Assembly (NCBI GenBank): GCA_963971535.1
Contig: OZ020590.1
Location: forward strand, 151,456,034-151,520,033
Direction: 5' to 3'
DNA length: 64,000 nucleotides
From: Notolepis coatsorum
Taxonomy: Eukaryota; Chordata; Actinopteri; Aulopiformes; Paralepididae
Below the pieces are notes generated by a model that saw only the letters and a program-made list of their open reading frames with translations, was not told the DNA's origin and searched no databases. Position 1 is the stretch's first letter; the number at the start of each line of letters is the position of its first letter. The translations under genes and the position numbers were made by a program. Shown here piece by piece: positions 1 to 64,000 of this stretch.

Positions 1-109
1 AAATCTCAAAGCAAATTAGAATTCTGTTTGACCCTAAACCCTGTAAATACACGTATCGGGGTGGCTACATCTGTAAAATGACTACCCGATTGAATGATTA
101 TTTTGTAAT

Positions 110-266
110 TTAATATGTTTCTATTGATTGTTTTACTTATTGCTAATATTATGGTATGTTTTATTGCTTAATAATATATATGTTTCTGTTTGTATATTGG
201 ACTTGATTTGGCAATAAGTATGTTGATATTTCATGCCAATAAAGCCTACCCGAATTGAACTGAATT

Positions 267-268
<2 letters not shown>
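110..268 (+). mobile_element. 3' end of an L2/CR1-like LINE
   Basis: An AT-rich stretch ends in an AATAAA-type signal followed by short GAATT-type tail repeats, the usual ending of fish L2/CR1-type LINEs. No reverse transcriptase sequence is visible, so the family call rests only on the tail. Confidence 0.45.

Positions 269-308
<40 letters not shown>
269..308. repeat. (GA)n microsatellite
   Basis: About 20 GA dinucleotides directly follow the LINE tail. The long open frame across it on the minus strand (repeated Ser-Leu) is a product of the repeat. Confidence 0.95.
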
Positions 309-310
<2 letters not shown>

Positions 311-1239
311 TCTCTCTTGGCAGAATGCCCAGAATGAGCTATCTTCAGCAGTTTTTTGTTTTAAAAAAATGTTGAGAGTCTTATCAGAGGACACAGGAAC
401 AGTTATGTGAAAAGCGGTCGGGGAGAGGTTTTTGAAGAGGTTTGAAGAGGATTGAGAAAAATTTTGACCAGAGGTCGAAAACATGCAATTTAAATTTGAT
501 TAGTGGCCGTCACTTGTTAAAAAAGGAGTCGCCCCAGTGAAAAAACACCTCACCGTGTTCGTCTTAGCCGTCCTTCCCAGACCTCGTCAACACAGTCAGC
601 TCAACCCTCCCGCAGAAACTCTGACGGATATTTATACTAAAAAGCCCAACGCTTACCTTGGATGTCGACAACCGGCAGAATTTCTACGGAAGAGGTCCGG
701 AGCTGGCCGTGTGAGGGGGCCCGGCAGGGCGGTCTACAGGTCAAGGGTCACCAAATGTTGTGGAAAGGTTGTTTGACACAGCAGGAGACGATATTTCCAA
801 TTGTAACAAATAGGTAATTTATTTAAGAAAAGAAGTTCGTTAACAGCAAGAGCTATGGGTCAAAGATGATCGCCACAGCTTGAACAAAAACACTCTGTCC
901 TGGAACCCTTTGCCTGTCCCTAAATCCCCTCTCAGTCCTGCCCCCATGACAGATATGATGACGTGTCACATCATGTCAGATCTGACATGACGTACATTAA
1001 GATGATACGTAGATTTAACATTGGAGAGAGAGAGAACATGAGGAGAGATAAGCAAGATATGATATCCACACACGATATGATGTGCTGAAATGTCCATCTA
1101 CTATCTTGAGGCTGTTTTAAGAACATCAGCCAGACTGTCGCCCTAGTGTCTTTGAGCCCTGCTAGTTGACCTATATTAAACTAGTCAAGACTAACCCCTT
1201 TCCTACCTCCACCCTCGTATACACATTTTCCCCAACAGT
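309..1239. other. No recognised gene; contains a 20-bp palindrome
   Basis: I see no domain-bearing frame here. The 79-codon frame at 537-776 has no recognisable motif. Positions 971-990 form a perfect 20-bp palindrome centred on AGATCT, inside a run of TGACGT-like and TGACAT-like half-sites. The right edge, near 1240, is the left breakpoint of sequence shared with the duplicated units. Confidence 0.5.
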
Positions 1240-1535
1240 GGGTTCTAGGAGTAAGGTCAAGCAGTAGTCTGACCAGTTTGTTTTGAGATGTTTGTAATTT
1301 TGTTTTTAGCGCCTTTGAGGTGCTTTGGTACCATGAGGTGCAAGCATAGTCGTAGTACCCTTGAATGAGTGCTCCTGCCAGAGTCTTCAGGGTATTCTTG
1401 TTTACCAGAGAGGAGATCCGGTACAAGAATTGAGTTCGTTGGTTGACTTTTTTTATTACATTGGATGCCATTTTGTCACAGGAAAGATTAGCCTCTAGGA
1501 TGGAACCCAGGTAGGTAATTTCATCTTTCCTTGTT
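1240..1535 (-). mobile_element. LINE-A fragment, inverted (C-terminal RT region)
   Basis: The minus strand encodes the segment after the RT domain of LINE-A (starting MASNVIKKVNQRT). It matches the RT ORF at 3193-4398 closely. It is cut at about 1240 by unrelated DNA and joined at 1536-1572 to a short filler resembling the inverted LINE tail. The same right-hand junction recurs near 32909 and 48889. Confidence 0.85.
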
Positions 1536-1572
1536 ACTGTATGTACTGTGTGGATTGATTGAACACTTTATT

Positions 1573-2178
1573 AAATGGGCCTGGTCTACAAGATACACTA
1601 CACCACTAAGGTACCCATGTACATGTCGAAATACTTCCCAAAGGTCAGTGAATACCACGCCCACAACACCAGAGGGAGCTCCACAAATCATGTTCAACCC
1701 AGATTCGGCTCAAACAAGGGACTAAACACGTTTCGCAATTATGCCACAACAATGTGGAACGCCCTACCCACAGCCGTAAAGGAATGTGAATCACTACCCA
1801 CCTTCAAAACCGCCCTCAAAGAGCACCTACGGGAGACTGCAATTAGAAACTGGCAACTGTAAATGTCCAAACCCCCCCACCCACCCACCCCCTCCTAATG
1901 TACAGTCTCCTCCCGACCGTATGTATATATTTTCTTTTAGGATCTCTGGGTAACAGTACTGTATATTTGCATATCGTATATGTCACAAATGTAACAGTAC
2001 TATATACCTGTATGTCCCTATGTCATAAATATCATGAATTGAAAATGGGGGACCCTGATGTAAACAAGATGAAAGTCTTTCTCTGGTCTGCATCCCCTTA
2101 ACAATTGTGTGTATTGAGTCGTACTGTATTGTACCCATTCTGCAATCTGTTATAATAATAAAGTTTTCATTCATTCAT
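1573..2178 (+). mobile_element. LINE-A 3' end (ORF C-terminus, 3' UTR, ATTC tail)
   Basis: The plus strand encodes the final ~95 codons of LINE-A, with the FRNYATTMWNALP and FKTALKEHL motifs typical of CR1/Rex1-group ORF2 ends. A C-rich 3' UTR, an AATAAA signal and a short (ATTC)n tail follow. It is a direct repeat of sequence at 5331, 32948 and 48928. Confidence 0.9.
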
Positions 2179-2676
2179 ACTACTGAGCAATAGTGCTAAT
2201 CAGATGTATGTACAGAGTTGTTGTATTAATATGTATCTATCCATATATATTGTGACATCCTCCAGGCACGAAGTAGTATACAAGTAGATTTCTTGAACTG
2301 ATTTTAATGAAGCTTGTCCATTCTCCATCCAAACCGTAAATACATACACAATACATACAAATGATACCATTAGCAATTGAAAGCCCATCAAAAATGTAGC
2401 TAACATCAACCGTCAACATATAACAAAAATCATCATCCATAGCAATCAATACCTTATTGGCTGCGTGCCAGTATAAGAGAACATCGATTGTGTTGTGTCT
2501 TTGTCCTTTTTCTTGTTATATTGTCTTGTGTTAGACAATTATTTTACTTGCTTGAATTGACCGCAAAGTCAAGACAGCCATCCATCAAGTCATGTCGGGT
2601 CTTAAAGAAAGGCGGAAGCACGTCACCGGATATTAAGTGGGAAACAAGTCTTGTGAGACTAAATAATTGCACAAGC
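2179..2676. other. Segmental-duplication flank (block X), first copy
   Basis: No gene is seen. This AT-rich sequence recurs at 5725-6225, partly at 33554-33790, and at 49534-49815. The match ends abruptly at 2676, where a minisatellite begins, while the other copies continue. Confidence 0.8.
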
Positions 2677-3084
2677 TAGTGGTCAACACTGTTGACCACT
2701 AGGAGCTGCCCAGTACAACCACAGTCTGACACTGTTGACCACTAGGAGCTGCCCAGTACAACCACAGTCTGACACTGTTGACCACTAGGAGCTGCCCAGT
2801 ACAAACCACAGTCTGACACTGTTGACCACTAGGAGCTGCCCAGTACAACCACAGTCTGACACTGTTGACCACTAGGAGCTGCCCAGTACAAACCACAGTC
2901 TGACACTGTTGACCACTAGGAGCTGCCCAGTACAACCACAGTCTGACCCTGTTGACCACTAGGAGCTGCCCAGTACAAACAACAGTCTGACACTGTTGAC
3001 CACTAGGAGCTGCCCAGTACAACCACAGTCTGACACTGTTGACCACTAGGAGCTGCCCAGTACAACCACAGTCTGACACTGTTG
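2677..3084. repeat. 43/44-bp minisatellite derived from a SINE body
   Basis: Nine tandem units share the core AGGAGCTGCCCAGTACAA and start at 2701, 2744, 2787, 2831, 2874, 2918, 2961, 3005 and 3048. Unit length alternates between 43 and 44 bp because some units carry one extra A. Read on the minus strand, the unit matches the body of the SINE-like sequence at about 44990-45128. Confidence 0.92.
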
Positions 3085-3192
3085 ACCACTGCAATTTGGA
3101 CCGCTGGAGCAGTTGGAGGTTAAGTGCCTTGCTCAGGGGACCTTCAAAAGTGGGTATCGAACCGGCATCCTTCCGGTCACAAGGTCTGCTTC
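3085..3192 (-). mobile_element. Head of a tRNA-derived SINE
   Basis: On the minus strand, a B-box-like GGTTCGATACC is followed by the GAGCAAGGCACTTAACC motif common in fish tRNA-derived SINEs. The minisatellite at 2677-3084 is the expanded downstream part of the same SINE. The right edge abuts the truncated LINE-A copy. Confidence 0.7.
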
Positions 3193-4815
3193 TCTGACAC
3201 TGACACATGCCTCCTCTATTTGAACGACCACATCAAACAAGAGGTGGACGCTGGCAAATACTGCGGCATGGTCATGCTGGACCTACAAAAGGCCTTCGAC
3301 ACTGTCAATCACTCCATTCTAATGGACAAGCTAAAAGCAATTGGTTTTGATAGCCTATCAGTGAGCTGGATGCAATCCTACCTGGAGGGGAGAGAACAGA
3401 TGGTAGAGGTAAAAGGTACTCTATCCCCCCCCCTCACAGTGAGCTGTGGTGTTCCACAAGGAAGCATACTAGGACCGCTACTCTTCCTAATTTATGCAAA
3501 TGACATGTCGTCAGCCTGTGACTGCAACTTGTTCCTGTTTGCGGACGACTCAGCCCTGCTGGTCTCTGACAAGAACAAATTGCAGGTTGAAAAAACCCTC
3601 AGCACGGAACTAGGCAAAATCTGCATATGGCTCGCTGATAACAAACTATCATTACACATGGGCAAAACAGAGTCCATTCTCTTCGGTTCAAATAACAAAC
3701 TCAGCAAGACCGACGGCTTCTCAGTTACAGTGGGTGACAATATTGTCACAAGGAAAGACGAAATTACCTACCTGGGTTCCATCCTAGAGGCAAATCTTTC
3801 CTGTGACAAAATGGCATCCAATGTAATAAAAAAAGTCAACCAACGAACTAGATTCTTGTACCGGATCTCCTCTCTGGTAAACAAGAATACCCTGAAGACT
3901 CTGGCAGGAGCACTCATTCAAGGGTACTATGACTATGCGTGCACCTCATGGTACCAAAGCACCTCAAAGGCGCTTAAAACAAAATTACAAACATCACAAA
4001 ACAAACTGGTCAGACTACTACTTGACCTGAACCCCAGAACCCACCTCACCCCTGCCCACTTTGCCAACCTAGGATGGCTTAGAGTAGACGACAGAGTACA
4101 GCAACTTGCAATGGGCCTGGTCTACAAGATACACTATACGACCGGGGTGCCCATGTACATGTCAAAATACTTCCCAAAGGTCAGTGAATACCACAACCAC
4201 TACACCAGAGGAAGCTCAACAAATCATGTTAAACCCAGATTCGGCTCAAACAAGGGACTAAACACGTTTCGCAATTATGCCACAACAATGTGGAACGCCC
4301 TACCCAAAGCTGTAAAGGAATGTGAATCCCTGCCCACATTCAAAACCGCCCTTAAAGAGCACCTACGGGAGGCTGCAATTCGAAACTGGCCACCGTAAAT
4401 GCCCAAAACCCCCACCACCTCCTAATAGACAGTCTCCTCACCACCGCATGTATATATTCCCTCCCCGCCGTATGTATATTTCTCTCCCACCCACCCACCC
4501 CCTCCTAATGTACAGTCCCCTCCCCATCATATGTATATACTCTGTCAGGATCTAGGGGTAACAGTACTGTATATTTGAATACCGCCTATGTCACAAATGT
4601 ATCAGTACTAAATACCTATATGTCCCTATGCCATAAATGTCATGTATGTTGTGTATGTCATAAATGTCTATATGAATTGAAAATGGGGGACCCTGATGGA
4701 AACAAGACAAACGTCTTTCTCAGGTCTGCATCCCCTTAACAATTGTATGTATTGAGCCGTACTGTATTGTACCCATTCTGCAATCTGTTAAATAAAGTTT
4801 TCATTCATTCAACCT
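3193..4815 (+). mobile_element. LINE-A copy, 5'-truncated, with long RT frame
   Basis: This is one of the longest LINE-A copies here. An open frame to 4398 encodes the second half of a non-LTR reverse transcriptase. In order it shows MLDLQKAFDTVNH, CGVPQGSILGPLLF and FADDSALL (RT catalytic Asp pair), then GKTESILFGS and the CR1/Rex1-type C-terminal region. The endonuclease and N-terminal RT are missing, so it is dead on arrival. The frame can be read back into the adjacent SINE; that N-terminus is spurious. A C-rich 3' UTR and (ATTC)n tail end it. Confidence 0.9.
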
Positions 4816-5330
4816 ACCTTCTCTAACCGCTTCTCCCAGATTGACAGAATAGTCCACATTTGTGAACTTGTTGTGTGATTGGTTCCAAACTGGGACTCCT
4901 CTCAGACTACCATACCTTAGTTGTTCAGATATTGGAAGCAGAACATTTTAGCATTTGTTAGCATCATGCTAAGCATGGTAGTGGGAGTCAATAATGAGTG
5001 GCATGAAGCAGGAATATTACTCAGCAATATGATTGACTGATTGATTGATTATTGTATTTCTGTGCCGAACCCTCATGGGTTTATAAGACACCAAAAATAG
5101 TGTTGCAGTGTTCCATCATTACATTAGACATTACATTTTATTATCTATATTATATACGGATTACATAAATACAGATATACAGCTTGGTCTAACAAAATCT
5201 GCTACAATCTGAAGCACAACTCAAGTTGTTCATATTCATTCGACTCAATATATATACAATGAATCAAATCCAATCAATGCATACACACAAAGTATTGTAG
5301 GAGGGTTGAGGGCCATGGAATAGATAAATA
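4816..5330. other. No recognised gene
   Basis: AT-rich sequence. A short GATT repeat at about 5036-5052 followed by a possible reversed LINE tail is the only structure noted. It separates the two direct copies of block X. Confidence 0.5.
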
Positions 5331-5724
5331 ATGTGAATCACTATCCACCTTCAAAACCGCCCTCAAAGAGCACCTACGGGAGACTGCAATTAGAAACTGG
5401 CCACTGTAAATGTCCAAACACCCCCACCCACCCACCCCCTCCTAATGTACAGTCTCCTCCCCACCGTATGTATATATTTTCTTTTAGGATCTCTGGGTAA
5501 CAGTACTGTATATTTGCATATTGTATATGTCACAAATGTAACAGTACTATATACCTGTATCCCTATGTCATAAATATCATGAATTGAAAATGGGGGACCC
5601 TGATGTAAACAAGACGAAAGTCTTTCTCTGGTCTGCATCCCCTTAACAATTGTGTGTATTGAGCCGTACTGTATTGTACCCATTCTGCAATCTGTTATAA
5701 TAATAAAGTTTTCATTCATTCATA
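5331..5724 (+). mobile_element. LINE-A 3' end, second direct copy
   Basis: It begins inside the last ~25 codons of the LINE ORF and continues through the C-rich 3' UTR to the tail. It is nearly identical to 1780-2178. The left breakpoint near 5331 lies within LINE sequence. Confidence 0.88.
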
Positions 5725-6414
5725 CTACTGAGCAATAGTGCTAATCAGATGTATGTACAGAGTTGTTGTATTAATATGTATCTATCCATATATATTGTGA
5801 CATCCTCCAGGCACGACGCAGTATACAAGTAGATTTCTTGAACTGATTTTAATGAAGCTTGTCCATTCTCCATCCAAACCGTAAATACATACACAATACA
5901 TACAAATGATACCATTAGCAATTGAAAGCCCATCAAAAACGTAGCTAACATCAACCGTCAACATATAACGAAAATCATCATCCATAGCAATCAATACCTT
6001 ATTGGCTGCGTGCCAGTATAAGAGAACATCGATTGTGTTGTGTCTTTGTCCTTTTTCTTGTTATATTGTCTTGTGTTAGACAACTATTTTACTTGCTTGA
6101 ATTGACCGCAAAGTCAAGACAGCCATCCATCAAGTCATGTCGGGTCTCAAAGAAAGGCGGAAACACATCACCGGATAGTAAGTGGGAAACAAGTCTTGTG
6201 AGACTAAATAATTGCACAAGCAAAAAGAAATCATGCGCCACTCATATTATCTATATAAACCCATATGAAATACAATCCTGAGTATTATTATTAATATGCA
6301 AAAATAAACGTATAAAATTGTAAGCGAAATTATAACCATATTAACAAACTGTTAACCATAGCTGCATTTACATATATCCACATCTGTCTGTACATACCTG
6401 CATATAATCCTTTG
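5725..6414. other. Duplication flank (block X), second copy
   Basis: It matches 2179-2676 and extends further. It also matches the unit 2 flank up to 33975, which preserves the empty site of the LTR element inserted here. No gene is seen. Confidence 0.8.
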
Positions 6415-6418
6415 TATA

Positions 6419-8241
6419 TGTAGCAGTCTGGAAAATATGGTATATTATTCAGAACTGCTGACTGTGTTTATATCCCTTTTTGTACACAAAGACATTCTAA
6501 CTAGTGTCATTGATTCACACGAACAATGACACAAACATCCCCGTCCAAAGAGCATGTGAATACAGATCATAAATGACAGTATTGATTCATATTTTACAGT
6601 GCATCTCCCCGTGTGACTGGCAGGCGGGACCAGCAGGGGGCAGTAGCAGGCAGAGAGTGGCGGAGAGAGCTGAGAGATGATAAAGGGAGGAGTGCAGCGG
6701 AAGTCGTTCTCTTCGGCAGTGAACTTGACAACGAGAAGTCACGTCTAACGGGGGGGCTCTGGATAGCCCCGTTGCTGACTTTATGCCGGAGTGCCCCGTG
6801 GAACAGTGACGGGTGATAGGAAGTACTGGCTAGTGGATACGATATCCTAGCAGTACCAGTGTTATGATATTATGAACATTAAGTGCAGAGTCAGGCACTA
6901 AGAGTCGAGTTATACCTAGTTACAGTGAGCGGTATAGGTAGCGTGCGGCTAAGGATCACAGTAGCATTGCTCGTGTTATACCTAGTTACAGTGACGGTAT
7001 AGTCTGCGTGCCAGAGACGTACGGGACATCCAAGCAGTCTGCCCGGGCGTCAACAGCTGTCTGCACCGGAGAGCAGCAGCACACCTGCTCCAGGCTGCCT
7101 GCAGGACACGGGGAGTTCTTTACCACCAGCAGAGTTCGCCCAGCACCAGCTCAGCCAGCACTGCCTCTCTGCTATAGCTCCGCCTGCTAGCACCTGCGGC
7201 GCGAGTGTTCGACACCATCTTGCCACCAGGACGGTGGTGGAGCGGCGCGGCCGCCATTTTGGTAGAGTAAACATTAGGGCTTCGGCGCCCAGGATCTATT
7301 GCACCTTACACAGTGTGGAGCGGCCTGCGGGTGAAGTTAACGTTGCTAACTGCAGACCCCAAACATTACATTACATGCCGGCATTAGCATAGGGCTTTTG
7401 TTTTGGTAATTGTGGGCCCACACTTTGGTTTTATTTCCTTTTCTTTGAGCGTGATACAATGTGTGTGTATTAATATTTTCCCATTCAATTAACCCTTCCC
7501 TGGGGGGGGAAGTTACAGACCTGGTGCATTATAATTAAAGCCTTTTGAGGTATTATTCTGGCCGTATAATTAAAGCCTGTTGAGGTATTATACAGGGTGA
7601 AGACCCAGACGTGGGTGATGAGTCAAACACAGTGAAGTATATTATCCCGGATAGTAACCCAGAGGTGGGTGCATAATATACGTGTTTATGAGGTATTGAG
7701 TTGAACAGCAGGGGCTATAGTAGGACTTCAGCCCAATTGGCCAGTAGTATTAAATAATTGTAACTGAACAGTACAATTAACATAAAGACTTGAATGGGGT
7801 TCTGTGTGCGTGTCCATTCCTGTGCCCTGCATTAACTCTTTTGGTGTGGGTAACGTATATATATGGTTAACCCCTTCCTACCCAACTCTCCCCTTTTCAG
7901 TGGAAGGTTTCTAGGGTCATTGAGGGAGGGTACTGCTTGCGGGGGGAACTCAGAGTATTTGATTACAATTCAGTCACGAGGTGTGGGAGGGTCTAAGGAG
8001 CGACTGGGAGGAGTGGGAGCGTGTTGGGGAGTACTGCTGACCGCCCTGCGACAGGGAAGGAAGACCAGAGTACCAGACCAGGTTGGTAAATCCCGGGCCC
8101 CATCCACTCACACTACCAGCCTCCAGTCGACGCCCCAGGCCCAAAGACGAGGGTGCAGCCAGACAGAGTTCTGCTGTGTCCAGCTACCTCCTGACTGCCA
8201 GCAACCGTTCCCACGAAGCAGGGATAATCCACCCTGCTACA
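6419..8241 (+). repeat. 5' LTR
   Basis: TG...CA ended. It contains a duplicated motif (TTATACCTAGTTACAGTGA near 6913 and 6976), a second duplicated motif (ATTAAAGCC...GAGGTATTAT near 7535 and 7567), and a TATATATA box near 7856. The small frames inside it show no recognisable protein. Confidence 0.95.
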
Positions 8242-8262
8242 TTTGGCGTCACGAACAGGATC
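8242..8262 (+). promoter_or_regulatory. Primer-binding site
   Basis: TTTGGCGTCACGAACAGGAT directly follows the 5' LTR end. The TGGCG start is as expected for pairing with a tRNA 3' end. I do not assign the tRNA. Confidence 0.8.
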
Positions 8263-8309
8263 AACATCCTAACTTACTCCCTTGACCGAGACCCGTAGAG
8301 AGACCCACG

Positions 8310-10553
8310 ATGTCAAAGAAGGAGACCCCCGCCGCGCAAGAGATGGCGGCGAAGTTTGAGCAACTGCAGGAGCAGTGTCAGACTCAGGCAGCACTGCTAA
8401 AGCAGCAAGCCGCAGCGATGAAGGAGTTGACTGACCAGGCCCTCCGCACTCAGGCGGCCCTACAGGAGCTACGAGAGGGCCAGGCCGCCGCCACCTTGAT
8501 ACAGAAAGGGGAGGCCTACCACGCGCAGGAGAGGGAGGCGGAGTTAGAGGACCTGCAGGCGGAGTGTCGGAGGCAGGCGGCACTACTGGCGCTGGACACC
8601 GAGGTGAAGAAAGAGGAGGCCGAACGCATGGAGGAACTGACCGCACAGGTGAAGGCCCTGACGAACAGAACCCACACACTCGCCGGTCTCCTGGACCGAC
8701 AGGCGCTGGTCCTGGAAAAGACCCAAGCCGCTCTCGACCGGGACGGCCGCGAACCCCGCACCGGCCCCTCTACCGTGTACGTCCAACGGGACCGAAAGTG
8801 CAGCGAGTTCGGAGGGGGAAAAGAGAGAGGAGGGCCGCTGGTGGAGGACTGGATCCAGGACATGAAAGCGCATTTCCGGAGCAGCAGAGTGCCCGGTGAC
8901 GAACAGGCAGAGTTCATACAACAGCATCTAAAAGGCGAGGCTAAACGGACGGTGCGCTTCGTGCTAGAAGGGACCGCCCCGGAGCCGGACGCCGTGTTCC
9001 GAGTGCTGCAGGAGACGTACGGAGATAAGACCTCGGTCAGTGCCCGCCTGAGAGAGTTCCTCGACTGCCGACAAAGAGAGGGCGAGACCGTGAGGGAGTT
9101 TGCTTACGATCTACAAGAGCAGATGCGCCGCATACAGGGCCGAGAACCCCAACGAGTCGCGGATCCTGCCGCCCGGCTGCAGGAGCAGTTTGTGGTAGGC
9201 CTGAAGGATGGGATGCTGCGACGGGAAATGAAGAGGTCCGTAAAGGAGAACGGGGGGCGGACGTTTTTCGAATTGATGATGGCGGCGATAGACTGGTCCG
9301 AAGAGGAGATGGTCCTTCCTCCCACAGGGGGTGCCGGCAGGGGCATGATACGCGGCGTCACCGTGAAGAGATGCGAGCCACCTCTGGACATAGCCGCGCT
9401 ACAGGAGCGAGACACGACCCCGAGAGGCTTCGCCGGAAGCCGACAGAGGGGAGACGGGCCCTCTACCCCGCGCAGACTACCCCGCCGGAGCGAGGATGGG
9501 AGACTGATCTGCTACACCTGTCAACAGCCGGGCCATATTGGCCGCGAGTGCCCTCGCGCGAGGGGAGAACCACGCCCGACGGAAGCACCGGGCGGTGCGG
9601 TTTCTCTCCCACAAGTACAGGACGCCACCCACACAGCAGCAGGCGGGTCGTCCGACCTGGCGACCGCCAGACCATGGTCTGAGGGGGGAGGTGTGGTAGC
9701 GTGCCGTAGTATTTGTAGGATTCGATACCACTGCGGCCGCTCCGACGGAAGCGCTGGCGCCCGGCCGCGCAGCCCGATGCGGTCAGAACCGGAGGCTGTA
9801 CCCAAGAGACAGGACTATTACGGAGGCTTCCGACCAAGGAGTTTCCCCCGCCCCAGGCTGGTGCGAGACCGAGAGGAGAACAAGGGGAACAGGTCGGAAA
9901 GAGGTCAAGGGGGCGAGGCCGGCCAGGACCAGGGGCCTCGTCGGCGCCGCTACCGCCACAACTTCAACTACCGCCGCAGACGCTCGCCGGCCGGTGACAA
10001 GCCGGGCCCAGAGGGCGGCGATGGAAACGTCAAGAGGACGTCAGTGTTCACGGTTCATCCCGAAAGAGGGGGCCCCGAAAGGACCTTGAGGAGAGCGCGG
10101 AGCTCATCCGAAGCAGACGTGGGTGGTGCCTTCGTTTACCCTCGAAAACCGCACCCTAGGGCGTGTAACCCACCCAGGGTCCCGCGGGTCGTCGCTGAAG
10201 CAGCGCCGAACGAGGGAGGAGAGGTAGAGTTGGTCCCCTCAGGGGAGAGCGGCGAAGACGGCGGAGACCGGGGCGAGGAGGGCGCCGCGAGCGGCCCCTC
10301 AGAGGCCTCGGAGGGCAAAGCCGTGGCCGAGGACCTGCCAACCGAGACGGAGGAATCTGACATGGAAGTCAACAGCAAAGGTTATGTAAGGATCTCGGCG
10401 GAAGAAGTTCGGGCTCTCTTGCTTCGGGCTGCGGGGGGTCGAGCGGGCCCCATCCGTGCTCGCCGGAGCCCCGAGAAGCGGATCAATCCGTCGGAGCACC
10501 AGTGGTCGGCGACAGGACTACGTGCTCAAGAGTGTGTAAAACTGTTGGCATAA
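8310..10553 (+). CDS. Retrotransposon Gag with Y-box-protein-like C-terminal segment
   Basis: An intact 747-codon ORF starts 69 bp after the LTR. Residues ~5-150 are a Gln/Glu/Ala-rich predicted coiled coil. Residues ~165-345 resemble a Ty3/Gypsy or PNMA-type capsid (LVEDWIQDMKAHF, then a VFRVLQETYGDKTS-type motif). Residues 401-414 form a perfect CX2CX4HX4C zinc knuckle. Beyond it lies a segment not expected in Gag. Residues ~499-575 include RQDYYGGFRPR, an acidic Glu/Gly/Gln stretch, and YRHNFNYRRRR at 548-558, matching in order the C-terminal tail of YBX1-type Y-box proteins (RQNMYRGYRPR ... YRRNFNYRRRR, recalled from the family). The last ~170 residues are acidic and unrecognised. Gag should bind and package RNA; how the extra domain alters this is inference. 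Confidence 0.9.
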   Translation: MSKKETPAAQEMAAKFEQLQEQCQTQAALLKQQAAAMKELTDQALRTQAALQELREGQAAATLIQKGEAYHAQEREAELEDLQAECRRQAALLALDTEVKKEEAERMEELTAQVKALTNRTHTLAGLLDRQALVLEKTQAALDRDGREPRTGPSTVYVQRDRKCSEFGGGKERGGPLVEDWIQDMKAHFRSSRVPGDEQAEFIQQHLKGEAKRTVRFVLEGTAPEPDAVFRVLQETYGDKTSVSARLREFLDCRQREGETVREFAYDLQEQMRRIQGREPQRVADPAARLQEQFVVGLKDGMLRREMKRSVKENGGRTFFELMMAAIDWSEEEMVLPPTGGAGRGMIRGVTVKRCEPPLDIAALQERDTTPRGFAGSRQRGDGPSTPRRLPRRSEDGRLICYTCQQPGHIGRECPRARGEPRPTEAPGGAVSLPQVQDATHTAAGGSSDLATARPWSEGGGVVACRSICRIRYHCGRSDGSAGARPRSPMRSEPEAVPKRQDYYGGFRPRSFPRPRLVRDREENKGNRSERGQGGEAGQDQGPRRRRYRHNFNYRRRRSPAGDKPGPEGGDGNVKRTSVFTVHPERGGPERTLRRARSSSEADVGGAFVYPRKPHPRACNPPRVPRVVAEAAPNEGGEVELVPSGESGEDGGDRGEEGAASGPSEASEGKAVAEDLPTETEESDMEVNSKGYVRISAEEVRALLLRAAGGRAGPIRARRSPEKRINPSEHQWSATGLRAQECVKLLA

Positions 10554-10648
10554 TGTGTAATTGTCGACCGATGTGTGAAACTGTTGGTCTCAGGACCGTT
10601 GTCATACATGCGTGGTTTTGTTGTTAACTTGCAGAGGACTTAGCAAGT

Positions 10649-10664
10649 TCAAAGTGGGGGGAAA
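10649..10664 (+). promoter_or_regulatory. Polypurine tract
   Basis: A purine-rich run, AAAGTGGGGGGAAA, immediately precedes the 3' LTR. This is the position expected for plus-strand priming. Confidence 0.85.
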
Positions 10665-12488
10665 TGTAGCAGTCTGGAAAATATGGTATATTATTCAGAA
10701 CTGCTGACTGTGTTTATATCCCTTTTTGTACACAAAGACATTCTAACTAGTGTCATTGATTCACACGAACAATGACACAAACATCCCCGTCCAAAGAGCA
10801 TGTGAATACAGATCATAAATGACAGTATTGATTCATATTTTACAGTGCATCTCCCCGTGTGACTGGCAGGCGGGACCAGCAGGGGGCAGTAGCAGGCAGA
10901 GAGTGGCGGAGAGAGCTGAGAGATGATAAAGGGAGGAGTGCAGCGGAAGTCGTTCTCTTCGGCAGTGAACTTGACAACGAGAAGTCACGTCTAACGGGGG
11001 GGCTCTGGATAGCCCCGTTGCTGACTTTATGCCGGAGTGCCCCGTGGAACAGTGACGGGTGATAGGAAGTACTGGCTAGTGGATACGATATCCTAGCAGT
11101 ACCAGTGTTATGATATTATGAACATTAAGTGCAGAGTCAGGCACTAAGAGTCGAGTTATACCTAGTTACAGTGAGCGGTATAGGTAGCGTGCGGCTAAGG
11201 ATCACAGTAGCATTGCTCGTGTTATACCTAGTTACAGTGACGGTATAGTCTGCGTGCCAGAGACGTACGGGACATCCAAGCAGTCTGCCCGGGCGTCAAC
11301 AGCTGTCTGCACCGGAGAGCAGCAGCACACCTGCTCCAGGCTGCCTGCAGGACACGGGGAGTTCTTTACCACCAGCAGAGTTCGCCCAGCACCAGCTCAG
11401 CCAGCACTGCCTCTCTGCTATAGCTCCGCCTGCTAGCACCTGCGGCGCGAGTGTTCGACGCCATCTTGCCACCAGGACGGTGGTGGAGCGGCGCGGCCGC
11501 CATTTTGGTAGAGTAAACATTAGGGCTTCGGCGCCCAGGATCTATTGCACCTTACACAGTGTGGAGCGGCCTGCGGGTGAAGTTAACGTTGCTAACTGCA
11601 GACCCCAAACATTACATTACATGCCGGCATTAGCATAGGGCTTTTGTTTTGGTAATTGTGGGCCCACACTTTGGTTTTATTTCCTTTTCTTTGAGCGTGA
11701 TACAATGTGTGTGTATTAATATTTTCCCATTCAATTAACCCTTCCCTGGGGGGGGGAAGTTACAGACCTGGTGCATTATAATTAAAGCCTTTTGAGGTAT
11801 TATTCTGGCCGTATAATTAAAGCCTGTTGAGGTATTATACAGGGTGAAGACCCAGACGTGGGTGATGAGTCAAACACAGTGAAGTATATTATCCCGGATA
11901 GTAACCCAGAGGTGGGTGCATAATATACGTGTTTATGAGGTATTGAGTTGAACAGCAGGGGCTATAGTAGGACTTCAGCCCAATTGGCCAGTAGTATTAA
12001 ATAATTGTAACTGAACAGTACAATTAACATAAAGACTTGAATGGGGTTCTGTGTGCGTGTCCATTCCTGTGCCCTGCATTAACTCTTTTGGTGTGGGTAA
12101 CGTATATATATGGTTAACCCCTTCCTACCCAACTCTCCCCTTTTCAGTGGAAGGTTTCTAGGGTCATTGAGGGAGGGTACTGCTTGCGGGGGGAACTCAG
12201 AGTATTTGATTACAATTCAGTCACGAGGTGTGGGAGGGTCTAAGGAGCGACTGGGAGGAGTGGGAGCGTGTTGGGGAGTACTGCTGACCGCCCTGCGACA
12301 GGGAAGGAAGACCAGAGTACCAGACCAGGTTGGTAAATCCCGGGCCCCATCCACTCACACTACCAGCCTCCAGTCGACGCCCCAGGCCCAAAGACGAGGG
12401 TGCAGCCAGACAGAGTTCTGCTGTGTCCAGCTACCTCCTGACTGCCAGCAACCGTTCCCACGAAGCAGGGATAATCCACCCTGCTACA
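10665..12488 (+). repeat. 3' LTR
   Basis: A direct copy of 6419-8241 that differs by one extra G in a G-run and one substitution in the parts I compared. Gag ends 111 bp upstream, leaving no room for pol. Confidence 0.95.
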
Positions 12489-12670
12489 TATATCTGTAGA
12501 TACTAGCCTCTATCTATCTATACATTTTGTACATGTCCCTTACCTACTCTTACTAGTTACGCTGCTGGCCAGTATGACTTACTACCATAGTGTCTTTATA
12601 CCTGTATCACTGTACATGTTAATACTATATCTATATCTGTACATATCCCTTACCTACTCTTACTAGTTAC

Positions 12671-13033
12671 TAGGGGTGTAAAGGTACACGTATCCGTACC
12701 GATTCAGTGTGTACCATACCGTACCGAACGGCTGTGTACCGAACGAATACAACGGTATGTTAACCAATAACGACTGCCCACTGGGGGCTGTTTTTTTCAC
12801 AATCTAATATAATAATAATAATTTTTTTTCCCTTTACAAGTCGATTATTAATTTCAATATAGAATATTTGTTGACAGCCCTACAAGTACAATTAGTTACT
12901 GCACACTACATCACCCCTGAGTGGAACATGGAAAGCCAAACTTTCCCCCACTGTACCAAAAACCCGTACCGAACCGTGACTTCAAAACCGAGGTACGTAC
13001 CGAACCGTGGTTTTGTGTACCGTTACACCCCTA
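12671..13033. mobile_element. Short non-autonomous hAT element (MITE)
   Basis: Ends TAGGGGTGTAA(A/C)GGTACAC in inverted orientation, flanked by the 8-bp target duplication CTAGTTAC at 12663-12670 and 13034-13041. It is absent from the matching part of unit 2 (about 34090). It has no coding capacity. Confidence 0.92.
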
Positions 13034-13198
13034 CTAGTTACTATATGTATATCTGTACATATCTCTTACCTACTCTTACTAGTTACGCTGCTGGCCATTA
13101 TGACTTACTACCATAGTGTCTTTATACCTGTATCACTGTACATATTAATACTTAATACTACAACTCTGTACATACATCTGATTAGCACTAATACTAAT

Positions 13199-13330
13199 CA
13201 GTGGCTCGGGAGGTAGAGCAGTCATCTGGTAATCTGGAGGTTCCCAGTTCGATTCCCCTTCTCCCGGGCAGCGTGTCGAAGTGTCCTTGAGCAAGACACT
13301 TAACCCCTAACTTAACCCCATTGCAGTAGT
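13199..13330 (+). mobile_element. tRNA-derived SINE
   Basis: A tRNA-like head with an A-box (TGGCTCGGGAGGTAGAGCAG) and a B-box (CAGTTCGATTCCCC) is followed by the GTCCTTGAGCAAGACACTTAACCCC motif of fish SINEs. The same insertion is at 34161-34290, so it predates the duplication. Confidence 0.85.
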
Positions 13331-13440
13331 CGAGGGAGGCGAGACGTGACTGTCGATTGGACGAGGAGTTGGGTGGCTTCATTTGTCAGCAAGGGGCGGA
13401 TCCTTCTGCCGTTGCTCAGGAGGAACATTCCATGCAGGGC

Positions 13441-14306
13441 AGGGATACAAACTGGTCAGACTACTGCTTGACCTTACTCCTAGAACCCACCTCACCCCTG
13501 CCCACTTTGACAACCTAGGCTAGGATGGCTTAGAGTAGACGACAGAGTACAGCAACTTGCAATGGGCCTGGTCTACAAGATACACTACACGACTAAAGTA
13601 CCCATGTCCATGTCAAAATACTTCCCAAAGGCCAGTGAATACCACGATCACAACACCAGAGGGAGCTCCACAAATCATGTCAAACCCAGATTCGGCTCAA
13701 ACAAGGGACTAAACACGTTTCGCAATTATGCCACATCAATGTGGAACGCCCTACCCACAGCTGTAAAGGAATGTGAATCACTACCCACTTTCAAAGAGCA
13801 CCTACGGGAGACTGCAGTTGGAAACTGGCCCCTGTAAATGTCTAAACCCAACCCCCTCCAATGTACAGTAAATGTCCTAACCCAATAATACACAAGACCC
13901 TCTTCTTGGGACCAAGTAAGGTTTAGTCGATATTCCAATGTACAGTTTTGCTTGTAGTTTCCCCCACCCACCTCCAATGTACAGTCCCCCCCCCCCCCCA
14001 ACCTCCTCCAATGTACAATTTCTACGTCAAATGTATATACTCTCTTTTTTAGACTCTTTTTGTATCACAAACAGTACTGTATTTGTAAATCTGGTATGTC
14101 ATAAATGTATAGATGTAGCAGTACTGTCTATCTGTATGTTGTGTATGTCATATATGTTATGATGAATTGAAAATGGGGGACCCTGATGTAAACAAGATGA
14201 AAGTCTTTCTCTGGTCTGCATCCCCTTAACAATTATGTGTATTAAGCTGTACTGTATTGTACCCATTCTGCAATCTGTTAATAAAGTTTTCAATCAATCA
14301 ATCATA
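13441..14306 (+). mobile_element. LINE-A 3' portion
   Basis: The final ~130 codons of the LINE-A ORF (NKLVRLLLDLTPRTH is partly preserved; a short deletion removes part of FKTALKEHL) are followed by a 3' UTR with repeated CCTCCAATGTACAGT motifs and an (AATC)n tail. It is paired with 34411-35275 in unit 2. Confidence 0.9.
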
Positions 14307-15138
14307 CACGGCACACTGAGGCCTACAACAAAGTGACCGGATCTTCCTTTATTCATTATGTTGATTGTACTGTAGCACTATTTTACTCTGTCCATTCTAT
14401 TGCATAATTTTACTATCTATTCTATTCTACTATTCTATTATTGCACTGTATTATTTTACTCTGTCTATTGCTTTTTATTACAGGTTCAAAACTGTCAGGT
14501 ATTAAACTGTGTGGGTATCAAACAAGAGACTGTCAGGCTTTAAAACTGTGTAAGAACCAGGCCTAGAACTGCACCCTGAGAGGGAACTGCACTCTGAGAG
14601 GGAACTGCACCCTGAGAGAGGGAACTGCACTCTGAGAGGGAAATGCACTCTGAGAGGGAACTGCACTCTGAGAGGGAACTGCACTCAGAGGGAGGTTCGA
14701 AGGGTCAAAGTGGGTATAAGACAGGAGGGAAGACTGTCAAGTTTTAAACTGTGGATACCAAACAGAGAAGGTAAAGACGACTTTGAACTGTTGAACAGTA
14801 ATCCAGAACTATTTTATTGCACTGTAAAAAAAAATTCAAATAATAATTTGCATGGAATAGCGCACAAACTAAAGTATGTAGAAATTAACTGGTTAGTCAG
14901 TCTTGGACTATAAACAATGCCTGTCAAATGAGCCATGCTATTGTCTCCATAGCTATAATACAGAACACACAATGGGTCCGCAAACATCGCTAAAATGGTC
15001 AATAACGCTGGCGCCATTGAGTAAAGATGGGAAAAGAGCGTGGCGGTCATGAGTTAACAGGGACGGGGTTGAATGTGAACTAGATGAGGGAGGGAGGGAC
15101 GTGAGTTTGTTTCTTCTCTGGTGTGAATCCTCATGCAT
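14307..15138. other. Shared unit flank with an 18-bp minisatellite (14570-14692)
   Basis: No gene. Seven or so units of ACTGC(A)CTCTGAGAGGGA-type sequence are present; the same array is at 36425-36550. The TTAA at about 14500 is the unoccupied target of the piggyBac-like element found in unit 2. The segment 14820-15138 also lies downstream of the zinc finger exon in units 2 and 3. Confidence 0.75.
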
Positions 15139-15600
15139 AAGATAAGATAAGATAAGATATTCCTTTATTGATCCCCTTGGGGAAATTCAGGCATCATAGC
15201 AGCATGGGGGGAGGGGGGAGGGGTACAGGTAGTAAAACAACACAGTATACAGGTAGTAAAAGACAACACAGGCAGTGTAAACAATTTGATCAATATGGTC
15301 AATATAATTTACTATCTGACTAGCTGAGGAATATTCACATTATTCACAGTGTCACATAAGGTGCAGTATGCATGAGGTAGTGTTATAATTTACTATCTAC
15401 TGAGTATACATTAATCAAAGTACCAGGGTAGTCTACTTTGTCCCCCTTGGGTTCCTATAAGTCCCAGGTCAATGTCTGGTAGCAGTCGCTGTCGCTGCCC
15501 CCTGTTGTGGGGCCTGGAGGCTGCTAGTCGCTGCCCACTGTTGTGGAGCCTGATGGCCGCTGGTATGAAGGACTGTCCGAGGCGGTTAGTTGAGTGTCCC
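15139..15600 (-). mobile_element. 5'-truncated LINE 3' end inserted in zinc finger tail
   Basis: On the minus strand it encodes a SFIPAAIRLHN motif typical of the last codons of fish L2/CR1-like LINEs. It ends GGGGATCAATAAAGG followed by a TATCT-type tail (seen here as AAGATAAGATAAG). It is absent at the same place in units 2 and 3, where ATGCATGTCTTTATA or ATGTATGTCTTTATA is uninterrupted. Confidence 0.85.
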
Positions 15601-15719
15601 ATGTCTTTATATATGCCTTCCAGGTAAATCCTTTCCCACAAACTTCACAACTAAATGTTTTCCCCCGAGTATGAGTTCTGATATGTACTTTTAAGTCACG
15701 TTTTGCACCAAATATTTTA
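15601..15719 (-). pseudogene. Out-of-frame remnant of last zinc finger(s), unit 1
   Basis: In another frame the minus strand reads [17 protein letters not shown] and then CEVCGKGFTWKAYIKT, one and a half further C2H2 fingers. A missing TG pair at the stop of the main frame separates them from the gene; unit 2 still has that pair. Confidence 0.75.
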
Positions 15720-17677
15720 TCACAGTGTGCAACTATAGGGCTTTTCCCCCGTATGGCTTCTCGTGTGTCTATTCAGGTCTCCCTGTCTAGTATATCTTTT
15801 AGGACACAGTGTGCAACTATAGGGCTTTTCCCCAGTATGGCTTCTCATGTGACTATTCAGGTGTCCCTGTGTAATATATTTTTTAGGACACAGTGTGCAA
15901 CTATAGGGCTTTTCCCCAGTATGGCTTCTCATGTGAATATTCAGGTCTCCCCGTTTAATATATCTTTTAGGACACAGTGTGCAACTATAGGGCTTTTCCC
16001 CAGTATGGCTTCTCATGTGAATATTCAGCTCTCCCCGTGTAATATATTTTTTAGGACACAGGGTGCAACTATAGGGCTTTTCCCCAGGATGTCTTCTCAT
16101 GTGAATATTCAGGTCTCCCCGTTTAATATATCTTTTAGGACACAGTGTGCAACTATAGGGCTTTTCCCCAGTATGGCGTCTTATATGGTCTTTTAGGTGA
16201 GATTTTACACTAAATCTTTTAGGACACAGTGTGCAACTATAGGGCTCTTCCACAGTATGGCTTCTCATGTGTACTTTTAGGTTAGATTTTACACTAAATC
16301 TTTTAGGACACAGGGTGCAACTATAGGGCTTGTCCCCAGTGTGGCTTCTCATATGTGCTTCCAAGAGTGTAATGGTAGTACATTTCTTGCCACAAACAGT
16401 ACATGTCATGTGAGTTTGAAAGTGAAGTTTTAAGCTCTCTGTGGGTTCTAAATGTTTTCCACACAAACCACAGTCAATAAGATGGACTTCAAGATGGGGC
16501 ATTAAAGCTTTCCTATTAGGAAAACATTTCCCACACACTTTACAGCTCCAGGTCTCACATGGTATTTGGTTTGATAATTTCACCTCATGGGATGAAACCA
16601 CAGAGCTCTTCAACTGGTTGCTGTTAGACAAACTCTGTCCTTTGTTTTTCTGTGTCTTCTTTGATGTCAGTGAGTTTAAACCAGGATGAGGTTCACTAGT
16701 CTCCAGCCAATCATCACTGTCATCAGTATCAGTTCCAGAACAGTCTGAAGAGAGGAGCTGGCCATCTGTAGTTGGTTCTAAATCACCAGCTGGATCTAAG
16801 TTACTGACTGGTTCTGATAATCCACAGTCCTCTCCATCAGGTTCTGTTTTCATCTGTTCTGTTGAGGTGCTGGCTAGAGGCTCTGTCTCTCCGTTTTCCT
16901 CAGTCTGGGTTTGGTTAAACCATGAGGACTGAGGTTTCTCTTCATCATCTTCACTCTTCACAGGGACAGGGTTGAAGGTGAACTTGATATCAGCCTCCTC
17001 CAGACCTTGAAGCTGCTCTCCCTCCTGACTGGTCCAGAGTTCCTCCTGTTCCTCTTTAATCTGTAGGAGCTCTGGGTCCTGGGTTTGGTTAAACCATGAG
17101 GACTGAGGTTTCTCTTCATCATCTTCACTCTTCACAGGGACAGGGTTGAAAGTGAACTTGATATCAGCCTCCTCCAGACCTTGAAGCTGCTCTCCCTCCT
17201 GACTGGTCCAGAGTTCCTCCTGTTCCTCTTTAATCTGTAGGAGCTCTGGGTCCTGGGTTTGGTTAAACCATGAGGACTGAGGTTTCTCTTCATCATGTTC
17301 ACTCTTCACAGGGACAGGGTTGAAAGTGAACTTGATATCAGCCTCCTCCAGACCTTGAAGCTGCTCTCCCTCCGGACCGGTCCAGAGTTCCTCCTGTTCC
17401 TCTTTAATCTGTAGGAGCTCTGGGTCCTGGGTTTGGTTAAACCATGAGGACTGATGTTTCTCTTCATCATGTTCACTCTTCACAGGGACAGGGTTGAATG
17501 TGAACTTGATGATATCAGCCTCCTCCAGACCTTGAAGCTGCTCTCCCTCCGGACAGGTCCAGAGTTCCTCCTGTTCCTCTTTCATCTGTAGGAGCTCTGG
17601 CTGCTCCCTCAGACTGGGGCTCCTCTCCTGCTGTTCAGGGGGAACCTCCTCTTCACAGACAGAGAGCTGTGGGGGGT
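15720..17677 (-). CDS. C2H2 zinc finger protein, unit 1 (3' coding exon)
   Basis: A predicted nuclear DNA-binding transcription factor, seen as one large terminal exon. The upper end is set at 17677, where TTCTGCCTCCCTCCAG gives a polypyrimidine tract and AG acceptor; the upstream Met of the open frame is therefore intronic and the true start lies in an unseen exon. The exon opens with [16 protein letters not shown], then four 58-aa acidic modules (EEQEELWT...[11 protein letters not shown]...PVPVKSE), a Ser/Thr/Asp-rich linker, and ten full C2H2 fingers. Fingers 1-3 are divergent; 4-10 are YSCTLCPK type with TGEKP linkers. It stops in finger 11 after YSCTL because of a 2-bp deletion. The acidic module and finger arrays are internally tandem, which favours length change. 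Confidence 0.88.
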
Positions 17678-17756
17678 CTGGAGGGAGGCAGAATAATAAC
17701 ATGAATAGTTGTAATTGCTGTCACCATTGGAAAGCCACCCATTTTAAGAATTCACA

Positions 17757-18601
17757 CATGTTCTTCCTGTGCCCCAGGACAGTTCAGTCAGTATGTTCTT
17801 CCTGTGCCCCAGGACAGTTCAGTCAGTATGTTCTTCCTGTGCTCCAGGACAGTTCAGTCAGTATGTTCTTCCTGTGCCCCAGGACAGTTCATTCAGTATG
17901 TTCTTCCTGAGGACAGTTCAGTCAGTATGTTCTTCCTGTGCCCCAGGACAGTTCAGTCAGTATGTTCTTCCTGTGCCCCAGGACAGTTCAGTCAGTATGT
18001 TCTTCCTGAGGACAGTTCAGTCAGTATGTTCTTCCTGTGTCTCAGGACAGTTCAGTCAGTATGTTCTTCCTCAGTATGTACTGACATACTGACTGAACTG
18101 TCCTGGAGCACAGGAAGAACATACTGACTGAACTGTCCTGGAGCACAGGAAGAACATACTGACTGAACTGTCCTGGAGCACAGGAAGAACATACTGACTG
18201 AATGTCCTCAGGAAGAACATACTGACTGAACTGTCCTGGGGCACAGGAAGAACATAGTGAATGAACTGTCCTGGATCACAGGAAGAACATACTGACTGAA
18301 CTGTCCTGGAGCACAGGAAGAACATACTGACTGAACTGTCCTGGAGCACAGGAAGAACATACTGACTGAACTGTCCTGGAGCACAGGAAGAACATACTGA
18401 CTGAACTGTCCTCAGGAAGAACATACTGACTGAACTGTCCTGTAGCACAGGAAGAACATACTGACTGAACTGTCCTGTAGCACAGGAAGAACATACTGAC
18501 TGAACTGTCCTTGAGCACAGGAAGAACATACTGACTGAACTGTCCTGGAGCACAGGAAGAACATACTGACTGAACTGTCCTGGAGCACAGGAAGAACATA
18601 G
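17757..18601. repeat. Palindromic 35-bp minisatellite, unit 1
   Basis: Units of CAGTCAGTATGTTCTTCCTG plus TGCCCCAGGACAGTT run in plus orientation to about 18070. Then, across CAGTATGTACTGACATACTG, the same units continue in inverted orientation to 18601. Some units are 29 bp, lacking TGCCCC. Arms are about 315 and 515 bp. Open frames through it exist only because the unit lacks stops. It lies in the presumed intron upstream of the zinc finger exon. Confidence 0.95.
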
Positions 18602-18860
18602 ATGGTGAAAAAACGAGGTAGTTAACTATGTCGGCCCATGATTAAAATGACATAAATGATGCAACATACAGATATATATCATGACATAAATGACATACAG
18701 GTATACAGTACTGGTACATTTGTGACATACAAGATATGCAAATATACAGTAGTTAAACAGAGATCTTAACAGAAAATATATACATACGAGGGGGAGGAAA
18801 CTATACATTAGGAGGGAGTGGGTGGGTGGGTGGGAGGGGACATGTGTATTGTGAATTGTG
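18602..18860 (-). mobile_element. Diverged LINE-A 3' UTR fragment
   Basis: On the minus strand it resembles the LINE-A 3' UTR: a CCCACCCACCCACTCCC tract and TATGTCATAAATGT-like motifs. It is present in the same place in all three units, so it predates the duplication. Confidence 0.6.
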
Positions 18861-18993
18861 TATTGTGAAAGCCAAGGTAGGCGATTCAATAATGTTACTA
18901 GATCAACTGATCTTTACATTTGAATTTTTTTTCAAATAGTCTACTAGTACAAATGTTTGGATCAAAATGCTGATCGGTACTTTGGTACTTCGT

Positions 18994-19175
18994 TCAGACG
19001 GGAGAGGAGAGGAGAGGGGGTGTTTGCCTCCTTTCCTCAGACAATTCTTTGCACTCTTCTCCCTGATTTGTAATAGCTTTTGGCAATCTGAAGTACTCCA
19101 AATGCTTTTCCCGGTCCGACCGATTAGTACAGCCAAAAACACAACAATAATTGACCCTTTTGAGCAACAATGAAC
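18994..19175 (-). pseudogene. THAP-domain first-exon remnant, unit 1
   Basis: The minus strand encodes VNYCCVFGCTNRSDREKHLE followed by YFRLPK, the start of a THAP (C2CH) zinc-binding domain: two Cys, then the FxxLP-type Phe-Pro motif. The frame is lost before the downstream Cys/His pair and the invariant Trp. The codon before VNY is AGG where family members usually have the start ATG (inference). Its 5' side is separated from its promoter by the element at 19184-20742. Confidence 0.75.
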
Positions 19176-19942
19176 AGGAACAGGGCCCCGTTCCCCGTAC
19201 CTGGCTAACTGAGTTAGCCGGATAATTTCCAGTATAGCCTGACTTAAGCCGGACCTTTCTGTTCCCCGACGCTCGATTGTCCAAATCACCATGACAACAG
19301 ATCAAAAAGTTTGAGCCTGGTCGAGAGCAGGCTTAAGTTCAGTTAGCTGGATGAATCATGGCCACGCCCCCGCAAAGAAATGACAGCTCGCTTCCTGAAA
19401 TGATTCTCACAGTCTAGGATCTGCATTATACCATTCTGAATTACGTTTTTGTGCTTCATTCTTCCAGAGGGGGCTTTTGAAATGTAAAATAGACCCAAAA
19501 TGCTGATACTAAATTCACGTTGTCCTAAATAATGCACGTTATATATACCGTGGCGCTCGCTAGGTGCGATGTACACATTATGTGGTTATTTTAACAACGG
19601 GCAGCATTGCAAATGTGAATCCTGCAGGGATATTTTTAATGATTGAAACCTATGGCTCGTTTGGCTCCGATTCCTTTCATATTCTCTGCTGTGGGAGCGC
19701 CTGGATTGTGTTTCATTCAAGCATAAAATTGAAGTGTCTATGTGTGGATTGTGGTTTTTGTGGATTATGAATTACGAGGAATCTGAGGATTGTTGAATTG
19801 TATCATCACTCACACGTTATTGTGATATTGTAACTGGGATTAATGCATTTGAGAATAAAGAGATAAAACTTCATTCAAAAGAAAAATATTCTAAACACGG
19901 GTCTCTTGTCCATTGATGGTCTTGGATACACAATGGATATAT

Positions 19943-20022
19943 CCCGTCTGGCACAGTGGTCCAACGGCCAGTGTTCACTCCTGGCAAGCCGGCGACCCGA
20001 GTTTGAGACCCCGCGTTTCCAA
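19943..20022 (+). tRNA. tRNA-like sequence, probably SINE head or pseudogene
   Basis: An A-box-like TGGCACAGTGG and a B-box-like GAGTTTGAGACCCC lie at tRNA spacing. The weakened B-box and location inside a transposon argue against a functional tRNA gene. Confidence 0.4.
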
Positions 20023-20179
20023 TATAATTTTTTTTGAATATAATATTAATGATTATATGCAAAAGTAGCCTAGTTTTAAGTTAAAATATTATAAATATAC
20101 ATGCATTGAGGATGTCATTCTTTATATAGCTCTCAACGTGCACCAAATTGAAGTATTTACATTTCAAAAAGAAAACTAG

Positions 20180-20262
20180 AAGAAGTGGGATTCGAACGCG
20201 GGTCGTCCGTGTGAAAGACAAAATGCTCGACCATCAGACCACGGTGGCAGACAAATGAAACA
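20180..20262 (-). tRNA. tRNA-Glu-like sequence
   Basis: On the minus strand, GTGGTCTGATGGTCGAGCATT resembles a D-arm, CTTTCAC fits a Glu anticodon loop (TTC), and GCGTTCGAATCCCA is a good B-box and T-arm. Acceptor pairing looks imperfect, so a pseudogene or SINE head is more likely than an active gene. Confidence 0.5.
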
Positions 20263-20764
20263 TCAACCATACATCCATCAATGGATAAGAGAGCCGTATC
20301 CTTATTCTGAAACTGTTGAACTAATTATTTTCGCTAGCAAGATCTCATCCATTCCATGAACCTACTGCCAGCAGGGCACGTTTAAAGAAATATAATCTGA
20401 TTGATTGATTGGGGTAATGAGGGACTTAAAATTTGCCTATAGATTATGCATTTAACTTGTCTGCGAGGCTATTGAGCCGTACTGCAATCTGTTAATAAAG
20501 TTTTAAATCAATCAATCAATCAATGCCGTTAGAAAATCAGGATCTCTGCTCTCGACACTTGCTGTCTTCTCAGCTGAGGCGGGCGCGCGCACTGATCCTG
20601 AGTATCAAGTCTGGTTCGAGATAACGAGACTGAATCCACCTTCGAGGAACAGGAAAATCCCAGCTTCAAACATCGGGTTAATTGAATCTGGATAATGGGA
20701 CTCTTGATCGACTTAGTTGAACCAGGTACTGGGAATAGGGCCCAGTTGCGAGTTCGGTTGCGTT

Positions 20765-20830
20765 GTAAACATTCAGTATCTCCAAAATGGTCGACTTCCG
20801 GTTTGATGACGCGCCGTGAAAACGCTTGTG
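20765..20830 (-). promoter_or_regulatory. Promoter-like region of THAP remnant, unit 1
   Basis: On the minus strand, GGCGCGTCATCAAACCGGAAGT holds a CpG-rich core, a CRE-like TGACGC on the opposite strand, and an ETS site (ACCGGAAGT). GACCATTTTGGAG follows. The same motif block precedes the THAP remnants in units 2 and 3. Confidence 0.45.
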
Positions 20831-20846
20831 TGCTACAACACAGTAC

Positions 20847-21790
20847 TAGAGCTGCCGCGGTATTGCTGTTTTCCTTACCGCACAAATTTGCGAAATATTT
20901 CCTACCGCTGCGGTAATAACCGCACACACACACACAAAAAAAAAGTTTGAATGCATTTTTTTTGTAGTCTACTCTTTATAGCATATAGCCTGCCTCTAGT
21001 CTAAATGTCTATCTTTAGAGGATGACTTTGCAGCATGAATATTGTTTGGGATTCGGCAAGCACGCATTCGTTAAAAGTGAAACACGGATTCGAAGTATCC
21101 CCTCTGTGTCGTGGGCAGGTTACCCCCCGACCCTTTCTTCTTCTTATTATTATTATAACGTTACTACTTATGATTACAAAGGCATTCGTTTTGTGGCATT
21201 ACGTTATATAGTTACACGTTCGTATTTACCGGACCATAGCAAGGCACAAGCGTTACTCAATTCATATCTCAGTTCCTTTCTTTGCTCAGAGCGTGCAGAG
21301 TTGTACCCATTCTGCGGTCTGTTAATAAAGTTTTCAATCAGACAAGTGTATAGAACGAAGGGCTTTTATTATAACATTTCGTTGCAGTAAAATCATTATG
21401 CCTCGTTCCCTGAGGAGCGACGGTACGTCGGTAATCCACTCCGGTCTCCGGTGGGAGCTAACGTATATTAGCCGTGTTGTGACTGAGCTCTGATCAATGG
21501 CTGAGATTCAGGAAGTAAAAGCACTGCAAGACGATCCAACGTGTGAAGCGTCTCTCTTCTGACCAATCAGTGGTCTGCAATGTTTCACATGACTTTTCTG
21601 GTACCCAATAGGGTCGCTTGGAACCTCGATAGAGGAGTAGGGTATATCTGCAGAGCCGCAAGCCCAACGAGAGAAGGGTATTTTATTATTATAAAAAAAA
21701 AAACAGCGGTGACGCGGTATTCAGCCTACTCTTGCGGTGGGCGTGATGTAACAGCGATACCGCGGTAATGCGGTAATCGCGGCAGCTCTA
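20847..21790. mobile_element. Non-autonomous hAT element
   Basis: Inverted ends start TAGAGCTGCCGCG, with CACAGTAC duplicated at 20839-20846 and 21791-21798. Unit 3 shows the empty site (ACAACACAGTACATAAGC near 58070). No transposase. It contains a 3' tail resembling LINE-A at about 21303-21345. Confidence 0.93.
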
Positions 21791-22054
21791 CACAGTACAT
21801 AAGCTACTGTCTAGACATGTGTATGGCTGGGAGCTTTATACAATTAAACTCTTACACTAAACCAAAATAAAATCAAAACATTACTTAAAACAGAAATGGT
21901 AAACTAGCGCCACCTGCTGAATAGAGCAGGAAATGCCACAATGCATAGAGTTAGCAGGTAAATTAATTTACATTGATAAACATAAAATATGCATGGAGCC
22001 ACATACCTGCAGGAGACACATAAAACAACACCGCTGGAGTCTTCTGGTCGCTGC

Positions 22055-22445
22055 ACATCTTGCATAACTACATGTACAAAATTAAACAATTCATTCGTTT
22101 CTTCACCATAATAACTCATACCTACATGTACAAAATTAAACAATTCATTTGTTTCTTCACCATAATAACTCATACCTAGATGTACTAAATTAAACACTTC
22201 ATTAGTTTCTTCACCATAATAACTCATACCTACATGTACAAAATTAAATGCATTCGTTTTTTTCACCATAACTCATACCTACATGTACTAAATTAAACAC
22301 TTCATTAGTTTCTTCACCATAATAACTCATACCTACATGTACTAAATTAAACAATTCATTCGTTTCTTCACCATAATAACTCATACCTACATGTACAAAA
22401 TTAAACAATGCATTAGTTTCTTCACCATAATAATAATAATAACTC
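22055..22445. repeat. 54-bp minisatellite, unit 1
   Basis: About seven units are present. The minus strand is open through the array and reads MSYYGEETNELFNFVHVG per unit, followed by MQDVQRPEDSSGVVLC and a CAG/GTATGT donor-like site near 22010. Whether it is part of any transcript is unknown. Confidence 0.88.
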
Positions 22446-23400
22446 AAAGAACAGAGATAATGGAATCTGCATGGAATGGCCGTAGCAATCATTGCGACAT
22501 TTAACCTACCTATTAGTTACATTTAGCAGAAACGAGTGAAATAAGGAGCTATATTTCAAACGGAAGCACCTCCCCTCAGCAGAGAGCGGCAACTTCTTCT
22601 TTTTGAGGTTTAACGGCGGCCGACCACTTGTTAGGGTATTTGCCGCCATCTACTGGTATCCTTTACCTCCTACAAAATCCAATTCACCTCACCTTCATGG
22701 AGTGCAACTGTGACCACTGTGTTCCTGCTCTGCTTGAATAATGGACACGGGAGACAGGATGGACGGAGTACTTCTTTTCTTTATACTGTCAAGCATAAGA
22801 AATATACAATGCCGTCAGACTTAAGCACATCCATGTTGGTAAGTACACACATCTCTCATCATTCAGGATAGACTGAGCTATATGAATCAGACATTAGAAT
22901 ATAAAACATTAGAAAATACAACATTAGAATAAAACATTAGAAAATACAATTGACCAAAAACATCACAACATACCTGTCAAGCATAATAAATATACAATGC
23001 AGTCACATCCATGTTGGTAAGTACACACATCTCTGTGGTAGGAGAAAACTCCAGTTAGAACACACACTTCTCAGCAGCGCCCGGTGTAAAGCCCCTCCCC
23101 CCCATGAATACTAGTTTACCAACGTGCTCATATAAGAGTTCGCGAAAACGGCCAAATCTCTTATAAACAGATACACAACTGCACAACATCAAACCACTGT
23201 TCATAACTCGGTTCATTACTTGGAAACCTATTTACAACATTCTTCTTCTTCTTCCATGAGTTAATGGCAGATCGCGACCACAAAAGGCGCATACCGCCAC
23301 ATACTGTACAATCCATTCAACCCCATAACACACAAAACAAAACCCCATCCCTAACATCACCACCCTATCCAAACCTAATCTATGAGTCATTCATTGCCTC
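22446..23400. other. Shared unit flank downstream of ORF1
   Basis: No complete gene. It contains AACGGCGGCCGACC...TGCCGCCATCTACTGG, a motif I associate with untranslated regions of the gag-like LINE family. It also contains two copies (about 22797-22850 and 22978-23035) of a segment that, on the minus strand, has a TTTCTCCTACCACAG acceptor-like and GACAG/GTATGTTG donor-like border. Units 2 and 3 carry an additional ~70 bp near 41285 and 59525 that unit 1 lacks. Confidence 0.55.
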
Positions 23401-25916
23401 CTGTGGGCTGACTCTGGCTTTTTTGAACACTCACCACCACCTCCCATAACTCTCTTACTTGATCACTCACAACAACCTTCTTCCCTAACTTCCCTAACTC
23501 CCTTGATACTTGCCCCATTGTCAACCCCTTCATACCCATTACCCATGTCTAGTACTGCTGCTTCAACTACTAACTTTAACCTCTCTGTCCTACTGCTAAC
23601 CATCACTATTGTATTCACTACTCTTGTCACAAATGCCACTATCTCCAACTTCTCCCCCCACACCCTCTCTTTCTCCTCCTGTACTTCCTCTACTGACAAA
23701 TGCCCTTTTCTAAACCCCTGATCCTCACCTTGCTTCCCCTGATCCTCCTGCACTACCCTTACTGCCAAATGCCCTTCTCCTTCCTTACCTTGCTTTCCCT
23801 GTCCTACCTTCCTAACTGCCTCTGCATACGAAATCCTATCATCCCTTCTCACCTGCTGGACCACTACCTCTCGCTTCATCGCCTCACAACCCCAATACGC
23901 TGCTACACTATGCTTCCCACCACAACTACAACACCTCGGCTCCACTCCCAGGTCACACTCCCCATACTCATGCTCCCCACTACATCTAGCACATATCTGT
24001 CCCTTCCTACATGACCTAGCTATATGACCAAACTCCTGGCACCTGTAACACCTCAACGGTTTCGGCACAAACTCCCTAACCCTATATGCCAAAAACCGTA
24101 AAAATACTCTTGGACTAACCTCACCTCAGTGAGACTGTTGTTCATTGACTACAGCTCAGCGTTCAACACCATAGTCCCCACCAGACTGGTGGACAAGCTG
24201 ATCGAGCTAGGCCTGAGCTCCGCCCTGAGCGCCTGGGTACTGGACTTTCTGAGTGAAAGACCCCAGGCGGTCAGGGTGGGGGGTCAGACCTCCAACACCA
24301 TCACCCTGAGCATCGGGTCCCCCCAGGGCTGTGTTCTAAGCCCCCTGCTGTACTCACTCTACACACACGACTGTGTGGCCAAGTTCAGCTCCAACTCCAT
24401 TGTGAAGTTCGCCGACGACACGGTGGTGGTGGGGCTGATCTCGGACAACGACGAGAAGGCCTACCGGGAGGAGGTTGAGGTACTGGAACGTTGGTGCCAG
24501 GACAACAGCCTGCTCCTGAACATTGGTAAAACCAAGGAGCTGATCGTGGATTATAGGAGAGGACAGCGGGAGACACACACACCACTGAGGATTAACGGGG
24601 CTACCGTGGACAGGGTGAGCAGCTTCAAGTACCTGGGGGTCCACATCTCAGAGGACCTGACATGGTCAACACACATAGGCACAGTAGTAAAGAAAGCGAA
24701 GCAGCGCCTCTACCACCTGAGACAGTTAAGGAAGTTCAGAGTATCGGGGAAGATACTTCAGTCCTTCTACTCAGGAGCTGTAGAGAGCATCTTGACCGGA
24801 AACATCACTGCCTGGTATGGGAACAGCACGGCACAGGACAAGAAGGCCCTACAGAGTGTGGTGCGCTCAGCCGAGCGTACCACGGGTATTGCGCTACCTC
24901 CCCTGCAGGCTCTATACAACAAGAGGTGCAAATCCAGAGCCTGCAGGATAATGAAAGACCCCCACCACCCCAATAACAGCCTGTTCCAGCTGCTGAGGTC
25001 AGGCAGACGCCTGCGAATTCTAGAGACTAAGACGGAGAGGCTTAGGCTAAGCTTCTTCCCCCAGGCCATCAGAGCCTTGAACAATGAACATTGAGAGATA
25101 CAGAAACTGAACTATCCACACACAAGTACATACACGACACGCACGCTGAGCACGCTCACACACTAGCAGCCACTTTAACACTCATGCCGCACACACGCAC
25201 ACTTATGGCCAGAGGAAAGGCCACTTAAAATAGTATAACATCAGGAACAGTGTATTGCACTACTAAAGCTAACTAGCATGTCCTATATGCTCTGTAAATA
25301 CTAATGTACAGATACCGAGATGGCACACCATGTACCTGTTTATTGCACTGTTTTATTGGATTCTATTAATATGTTGTACCACTGTATTTTATTGGATTCT
25401 ATTATATGTTGTACCACTGTATTGCACATCGTCGCAAGCAAGACCAGCCGCATTTCATTGTATACCTGTATGCCGTGACAATTAAAACTCTTGAATCTTG
25501 AATCTTGAATCTTGAAACCCTCAAACTGAATAACTATCGTCCCTGTCACCTCCTTCTCTACACCCGTCTTCATCCTATCTACACTCTTAACTTTCCCATT
25601 ACGTTTGTCACTCCTCAACTCTTCTAACAGCTGCTCCATACTAACCTTAATTGGAATTCCACTAATCACCCCCTTGCAACCACCATCCCGTTTCTCCCCT
25701 ACTATCACTACTCTACAGACCTTCACTTTGCCAATGCTCTTCATTTCCCTTGCCTTCTCTACCTGCACTACACTTACACACCCTATAAACAAGTTCCCAT
25801 CGTCTAGCACCTCTCCGTACCTTACCTCTCCTAACTGTGCTCTAATGAGTTTTGACAGCTGACTCGGCTCTATGTTCCTAACTCCGTCTACTCCCTCAAA
25901 TCGCACCACTACATTC
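23401..25916 (-). pseudogene. Gag-like LINE ORF1, unit 1, disrupted
   Basis: A counterpart of the intact ORF at 45691-47328, in two pieces split by the L2 insertion at 24126-25516. The knuckle region (CYRCQEFGHIARSC and the following Cys/His motifs) is on the lower piece. A 7-bp insertion (extra ATTACCC near 23540) shifts the C-terminal frame. The N-terminal part beyond 25916 was lost when the region to 31218 was replaced by other elements. Confidence 0.85.
24126..25516 (+). mobile_element. L2-type LINE, 5'-truncated
   Basis: A frame to 25094 encodes the second half of a reverse transcriptase: [31 protein letters not shown] and FADDTVVVG. The C-terminal domain has [13 protein letters not shown] and [10 protein letters not shown]. 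The 3' UTR ends GTGACAATTAAAACTCTTGAATC with the tail repeated (TTGAATC)n. Unit 2 shows the uninterrupted ORF1; the duplication at the site is at most ACC. It looks young but lacks the endonuclease. Confidence 0.92.
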
Positions 25917-26128
25917 TGTAATATCCTAGGGATACCTGTGTAGCCCATAGCCTACCAGAGCACAGCAATGATGCGTGCGTGATGACGTGTTACGTATTCC
26001 AGTCATCCGATATGCAGACGCTGTTCTTTGTGTTGTCATTGCTGCCCGGGACGTGAGAATAAACGGTAACCCATCCGATTCTATCATTCCCTATAGACAC
26101 TAAGAGTGACATTCAGCGGAATATTACA
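25917..26128 (+). repeat. Gypsy 5' LTR
   Basis: 212 bp, with perfect terminal inverted octamers TGTAATAT and ATATTACA, immediately followed by the primer-binding site. The partner LTR is not in the window. Confidence 0.82.
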
Positions 26129-26159
26129 TGGTGCCAGAAGCCGGGTCTTGTTCGAACCC

Positions 26160-27437
26160 ATGCCAAGAAAGAAAAAGAGAAAGAAAGACAATATGGAGGC
26201 TGCAGCAGTACCAATGCCGACGATGCATTGGGAATCCTCAAACCTACCTGACGCATGGAAAAAATTCCGCCAGCACGTCGAGCTAATGTTTAGCGGACCG
26301 TTCAACGGCAAGACAGAGGAAATCAAATGCAGTTACCTCCTATTATGGATCGGGGAAAAGGGAAGAGACATCTTCAACACCTGGCAGTTGTCCGACAACG
26401 ACAGGAAGGAGCTTAAAAGCTACTACGACAAATATGAAGAGTACGTTATGCCAAAGGCGAATCCCATATTTGCAAGGTACAAATTTCAGGAGAAGGTCCA
26501 GGGGCCTAGCGAAAGTGTTGACCAGTTTGTTACAGAACTAAGACTGCTCGTGAATGACTGTAACTACCCCAATAGTGAGGAGATGGTTAGAGATAGAATT
26601 GTTTTCGCTACAAACTCTGTAAGGGTCCGGGAGAAGCTATTGAGCCACGGGGCAGCGCTAACGTTCGAGAAGGCCATGGACATAGCACGCTCCCACGAGC
26701 TAGCCCAGGTACAGATGAAGCTAATGATTAGCCCAGGGGCTAACGCTAGCCAGGACGTGCACGCGGTCGGCAAGAAGCCGTACGGGGCACGTACACAGCG
26801 CCCAGCCATGGACAAATACAGAAGCAACAGAGAAGACTCGACAGATAACACATGTAGGAACTGTGGAAGAGAGCGCCACACGGAGTCAGAAGACTGCCCA
26901 GCTAAAGGTCGCAAATGCAATAAATGCCAGAAATTCAACCATTTTGCAAATGTGTGCAGAAGCCGCACGGACGTGCACGGCAAGAGGAAGGACGTGCACG
27001 AGGTATCAGAGGAATGTGCATGTGCGCAACAGGATGACGAATGGTTTGTGGACTCCATCGTAACGGAGCACGCAGATACGAAGCGGGAACAGGCGTTCGC
27101 TGAGTTGGAGGTTGGTAAAGTCAACAAGCACAAAATAAAGTTTAAAATTGACACTGGTGCACAAGCGAACGTAATGCCAACAGCAACCTTCCACCAGATG
27201 TACGGAAAAGTGACACTAGGCCCATCATCCAGCCGACTCTCAGGATATGGTGGCCATGCTCTCAAGGTAGAGGGGTCATGCAAACTCACATGCAAGCATA
27301 AAGAAAATGTGCAAATGTTGGATTTTGATGTTGTGACCACTAATTTCCCCCCCTGTATTGAGTTTAAGAGCATGCCTAGATCTGAACTTAGTAAAAATGA
27401 TACACGTTGTGGATGCACAGGTAGAGGACCCTGTTAA
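26160..27437 (+). pseudogene. Gypsy gag and protease
   Basis: The start is taken at the ATG 32 bp after the LTR (MPRKKKRKK); a second Met lies 11 codons on. The capsid-like region (WKKFRQHVELMFSG ... YKFQEKVQGPSESVDQFVTE) is followed by two knuckles, CRNCGRERHTESEDC with an extra residue before the last Cys, and CNKCQKFNHFANVC, which is canonical. An aspartic protease follows with the FKIDTGAQANVMP active site. The frame ends soon after, where pol continues in another frame, so a frameshift lesion is present. Confidence 0.85.
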
Positions 27438-29036
27438 CGTCAGGCAGGAGTTTCCAGATGTGTTTCAGGGCATCGGGTTATTCCCAGGGGAATGCAGTAT
27501 CAGCATAGACCCAGCGGCTACGCCAGTCATATACCCCCCCAGGCGCATCCCATACGCTCTCCGTGGGCGTCTCAAAGAGGAACTGGACAACATGGAGAAG
27601 TCAAACGTCATAAAGAAAGTTACAGAACCCACAGAATGGGTCAGCGCCCTCGTCGTTGTGGAAAGACGCGACCAGGGAGCGAAATTAACTTTTTGACTCA
27701 CCGGCCAGTGGCGGGTAGATGGGAAGAGTCTACCCGCCAAGCATATTTCTTACCTGCCAACATTTTTTTGATTAAAAAAATATATATATATATTTTATAT
27801 AAAAAAAAAAAAATTAAATAAAATATATATTATATAATCATACTTGTAGTTGTATTATCTGCGAGACATCGCCACCACGCAATAAGTCAAAATGCTTGCT
27901 ATCTGCAAACAGCTCCACTGTCTGTGTGTATACTTGAGTAGCCTCCAGCTCCAGCAAGGATTCTCCGGCCCTGCAGCTAGACCCTATATTCAGCTAGACC
28001 CTACATTCAGCATGCAAGGATTCTCCGGCGATGCAGCTGGACCTATTTATAACGTTACCGTTCTTTTGTCAAATCACATTCAACATGCCCTCAGCTAGAA
28101 TACGCATTCAATCAATGTTATAAGACATTGATATCAGGAGCTATCTGTAGCTACTGCTAGCCCGGTAGATAACGTTAAGACAATTTAGTTTACTGGGACA
28201 GATGGATCAACGTGAGCTAGCTAAGCTAGCTAACGAGGGACCGGAGGTATTATGCACTCGAGTAGACTATTGCTGGAGCATTTGTTGATATCAGCAGCTA
28301 TCAGTAGCTAGCCAGCTAGATACCGTTAGACAATGCCTCGTCATGTATTAAACTAAAAGTGAATAGTTGACTGGGTCATTGTTTAAACAGTAACGTTAGC
28401 TCTTGGAGGTCCGATATAGACTAGAGCAGATGGAAGTAAACAAGCCAAATGATAGCTTCCGATTGGTCATTTGCTTTTTTTCTCATGAAAGCAGTCACGT
28501 CACTCTACTGTGATTGGACCTAGTGCGATGTGGGACTTGTAGTTTTTTAACGATCTCGCTGCGGAGAAAAAAAAGACGAGCGGCTATAATCTGTACTCGC
28601 ACAAGAGTATCGTTATGAAGTTATGAACTACACGTCTACACGCCACACGGCGGGCAGCCCTCTAAGTGTCATGCGCCAAAGGTAAAAACAGCCCGCCACT
28701 GGCGGGCGGCGGGCTTTAGTTTCGGTCCCTGGACGCGACGGTAGGCTACGAGTGTGTTTGGACCCCCGAGACCTCAACAGGGCGATCCAGAGACCACACT
28801 ACCCGCTCCCAACATTGGACGACATAACCCCAAGGCTCGCCGGAGCAAAGTACTTCAGTGTACTCGACGCAAGATCGGGCTACTGGGCGATCAAACTGAC
28901 TGAACAATCATCAAAGTTAACTACTTTCAACACGGTGCACGGAAGATACAGGTTCCTACGGCTCCCATTTGGGATCATCTCAGCGCAGGATGAGTTCCAG
29001 AGGCGGATCGATGACACATATGAGGGACTGTCGGGT
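27361..29036 (+). pseudogene. Gypsy reverse transcriptase, split by hAT insertion
   Basis: The first part (to 27672) contains YPPRRIPYALRGRLKEEL, an RT N-terminal motif. The second (28740-29036) contains LDPRDLN, YFSVLDARSGYW and FGIISAQDEFQR. The catalytic YxDD box, connection, RNase H and integrase are absent. The two parts flank an 8-bp duplication, so the frame was continuous before the hAT arrived. Confidence 0.87.
27673..28731. mobile_element. Non-autonomous hAT inserted in the Gypsy RT
   Basis: 1059 bp. Ends CAGGGAGCGAAATTAA and CAGGGACCGAAACTAAA in inverted orientation; internal copies of the GCCAGTGGCGGG motif sit near both ends. The 8-bp GACGCGAC duplication is at 27665-27672 and 28732-28739. 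No transposase; one A/T-rich core. Confidence 0.95.
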
Positions 29037-29571
29037 GTGTCCGCTAGTGATGTGACGTTTGAAGCGAGGCTCCGGAGCTTGTGTCGAGCAATCCAGCTTT
29101 TTTAAGTGGAGCCTGTATCGAAGCGCGTATCAGGTGACGTACTGATGACGTCCGAAGCCTCGGTCCGGGGGGTACCGCCCCCGAAGCCCCACTCCGGGGG
29201 GTACCGCCCCCGAAGCCCCACTCCGCGTCACTGATTCAGGAAATGGCTTCGGGGTTGGTGCGCAACGCGTCTCCAACACGGGATCATCCCTATGTTCCCC
29301 GGAACATCCCCGCAACACAAGTGTCGACATAGGAATTCATTACGAGTTTCTTTGCGTTGGAGAATCCCGTGGAGTACTGGGAAAGACAAATAAATGTGTA
29401 TCCTAATAATCCCAACATATATATATATAACAGATGGTAGCGCGAGGCACTGTCAGTCACGATGGACTTCAAGCGTTGTGAAGTGACTGGCGAGTAGCGG
29501 TACTGCGAGTTAAACTCACTCCACCTAAAAAGACACACTTTACACGTCATGAAGAGTGAATTCACCTTGGT

Positions 29572-29640
29572 GTAGCGGTCTGTGCTGTCACCTGTCGCCC
29601 GTGTCACGGCAGACCCGGGTTCTAAACTCCCTCGGGGCAT
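29572..29640 (+). tRNA. tRNA-like sequence (SINE head or pseudogene)
   Basis: GGTGTAGCGGTCTGTGCTGTC resembles an A-box region and CCCGGGTTCTAAACTCCC a degenerate B-box. It is too diverged and too embedded in transposon sequence to call a gene. Confidence 0.35.
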
Positions 29641-29888
29641 CGAAGAAAGTTAAACACAACGCAAAAAAGGTGACCATATGATATCATCTCCGTTACATAT
29701 AAACTTGCTGTAATGTCTAAATTGCTGTGCCTAATCTGATCACATCTGTATGATCCAAATGCAGGATGGCATGTCGATTTTGAGTTGCTTTTTCTGAATA
29801 AAAATTAATGAAGCAAGCACTTGTCCCTGCCATCATTCTGTTAGAAAAACACACTATATTAAATTATAGAATGTTGTAGTAACACAAG

Positions 29889-31001
29889 CAGCGTTTCCGT
29901 TAGAACATATTCGTGCCGGTCTGTTTGTCCTGCAAGATTTCTATCCCCGGACATATTCGAGAAATGCCGGTCAGCCTGGTTTTCCTTTTTACCGGCTGAA
30001 TGCCACCATCGGCGCCAATGTTAACGTTAATATCGCCTAATCTATGTTTTAAATTATGGCTATGTGTCTAATCTGCCCATCGCATTATCAAAGACTATTT
30101 TCCAGTCAGTGCTGTCAAGGCTGTTTATCGCGTCGTTTCCGTTTCAGAGCAGTTAGAAAAGCCCCCGTTTTGATATAAAAAACAGCTCATTCTGGAGCAT
30201 TCTATGAAAATCGTCTTTTAGTGGAATATTCCACAACGTTGATATTCGTCGGCCTTTTTATGAATAGTTTTCAAATAAACGCTAGATGATCAATATTTTT
30301 ATATTATACGTGCACGCAAGCACATTACGGCCGTGCGCGGATAATCGCCCCGTTGATTTCCTCTCGGACTTTTAGTGAAACCGAAAGAAGACATTTCACA
30401 AAACAGCTTATAACTTCATCAAACTTACTCTGATTATCCTAACACTGATAACATAGAGTCCTTACCTGACATCAGATGGTATCCAACTGGTATATTCCAA
30501 TTCCTGATCACCATTCGAAAAAATCGATACGTGTATGGATCCAAGTCATCCAACGCGATACTGTAGAACTCCATGATCAGCGGGGATCTGAGGTTCCAGA
30601 ATGAACTGTGTCACTGGTAACCCTGGCTGGATCAGTGAACTGGAAAATGTGGATATAATGTCGCACCTCAGCCAGGATAATTAAACTTTCCACTCGGGCC
30701 TGATATACCTGTTTGTCGTTATGGTGGCCACTGGCCAGACAGGCTGAAAAAAAGAAAGAAAAAAAGATTCACATCCGAGCGGCGCCATCCGCGCTTTATC
30801 AGCGTGAAGCAACATGTAATGATTGTTTCGTTCATCGCATAGGCTATTTAATTTGAGCCTATTTTAATACAATTCAAATAATAAAATTGTGCTTAGAGAA
30901 ATTATTTTCACCGGACATTATGACCGGAGATATTTAAATATTCGGACTTCAACATATTTTGCCGGTCAAATACCGGTAATTACCGGCTAACGGAAACGCT
31001 G
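29889..31001. mobile_element. hAT element carrying a captured exon-like core
   Basis: 1113 bp. Inverted ends CAGCGTTTCCGTTAG; AACACAAG duplicated at 29881-29888 and 31002-31009. The interior 29973-30653 is shared, in the opposite orientation, with the piggyBac-like element at 35678-36343. On the minus strand 30466-30574 is an open exon-like segment starting MEFYSIALDDLDPYTYRFF and ending at a CAG/GTAAGG donor. It encodes no transposase that I recognise. Confidence 0.92.
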
Positions 31002-31218
31002 AACACAAGCACTTTCTCCTCTGTCCCTGCCATCATTCTGTTAGATAAACAGACACATTATTATTTGTTTATTGGCATCATCATCACTCTGCCTGTACTA
31101 CATTTATTGTCCACTTGATGGCACAGTAGAGCAAATGCACCATGAAGCTTCGACACATGTGTGGTACAATTGGATGGAAAGCCTCAATGCTTCATGAAGC
31201 TTCATCTCGCCATCACTA

Positions 31219-31340
31219 AACACTACCACCACAACACATCCGATATTTCGGCATTCCCAACCTCCTCCTTCCCTTCTTCCCCATCGCGCCGTCTCGTACT
31301 CTCAAGCCCCTATTTACAACATTATCGGCTTAGACCAGAG
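31219..31340 (-). pseudogene. N-terminal remnant of gag-like ORF1, unit 1
   Basis: The minus strand preserves the GMPKYRMCCGG start region found in the intact unit 2 copy (47240-47328). It then breaks at the hAT-like end at 31218. Confidence 0.8.
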
Positions 31341-31599
31341 ATATATCATCAAGGTACAAGAATAGCTGCTTACCTCTTATCATTCAGGATAGAGTAGACT
31401 GAGGTTAGTAGGAAGCAGCACATAAAGCCAGATACCATACGTCGCGCAACAAAACGTCGCTTCCTCCTGAAGTGACGATTTCAAAATAAAAGACCTGTTT
31501 ACAATAGTTGGTTGTCCCAAATCATTCAGAATTTACAATAAACTAAAAACGGTAAACTAAAACAGCTGATCATTCTTCAAACCGTTACACAACTAATGC
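31341..31599. other. Shared unit flank
   Basis: No gene. It matches 47345-47610 in unit 2 with small indels near 31440-31470. Confidence 0.7.
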
Positions 31600-31816
31600 T
31601 GCTACTTCCTGATTGAGCCCCCCTCTGCGAGACACTCCTTGCCCCCTGCTGCCTGACTCTGTACTCCTTGGTCACCCGCTGCCCCCTTTATTCAATTCCC
31701 TAACCACCTCCTCCAATGTCAGACCTTCCATACCCAAATGTTGAACCGCTATCCTAACAATCATTTTAATTCTATCTGTTCTACCCTCAATCTTTGCCGC
31801 AGTATTAACTACCCCT
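31600..31816 (-). pseudogene. Second, diverged gag-like ORF1 C-terminal fragment
   Basis: The minus strand reads VVNTAAKIEGRTDRIKMIV and then a LGMEGLTLEEVVREL-like segment. This is parallel to VVNTIVMVSSRTERLKLVV and GMKGLTMGQVSREL in the intact ORF1, so it comes from a different family member. It is cut by LINE-A at 31817. Same in unit 2 at 47640-47833. Confidence 0.65.
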
Positions 31817-32909
31817 GCAGAATGGGTACAATACAGTACAGCTCAATACACACAATTGTTAAGGGGATGCAGACCAGAGAAAGACTTTCGTCTTGTTTAC
31901 ATCGGGGTCCCCCATTTTCAATTCATCAGGATATAACATACATGACATACAGATAGACAGTACTGCTACACCTATACATTTTGACATACCAGACTTGCAA
32001 ATACAGTACTGTTTGTGATACAAAAGAGTCCAGAAAAGAGAGTATATACATTTGACGTAAAAACTGTACATTGGAGGAGGTTGGGTACGTGGGGTGCGGT
32101 TGGGTGGGTGGGGGGCTGTACATTGGAGGTGGTTGGGTGGGGGGGGGTTGGGTAGGAGGGGTGAGTGGGTGGGGAACACTGTACAACTGTACAAGCAAAA
32201 CTGTACATTGGAATATTGACAAAACCATACTTGGTCATTTACTGTACATTGGAGGGTTAGGACATTTACAGGGGCCAGTTTCAAATTGCAGTCTCCCGTA
32301 GGTGTTCTTTGAGAGTGGTTTTAAAAGTGGGTAGTGATTCACATTCCTTTACCGCTTTGGATAGGGCGTTCCACATTGATGTGGCATAATTGCGAAACGT
32401 CCCTTGTTTGAGCCGAATCTGGGTTTAACATGATTTGTGGAGCTCCCTCTGGTGTTGTGATCGTGGTATTTACTGACCTTTGGGAAGTATTTTGACATGT
32501 ACATGGGTACCTTGGTCGTGTAGTGTATCTGGTAGACCAGGCCCATTGCAAGTTGCTGTACTCTGTCGTCTACTCTAAGCCATCCTAGGTTGTCAAAGTG
32601 GGCAGGGGTGAGGTGGGTTCTAGGAGTAAGGTCAAGCAGTAGTCTGACCAGTTTGTTTTGAGATGTTTGTAATTTTGTTTTTAGCGCCTTTGAGGTGCTT
32701 TGGTACCATGAGGTGCAAGCATAGTCGTAGTACCCTTGAATGAGTGCTCCTGCCAGAGTCTTCAGGGTATTCTTGTTTACCAGAGAGGAGATCCGGTACA
32801 AGAATTGAGTTCGTTGGTTGACTTTTTTTATTACATTGGATGCCATTTTGTCACAGGAAATATTAGCCTCTAGGATGGAACCCAGGTAGGTAATTTCATC
32901 TTTCCTTGT
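31817..32909 (-). mobile_element. Inverted LINE-A 3' half
   Basis: The minus strand encodes MASNVIKKVNQRT through to near the ORF end, then the C-rich 3' UTR. It stops at CCCATTCTGCA without the usual AATAAA tail. A small deletion near 32400 disrupts the frame. It faces the plus-strand copy at 32948. Confidence 0.9.
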
Positions 32910-32947
32910 TACTGTATGTACTGTGTGGATTGATTGAACACTTTATT

Positions 32948-33553
32948 AAATGGGCCTGGTGTACAAGATACACTACACCACTAAGGTACCCATGTACATG
33001 TCGAAATACTTCCCAAAGGTCAGTGAATACCACGCCCACAACACCAGAGGGAGCTCCACAAATCATGTTCAACCGAGATTCGGCTCAAACAAGGGACTAA
33101 ACACGTTTCGCAATTATGCCACAACAATGTGGAACGCCCTACCCACAGCCGTAAAGGAACGTGAATCACTACCCACCTTCAAAACCGCCCTCAAAGAGCA
33201 CCTACGGGAGACTGCAATTATAAACTGGCAACTGTAAATGTCCAAACCCCCCCACCCACCCACCCCCTCCTAATGTACAGTCTCCTCCCCACCGTATGTA
33301 TATATTTTCTTTTAGGATCTCTGGGTAACAGTACTGTATATTTGCATATCGTATATGTCACAAATGTAACAGTACTATATACCTGTATGTCCCTATGTCA
33401 TAAATATCATGAATTGAAAATGGGGGACCCTGATGTAAACAAGATGAAAGTCTTTCTCTGGTCTGCATCCCCTTAACAATTGTGTCTATTGAGTCGTACT
33501 GTATTGTACCCATTCTGCAATCTGTTATAATAATAAAGTTTTCATTCATTCAT
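32948..33553 (+). mobile_element. LINE-A 3' end, start of unit 2
   Basis: Near-identical to 1573-2178, including the same left junction and filler. It marks the beginning of duplication unit 2. Confidence 0.9.
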
Positions 33554-34160
33554 ACTACTGAGCAATAGTGCTAATCAGATGTATGTACAGAGTTGTTGTA
33601 TTATTATTATATCACTTTTTCTTGTTATATTGTCTTGTGTTAGACAATTATTTTACTTGCTTGAATTTACCGCAAAGTCAAGACAGCCATCCATCAAGTC
33701 ATGTCGGGTCTCAAAGAAAGGCGGAAACACGTCACCGGATATTAAGTGGGAAACAAGTCTTGTGAGACTAAATAATTGCACAAGCAAAAAAAAATCATGC
33801 GCCACTCATATTATCTATATAAACCCATATGAAATACAATCCTGAGTATTATTATTAATATGCAAAAATAAACGTATAAAATTGTAAGCGAATATAACTA
33901 TATTAACCAACTGTTAACCATAGCTGCATTTACATATATCCACATCTGTCTGTACATACCTGCATATAATCCTTTGTATATCTGTAGATACTAGCCTCTA
34001 TCTATCTATACATTTTGTACATGTCCCTTACCTACTCTTACTAGTTACGCTGCTGGCCAGTATGACTTACTACCATAGTGTCTTTATACCTGTATCACTG
34101 TACATATTAATACTTAATACTACAACTCTGTACATACATCTGATTAGCACTAATACTAAT
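33554..34160. other. Duplication flank, unit 2
   Basis: No gene. It matches 5725-6418 then 12493-13198, with ~290 bp deleted near 33600. Positions 33965-33990 preserve the empty site of the LTR retrotransposon of unit 1. Confidence 0.78.
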
Positions 34161-34290
34161 CAGTGGCTCGGGAGGTAGAGCAGTCATCTGGTAATCTGGA
34201 GGTTCCCAGTTCGATTCCCCTTCTCCCGGGCAGCGTGTCGAAGTGTCCTTGAGCAAGACACTTAACCCCTAACTTAACCCCATTGCAGTA
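34161..34290 (+). mobile_element. tRNA-derived SINE, unit 2 copy
   Basis: Same SINE as 13199-13330, with the A-box and B-box intact. Confidence 0.85.
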
Positions 34291-34410
34291 GTCGAGGGAG
34301 GAGAGACGTGACTGTTGATTGGACGAGGAGTTGGGTGGCTTCATTTGTCAGCAAGGGGCGGATCCTTCTGCTGTTGCTCAGGAGGAACATTCCATGCAGG
34401 GCAGGGATAC

Positions 34411-35275
34411 AAACTGGTCAGACTACTGCTTGACCTTACTCCTAGAACCCACCTCACCCCTGCCCACTTTGACAACCTAGGATGGCTTAGAGTAGACGAC
34501 AGAGTACAGCAACTTGCAATGGGCCTGGTCTACAAGATACACTACACGACTAAAGTACCGGGGTGCCCATGTCCATGTCAAAATACTTCCCAAAGGCCAG
34601 TGAATACCACGATCACAACACCAGAGGGAGCTCCACAAATCATGTCAAACCCAGATTCGGCTCAAACAAGGGACTAAACACGTTTCGCAATTATGCCACA
34701 TCAATGTGGAACGCCCTACCCACAGCTGTAAAGGAATGTGAATCACAACCCACTTTCAAAGAGCACCTACGGGAGACTGCAGTTGGAAACTGGCCCCTGT
34801 AAATGTCTAAACCCAACCCCCTCCAATGTACAGTAAATGTCCTAACCCAATAATACACAAGACCCTCTTCTTGGGACCAAGTAAGGTTTAGTCGATATTC
34901 CAATGTACAGTTTTGCTTGTAGTTTCCCCCACCCACCTCCAATGTACAGTTCCCCTCCCCCACCTACCCAACCTCCTCCAATGCACAGTTTCTATGTCAA
35001 ATGTATATACTCTCTTTTTTAGACTCTTTTTGTATCACAAACAGTACTGTATTTGTAAATCTGGTATGTCATAAATGTATAGATGTAGCAGTACTGTCTA
35101 TCTGTATGTTGTGTATGTCATATATGTTATGATAAATTGAAAATGGGAGACCCTGATGTAAACAAGACGAAAGTCTTTCTCTGGTCTGCATCCCCTTAAC
35201 AATTATGTGTATTAAGCTGTACTGTATTGTACCCATTCTGCAATCTGTTAATAAAGTTTTCAATCAATCAATCAA
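34411..35275 (+). mobile_element. LINE-A 3' portion, unit 2 copy
   Basis: Counterpart of 13441-14306. It has a small insertion near 34556 that shifts the frame, then the same FRNYATSMWNALP motif, 3' UTR and (AATC)n tail. Confidence 0.9.
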
Positions 35276-35471
35276 TCATACACAGCACACTGAGGCCTAC
35301 AACAAACTGACCGGATCTTCCTTTATTCATTATGTTGATTGTACTGTAGCACTATTTTACTCTGTCCATTCTATTGCATAATTTTACTATCTATTCTATT
35401 CTACTATCGCACTGTATTATTTTACTCTGTCTATTGCTTTTTATTACAGGTTCAAAACTGTCAGGTATTAA

Positions 35472-36358
35472 CACTTTGCGTGCCACTCACGAGATTTCTC
35501 GGATTTTTTATTTTTTTTTGCGATCTGAAAAATTATTGCATCACCCGAGCCTACCCGAGTATAGCCGAGGGGCGCCGGCGATCACTGTGGAAAAAAGCGC
35601 CCCCTGTCGTCTCCCAGATGACATAAGTGATTTTGGAATGGACTCAATGAAAATGAATGGGGAAAAAAATCCGGTACTCCACATTTTTCAGTTCACTGAT
35701 CCAGCCGGGGTTACCACAGTTCATTCTGGAACCTCAGATCCCCGTTGATCATGGAGATATACAGTATCGCGTTGGATCCATACACGTATCGATTTTTCAA
35801 ATGGTGATCAGGAATTGGAATATACCAGTTGGATACCATCTGATGTCAGGTAAGAACTCTATGTTATCAGTGTTAGGATAATCAGAGTAAGTTTGATGAA
35901 GTTATAAGCTGTTTTGTGAAATGTCCTCTTTCGGTTTCACTGTAAAAGTCTGTGAGGAAATCAACGGAGCGATTATCAGTGCACGGCCGTAATGTGCTTG
36001 CGTGCACGTATAATATTGATCATCTAGCGTTTATTTGAAAACGATTCATAAAAAGGCAGACGAATATCAACGTTGTGGAATATTCCACTAAAAGACGATT
36101 TTCATAGAATGCTCCAGAATGAGCAGTTTTTTATATCAAAACGGGGGCTTTTCTAACTGCTCTGAAACGGAAACGACGCGATAAAAAAACAATCTGCCTC
36201 CACAGCACTGACTGGAAAATAGTATTTGATAATGCGATGGGCAGATTAGACACATAGCCATAATTTAAAACATAGATTAGGCGATATTAACGTTAACATT
36301 GGCGCCGATGGTGGCATTCAGCCGGTAAAACGGAAAACCAGGCGTGGCGCTCAAAGTG
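35472..36358. mobile_element. piggyBac-like element carrying the shared exon-like core
   Basis: 887 bp. Inverted ends CACTTTGCGTGCCAC and CACTTTGAGCGCCAC, flanked by TTAA at 35468-35471 and 36359-36362. Unit 1 has the single unoccupied TTAA at about 14500 with matching flanks. Interior 35678-36343 is homologous to the core of the hAT at 29889-31001. In this copy the exon-like segment (35751-35849, ending CAG/GTAAGA) is frameshifted. No transposase. Confidence 0.93.
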
Positions 36359-36424
36359 TTAAACTGTGTGGGTATCAAACAAAAGACTGTCAGGCTTTAA
36401 AACTGTGTAGGAACCAGGCCTAGA

Positions 36425-36550
36425 ACTGCACCCTGAGGGAACTGCACTCTGAGAGGGAACTGCACCCTGAGAGGGAACTGCACCCTGAGAGGGAACTGCA
36501 CCCTGAGAGGGAACTGCACCCTGAGAGGGAACTGCACTCTGAGAGGGAGG
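36425..36550. repeat. 18-bp minisatellite, unit 2
   Basis: About seven tandem copies of GAACTGCACCCTGAGAGG-type units, the same array as 14570-14692 with more homogeneous units. Absent from unit 3. Confidence 0.88.
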
Positions 36551-37075
36551 TTCGAAAGGGTCAAAGTGGGTATAAGACAGGAGGGAAGACTGTCAAGTTT
36601 TAAACTGTGGATACCAAACAGAGAAGGTAAAGACGACTTTGAACAGTAATCCAGAACTATTTTATTGCACTGTAAAAAAAAAAATACAAATAATAATTTG
36701 CATGGAATAGCGCACAAACTAAAGTATGTAGAAATTAACTGGTTAGTCAGTCTTGGACTATAAACAATGCCTGTCAAATGAGCCATGCTATTGTCTCCAT
36801 AGCTATAATACAGAACACACGATGGGTCCGCAAACATCGCTAAAATGGTCAATAACGCTGGCGCCATTGAGTAAAGATGGGAAAAGAGCGTGGCGGTCAT
36901 GAGTTAACAGGGACGGGGTTGAATGTGAACTAGATGAGGGAGGGAGGGACGTGAGTTTGTTTCTTCTCTGGTGTGAATCCTCATGTATGTCTTTATATAT
37001 GCCTTCCAGGTAAATCCTTTCCCACAAACTTCACGACTAAATGTTTTCCCCGAGTATGAGTTTTGATATGTACTT
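36551..37075 (-). other. Zinc finger 3' tail and shared flank, unit 2
   Basis: The minus strand from 37075 to about 36985 carries the remnant fingers seen in unit 1 (GAKRDLK, CGKGFTWKAYIK), here out of frame. The rest is non-coding flank also found at 14700-15138 and 49816-50130. Confidence 0.65.
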
Positions 37076-39144
37076 TTAAGTCACGTTTTGCACCAAATAT
37101 TTTATCACACAGTGTGCAACTATAGGGCCAGTATGGCTTCTCATGTGACTATTCAGGTCTCCCTGTCTAGTATATCTTTTAGGACACAGTGTGCAACTAT
37201 AGGGCTTTTCCCCAGTATGGCTTCTCATGTGTCTATTCAGGTCTCCCTGTGTAATATATCTTTTAGGACACAGTGTGCAACTATAGGGCTTTTCCCCAGT
37301 ATGGCTTCTCATGTGAATATTCAGCTCTCCCCGTGTAATATATTTTTTAGGACACAGGGTGCAACTATAGGGCTTTTCCCCAGTATGGCTTCTCATGTGA
37401 ATATTCAGGTCTCCCCGTTTAATATATCTTTTAGGACACAGTGTGCAACTATAGGGCTTATCCCCAGTATGGCGTGTCATGTGAATATTCAGCTCTCCCC
37501 GTGTAATATATTTTTTAGGACACAGGGTGCAACTATAGGGCTTTTCCCCAGTATGGCGTGTCATGTGAATATTCAGCTCTCCCCGTTTAATACATCTTTT
37601 AGGACACAGTGTGCAACTATAGGGCTTTTCCCCAGTATGGCGTCTTATATGGTCTTTTAGGTGAGATTTTACACTAAATCTTTTAGGACACAGTGTGCAA
37701 CTATAGGGCTTTTCCCCAGTATGGCTTCTCATGTGTACTTTTAGGTTAGATTTTACACTAAATATTTTAGGACACAGTGTGCAACTATAGGGCTTGTCCC
37801 CAGTGTGGCTTCTCATATGTTCTTCCAAGAGTCTAATGGTAGTACATTTCTTGCCACAAACAGTACATGTCATGTGAGTTTGAAAGTGAAGTTTTAAGCT
37901 CTCTGTGGGTTCTAAATGTTTTCCACACAAACCACAGTCACTAAGATGGACTTTAAGATGGGGCATTAAAGCTTTCCTATTAGGAAAACATTTCCCACAC
38001 ACTTTACAGCTCCAGGTCTCACATGGTATTTGGTTTGATAATTTCACCTCATGGGATGAAACCACAGAGCTCTTGAACTGGTTGCTGTTAGACAAACTCT
38101 GTCCTTTGTTTTTCTGTGTCTTCTTTGATGTCAGTGAGTTTAAACCAGGATGAGGTTCACTAGTCTCCAGCCAATCATCACTGTCATCAGTATCAGTTCC
38201 AGAACAGTCTGAAGAGAGGAGCTGGCCATCTGTAGTTGGTTCTAAATCACCAGCTGGATCTAAGTTACTGACTGGTTCTGATAATCCACAGTCCTCTCCA
38301 TCAGGTTCTGTTTTCATCTGTTCTGTTGAGGTGCTGGCTAGAGGCTCTGTCTCTCTGTTTTCCTCAGTCTGGGTTTGGTTAAACCATGAGGACTGAGGTT
38401 TCTCTTCATCATGTTCACTCTTCACAGGGACAGGGTTGAAAGTGAACTTGATATCAGCCTCCTCCAGACCTTGAAGCTGCTCTCCCTCCCGACTGGTCCA
38501 GAGTTCCTCCTGTTCCTCTTTAATCTGTAGGAGCTCTGGGTCCTGGGTTTGGTTAAACCATGAGGACTGAGGTTTCTCTTCATCATCTTCACTCTTCACA
38601 GGGACAGGGTTGAAAGTGAACTTGATATCAGCCTCCTCCAGACCTTGAAGCTGCTCTCCCTCCTGACTGGTCCAGAGTTCCTCCTGTTCCTCTTTAATCT
38701 GTAGGAGCTCTGGGTCCTGGGTTTGGTTAAACCATGAGGACTGAGGTTTCTCTTCATCATGTTCACTCTTCACAGGGACAGGGTTGAAAGTGAACTTGAT
38801 ACCAGCCTCCTCCAGACCTTGAAGCTGCTCTCCCTCCTGACTGGTCCAGAGTTCCTCCTGTTCCTCTTTCATCTGTGAGAGCTCTGGGTCCTGGGTTTGG
38901 TTAAACCATGAGGACTGAGGTTTCTCTTCATCATCTTCACTCTTCACAGGGACAGGGTTGAATGTGAACTTGATGATATCAGCCTCCTCCAGACCTTGAA
39001 GCTGCTCTCCCTCCGGACCGGTCCAGAGTTCCTCCTGTTCCTCTTTAATCTGTAGGAGCTCTGGCTGCTCCTGGCTCAGACTGGGGCTCCTCTCCTGCTG
39101 TTCAGGGGGAACCTCCTCTTCACAGACAGAGAGCTGTGGGGGGT
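37076..39144 (-). CDS. C2H2 zinc finger protein, unit 2 (3' coding exon)
   Basis: A paralogue of the unit 1 gene with the same layout. The splice acceptor is at 39144/39145, followed by [16 protein letters not shown], four 58-aa acidic modules, a Ser/Asp-rich linker, three divergent fingers and eight YSCTLCPK fingers (eleven complete). A 7-bp deletion after SHTG in the next finger replaces EKPYSC with a short frameshifted tail ending at 37076. The 2-bp lesion that truncates units 1 and 3 is not present here. Fingers differ from unit 1 at putative contact positions (for example [11 protein letters not shown] twice), so DNA preference probably differs. Seen: domains and lesions. Inferred: nuclear repressor or activator role. 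Confidence 0.88.
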
Positions 39145-39222
39145 CTGGAGGGAGGCAGAATAATAACATGAATAGTTGTAATTGCTGTCACCATTGGAAA
39201 GCCACCCATTTTAAGAATTCAC

Positions 39223-39906
39223 ACATGTTCTTCCTGTGCCCCAGGACAGTTCAGTCAGTATGTTCTTCCTGTGCCCCAGGACAGTTCAGTCAGTATGTTC
39301 TTCCTGTGCCCCAGGACAGTTCAGTCAGTATGTTCTCCCTGTGCCCCAGGACAGTTCAGTCAGTATGTTCTTCCTGTGCCCCAGGACAGTTCAGTCAGTA
39401 TGTTCTTCCTGTGCTCCAGGACAGTTCAGTCAGTATGTTCTTCCTGTGCTCCAGGACAGTTCAGTCAGTATGTTCTTCCTGAGGACAGTTCAGTCAGTAT
39501 GTTCTTCCTCAGTATGTACTGACATACTGACTGAACTGTCCTTGAGCACAGGAAGAACATACTGACTGAACTGTCCTGGGGCACAGGAAGAACATACTGA
39601 CTGAACTGTCCTGGAGCACAGGAAGAACATACTGACTGAACTGTCCTCAGGAAGAACATACTGACTGAACTGTCCTGGGGCACAGGAAGAACATACTGAC
39701 TGAACTGTCCTGGAGCACAGGAAGAACATACTGACTGAACTGTCCTGGAGCACAGGAAGAACATACTGACTGAACTGTCCTGGAGCACAGGAAGAACATA
39801 CTGACTGAACTGTCCTGGGGCACAGGAAGAACATACTGACTGAACTGTCCTGGAGCACAGGAAGAACATACTGACTGAACTGTCCTGGAGCACAGGAAGA
39901 ACATAG
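39223..39906. repeat. Palindromic 35-bp minisatellite, unit 2
   Basis: Same inverted arrangement as unit 1, with the turning point at CAGTATGTACTGACATACTG near 39518. The arms are about 290 and 380 bp, so unit numbers differ from unit 1 on both sides. Confidence 0.95.
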
Positions 39907-40160
39907 ATGGTGAAAAAACGAGGTAGTTCACTGTCGGCCGATGATTAAAATTACATAAATGATGCAACATACAGATATATATCATGACATAAATGACATA
40001 CAGGTATACAGTACTGTTACATTTGTGACATACAAGATATGCAAATACACAGTAGTTAAACAGAGATCTTAACAGAAAATATATACATACGAGGGGGAGG
40101 AAACTGTACATTAGCAGGGAGTGGGTGGGTGGGAGGAGACATGTGTATTGTGAATTGTGT
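39907..40160 (-). mobile_element. Diverged LINE-A 3' UTR fragment, unit 2
   Basis: Counterpart of 18602-18860, with a shortened G-rich tract. Confidence 0.6.
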
Positions 40161-40260
40161 ATTGTGAAAGCCAAGGTAGGTGATTCAATAATGTTACTAG
40201 ATCAACTGATCTTTACATTTGAATTTTTTTTCAAATAGTCTACTAGTACAAATGTTTGGA

Positions 40261-40476
40261 TCAAAATGCTGATCGGTACTTTGGTACTTCGTTCAGACGG
40301 GAGAGGAGGAGAGGGGGTGTTTGCCTCCTTTCCTCAGACAATTCTTTGCACTCTTCTCCCTGATTTGTAATAGCTTTTGGCAATCTGAAGTACTCCAAAT
40401 GCTTTTCCCGGTCCGACCGATTAGTACAGCCAAAAACACAACAATAATTGACCCTTTTGAGCAACAATGAACAGGA
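40261..40476 (-). pseudogene. THAP-domain remnant, unit 2
   Basis: Same VNYCCVFGCTNRSDREKHLE start as unit 1. A small indel lets the frame run on to RLNEVPKYRSAF before stopping. The second half of the THAP domain is absent. An open frame continues 5' into the promoter-like region without an ATG at the expected place. Confidence 0.75.
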
Positions 40477-40562
40477 ACAGTTGCGAGTTCGGTTGCGTTG
40501 TAAACATTCAGTATCTCCAAAATGGTCGACTTCCGGTTTGATGACGCGCCGTGAAAACATAA
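40477..40562 (-). promoter_or_regulatory. Promoter-like region of THAP remnant, unit 2
   Basis: Contains ACCGGAAGT (ETS), an adjacent GCGTCA (CRE-like) and CpGs, contiguous here with the THAP frame because the Harbinger element is absent. About 23 bp upstream of it, present in unit 3, are deleted. Confidence 0.45.
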
Positions 40563-40814
40563 GCTACTGTCTAGACATGTGTATGGCTGGGAGCTTTATA
40601 CAATTAAACTCTTACACTAAACCAAAATAAAATCAAAACATTACTTAAAACAGAAATGGTAAACTAGCGCCACCTGCTGAACAGAGCAGGAAATGCCACA
40701 ATGCATAGAGTTAGCAGGTAAATTAATTTACATTGATAAACATAAAATATGCATGGAGCCACATACCTGCAGAAGACACATAAAACAACACCGCTGGAGT
40801 CTTCTGGTCGCTGC

Positions 40815-41210
40815 ACATCTTGCATAACTACATGTACAAAATTAAACAATTCATTAGTTTCTTCACCATAATAACTCATACCTACATGTACAAAATTAAA
40901 CACTTCATTAGTTTCTTCACCATAATAACTCATACCTACATGTACTAAATTAAACACTTCATTAGTTTCTTCACCATAATAACTCATACCTACATGTACA
41001 AAATTAAACAATGCATTCGTTTTTTTCACCATAATAACTCATACCTACATGTACTAAATTAAACACTTCATTAGTTTCTTCACCATAATAACTCATACCT
41101 ACATGTACTAAATTAAACAATTCATTCGTTTCTTCACCATAATAACTCATACCTACATGTACAAAATTAAACAATGCATTAGTTTCTTCACCATAATAAT
41201 AATAATAACA
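40815..41210. repeat. 54-bp minisatellite, unit 2
   Basis: About seven units of the array described in unit 1. The minus strand again reads GMSYYGEETNE per unit. Confidence 0.88.
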
Positions 41211-41859
41211 ACTCAAAGAACAGAGATAATGGAATCTGCATGGAATGGCCGTAGCAATCATTGCGACATTTAACCTACCTATAAAACTAGAACTAGTGGT
41301 CAAATGAGCACAAATGTCATAAAACCATGTAATAAAATGAACGCTAAAAATGTGTTACATTTAGCAGAAACGAGTGAAATAAGGAGCTATATTTCAAACG
41401 GAAGCACCTCCCCTCAGCAGAGAGCGGCAACTTCTTCTTCTTTTTGAGGTTTAACGGCGGCCGACCACTTGTTAGGGTATTTGCCGCCATCTACTGGTAT
41501 CCTTTACCTCCTACAAAATCCAATTCCCCTCACCTTCATGGAGTGCAACTGTGACCACTGTGTTCCTGCTCTGCTTGAATAATGGACACGGGAGACAGGA
41601 TGGACGGAGTACTTATTTTCTTTATACTGTCAAGCATAAGAAATATACAATGCCGTCAGACTTAAGCACATCCATGTTGGTAAGTACACACATCTCTCAT
41701 CATTCAGGATAGACTGAGCTATATGAATCAGACATTAGAATATAAAACATTAGAAAATACAACATTAGAATAAAACAATTGACCAAAAACATCACAACAT
41801 ACCTGTCAAGCATAATAAATATACAATGCCGTCAGCCTTAAGCACATCCATGTTGGTAA
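41211..41859. other. Shared flank, unit 2
   Basis: No gene. It matches 22446-23010 in unit 1 and 58926-60130 in unit 3, and includes ~70 bp (41280-41350) deleted from unit 1. Confidence 0.65.
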
Positions 41860-42354
41860 GTATTTTTTTATTTGATTTGAAGTCTTTATTTCGAACATGC
41901 AATGAATACAACAAACAATAACAAAAAAGAAAACATCTCAATCTGCATGTTCGAAAAGGAGTAGGAAGAAGTATACACTTATTTAATCCTACCCCTTTTC
42001 CACTACTCAAATGAGTGTACTATTTTAAACATAAAAAAGAAAAAAAAAAATATATATATATGCAAAACAAAAACTATATATGTATAAAATAAAATAGAAA
42101 ACAAAATAAAAATGTAAACACCCGTGAATATCAAGTCCCTTCCTCATCCCTGTACCTTGTGAACATAATTTCCTTATACATCAGTTTGAATTGTCTCATG
42201 TTTGGACATTGCTTTAGCACCACATTTAGACTGTTCCACAGTTTCACTCCACATATTGAGATGCAGTGTTTTCTCATGGTAGTGTGTACGTTTAGCACTT
42301 TTAAATTGTGTTCTCCCCTCAGATTATAACCCCCCTCCCTATCAAAGAACAATT

Positions 42355-43168
42355 TTTTTTTTTTTAAACTTAAATTTTTTATTAACAGTTTTTAGACAGA
42401 CAGCACTTACAAAAAATAAATAATAAAAAATAAAGAAACTAGCATCACAATAAAAACAAAAAGAAAAAACAGTGCACATAAATATTTACATGGGTATCAC
42501 ATGGTTAGTTGTCTGGTTCCCCTACTGTTGTTTTCTAGGTATTTGATACAAAGGCTGATTGTGTATCTCCCTTAAACAGGCATAAACAGGTAATTCCTAC
42601 TCAAAGATGATAAATGCTGACTAAGGCTTGTATGTGTGATCTGGGTCCAGAGACCCTCCTTGAGCTTCTTTCTTCCCTTATCCTTCGTCCTTTCTTTTTT
42701 TTTCTCTTGTTTATTAACTTTCACTTTGCCTTTTGGTTCACACATACACAAACCACATCATCCCTGAATATTTAATATCAGACCGTTAAACAGACATAAA
42801 TAATAAGGTATAAAAGCATTCAGCAATTGTAATATCCCAAAAACAAAATAGAAAATACTAACTAAAGCACAGGTGTGTGACATGGGTTCATAGACCCTCC
42901 TTGAACATCTTTCCTCCTTTACCCTTCGCCCTCTTGTGTTGCATTTGGTTCTTCCTCTGTGATGTCGTTCTCGTTCCTTTTATAATCCTCCCACTTTCCC
43001 CATCTTTCCCCAAATTTCTCTTCCTGTAACCTCAGCATGTGTGTTATCCTTTCCATATCCTGTATTTCTTCCACTATTCCTACCCATTTTGCTATTGTCG
43101 GTGGGTCTTCCTTGTACCACAGTCTCGTTATTGCTTTTCTGGCCGCTATCAACATTATCTTTATTAAA
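42355..43168 (-). mobile_element. L1 3' fragment nested in the LINE
   Basis: A poly-T run at the left is the poly-A of a minus-strand insert. CAAAGAACAATT is duplicated at 42343-42354 and 43169-43180. The minus strand encodes AARKAITRLWYKEDPPT and MERITHMLRLQEEKFGERWG, the end of an L1 ORF2. Severely 5'-truncated. Confidence 0.88.
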
Positions 43169-44897
43169 CAAAGAACAATTCTTGAATGTTTCTTGGAAGT
43201 GCATGACTTTTTGCTTTATACATTAATTGTGCCGTTTTAAATTCCACAAGATCATTTAACTTCAATGTCTTTGACTCCAGAAACAATATGTTAGTGTGAT
43301 CACGATAACCTGCAATGTGAACTATCCTTATGGCCCTTTTTTGGAGTATAAAAAGTGGTTGTAGTGTAGACTTATAATTGTTTCCCCAGACTTCAGCACA
43401 GTAATTTAAATATGGTAAAACTAGTGAACAGTAGAGAATGTAGAGTGATTTTCTATCCAGTATGTGCTTTACTTTACTCATGACTGAAATGCTTCGTGAG
43501 AGTTTAGATTGGACATGTTTTATGTGAGGTTTCCAACAGATTTTATGGTCTATTATTACACCTAGGAATTTATTTTCATAAACTCTTTCAATAATCACAT
43601 AATTTATTTTAACTTGTACCCGAGTATCCAATCTACAGTTTCCAAACAACATAATTTTAGTTTTGCTCAAGTTCAATGATAATTTGTTTCTATCAAACCA
43701 TTCCTTCAATTTCTTCATTTCAGATGTGATGACCTCTAAAAGCTGCTGGACATTCTCACCAGAAAAAAAAAGATTAGTGTCATCTGCAAATCAAATACAT
43801 TTAAATATATTGGATACTTTACATATCTCGTTAATGTACAAGATGAACAGTTTTGGACCCAACACTGACCCCTGGGGGACACCACAAGCAATGTCCAAAC
43901 ATTAAGATTTATAATCTCTCATTGTCACAAATTGTTGTCTTTTATTTAGATAGCTTCTCACCCAGTCCAATACTACCCCCCTGATCCCATATCTCTCTAA
44001 TTTCCTGATTAATATATCATGATTAATAGTATCAAATGCTTTTTTTAGGTCAATGAATACTCCAGCTACATGTTTTTTTTGATCTATGGAATTTGTGATT
44101 TTTTCAATGAGTTCTATTAACGCAAGTGATGTTGACCGGTGTGTTCTGAATCCATACTGGCTATCGGTGAGTAAATTATGTTTATCAATGAATTTATCTA
44201 ATCTGTTGTTGAAGAGTTTTTCTAATATTTTTGAAAACTGAAAAAGTAGAGAAACAGGCCTATAATTTGTGAAGTGGTGTTTATCTCCAGTCTTGAACAG
44301 AGGTATGACTTTTGCTATTTTCATTTTATTCGGAAATCGACCAGTTTTGAATGATAAATTGCAGATGTGCGTGAGTGGTTTTGAAATCCCACTAATGACA
44401 TTTTTTACTATTTTCATATCTATTTCATTACTGTCTGTAGATGTCTTGTTTTTACATTTATTAGTAGTTTCTATAATTTCATTTTCATCTACCGCTTCCA
44501 GAAACATTGAACTAGGATTTATTTCAATGTAATTGTCTTTTATGTCTTCAGGAGTCACTGGATCTGGGATTTTTCCCACTAATTCTGGTCCAATATTTAC
44601 AAAAAATGTATTAAAGTTGTTAACCACATCATCCATATTGCTAATAGTTTGATCCTTTTCCATAAAATACTGAGGATAGTTTATTTGTCTTGATCCATTC
44701 CTGATAATACCATTTAATATCTTCCAAACACCTTTAATATTATATTTGTTGTTATCTAATATTCTACTATAATGATCCTTCTTACATCTTCTCATAATAT
44801 TAGTCAACTTGTTTTTATATTTCTTATATTTATTTTCTGCCTCTTTAGTTCTATGTTTTATAAATTCTCTATAGTGTATTTTTCTTTTTACATGCAT
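43169..44897 (-). pseudogene. LINE ORF2 (RT) of the unit 2-specific LINE
   Basis: Two frames, 43902-44897 and 43164-43718, cover the linker, RT fingers and palm, thumb and part of the C-terminal domain, with a frameshift at the boundary and at least one in-frame stop near FADD. Typical of the Jockey/CR1/Rex1 group; I do not assign the exact clade. Confidence 0.82.
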
Positions 44898-44989
44898 TCT
44901 GTAATCCCCTTGTGATCCATGGGCTGTCTGAGTGTTTATGTTTACTGCTATATTCTTTTATTGGACAATGTTTGTGATAGTGGAGTTGC

Positions 44990-45128
44990 TCAGTGGCCAA
45001 TGGTGTCAGACTGTGGTTGTACTGGGCAGCTCCCAGGTATGAATGGAACTGTGTGAATGTGAAGCAGGGCGTAGCTGAAAAAGAGCATCTGTGCTCAGCG
45101 AACCTACCCTGGGTAAATAAAGGTTAAA
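44990..45128 (+). mobile_element. SINE body and tail within the LINE
   Basis: GTCAGACTGTGGTTGTACTG and GGGCAGCTCCCAGGTATGAA lead to CTACCCTGGGTAAATAAAGG, a SINE tail of a type mobilised by L2/CR1 LINEs. Its 5' part is the same sequence that was amplified into the 43/44-bp minisatellite at 2677-3084. Confidence 0.65.
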
Positions 45129-45323
45129 CATATAGTAAGTTAAATATAGATAAGAATGTTTCATATGCTTTATCAGTGTCATCCTCTTTATATACTATCT
45201 CCCAATTTTGTAGTAGCAAATCATTTTTGAAAGCGTTCATTGATTCTTCAGTCCTTACTCGTTTAAATTGTAGTTTATTGTCCTGCTTGTTTTCTGTGTA
45301 GTTGTCATAAACTGTAAAAACTG

Positions 45324-45690
45324 GTACACACATCTCTGTGGTAGGAGAAAACTCCAGTTAGAACACACACTTCTCAGCAGCGCCCGGTGTAAAGCCCCTC
45401 CCCCCCATGAATACTAGTTTACCAACGTGCTCATATAAGAGTTCGCGAAAACGGCCAAATCTCTTATAAACAGATACACAACTGCACAACATCAAACCAC
45501 TGTTCATAACTCGGTTCATTAGTTGGAAACCTATTTACAACATTCTTCTTCTTCCATGAGTTAATGGCAGATCGCGACCACAAAAGGCGCATACCGCCAC
45601 ATACTGTACAATCCATTCAACCCCATAACACACAAAACAAAACCCCATCCCTAACATCACCACCCTATCCAAACCTAATCTATGAGTCAT
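45324..45690. other. Shared flank downstream of ORF1, unit 2
   Basis: Non-coding. Matches 23026-23400 and 60133-60500. Confidence 0.65.
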
Positions 45691-47328
45691 TCATTGCCTC
45701 CTGTGGGCTGACTGGCTTTTTTGAACACTCACCACCACCTCCCATAACTCTCTTACTTGATCACTCACAACAACCTTCTTCCCTAACTTCCCTAACTCCC
45801 TTGATACTTGCCCCATTGTCAACCCCTTCATACCCATGTCTAGTACTGCTGCTTCAACTACTAACTTTAACCTCTCTGTCCTACTGCTAACCATCACTAT
45901 TGTATTCACTACTCTTGTCACAAATGTCACTATCTTCAACTTCTCCCCCCACACCCTCTCTTTCTCCTCCTGTACTTCCTCTACTGACAAATGCCCTTTT
46001 CTAAACCCCTGATCCTCACCTTGCTTCCCCTGATCCTCCTGCACTACCCTTACTGCCAAATGCCCCTCTCCTTCCTTACCTTGCTTTCCCTGTCCTACCT
46101 TCCTAACTGCCTCTGCATACGAAATCCTATGATCCCTTCTCACCTGCTGGACCACTACCTCTCGCTTCATCGCCTCACAACCCCAATACGCTACACTATG
46201 CTTCCCACCACAACTACAACACCTCGGCTCCACTCCCAGGTCACACTCCCCATACTCATGCTCCCCACTACATCTAGCACATCTCTGTCCCTTCCTACAT
46301 GACCTAGCTATATGACCAAACTCCTGGCACCTGTAACACCTCAACGGTTTCGGCACAAACTCCCTAACCCTATATGCCAAAAACCATAAAAATACTCTTG
46401 GACTAACCTCACCCTCAAACTGAATAACTATCGTCCCTGTCACCTCCTTCTCTACACCTCTCTTCATCCTATCTACACTCTTAACTTTCCCATTACGTTT
46501 GTCACTCCTCAACTCTTCTAACAGCTGCTCCATACTAACCTTAATTGGAATTCCACTAATCACCCCCTTGCAACCACCATCCCTTTTCTCCCCTACTATC
46601 ACTAGTCTACAGACCTTCACTTTGCCAATGCTCTTCATTTCCCTTGCCTTCTCTACCTGCACTACACTTACACACCCTATAAACAAGTTCCCATCGTCTA
46701 ACACCTTTCCGTACCTTACCTCTCCTAACTGTGCTCTAATGAGTTTTGACAGCTGACTCGGCTCTATGTTCCTAACTCCGTCTACTCCCTCAAATCGCAC
46801 CACTACATTCAACCCTACAAACTCCTTCTCTCTACCCTCATCCTCTGACCCACTCAAGCTATCTCCCCCCTCTTTCTTCCTCTTACTCCCCTTCCCCCCA
46901 CTTTCCCTGCTCTTTTTCCCCACCTTTTCCCACACCTCTCCCTCGTTTTCCTCTCCTACTCTACACTCCATATCACTAGCCATCCCCTCTCCTTCATCAC
47001 GGCCATCACTGTTGGAATTGCACTTGCTTGCTCTACCCCCCCTGGCTCCCGACGTCGAACCCTGGGGGGAACTAGGGCCCGAAAACGGCGACATGCTTCG
47101 TTCACTCCTACTTCTAGCTCCCGACCTCAAACCCTTGGGGGAAACAGGGCTCGGATGCGGCAAATCCCATACCACCAACTCGTCAACATGTGAACACAAG
47201 TCGCAAATCTCACAACCATCGTCGCCCAAACTCCAATCGTCAACACTACCACCACAACACATCCGATATTTCGGCATTCCCAACCTCCTCCTTCCCTTCT
47301 TCCCCATCGCGCCGTCTCGTACTCTCAA
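45691..47328 (-). CDS. Gag-like nucleic-acid-binding ORF1 of a LINE, intact
   Basis: A 545-codon frame and the only intact copy of three. The N-terminus has a Cys-rich MCCGG plus a CEICDLCSH motif, then a Ser/Arg and acidic-basic low-complexity region. Next comes a ~170-aa RRM-like segment (VVRFEGVDGVRNIEPSQLSK ... VTGTIVIQFEG). A triple zinc-knuckle block follows: CYRCQEFGHIARSC, CARCSGEHEYGEC and CCSCGGKHSVAYWGC. This block is typical of Jockey/I-group LINE ORF1 proteins, which coat element RNA. The C-terminal third is Gln/Glu/Lys-rich. No ORF2 follows, so it is an orphan ORF1 or part of a rearranged copy. Conservation of the frame through ~1.6 kb beside two broken copies is notable. Confidence 0.85.
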   Translation of the reverse strand: MRVRDGAMGKKGRRRLGMPKYRMCCGGSVDDWSLGDDGCEICDLCSHVDELVVWDLPHPSPVSPKGLRSGARSRSERSMSPFSGPSSPQGSTSGARGGRASKCNSNSDGRDEGEGMASDMECRVGEENEGEVWEKVGKKSRESGGKGSKRKKEGGDSLSGSEDEGREKEFVGLNVVVRFEGVDGVRNIEPSQLSKLIRAQLGEVRYGKVLDDGNLFIGCVSVVQVEKAREMKSIGKVKVCRLVIVGEKRDGGCKGVISGIPIKVSMEQLLEELRSDKRNGKVKSVDRMKRGVEKEVTGTIVIQFEGEVSPRVFLWFLAYRVREFVPKPLRCYRCQEFGHIARSCRKGQRCARCSGEHEYGECDLGVEPRCCSCGGKHSVAYWGCEAMKREVVVQQVRRDHRISYAEAVRKVGQGKQGKEGEGHLAVRVVQEDQGKQGEDQGFRKGHLSVEEVQEEKERVWGEKLKIVTFVTRVVNTIVMVSSRTERLKLVVEAAVLDMGMKGLTMGQVSRELGKLGKKVVVSDQVRELWEVVVSVQKSQSAHRRQ

Positions 47329-47639
47329 GCCACTATTTACAACATTATCGGCTTAGACCAGAGATATATCATCAAGGTACAAGGATAGCTGCTTACCTCT
47401 TATCATTCAGGATAGAGTAGACTGAGGTTGGTAGGAAGCAGCACGTAAACTTTAAGCCAGATACCATACGTCGCCCACCAAAACGTCACTTCGATTTCAA
47501 AATAAAAGACCTATTTACAATAGTTGGTTGTCCCAAATCATTCAGAATTTACAATAAACTAAAAACGGTAAACTAAAACAGCTGATCATTCTTCAAACCG
47601 TTACACAACTAATGCTGCTACTTCCTGATTGAGCCCCCC
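47329..47639. other. Shared flank 5' of ORF1, unit 2
   Basis: No gene. Matches 31330-31615 in unit 1. Confidence 0.65.
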
Positions 47640-47833
47640 TCTGCGAGACACTCCTTGCCCCCTGCTGCCTGACTCTGTACTCCTTGGTCACCCGCTGCCC
47701 CCTTTATTCAAATCCCTAACCACCTCCTCCAATGTCAGACCTTCCATACCCAAATGTTGAACCGCTATCCTAACAATCATTTTAATTCTATCTGTTCTAC
47801 CCTCAATCTTTGCCGCAGTATTAACTACCCCTG
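47640..47833 (-). pseudogene. Diverged gag-like ORF1 C-terminal fragment, unit 2
   Basis: Counterpart of 31600-31816; interrupted by inverted LINE-A at the same base. Confidence 0.65.
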
Positions 47834-48889
47834 CAGAATGGGTACAATACAGTACAGCTCAATACACACAATTGTTAAGGGGATGCAGACCAGAGAAAGA
47901 CTTTCGTCTTGTTTACATCGGGGTCCCCCATTTTCAATTCATCAGGATATAACATACATGACATACAGATAGACAGTACTGCTACACCTATACATTTTGA
48001 CATACCAGACTTGCAAATACAGTACTGTTTGTGATACAAAAGAGTCCAGAAAAGAGAGTATATACATTTGACGTAAAAACTGTACATTGGAGGAGGTTGG
48101 GTACGTGGGGTGGGTGGGGGGCTGTACATTGGAGGTGGTTGGGTGGGGGGGTTGGGTAGGAAACACTGTACAACTGTACAAGCAAAACTGTACATTGGAA
48201 TATTGACAAAACCATACTTGGTCATTTACTGTACATTGGAGGGTTAGGACATTTACAGGGGCCAGTTTCGAATTGCAGTCTCCCGTAGGTGTTCTTTGAG
48301 AGTGGTTTTAAAAGTGGGTAGTGATTCACATTCCTTTACCGCTTTGGATAGGGCGTTCCACATTGCGAAACGTGTTTAGTCCCTTGTTTGAGCCGAATCT
48401 GGGTTTAACATGATTTGTGGAGCTCCCTCTGGTGTTGTGATCGTGGTATTTACTGACCTTTGGGAAGTATTTTGACATGTACATGGGTACCTTGGTCGTG
48501 TAGTGTATCTGGTAGACCAGGCCCATTGCAAGTTGCTGTACTCTGTCGTCTACTCTAAGCCATCCTAGGTTGTCAAAGTGAGCAGGGGTGAGGTGGGTTC
48601 TAGGAGTAAGGTCAAGCAGTAGTCTGACCAGTTTGTCTTGAGATGTTTGTAATTTTGTTTTTAGCGCCTTTGAGGTGCTTTGGTACCATGAGGTGCAAGC
48701 ATAGTCGTAGTACCCTTGAATGAGTGCTCCTGCCAGAGTCTTCAGGGTATTCTTGTTTACCAGAGAGGAGATCCGGTACAAGAATTGAGTTCGTTGGTTG
48801 ACTTTTTTTATTACATTGGATGCCATTTTGTCACAGGAAAGATTAGCCTCTAGGATGGAACCCAGGTAGGTAATTTCATCTTTCCTTGT
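47834..48889 (-). mobile_element. Inverted LINE-A 3' half, unit 2
   Basis: Counterpart of 31817-32909, including the tail-less 3' end. It has its own deletion near 48362 (ATTGCGAAACG), different from that of unit 1. Confidence 0.9.
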
Positions 48890-48927
48890 TACTGTATGTA
48901 CTGTGTGGATTGATTGAACACTTTATT

Positions 48928-49533
48928 AAATGGGCCTGGTCTACAAGATACACACCACTAAGGTACCCATGTACATGTCGAAATACTTCCCAAAGGTCAG
49001 TGAATACCACAGCCACAACACCAGAGGGAGCTCCACAAATCATGTTCAACCCAGATTCGGCTCAAACAAGGGACTAAACACGTTTCGCAATTATGCCACA
49101 ACAATGTGGAACGCCCTACCCACAGCCGTAAAGGAATGTGAATCACTACCCACCTTCAAAACCGCCCTCAAAGAGCACCTACGGGAGACTGCAATTAGAA
49201 ACTGGCAACTGTAAATGTCCAAACCCCCCCACCCACCCACCCCCTCCTAATGTACAGTCTCCTCCCCACCGTATGTATATATTTTCTTTTAGGATCTCTG
49301 GGTAACAGTACTGTATATTTGCATATCGTATATGTCACAAATGTAACAGTACTATATACCTGTATGTCCCTATGTCATAAATATCATGAATTGAAAATGG
49401 GGGACCCTGATGTAAACAAGATGAAAGTCTTTCTCTGGTCTGCATCCCTTTAACAATTGTGTGTATTGAGTCGTACTGTATTGTACCCATTCTGCAATCT
49501 GTTATAATAATAAAGTTTTCATTCATTCATACT
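48928..49533 (+). mobile_element. LINE-A 3' end, start of unit 3
   Basis: Same junction and filler as at 1535-1573 and 32909-32948; a 3-bp deletion near 48953 removes one codon. Confidence 0.9.
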
Positions 49534-50130
49534 ATTGAGCAATAGTGCTAAGTAATCAGATGTATGTACAGAGTTGTTGTATTAATATGTATCTATCCAT
49601 ATATATTGTGACATCCTCCAGGCACGAAGTAGTATACAAGTAGATTTCTTGAACTGATTTTAATGAAGCTTGTCCATTCTCCATCCAAACCGTAAATACA
49701 TACACAATACATACAAATGATACCATTAGCAATTGAAAGCCCATCAAAAACTTAGCTAACATCAACTGTCAACATATAACAAAAATCATCATCCATAGCA
49801 ATCAATACCTTATTATTGTAAAAAAAAAAAAAATCAAATAATAATTTGCATGGAATAGCGCACAAACTAAAGTATGTAGAAATTAACTGGTTAGTCAGTC
49901 TTGGACTATAAACAATGCCTGTCAAATGAGCCATGCCATTGTCTCCATAGCTATAATACAGAACACACGATGGGTCCGCAAACATCGCTAAAATGGTCAA
50001 TAACGCTGGCGCCATTGATTAAAGATGGGAAAAGAGCGTGGCGGTCATGAGTTAACAGGGACGGGGTTGAATGTGAACTAGATGAGGGAGGGAGGGACGT
50101 GAGTTTGTTTCTTCTCTGGTGTGAATCCTC
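49534..50130. other. Flank with a unit 3-specific deletion junction at ~49815
   Basis: Block X runs to AATACCTTATT and then jumps to ATTGTAAAA of the zinc finger downstream flank, removing the SINE, LINE-A portion and 18-bp minisatellite found in units 1 and 2. The two ends share TTATTG. Confidence 0.8.
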
Positions 50131-50254
50131 ATGCATGTCTTTATATATGCCTTCCAGGTAAATCCTTTCCCACAAACTTCACGACTAAATGTTTTTTCCC
50201 CGAGTATGAGTTCTGATATGTACTTTTAAGTCACGTTTTGCACCAAATATTTTA
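50131..50254 (-). pseudogene. Out-of-frame zinc finger remnant, unit 3
   Basis: Same remnant fingers as 15601-15719, with additional T insertions near 50194. Confidence 0.65.
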
Positions 50255-52209
50255 TCACAGTGTGCAACTATAGGGCTTTTCCCCCGTATGGCTTCTCATG
50301 TGTCTATTCAGGTCTCCCTGTCTAGTATATATTTTAGGACACAGTGTGCAACTATAGGGCTTTTCCCCAGTATGGCTTCTCATGTGAATATTCAGGTCTC
50401 CCTGTGTAATATATCTTTTAGGACACAGTGTGCAACTATAGGGCTTTTCCCCAGTATGGCTTCTCATGTGAATATTCAGTTCTCCCTGTCTAATAAATCG
50501 TTTAGGACACAGTGTGCAACTATAGGGCTTTTCCCCAGTATGGCTTCTCATATGTTCTTTTAGGTGAGATTTTCCACTAAATCTTTTAGGACACAGTGTG
50601 CAACTATAGGGCTTTTCCCCCGTATGGCTTCTCATGTGTCTATTCAGGTGTCCCTGTGTAATATAACTTTTAGGACACAGTGTGCAACTATAGGGCTTTT
50701 CCCCAGTATGGCGTGTCATGTGAATATTCAGCTCTCCCCGTGTAATATATTTTTTAGGACACAGGGTGCAACTATAGGGCTTTTCCCCAGGATGTCTTCT
50801 CATGTGAATATTCAGGTCTCCCCGTTTAATATATCTTTTAGGACACAGTGTGCAACTATAGGGCTTTTCCCCAGTATGGCGTCTTATATGGTCTTTTAGG
50901 TGAGATTTTACACTAAATCTTTTAGGACACAGTGTGCAACTATAGGGCTCTTCCACAGTATGGCTTCTCATGTGTACTTTTAGGTTAGATTTTACACTAA
51001 ATCTTTTAGGACACAGTGTGCAACTATAGGGCTTGTCCCCAGTGTGGCTTCTCATATGTGCTTCCAAGAGTGTAATGTCAGTACATTTCTTGCCACAAAC
51101 AGTACATGTCATGTGAGTTTGAAAGTGAAGTTTTAAGCTCTCTGTGGGTTCTAAATGTTTTCCACACAAACCACAGTCACTAAGATGGACTTTAAGATGG
51201 GGCATTAAAGCTTTCCTATTAGGAAAACATTTTCCACACACTTTACAGCTCCAGGTCTCACATGGTATTTGGTTTGATAATTTCACCTCATGGGATGAAA
51301 CCACAGAGCTCTTGAACTGGTTGCTGTTAGACAAACTCTGTCCTTTGTTTTTCTGTGTCTTCTTTGATGTCAGTGAGTTTAAACCAGGATGAGGTTCACT
51401 AGTCTCCAGCCAATCATCACTGTCATCAGTATCAGTTCCAGAACAGTCTGAAGAGAGGAGCTGGCCATCTGTAGTTGGTTCTAAATCACCAGCTGGATCT
51501 AAGTTACTGACTGGTTCTGATAATCCACAGTCCTCTCCATCAGGTTCTGTTTTCATCTGTTCTGTTGAGGTGCTGGCTAGAGGCTCTGTCTCTCTGTTTT
51601 CCTCAGTCTGGGTTTGGTTAAACCATGAGGACTGAGGTTTCTCTTCATCATCTTCACTCTTCACAGGGACAGGGTTGAAAGTGAACTTGATACCAGCCTC
51701 CTCCAGACCTTGGAGCTGCTCTCCCTCCTGACTGGTCCAGAGTTCCTCCTGTTCCTCTTTAATCTGTAGGAGCTCTGGTTCCTGGGTTTGGTTAAACCAT
51801 GAGGACTGAGGTTTCTCTTCATCATGTTCACTCTTCACAGGGACAGGGTTGAAAGTGAACTTGATATCAGCCTCCTCCAGACCTTGAAGCTGCTCTCCCT
51901 CCCGACTGGTCCAGAGTTCCTCCTGTTCCTCTTTAATCTGTAGGAGCTCTGGGTCCTGGGTTTGGTTAAACCATGAGGACTGAGGTTTCTCTTCATCATC
52001 TTCACTCTTCACAGGGACAGGGTTGAATGTGAACTTGATGATATCAGCCTCCTCCAGACCTTGAAGCTGCTCTCCCTCCGGACAGGTCCAGAGTTCCTCC
52101 TGTTCCTCTTTAATCTGTAGGAGCTCTGGCTGCTCCTGGCTCAGACTGGGGCTCCTCTCCTGCTGCTCAGGGGGAACCTCCTCTTCACAGACAGAGAGCT
52201 GTGGGGGGT
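50255..52209 (-). CDS. C2H2 zinc finger protein, unit 3 (3' coding exon)
   Basis: Third paralogue. Splice acceptor at 52209/52210. It has three 58-aa acidic modules (one fewer than the others), a Ser/Asp-rich linker, three divergent fingers and nine YSCTLCPK fingers, twelve complete in all. It then truncates at YSCTL with the same 2-bp lesion as unit 1. Two fingers, [15 protein letters not shown] and [15 protein letters not shown], have no direct counterpart in units 1 or 2, consistent with unequal exchange within the finger array. No first exon is visible for any of the three genes, so expression cannot be judged from the window. Confidence 0.88.
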
Positions 52210-52286
52210 CTGGAGGGAGGCAGAATAATAACATGAATAGTTGTAATTGCTGTCACCATTGGAAAGCCACCCATTTTAAGAATTCA

Positions 52287-52510
52287 CACATGTTCTTCCT
52301 GTGCCCCAGGACAGTTCAGTCAGTATGTTCTTCCTGTGCCCCAGGACAGTTCAGTCAGTATGTTCTTCCTGTGCCCCAGGACAGTTCAGTCAGTATGTTC
52401 TTCCTGTGCCCCAGGACAGTTCAGTCAGTATGTTCTTCCTGAGGACAGTTCAGTCAGTATGTTCTTCCTGTGTCTCAGGACAGTTCAGTCAGTATGTTCT
52501 TCCTCAGTAT
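52287..52510. repeat. Left arm of palindromic minisatellite, unit 3
   Basis: Six or so plus-oriented 35-bp units ending in TTCCTCAGTAT; the array is interrupted at its turning point by the 4.5-kb hAT. Confidence 0.95.
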
Positions 52511-52937
52511 GTACTAACCAGAGCCCTTTAATTAAGAGTTCCGCCACTCTGACCCACTTTCGTTGTTATCGTGGAATGCGGAAGTAAAGCGCCTCAGGGG
52601 TGGTCCGTAGTTCAAGTCTCAGCTCAACGCCATGCATTTTCATTGTTGCCGAGCGGCACTCGCTTGTAAGTTTACTTTACTTTTACTACTTTGTACATTT
52701 TAACGCATTAGCAGACCACTCATGGATTTAGTCAATATTGGTATTTTATGTAGCAAGCTTTAGTTAATGTTGATCGTAAGTTAATAGCTTGTTAGATTCT
52801 AAATGCAGTTAAGAACGTTACCATGCTGACGTGATGTTGGCCTAACGTTATATTTACCAAATTATTTGCAGTTATTATATTGGTGTTCATTAGTTTATCA
52901 TTGTTTATTAGATTTATTGTTAAAGTGAGCAACACGA

Positions 52938-52998
52938 GATAGACTGGTCTTCATATAAGGTACAGTAAGGTTATAATATATAGACAATAACACATGAC
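52938..52998. repeat. ~66-bp tandem repeat split by LINE-A
   Basis: The unit AGATAGACTGGTCTTCATAT...AACACATGACACT occurs here and twice more at 54650-54785. LINE-A was inserted at the CATGAC junction. Confidence 0.85.
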
Positions 52999-53034
<36 letters not shown>

Positions 53035-54649
53035 AAGTTTATTAACAGATTGCAGAATGGGTACAGTACAGTACAGCTCAATACATACAATTGTTAAGAG
53101 GATGCAGACCTGAGAAAGACTTTCGTCTTGTTTCCATCAGGGTCCCCCATTTTCAATTCATCATATGACACACATGACATACAGATAGACAGTACTGCTA
53201 CATCTATACATTTATGACATACCAGCTTTTCAAATACAGTACTGTTTGTGATACTAAAAAAATCCAGAAGAAGAGTATATACATTTGACATAGAAACTGT
53301 GCATTGGGGGAGGTTGGGTAGGTGGGGTGGGGCTGTACATTGGAGGTGGGGGGGGGGGGGGGGGTTGGGTAGGGGGGGGGACACTGTACATTGGAATACT
53401 GACATACATTTGACATGGAAACTGTACATTGGAGGAGGTTGGGTAGGTGGGGTGGGGTTGGGTGGGGCTGTACATTGGAATAGCCATGCTTGGTCTTTAT
53501 TGTACAACTGGGTTAGGACATTTGTAGGGGCCAGTTTTGAATTGCAGTCTCCCGTAGGTGTTCTTTGAGAGTGTTTTTGAAGGTGGGTAGTGATTTACAT
53601 TCCTTTACAGCTTTGGGTAGGGCGTTCCACATTGTTGTGGCATAATTGCGAAACGTGTTTAGTCCCTTGTTTGAGCCGAATCTGGGTTTTACATGATTTG
53701 TGGAGCTCCCTCTGGTGTTGTGATCGTGGTATTCACTGACCTTTGGGAAGTATTTTGACATGTACATGGGTACCTTGGTCGTGTAGTGTATCTTGTAGAC
53801 CAGGCCCATTGCAAGTTGCTGTACTCTGTCGTCTACTCTAAGCCATCCTAGGTTGGCAAAGTGTGCAGGGGTGAGGTGGGTTCTAGGAGTCAGGTCAAGC
53901 AGTAGTCTGACTAGTTTGTTTTGAGATGTTTGTAATTTGGTTTTTAGTGCCTTTGAGGTGCTTTGGTAACATGAGGTGCAAGCATAGTCATAGTACCCTT
54001 GAATGAGTGCTCCTGCTAGAGTCTTCAGGGTATTCTTGTTTACCAGGGAGGAGATCCGGTACAAGAATCGAGTTCGTTGATTGACTTTTTTTATTACATT
54101 GGATGCCATTTTGTCACAGGAAAGATTAGCCTCTAGGATGGAACCCAGGTAGGTAATTTCATCTTTCCTTGTGACAATATTGTCACCCACTGTAACTGAG
54201 AAGCCATCTGTTTTGCTGAGTTTGTTATTTGAACCGAAGAGAATGGACTCTGTTTTGCCCATGTGTAATGATAGTTTGTTGTCGGCGAGCCATATGCAGA
54301 TTTTGCCTAGTTCCGAGCTGAGGGTTTTTTCAACCTGTAACTTGTTCTTGTCAGAGACCAGCAGGGCTGAGTCGTCCGCAAACAGGAACAAGTTGCAGTC
54401 ACAAGCTGACGACATGTCATTTGCATAAATTAGGAACAGTAGTGGTCCTAGTATGCCTCCTTGTGGAACACCACAGTTCACTGTGAGGGGGGGGGGTAGG
54501 GTACCGTTTACCTCCACCATCTGTTCTCTCCCCTCCAGGTAGGATTGTATCCAGCTCACTGATAAACTATCAAAACCAATTGCTTTTAGCTTGTCAATCA
54601 GAATGGTGTGATTGACAGTGTCGAAGGCCTTTTGTAGGTCTAGCATGAC
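52999..54649 (-). mobile_element. LINE-A copy with long RT frame
   Basis: (GATT)n tail at left; the minus-strand frame from ~54649 to 53513 encodes MLDLQKAFDTVNH, CGVPQGGILGPLLF and FADDSALL and reaches the normal C-terminus. 5'-truncated at almost the same RT position as the copy at 3193. Contains a run of 18 or so Gs (C-rich in sense) in the 3' UTR near 53347. Confidence 0.9.
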
Positions 54650-54935
54650 ACTAGATAGACTGGTCTTATTATAAGGTACAGTAAGGTTATAATATATAGA
54701 CAATAACACATGACACTAGATAGACTGGTCTTCATATAAGGTACAGTAAGGTTACATAATATAATATATAGACAATAACACAGTGGATACAGACCTGTCT
54801 GGCTCTCCTCTCGTGGTCTTGACTCTAATGAGAGACGTGGCCCAGTCATTTGGAGTTGTGAGGTTGATTATTATTAGTAGTAATGTAGTTTGTATATTAT
54901 TAGTAGATATGTAGGTTGTATATTATTAGTAGAAA
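54650..54935. repeat. 66-bp tandem repeat units and unclassified flank
   Basis: Two further units of the repeat above, then ~150 bp with no recognised feature. Confidence 0.75.
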
Positions 54936-55047
54936 TGTACAGTCTCCTCCCCACCGTATGTATATTTCTCTCCCACCCACCCCCTCCTAATGTACAGTCC
55001 CCTCCCCATCATATGTATATACTCTGTCAGGATCTATGGGTAACAGT

Positions 55048-55721
55048 TAGGGGTGGGACGATACATCGATCCAGATCGATATATCGATCTATTATCAATA
55101 ATCAAATAGGATCGATGCAACGTAAAAAGATCGATTCATATTGCGATACTCTTATTTTCAAAATCCCGCGAGTCATATCCGCCCAGTAGTTGAAACGCCG
55201 TGTAGACATTACAGCAGAACAGCGCTACAGAGCGTCTATTTTGCGACCCTGTGTGTCTGTGTGTGTGTGTGTGTGTGTGTTACTGAGGATGGACAGATAA
55301 TGTTGATATTTAAACATGAATACATAATAAATGTATTCATGATCATCATGCAACATAAAACAATTTGCGAGAGGAAGGGGTTTTAGCCTGCGTGTTGTGA
55401 GTTCCAAAACATTTTACTTAAAGTTTAAAACTCAATATATAAAGGTCTATTTGTATTAAAAATAATACAAATTTTTTTCATTTAAATGTCTGGAAGAGCT
55501 AAAAAATTAAAACGTCAATTGATATTTCCGTAGCCTTTTTTTAGTTGATCTAAATGTGACTGATTGTGTTAAATGGGCACATAATATCGCATCATATCGA
55601 TTGCAGGCACCTGAATCTAATCGTATCGTGGCATACTTTGTGATATCGGCAAATATCGTATCATTGTCCAAAGAATCAATATCGTATTGTATCGTGATGA
55701 AACTGGTGATTCCCACCCCTA
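55048..55721. mobile_element. Non-autonomous hAT (GATATCGAT-rich)
   Basis: Inverted ends TAGGGGTGGGA; flanks GTAACAGT and ATAACAGT form an 8-bp duplication with one mismatch. The interior is rich in ATCGATATCG motifs and contains a (GT)n run near 55255-55280. Confidence 0.9.
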
Positions 55722-55865
55722 ATAACAGTACTGTATATTTGAATACCATTTATGTCACAAATGTATCGGTACTAAATACCTGTATGTCCCTATGCCATAA
55801 ATGTCATGTATGTTGTGTATGTCATAAATGTCAATATGAATTGAAAATGGGGGACCCTGATGTAA

Positions 55866-56327
55866 GGTACATTTTATTTATATAGTGCTTTTCCAGATTA
55901 AAATCACAAAGTGCTTTACAGGCAGTAAAAGGTTAATCAGAATAGAATAACCACACGTTACATCACATACAAGATTGTAGAATACTTCAAAAAATAAATG
56001 AAGTAAAATACAATCACACATACACACGTTATACCACATACATGATCAATTAAAAGCCTCACTGTATAAAAAGGTTTTTAGACCTTGTTTAAAAGACTGC
56101 ACACTAACAGCAGACCTGATTTCATAAGGTAGCTGATTCCATAGCTTGGGTGCTACGAAGCCCGGTCACCCTTGGTTTTCAGTTTGGTCCGGGGGACGAC
56201 GAGCTCTCCTTGGTCGGAGGAGCGGAGAGCCCTATTAGGGCAGTAAGGGGTTATAAGATCAGCAATGTAGCTTGGGGCTTCACCCTTTAAAGCCTTGTAG
56301 GTGGTGAGCTCAATTTAAAAAATAAAA
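55866..56327. mobile_element. Retroposon fragment in LINE-A 3' UTR
   Basis: Starts TTTATTTATATAGTGCTTTT, a motif widespread in fish LINE/SINE ends, and is flanked by ATGTAA at 55860-55865 and 56328-56333. Family not assigned. Confidence 0.65.
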
Positions 56328-56392
56328 ATGTAAACAAGACAAACGTCTTTCTCTGGTCTGCATCCCCTTAACAATTGTGTGTATTGAGCCGT

Positions 56393-57046
56393 TTGTGGAA
56401 TGCAATTGGTTGCTTTGTATATTTTGTACTGTTGACCAAACTTCTTTCTTGGCTTAATTGAGTAGTATCAATGGTTACAGTATGAAATGTAAATGCTAAG
56501 AAATGCAGAGTAAACAGCTTGATATGATATTCACTGCATTTTCACATGTGCATGTATGAATGTCTTATACTATACTTATACTATAGATAGCATTAGGATG
56601 TGTAGAAGCACAAGTCTCTCTGCCACTCACCTGAAATGCTATTATATATATTGAATATAAATAGCCCACATATAATGTGGGCTGATTAATACAATGATGC
56701 TTGATTGTGTAACAACTGGTGATATGGCTCATGTAAAATAAGTCAGCTAGCACAGCTAGCATTTAACGTTCGAAATTGCCGTCATCGCCTAGTGATATAA
56801 TGTAAATATTAAAGTAGCAGATATGTAAATGATATATCGCAACAGTGATCAATGCACATTGTATTAATAAGTACCAAAAATTGCTGTAACAGTAGTAGCA
56901 GAGCCGTATAATTAGTTCTGCCGTTCTGTCCCGCTGATATCAAGTTGACAGGAAGGTCAAATTGGAACTACAGGTAGCTACGTGAACCACGTGATATCCT
57001 GTCGGCGAGATCAAAGCGTGTCGCAACTCTCAATTATACGGCTCTG
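56393..57046. other. Right portion of the 4.5-kb hAT
   Basis: No coding frame recognised. Contains an inverted repeat around AGCCCACATATAATGTGGGCT (56664-56684) and the right terminal inverted repeat. Confidence 0.7.
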
Positions 57047-57054
57047 GTACTAAC

Positions 57055-57400
57055 ATACTGACTGAACTGTCCTGGAGCACAGGAAGAACATACTGACTGA
57101 ACTGTCCTGGAGCACAGGAAGAACATACTGACTGAACTGTCCTGGAGCACAGGAAGAACATACTGACTGAATGTCCTCAGGAAGAACATACTGACTGAAA
57201 TGTCCTGGAGCACAGGAAGAACATACTGACTGAACTGTCCTGGGGCACAGGAAGAACATAGTGAATGAACTGTCCTGGATCACAGGAAGAACATACTGAC
57301 TGAACTGTCCTGGAGCACAGGAAGAACATACTGACTGAACCGTCTTGGAGCACAGGAAGAACATACTGACTGAACTGTCCTGGAGCACAGGAAGAACATA
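57055..57400. repeat. Right arm of palindromic minisatellite, unit 3
   Basis: About ten inverted 35-bp units continuing the array of 52287-52510 on the far side of the hAT. Confidence 0.95.
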
Positions 57401-57401
57401 G

Positions 57402-57660
57402 ATGGTGAAAAAACTAGGTAGTTAACTATGTCGGCCCATGATTAAAATGACATAAATGATGCAACATACAGATATACATCATGACATAAATGACATACAG
57501 GTATACAGTACTGGTACATTTGTGACATACAAGATATGCAAATATGCAGTAGTTAAACAGAGATCTTAACAGAAAATATATACATACGAGGGGGAGGAAA
57601 CTGTATATTAGGAGGGAGTGGGTGGGTGGGTGGGAGGGGACATGTGTATTGTGAATTGTG
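57402..57660 (-). mobile_element. Diverged LINE-A 3' UTR fragment, unit 3
   Basis: Counterpart of 18602-18860 and 39907-40160. Confidence 0.6.
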
Positions 57661-57702
57661 TATTGTGAAAGCCAAGGTAGGTGATTCAATAATGTTACTA
57701 GA

Positions 57703-57960
57703 TCAACTGATCTTTACATTTGAATTTTTTTTCAAATAGTCTACTAGTACAAATGTTTGGATCAAAATGCTGATCGGTACTTTGTTCAGACGGGAGAGGA
57801 GAGGAGGGGGTGTTTGCCTCCTTTCCTCAGACAATTCTTTGCACTCTTCTCCCTGATTTGTAATAGCTTTTGGCAATCTGAAGTACTCCAAATGCTGTTC
57901 CCGGTCCGACCGATTAGTACAGCCAAAAACACAACAATAATTGACCCTTTTGAGCAACAA
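57703..57960 (-). pseudogene. THAP-domain remnant, unit 3
   Basis: Same VNYCCVFGCTNRSDRE start (here EQHLE instead of EKHLE), followed by SEERRQTPP and loss of the domain. No ATG immediately before VNY; the codon is AGG as in the other units. Confidence 0.75.
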
Positions 57961-58090
57961 TGAACAGGAACAGTTGCGAGTTCGGTTGCGTTGTAAACAT
58001 TCAGTATCTCCAAAATGGTCGACTTCCGGTTTGATGACGCGCCGTGAAAACGCTTGTGTGCTACAACACAGTACATAAGCTACTGTCTAG
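57961..58090 (-). promoter_or_regulatory. Promoter-like region of THAP remnant, unit 3
   Basis: The most complete copy: ETS-type ACCGGAAGT, CRE-like GCGTCA, and the uninterrupted ACAACACAGTACATAAGC that is the hAT target in unit 1. Confidence 0.45.
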
Positions 58091-58319
58091 CTTTATACAA
58101 TTAAACTCTTACACTAAACCAAAATAAAATCAAAACATTACTTAAAACAGAAATGGTAAACTAGCGCCACCTGCTGAACAGAGCAGGAAATGCCACAATG
58201 CATAGAGTTAGCAGGTAAATTAATTTACATTGATAAACATAAAATATGCATGGAGCCACATACCTGCAGAAGACACATAAAACAACACCGCTGGAGTCTT
58301 CTGGTCGCTGCACATCTTG

Positions 58320-58925
58320 CATATCTACGTGTACAAAATTAAACAATTCATTAGTTTCTTCACCATAATAACTCATACCTACATGTACAAAATTAAACAA
58401 TTCATTAGTTTCTTCACCATAATAACTCATACCTACATGTACTAAATTAAACACTTCATTAGTTTCTTCACCATAATAACTCATACCTACATGTACAAAA
58501 TTAAACAATGCATTCGTTTTTTTTCACCATAATAACTCATACCTACATGTACTAAATTAAACACTTCATTAGTTTCTTCACCATAATAACTCATACCTAC
58601 ATGTACTAAATTAAACAATTCATTCGTTTCTTCACCATAATAACTCATACCTACATGTACAAAATTAAACAATTCATTAGTTTCTTCACCATAATAACTC
58701 ATACCTACATGTACTAAATTAAACAATGCATTCGTTTTTTTTCACCATAATAACTCATACCTACATGTACTAAATTAAACACTTCATTAGTTTCTTCACC
58801 ATAATAACTCATACCTACATGTACTAAATTAAACAATTCATTAGTTTCTTCACCATAATAACTCATACCTACATGTACAAAATTAAACAATGCATTAGTT
58901 TCTTCACCATAATAATAATAATAAC
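58320..58925. repeat. 54-bp minisatellite, unit 3 (expanded)
   Basis: About eleven units versus about seven in units 1 and 2. Blocks of several units including the TTTTTT-bearing variant (58515 and 58733) are themselves duplicated. Frame breaks occur at those variants. Confidence 0.88.
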
Positions 58926-59008
58926 TCAAAGAACAGAGATAATGGAATCTGCATGGAATGGCCGTAGCAATCATTGCGACATTTAACCTACCTATAAAAC
59001 TAGAACTA

Positions 59009-59517
59009 TAATAATAATAATAATGCAGGACCTGTTGCAGAGGTCTTTATTCGGCATGCAACGACACTCAATGTTTTAGCGGTACACACAGCGGTTAGTT
59101 TTTTTAGCACACACACCGGAACACACACGCATGCATTGTCTCTTTAGAATCGCCGATGCGATTCGTCTCTGCGATTAACCCATCCCGTCGTCCTTCCCCC
59201 CCAAGGGCAGCCGGGAGCAGACAGGCGTCAACGTGAGCTGCGCCAGGGGACCAATCCAAGTGCTCCTGTCCGTCTTCGTCAAGGACGCCACAGCGTTAGC
59301 AATCTGTTGTTGTGCATGTTTTTCCATTGGGTTTATCTTATCGGGGGGGAAACCCTTGCGAGCACGGGGAGAACATGCAAACTCCACACAGAAAGGCCTG
59401 GGAGATACCCCACCTGGGTACCTGGCATCATGGAAACCTGGTCCCCAAGCGGGAATCGAACCCTGGACCTTCTTGCTGTGAGGCGACAGTGTTAACCACT
59501 ACACCACCGTGCCGCCT
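59009..59517 (-). mobile_element. tRNA-derived SINE, unit 3-specific
   Basis: On the minus strand, GGCGGCACGGTGGTGTAGTG (A-box) and GGGTTCGATTCCCG (B-box) form a tRNA-like head. The body has GTGTGGAGTTTGCATGTTCT and the tail is (ATT)n. Flanked by ACTA; unit 2 (AGAACTAGTGGTC) is the empty site. Confidence 0.9.
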
Positions 59518-59521
59518 ACTA

Positions 59522-59655
59522 GTGGTCAAATGAGCACAAATGTCATAAAACCATGTAATAAAATGAACGCTAAAAATGAGTTACATTTAGCAGAAACGAG
59601 TGAAATAAGGAGCTATATTTCAAACGGAAGCACCTCCCCTCAGCAGAGAGCAGCA

Positions 59656-59686
<31 letters not shown>

Positions 59687-60500
59687 CTTCTTCTTCTTCT
59701 TTTTGAGGTTTAACGGCGGCCGACCACTTGTTAGGGTATTTGCCGCCATCTACTGGTATCCTTTACCTCCTACAAAATCCAATTCCCCTCACCTTCATGG
59801 AGTGCAACTGTGACCATTGTGTTCCTGCTCTGCTTGAATAATGGACACGGGAGACAGGATGGACGGAGTACTTCTTTTCTTTATACTGTCAAGCATAAGA
59901 AATATACAATGTCGTCAGACTTAAGCACATCCATGTTGGTAAGTACACACATCTCTCTTATCATTCAGGATAGACTGAGCTATATGAATCAGACATTAGA
60001 ATATAAAACATTAGAAAATACAACATTAGAATAAAACATTAGAAAATACAATTGACCAAAAACATCACAACATACCTGTCAAGCATAATAAATATACAAT
60101 GCCGTCAGCCTTAAGCACATCCATGTTGGTAAGTACACACATCTCTGTGGTAGGAGAAAACTCCAGTTAGAACACACACTTCTCAGCAGCGCCCGGTGTA
60201 AAGCCCCTCCCCCCCATGAATACTAGTTTACCAACGTGCTCATATAAGAGTTCGCGAAAACGGCCAAATCTCTTATAAACAGATACACAACTGCACAACA
60301 TCAAACCACTGTTCATAACTCGGTTCATTACTTGGAAACCTATTTACAACATTCTTCTTCTTCTTCTTCCATGAGTTAATGGCAGATCGCGACCACAAAA
60401 GGCGCATACCGCCACATACTGTACAATCCATTCAACCCCATAACACACAAAACAAAACCCCATCCCTAACATCACCACCCTATCCAAACCTAATCTATGA
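59522..60500. other. Shared flank, unit 3, with (CTT)n expansion
   Basis: No gene. Matches unit 2 at 41290-41860 plus 45324-45690. A CTT microsatellite at 59659-59702 is strongly expanded relative to units 1 and 2. Confidence 0.7.
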
Positions 60501-60876
60501 GTCATTCATTGCCTCCTGTGGGCTGACTGGCTTTTTTGAACACTCACCACCACCTCCCATAACTCTCTTACTTGATCACTCACAACAACCTTCTTCCCTA
60601 ACTTCCCTAACTCCCTTGATACTTGCCCCATTGTCAACCCCTTCATACCCATGTCTAGTACTGCTGCTTCAACTACTAACTTTAACCTCTCTGTCCTACT
60701 GCTAACCATCACTATTGTATTCACTACTCTTGTCACAAATGCCACTATCTCCAACTTCTCCCCCCACACCCTCTCTTTCTCCTCCTGTACTTCCTCTACT
60801 GACAAATGCCCTTTTCTAAACCCCTGATCCTCACCTTGCTTCCCCTGATCCTCCTGCACTACCCTTACTGCCAAAT
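60501..60876 (-). pseudogene. Gag-like ORF1 C-terminal fragment, unit 3
   Basis: The C-terminal ~122 codons are intact, then the homology stops at CCAAATG where unrelated sequence starts. This marks the right edge of the duplicated array in this window. Confidence 0.85.
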
Positions 60877-61389
60877 GGGTCCGTGTACGTTTGATAGTTC
60901 GTTTTTCGTTTCAAACGGAAAAACGAAAAAAAAACTGAAATACGAGGTGTTTTCCTATTTCCGTTTGAAACCAAAATCGATAAAACTGGGAAAAACTGAA
61001 ATACGGAGCTGTTTTTCGTATTTTGGTGTCAGAATCAAATGAAAAAAGGAGTAAATAATGGGCCGTGTACTTTTGATAGTTCGTTTTTCGTTTTTGATGT
61101 GAAGAATGGAGAACGGAACCACGTGACAAGTACACTTTTCAATGTAAAAGCCATTCACGATCTAACGTTAATGAATATGTATAACGTTATGAATAAATAC
61201 ACATGCATACAGATCTATACCATTACCAGGGTAACGTTCGGTTATATACATACATTTTTTGTTTTGTGCATTTCATTTAGACATGATATTGTATGTGAAG
61301 TAATAGCCTAATAATATGGAAATAGCCTGTGTGGTCTGTCCCAAGCAGTGTTGTCTAAACGCACGTTATACAGATATCCTAGTTCAGTG
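60877..61389. other. Unclassified sequence with a ~180-bp-spaced direct repeat
   Basis: GTGTACGTTTGATAGTTCGT (60882 region) recurs as GTGTACTTTTGATAGTTCGT near 61064; internal inverted copies of the TTCGTTTTTCGTTT motif are present. Possibly a small transposon; no ends resolved. Confidence 0.5.
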
Positions 61390-61470
61390 CAGTGGTCGGC
61401 AATAGGCGGCTTGCAGGCCGAAATAGGTCCGCCAGCAATAATATCTGCCGGTCAGATTATTTTGAGAACA
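61390..61470. mobile_element. hAT (Charlie/Tip100-like) end fragment
   Basis: CAGTGGTCGGCAATAGGCGG followed by GCCGAAATAGGTCCGCC resembles the terminus of a widespread vertebrate hAT group. Only one end is seen. Confidence 0.55.
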
Positions 61471-61542
61471 TGATTTGTGATGAAGACTCGTTTTATTGTA
61501 TCGGAATCGGGAGACTTAGGTAAAGTTAGAAAGATATTCACA

Positions 61543-62048
61543 AGGCGGTTAGGTGGCCGAGCGGAGATTGCGTTCGTCACCAACCCCGGAGCTGTGAGCT
61601 GGATTCGCCTGTTCGAATCCAGCTCACAGCTCCGGGGTTGTCACCAGCTTGGCTGGCCGTCTGCACTAATACAATTGGCTGTATTAGAGGGTGGGAGAAG
61701 CTGGCGGGGTGGGTCCGGGTCGTTGTAAACAGCGACTCCTACAGTTCGGTCGGGGCGCCTGCTAAGCGCGGATAGGACTCGAGGGGGATAGTGTGATCCT
61801 CCCACACGCTACGCCCTCTCGATGAGAATCCGCGCTGCCAGGTGAAAAGAAGCGGTGATTGGCTGGACGTGTGTCGGAGGAAGCACGTGGTAGCCTCCAC
61901 TCTCCCAGATGATTTGACTGTGGGGGGTAAGTGCGCAGCGACCAGGAAGGGACTGGGAATTGGCATACGACTAACATTGGGATGGGAGAAAATCGGAGGA
62001 AAATGGAGGGGGGAAAAGACCAATAAAAAAAAAAAAAAAAAAAAAAAA
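61543..62048 (+). mobile_element. Full-length tRNA-derived SINE with poly-A
   Basis: The head GGTTAGGTGGCCGAGCGG is a Leu/Ser-type A-box region with a GTTCGAATCC B-box. The body has GTACTAATACAATTGGCTGT-like and GTGATCCTCCCACACGCTA motifs, then a ~28-bp poly-A. The 13-bp AAAGATATTCACA is duplicated at 61530-61542 and 62049-62061. Contains the 27-bp hairpin at 61581-61640. Confidence 0.92.
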
Positions 62049-62061
62049 AAAGATATTCACA

Positions 62062-62312
62062 GATTCGAATTTCCGCGTCAATAATTCTTAAGCGAAATGT
62101 TTTTAAAACACAAAGGACACCTCTTTCCTATCGTAGTAAGGTAGACAATGAGCTACAACCTTACTTTCACCTAAACGAGGCGAGCCGGCCTCGGAGCTGT
62201 ACATTTAATAATAATAATAAATTGATCTATATGTGCAGTCGGCCTTGACGAGGCAAGTGCGCAGCCAGGGGCCGTCTAAAAAGTGCAACACCGAAAAGAG
62301 GCACTGCAAAAA
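62062..62312. other. No recognised feature
   Basis: AT-rich with a short (ATA)n run near 62207; nothing else seen. Confidence 0.5.
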
Positions 62313-63969
62313 GATTGATTGATTGATTGATTGAAAAGTTTATTAACAGATTGCAGAATGGGTACAGTACAGTACAGCTCAATACATACAATTGTTAAGG
62401 GGATGGAGACCAGAGAAAGACTTTCGTCTTGTTTACATCAGGGTCCCCCATTTTCAATTCATCATAACATATATGACATACATGACATACAGATAGACAG
62501 TACTACTACATCTATACATTTATGACATATCAGATTTGCAAATACAGTACTGTTTGTGATACAAAAATGTCCAGAAAAAGAGTGTATATACATTTGGCGT
62601 AGAAACTGTACATTGGAGGAGGTTGGGTGGGTGGGGTGGGGTTGGGTGGGTGAGGGCTGTACATTGGAGGTGGGGGGGGGGGGGGTTGGGTAGGGGACAC
62701 ACACACATTTTACACTGTACATTGGAATACTGACAAAGCCTTACTTGGTCATTTACTGTACAACTAGGTTAGGACATTTGTAGGGGCCAGTTTCGAATTG
62801 CAGTCTCACGTAGGTATTTTTTGAGAGTGTTTTTGAAAGTGGGTAGTGATTCACATTCCTTTAAAGCTTTAGGTAGGGCGTTCCACATTGATGTGGCATA
62901 ATTGCGAAACGTGTTTAGTCCCTTGTTTGAGCCGAATCTGGGTTTTACATGATTTGTGGAGCTCCCTCTGGTGTTGTGATCGTGGTATTCACTGACCTTT
63001 GGGAAGTATTTTGACATGTACATGGGTACCTTGGTCGCGTAGTGTATCTTGTAGACCAGGCCCATTGCAAGTTGCTGTACTCTGTCGTCTACTCTAAGCC
63101 ATCCTAGGTTGTCAAAGTGGGCAGGGGTGAGGTGGGTTCTAGGAGTCAGGTCAAGCAGTAGTCTGACTAGCTTGTTTTGAGATGTTTGTAATTTGTTTTT
63201 AGTGCCTTTGAGTAGGGCTGGGCGATATAACGATAACGATAAATATCGCGATATATTTTAATAATCGATATCGAATATCAAAATTAAATTTTTTTTTTTT
63301 TTTTTTTTGTGACCTGCAACAGGGCAGTGGACAGACTTGTCTTTCTTGCCTGCAACTTAAAGTAATGGCTTTGCTTGTCCAAATGACAATACTGACCAAA
63401 TTGAGATTTATTTCTCTCTTGTCCATTTATTTTGTTTGCTTTCTAATTTAAAATTGGCGCTTTTTTGTCCACCAAAAAAGCGCCAAAAGATCGAAAATAA
63501 ACTAACAGAGCCAGAACTGTTCAACTCCTCTGGAGCCACAGCCAGCAGAGAAGCCGGTTTACTTTAGCTTTTAAACCAGCTGCAGCCTGAGAACTGGAGT
63601 GTGAGGGGATGTAACACTAAAGATGGCGGCAACGACAAAGAATTGCTGCAAAATAAACATACATCTGTTGTTTAAAAAAAAAAAATTAATACTTATAACA
63701 ATTCGATAATTATCGATATCGAGAAATAAAATAAAATTATCATATCGTTATCGCGATATGATTTTTTTCCATATCACCCAGCCCTACCTTTGAGGTGCTT
63801 TGGTACCATGAGGTGCAAGCATAGTCGTAGTACCCTTGAATGAGTGCTCCTGCTAGAGTCTTCAGGGTATTCTTGTTTACCAGAGAGGAGATCCGGTACA
63901 AGAATCGCGTTCGTTGGTTGACTTTTTTTATTACATTGGATGCCATTTTGTCACAGGAAAGATTAGCCT
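62313..63969 (-). mobile_element. LINE-A copy interrupted by a hAT
   Basis: (GATT)n tail, C-rich 3' UTR, and minus-strand frame MGLVYKIHYATKVPMYMSKY to FRNYATSMWNALPKALKE. It continues beyond the hAT with MASNVIKKVNQRTRFLYRIS and is 5'-truncated at 63969. Confidence 0.9.
63213..63786. mobile_element. Non-autonomous hAT in LINE-A
   Basis: Inverted ends TAGGGCTGGGCGATAT and 8-bp CCTTTGAG at 63205-63212 and 63787-63794. This is the common GATATCG-rich vertebrate hAT type; no transposase. Confidence 0.94.
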
Positions 63970-64000
63970 AGCATGTGGGTTAAGTGATCATTATATGATA

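What the first reader, a model, noticed from the sequence alone, without database searches (positions are those of the whole stretch)
9804..10034. Y-box protein C-terminal domain captured inside a retrotransposon Gag
Gag residues ~499-575 resemble the C-terminal tail of YBX1-type proteins in order: RQDYYGGFRPR versus RQNMYRGYRPR; a Glu/Gly/Gln-rich acidic stretch; then YRHNFNYRRRR versus YRRNFNYRRRR (10 of 11). Y-box tails bind RNA and drive RNP assembly, so an LTR element may have acquired a host RNA-packaging module next to its zinc knuckle. The segment has no introns, as expected for capture from mRNA.
Basis: partly seen in the sequence, partly recalled or inferred. Interest (0 to 1): 0.9.

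Follow-up and report, generated by a model that had tools for sequence, protein, structure and literature searches.

The report
Y-box gene captured by retrotransposon Gag
A recently active jumping gene in a fish genome carries, inside its own particle-forming protein, the RNA-packing tail of the fish's own Y-box protein, which its ancestors acquired by copying the fish's messenger RNA.

Summary
Confirmed and extended. The window element is a young LTR retrotransposon (LTRs 1824/1825 identical) whose single 747-aa ORF is a PNMA/Ty3-type Gag with one CCHC knuckle and no pol. Residues 497-575 (9798-10034) are the C-terminal tail of host ybx1: score 317 against at most 95 in 10,000 shuffles. An intron-bearing ybx1 gene lies on C44 of the same genome. 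Elements carry its exons seamlessly joined, so spliced mRNA was copied. Relatives in this genome (L051-L054, L089) carry most of the ybx1 cDNA, including the cold-shock domain, where the integrase core should be. The window subfamily lost the cold-shock domain and kept the tail. Purifying selection acted after capture: cold-shock domain plus tail, element against element, omega 0.23-0.32 in 8 of 10 pairs. A second, unrelated retroelement here also carries ybx1. Retroelement-like proteins with Y-box domains are listed for tick, frog and other animals, mostly unverified gene models. Most likely mechanism: an added RNA-binding, condensing nucleocapsid segment. The origin is shown; the function is inferred.

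The parts
6418..8242 (+). 5' LTR
   Evidence: aligned to 3' LTR, 1824 of 1825 identical, one gap column; repeat families D5, D6
6415..6418 (.). probable target-site duplication TATA, 5' copy (3' copy 12489-12492), with LTR ends set at TG...CA
   Evidence: flanks printed; 4 bp only, so weak on its own
8244..8261 (+). probable primer-binding site directly after the 5' LTR (starts TGG)
   Evidence: sequence after LTR end; tRNA not identified
8310..10553 (+). Gag ORF, 747 aa, the only ORF between the LTRs with recognised domains
8841..9278 (+). PNMA/Ty3-like capsid region (residues 178-323)
   Evidence: Pfam PNMA E 3.1e-5, 23.9 bits, just under the 25-bit cut-off; P0001 residues 1-335 match window 8628-9587 at 39%
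9510..9554 (+). CCHC zinc knuckle (residues 401-415)
   Evidence: Pfam zf-CCHC 27.3 bits, over cut-off
9734..9795 (+). probable remnant of pol (RNase H end) left between CCHC and the Y-box tail
   Evidence: 75% over 63 bases to L053 in that part, E 1.6e-4; weak
9798..10034 (+). ybx1-derived C-terminal tail (residues 497-575); host exon 6/7 junction falls at 9838/9839 by my count; 3' capture junction at 10034
   Evidence: host exon alignment; intermediates L051, L089, L052-L054
10035..10371 (+). remnant of the pol C-terminal end downstream of the captured cDNA
   Evidence: aligned to the same stretch of L051-L054 and L089, which itself matches P0001 from residue 996 or 1008 in L051, L052, L053 and L089 and only 1104-1139 in L054; the window stretch itself gave no P0001 match at E up to 1
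10650..10663 (+). probable polypurine tract before the 3' LTR
   Evidence: sequence printed
10664..12489 (+). 3' LTR

Best explanation
Shown: an LTR retrotransposon with a PNMA/Ty3-type Gag carries sequence copied from spliced host ybx1 mRNA. The cDNA sits in frame between Gag and the integrase C-terminus, where the integrase core should be. Descendants multiplied, and the window subfamily lacks the cold-shock domain but keeps the arginine-rich tail behind its CCHC knuckle. Inferred: copying occurred by template switching inside particles that had co-packaged ybx1 mRNA; a Gag-Pol relative supplies enzymes in trans; and the tail acts as a second nucleocapsid segment that binds RNA by charge and promotes multimerisation, helping Gag to gather and condense element RNA. 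Confidence is about 0.98 for the ybx1 origin, 0.95 for spliced mRNA as source and 0.6 for the nucleocapsid role.
For: Tail alignment and shuffles. Host ybx1 exon 1 ends at a GT donor, exons 5 and 6 have AG/GT borders and the last exon follows AG, while elements carry these exons joined without intron. Five class-B copies read (L051, L052, L053, L054, L089) show ybx1 placed between P0001-equivalent residues about 600-624 and 996-1008; L054's downstream side matched only 1104-1139. L089 is one open frame of at least 783 aa with CCHC, cold-shock domain and tail, and a weak PNMA match (15.3 bits, cut-off 25). Element against element over CSD plus tail: omega 0.23-0.32 in 8 of 10 pairs, Fisher p 0.0019 to 2.6e-6 in those eight. 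Tail alone: L089-L054 0.22, L053-L054 0.19, L054-window 0.26. LTRs 99.95% identical; 22 of 24 loci whose tail is at least 95% like the window's have a frame of 733 aa or more through it. The window tail segment has net charge +13 with basic, acidic, basic order. Published: CTD basic clusters are linked to mRNA packaging in vitro and the CTD drives YB-1 oligomerisation (passages of PMC6451097 and PMC7226217); MMTV Gag assembles with YB-1 (passages of PMC4486188).
Against: No RNA-binding, packaging or expression data. PMC7226217 passages say isolated CTD binds RNA probably non-cooperatively and cannot package mRNA into stable mRNPs, which weakens a stand-alone packaging role. The 808-aa subfamily has lost the first basic cluster and the RQNYYRGFRPR motif (L088), so not all of the tail is required. 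L052 lacks a recognisable capsid and CCHC (only the CSD was found). Omega is 0.59-0.75 in other tail comparisons (L026-window, L028-window, L051-L089, L026-L088, L028-L088, window-L088) and 0.61 with p 0.32 for L052-L053, so selection on the tail after loss of the CSD is only suggested. Class A copies average 0.69 over the CSD. NG86 ignores transition bias and so overstates purifying selection somewhat; no comparison with the capsid region was made.
Confidence: 0.7

Rival explanations
1. Passenger: the captured cDNA is filler that keeps frame or length; the non-autonomous element spreads because it kept LTRs, packaging signals and a working capsid, not because of the Y-box part.
For: Capture at the cost of internal coding domains is usual for retroelements (PMC4299795 passages). 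Subfamilies differ in how much of the insert they keep: most of the cDNA (L051, L089), tail only (window), half tail (L088). Class A omega 0.69 and several tail-only comparisons at 0.59-0.75.
Against: Omega 0.23-0.32 with Fisher p 0.0019 or less in 8 of 10 class-B pairs. The basic cluster RRRRYRRNFNYRRRR is intact or one residue off in the window, L025-L030, L052-L054, L088 and L089; within the window subfamily L014, L015 and L021-L024 are two or three residues off. Retroelement-like proteins with Y-box domains are listed in other animals, which filler would not predict.
Confidence: 0.25
2. Targeting: the tail tethers Gag to host YB-1 ribonucleoprotein granules or to ybx-bound RNA, so the benefit is localisation or protection of Gag/RNA rather than direct condensation.
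For: MMTV Gag co-localises with YB-1, whose knockdown lowers particle production (PMC4486188 passages). The CTD multimerises YB proteins (PMC7226217 passages).
Against: Nothing here separates this from direct RNA binding; no localisation data.
Confidence: 0.3
3. Composition chance or an ancient Arg-rich nucleocapsid shared by all related Gags.
For: The tail is low in complexity; PDB and Pfam searches were silent.
Against: 0 of 10,000 shuffles; match to the host exon at DNA level over 189 positions; intermediates with the whole CSD; the three relatives P0001-P0003 lack it.
Confidence: 0.01
4. Ordinary LINE-made processed ybx1 pseudogenes nested by chance in LTR elements, later carried along as DNA.
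For: The result is also intronless cDNA. Some ybx1-like copies (C8:2015k, C8:1995k, C6:121125k, C43:82091k) match the 5'UTR probe only from position 53, 77 or 117 and have a tail match over its whole length; they were not fetched and may be such pseudogenes.
Against: Placement at the same two pol positions in the class-B copies; the captured part ends before the ybx1 stop codon in the copies aligned to host DNA (L051, L052, window).
Confidence: 0.04

Closest known systems
Crocodilian ERVs with captured KIT-ligand and nectin3 mRNA (PMC4299795; passages seen)
   Same: host mRNA captured in an LTR retroelement, several copies, ORF kept, purifying selection reported
   Different: those captured proteins are a ligand and an adhesion protein (nectin3 at the expense of env); here an RNA-packaging protein is fused in frame to Gag, stands where the integrase core should be, and is trimmed to its tail in the window subfamily
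Maize Bs1 (review PMC13317346; passages seen) and acutely transforming retroviruses with gag-onc fusions (recalled)
   Same: transduced host sequence within a defective LTR element
   Different: here the cargo shows purifying selection between copies and is itself an RNA-binding protein
TR-GAG / Gag-only non-autonomous LTR elements of plants (search listing only; definition recalled)
   Same: LTRs plus gag, no pol
   Different: animal Ty3/PNMA-type Gag with a host-derived domain
YB-1 co-option by MMTV Gag (PMC4486188 passages; Bann 2014 seen only as cited there)
   Same: Gag working together with Y-box protein in assembly
   Different: there in trans with the host protein; here covalently built into Gag
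YBX1 (Y-box binding protein 1)
   Same: tail gaplessly aligned over 78 aa; full CSD in related copies
   Different: window copy lacks the N-terminal domain and CSD; part of the CTD is replaced by RE/RD pentapeptide repeats in class-B copies L052-L054 and L089

Membership tests
Ty3/gypsy-type LTR retrotransposon with PNMA-like Gag | paired LTRs, target-site duplication, PBS, PPT | tested here: met
   TSD only 4 bp, PBS tRNA not identified, PPT by eye
Ty3/gypsy-type LTR retrotransposon with PNMA-like Gag | Gag capsid homology and CCHC | tested here: met
   (zf-CCHC over cut-off; PNMA 23.9 bits, just under 25)
Ty3/gypsy-type LTR retrotransposon with PNMA-like Gag | own protease, RT, integrase (autonomy) | tested here: not met
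   no such domain in the Gag ORF; P0001 aligns to the internal region only over its residues 1-335 at E up to 1. It is therefore non-autonomous
YBX1-derived sequence | C-terminal tail homology beyond composition | tested here: met
YBX1-derived sequence | cold-shock domain | tested here: not met
   absent from the window ORF; present in L089, L052, L053, L033. The window protein is a Gag with a YBX1 tail, not a Y-box protein
Host-gene transduction by a retroelement | spliced host exons joined, in frame, at fixed junctions, replacing element genes | tested here: met
   host exons 2-4 (most of the CSD) were not fetched, so those joins were not compared base by base
Nucleocapsid / RNA-packaging module | binds and packages element RNA | not testable with these tools
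   charge pattern and selection only
TR-GAG non-autonomous class | LTRs + gag, mobilised in trans by a Gag-Pol relative | tested here: inconclusive
   related protease copies in open frames up to 1879 aa exist in the genome; mobilisation not tested

The most novel reading that the evidence does not exclude
Y-box proteins are a recurrent capture target of animal LTR retroelements: fish, tick, frog, snail and coral lineages each fused a host Y-box domain to Gag or inserted it between Gag and integrase, because adding a ready-made RNA-packing domain is a repeatable route to a new nucleocapsid and because Y-box mRNPs tend to be co-packaged.
Probability: 0.4. Interest if true: 0.9.

Novelty: new variant of a known kind. 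Interest (0 to 1): 0.8.

Why it matters
A retroviral Gag (MMTV) is reported to work with YB-1 in trans. Here an element has built the protein into Gag, shows selection on it, and has left a natural deletion series (most of the cDNA, tail, half tail) within one genome. That makes the question 'what does a Y-box protein do for a retroelement' directly testable, and the cross-species hits, if they hold, suggest nucleocapsids can be renewed repeatedly from host RNA-binding proteins.

Tried and rejected
Chance or composition: rejected. Nucleocapsid common to all relatives: rejected by P0001-P0003. The window's middle segment (9570-9800) as a decayed cold-shock domain: not supported; apart from its own subfamily (L028, L088) the only match under E 0.01 among the eight loci compared was a weak pol-region match in L053. 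One or two captures in this fish: not resolved. Class A and L051 share differences from the present host gene in exons 5 and 6, but several look like later host insertions, by my own comparison with catfish YBX1 printed there. PDB search by sequence led nowhere. Structure prediction, fold search and RNA-family tools were not used: a disordered tail would give little. First tail script failed on an empty string and was redone; the tblastn failed and was redone. Other intron-bearing ybx paralogues were not searched for in this genome. Not in print: searches over the open PMC library; by title and start of abstract none of the papers listed describes a Y-box or cold-shock domain in a retrotransposon Gag. 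The lists were capped (15 of 84, 15 of 73, 10 of 132, 10 of 36), and subscription journals are not covered.

Full report
WHAT IS THERE. The window holds one complete LTR element at 6418-12489: two LTRs of about 1.83 kb, 1824 of 1825 aligned positions identical, a TATA duplication at the borders, a primer-site-like stretch and a purine tract. With mutation rates of 2e-9 to 1e-8 per site and year (recalled), one difference in 1825 puts the insertion at roughly 0.03-0.15 million years. Between the LTRs lies one ORF of 747 aa: a coiled N-terminus (my reading), PNMA/Ty3-like capsid, one CCHC knuckle, a Y-box tail and a pol C-terminal remnant. No protease, RT or integrase domain was found in it.

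THE Y-BOX MATCH. Residues 497-575 hold a 78-residue gapless match to the tail of this genome's own ybx1 with score 317. None of 10,000 shuffles exceeded 95, and no other Gag window tested exceeded 53. The DNA match to the host last exon ends at 10034.

THE DONOR. An intron-bearing ybx1 gene is on contig C44, minus strand. Exon 1 holds the 5'UTR and MSSEAAETQ...KKVI and is followed by a GT donor; exon 5, exon 6 and the last exon have splice borders. In the elements these exons run on without intron.

THE INTERMEDIATES. A cold-shock-domain search of the genome gave 89 matches from 104 candidates, all scored. A tail search gave 150 scored of 430 candidates, so its counts are lower bounds. In class B, the window's kin, five copies were read. 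L089 is a single open frame with CCHC, pol remnant, ybx1 5'UTR remnant, cold-shock domain, RE/RD pentapeptide repeats and tail; its capsid gives only a weak PNMA match. L053 also keeps a protease-like stretch (under Pfam cut-offs; matches P0001 261-621). L052 has LTRs 1242 of 1258 identical but no recognised capsid or CCHC. L051 is closest to the host among those compared but is broken across two frames. Against the Gag-Pol relative P0001, the ybx1 cDNA sits between residues about 600-624 and 996-1008, where the integrase zinc and catalytic domains (666-884 in P0001) should be; in L054 the downstream match found was only P0001 1104-1139. The 5' edge of captured sequence is nearly the same in both classes: alignments start at position 137 (L036, L052, L053, each with a gap near the start) or 144 (L089) of the reverse strand of L086; L054 has a heavily gapped extension to 85, and L051 aligned only from 302. 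That would fit copying up to the mRNA 5' end, but the host start site was not mapped. L052, L053, L054 and L089 lack about 100 bases there, including the ybx1 start codon, which puts the 5'UTR remnant in frame. The window subfamily lacks the cold-shock domain; its tail is joined to what looks like an RNase H remnant. A further 808-aa subfamily keeps only the second half of the tail (L088).

A SECOND ELEMENT. Class A is a different retroelement: its 5' flank is unlike class B and it has an integrase C-terminal (Tf2-1-like SH3) end. Its LTRs were not looked for. It carries the ybx1 5'UTR, N-terminus, cold-shock domain and, in longer copies, CTD up to RGFRPRG. Of the 18 class-A loci among L031-L050 (all but L040 and L041), 11 have a frame of 560-693 aa through the cold-shock domain. 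A 5'UTR probe gave 41 matches from 84 candidates, 40 of them scored, including the host exon. Whether A and B are one capture passed between elements or two captures could not be decided.

SELECTION. Nei-Gojobori counts between class-B copies over cold-shock domain plus tail give omega 0.23-0.32 in 8 of 10 pairs, with 0.45 (L051-L089) and 0.61 (L052-L053) in the others. Fisher p is 0.0019 or less in the eight, 0.033 and 0.32 in the two. Pairs are not independent, the method ignores transition bias, and the capsid was not compared. For the tail alone against the window, L054 gives 0.26, L089 0.39, L051 0.41, L052 0.53, and the closest relatives L028 and L026 0.63 and 0.75 on few changes; comparisons with L088 give 0.59-0.68. 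So selection on the captured part is well supported for the period with the cold-shock domain, and only suggested after its loss. Class A averages 0.69 over 153 pairs.

ACTIVITY AND PARTNERS. Of 24 loci with a tail at least 95% like the window's, 22 have a frame of 733 aa or more through the tail; L007 has a stop and L018 a shorter frame (loci are cut at 3.2 kb). A protease probe found 150 scored of 1739 candidates, with frames up to 1879 aa; by my own comparison of coordinates at least 20 of those 150 lie within about 3 kb of a cold-shock or tail hit. The rest include candidates for an enzyme donor, which was not tested further.

OTHER ANIMALS. A protein search with the cold-shock and tail part of L089 listed 51 proteins. 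Seven of the 51 carry retroelement domains by the precomputed listing: P0045 (Pseudophryne frog; PNMA), P0044 (unnamed source; CCHC), P0036 (Rhipicephalus; integrase zinc domain, gag match under cut-off), P0051 (Arvicanthis; Gag p24, half a cold-shock domain), P0053 (Stylophora; DUF1759 and DUF5641, which I recall as Pao-type; cold-shock match under cut-off), P0054 (Biomphalaria; CCHC, protease match under cut-off, cold-shock match 26.7 against 27) and P0015 (Scotinomys; RT, protease, RNase H). The remaining 33 I take, from the listing, as Y-box genes, bacterial-type proteins or unresolved (P0023, P0046 and P0049 among them). A second search listed 120 of 230 hits; ten were scanned and none showed a retroelement domain over cut-off. 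In a tree of 26 cold-shock domains, which held six of the other-animal proteins (P0023, P0036, P0044, P0045, P0046, P0049), the two tick copies nest with a tick host protein at 99/95; the fish copies form a group at 89/84, not starred; the other four are unresolved; two label changes are forced by well-supported branches. None of these was checked at DNA level, and the rodent ones in particular may be neighbours joined by annotation.

MECHANISM. Shown: origin from spliced ybx1 mRNA, in-frame fusion to Gag, loss of pol, many copies, purifying selection, a tail-only form. Inferred: capture by template switching on co-packaged mRNA, mobilisation in trans, and tail function. Published work describes four basic clusters in the YB-1 CTD linked to mRNA packaging in vitro (PMC6451097, passages) and CTD-driven oligomerisation, with the caution that isolated CTD does not make stable mRNPs (PMC7226217, passages). 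MMTV Gag assembles with YB-1, and YB-1 knockdown lowers particle production (PMC4486188, passages). A tail placed behind a CCHC knuckle on a multimerising capsid would supply basic and multimerising segments in cis. I put this at about 0.6, against tethering to host mRNPs and against passenger.

VERDICT. Observation confirmed; interpretation supported and enlarged. It is a new variant of a known kind, host-gene transduction by LTR elements, with unusual cargo and position.

Noticed in passing
L031-L039, L042-L050, L056-L085: A second, unrelated retroelement family carries ybx1 5'UTR + CDS, in longer copies to RGFRPRG, ahead of an integrase C-terminus; 11 of 18 loci among L031-L050 have a frame of 560-693 aa.
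   Followed up: partly
P0036, P0046, P0044, P0045, P0051, P0053, P0054, P0015: Retroelement-like proteins with Y-box cold-shock domains in tick, frog, rodent, coral, snail and an unnamed source; possible recurrent capture, gene models not verified.
   Followed up: partly
L052, L053, L054, L089: Part of the ybx1 CTD is replaced by a 15-bp tandem repeat coding RREPD/KREPE-like pentapeptides, varying in number between copies.
   Followed up: no
G000 C45:90415-90423k, C43:46974-46982k, C1:163222-163236k, C9:193-196k: Tandem head-to-tail arrays of Y-box tails at regular spacing (about 3.9, 2.5, 4.3 and 1.25 kb; in C9 within one 1487-aa frame).
   Followed up: no
G000 C8:2015k, C8:1995k, C6:121125k, C43:82091k: A further group of intronless ybx1-like copies with cold-shock domain and whole tail that match the 5'UTR probe only from position 53, 77 or 117; perhaps processed pseudogenes or a third capture.
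   Followed up: no
window 15720-17702: 660-aa ORF on the minus strand with many C2H2 fingers and a four-fold 58-codon repeat in the N-terminal half.
   Followed up: no
window 17741-18670: 35-bp repeat arrays arranged as large inverted repeats, arms up to 251 nt and 96% complementary.
   Followed up: no
host ybx1, L090: The present host gene has extra residues in exons 5 and 6 that L051 and most class-A copies lack; the captured copies may preserve an older ybx1 sequence.
   Followed up: no
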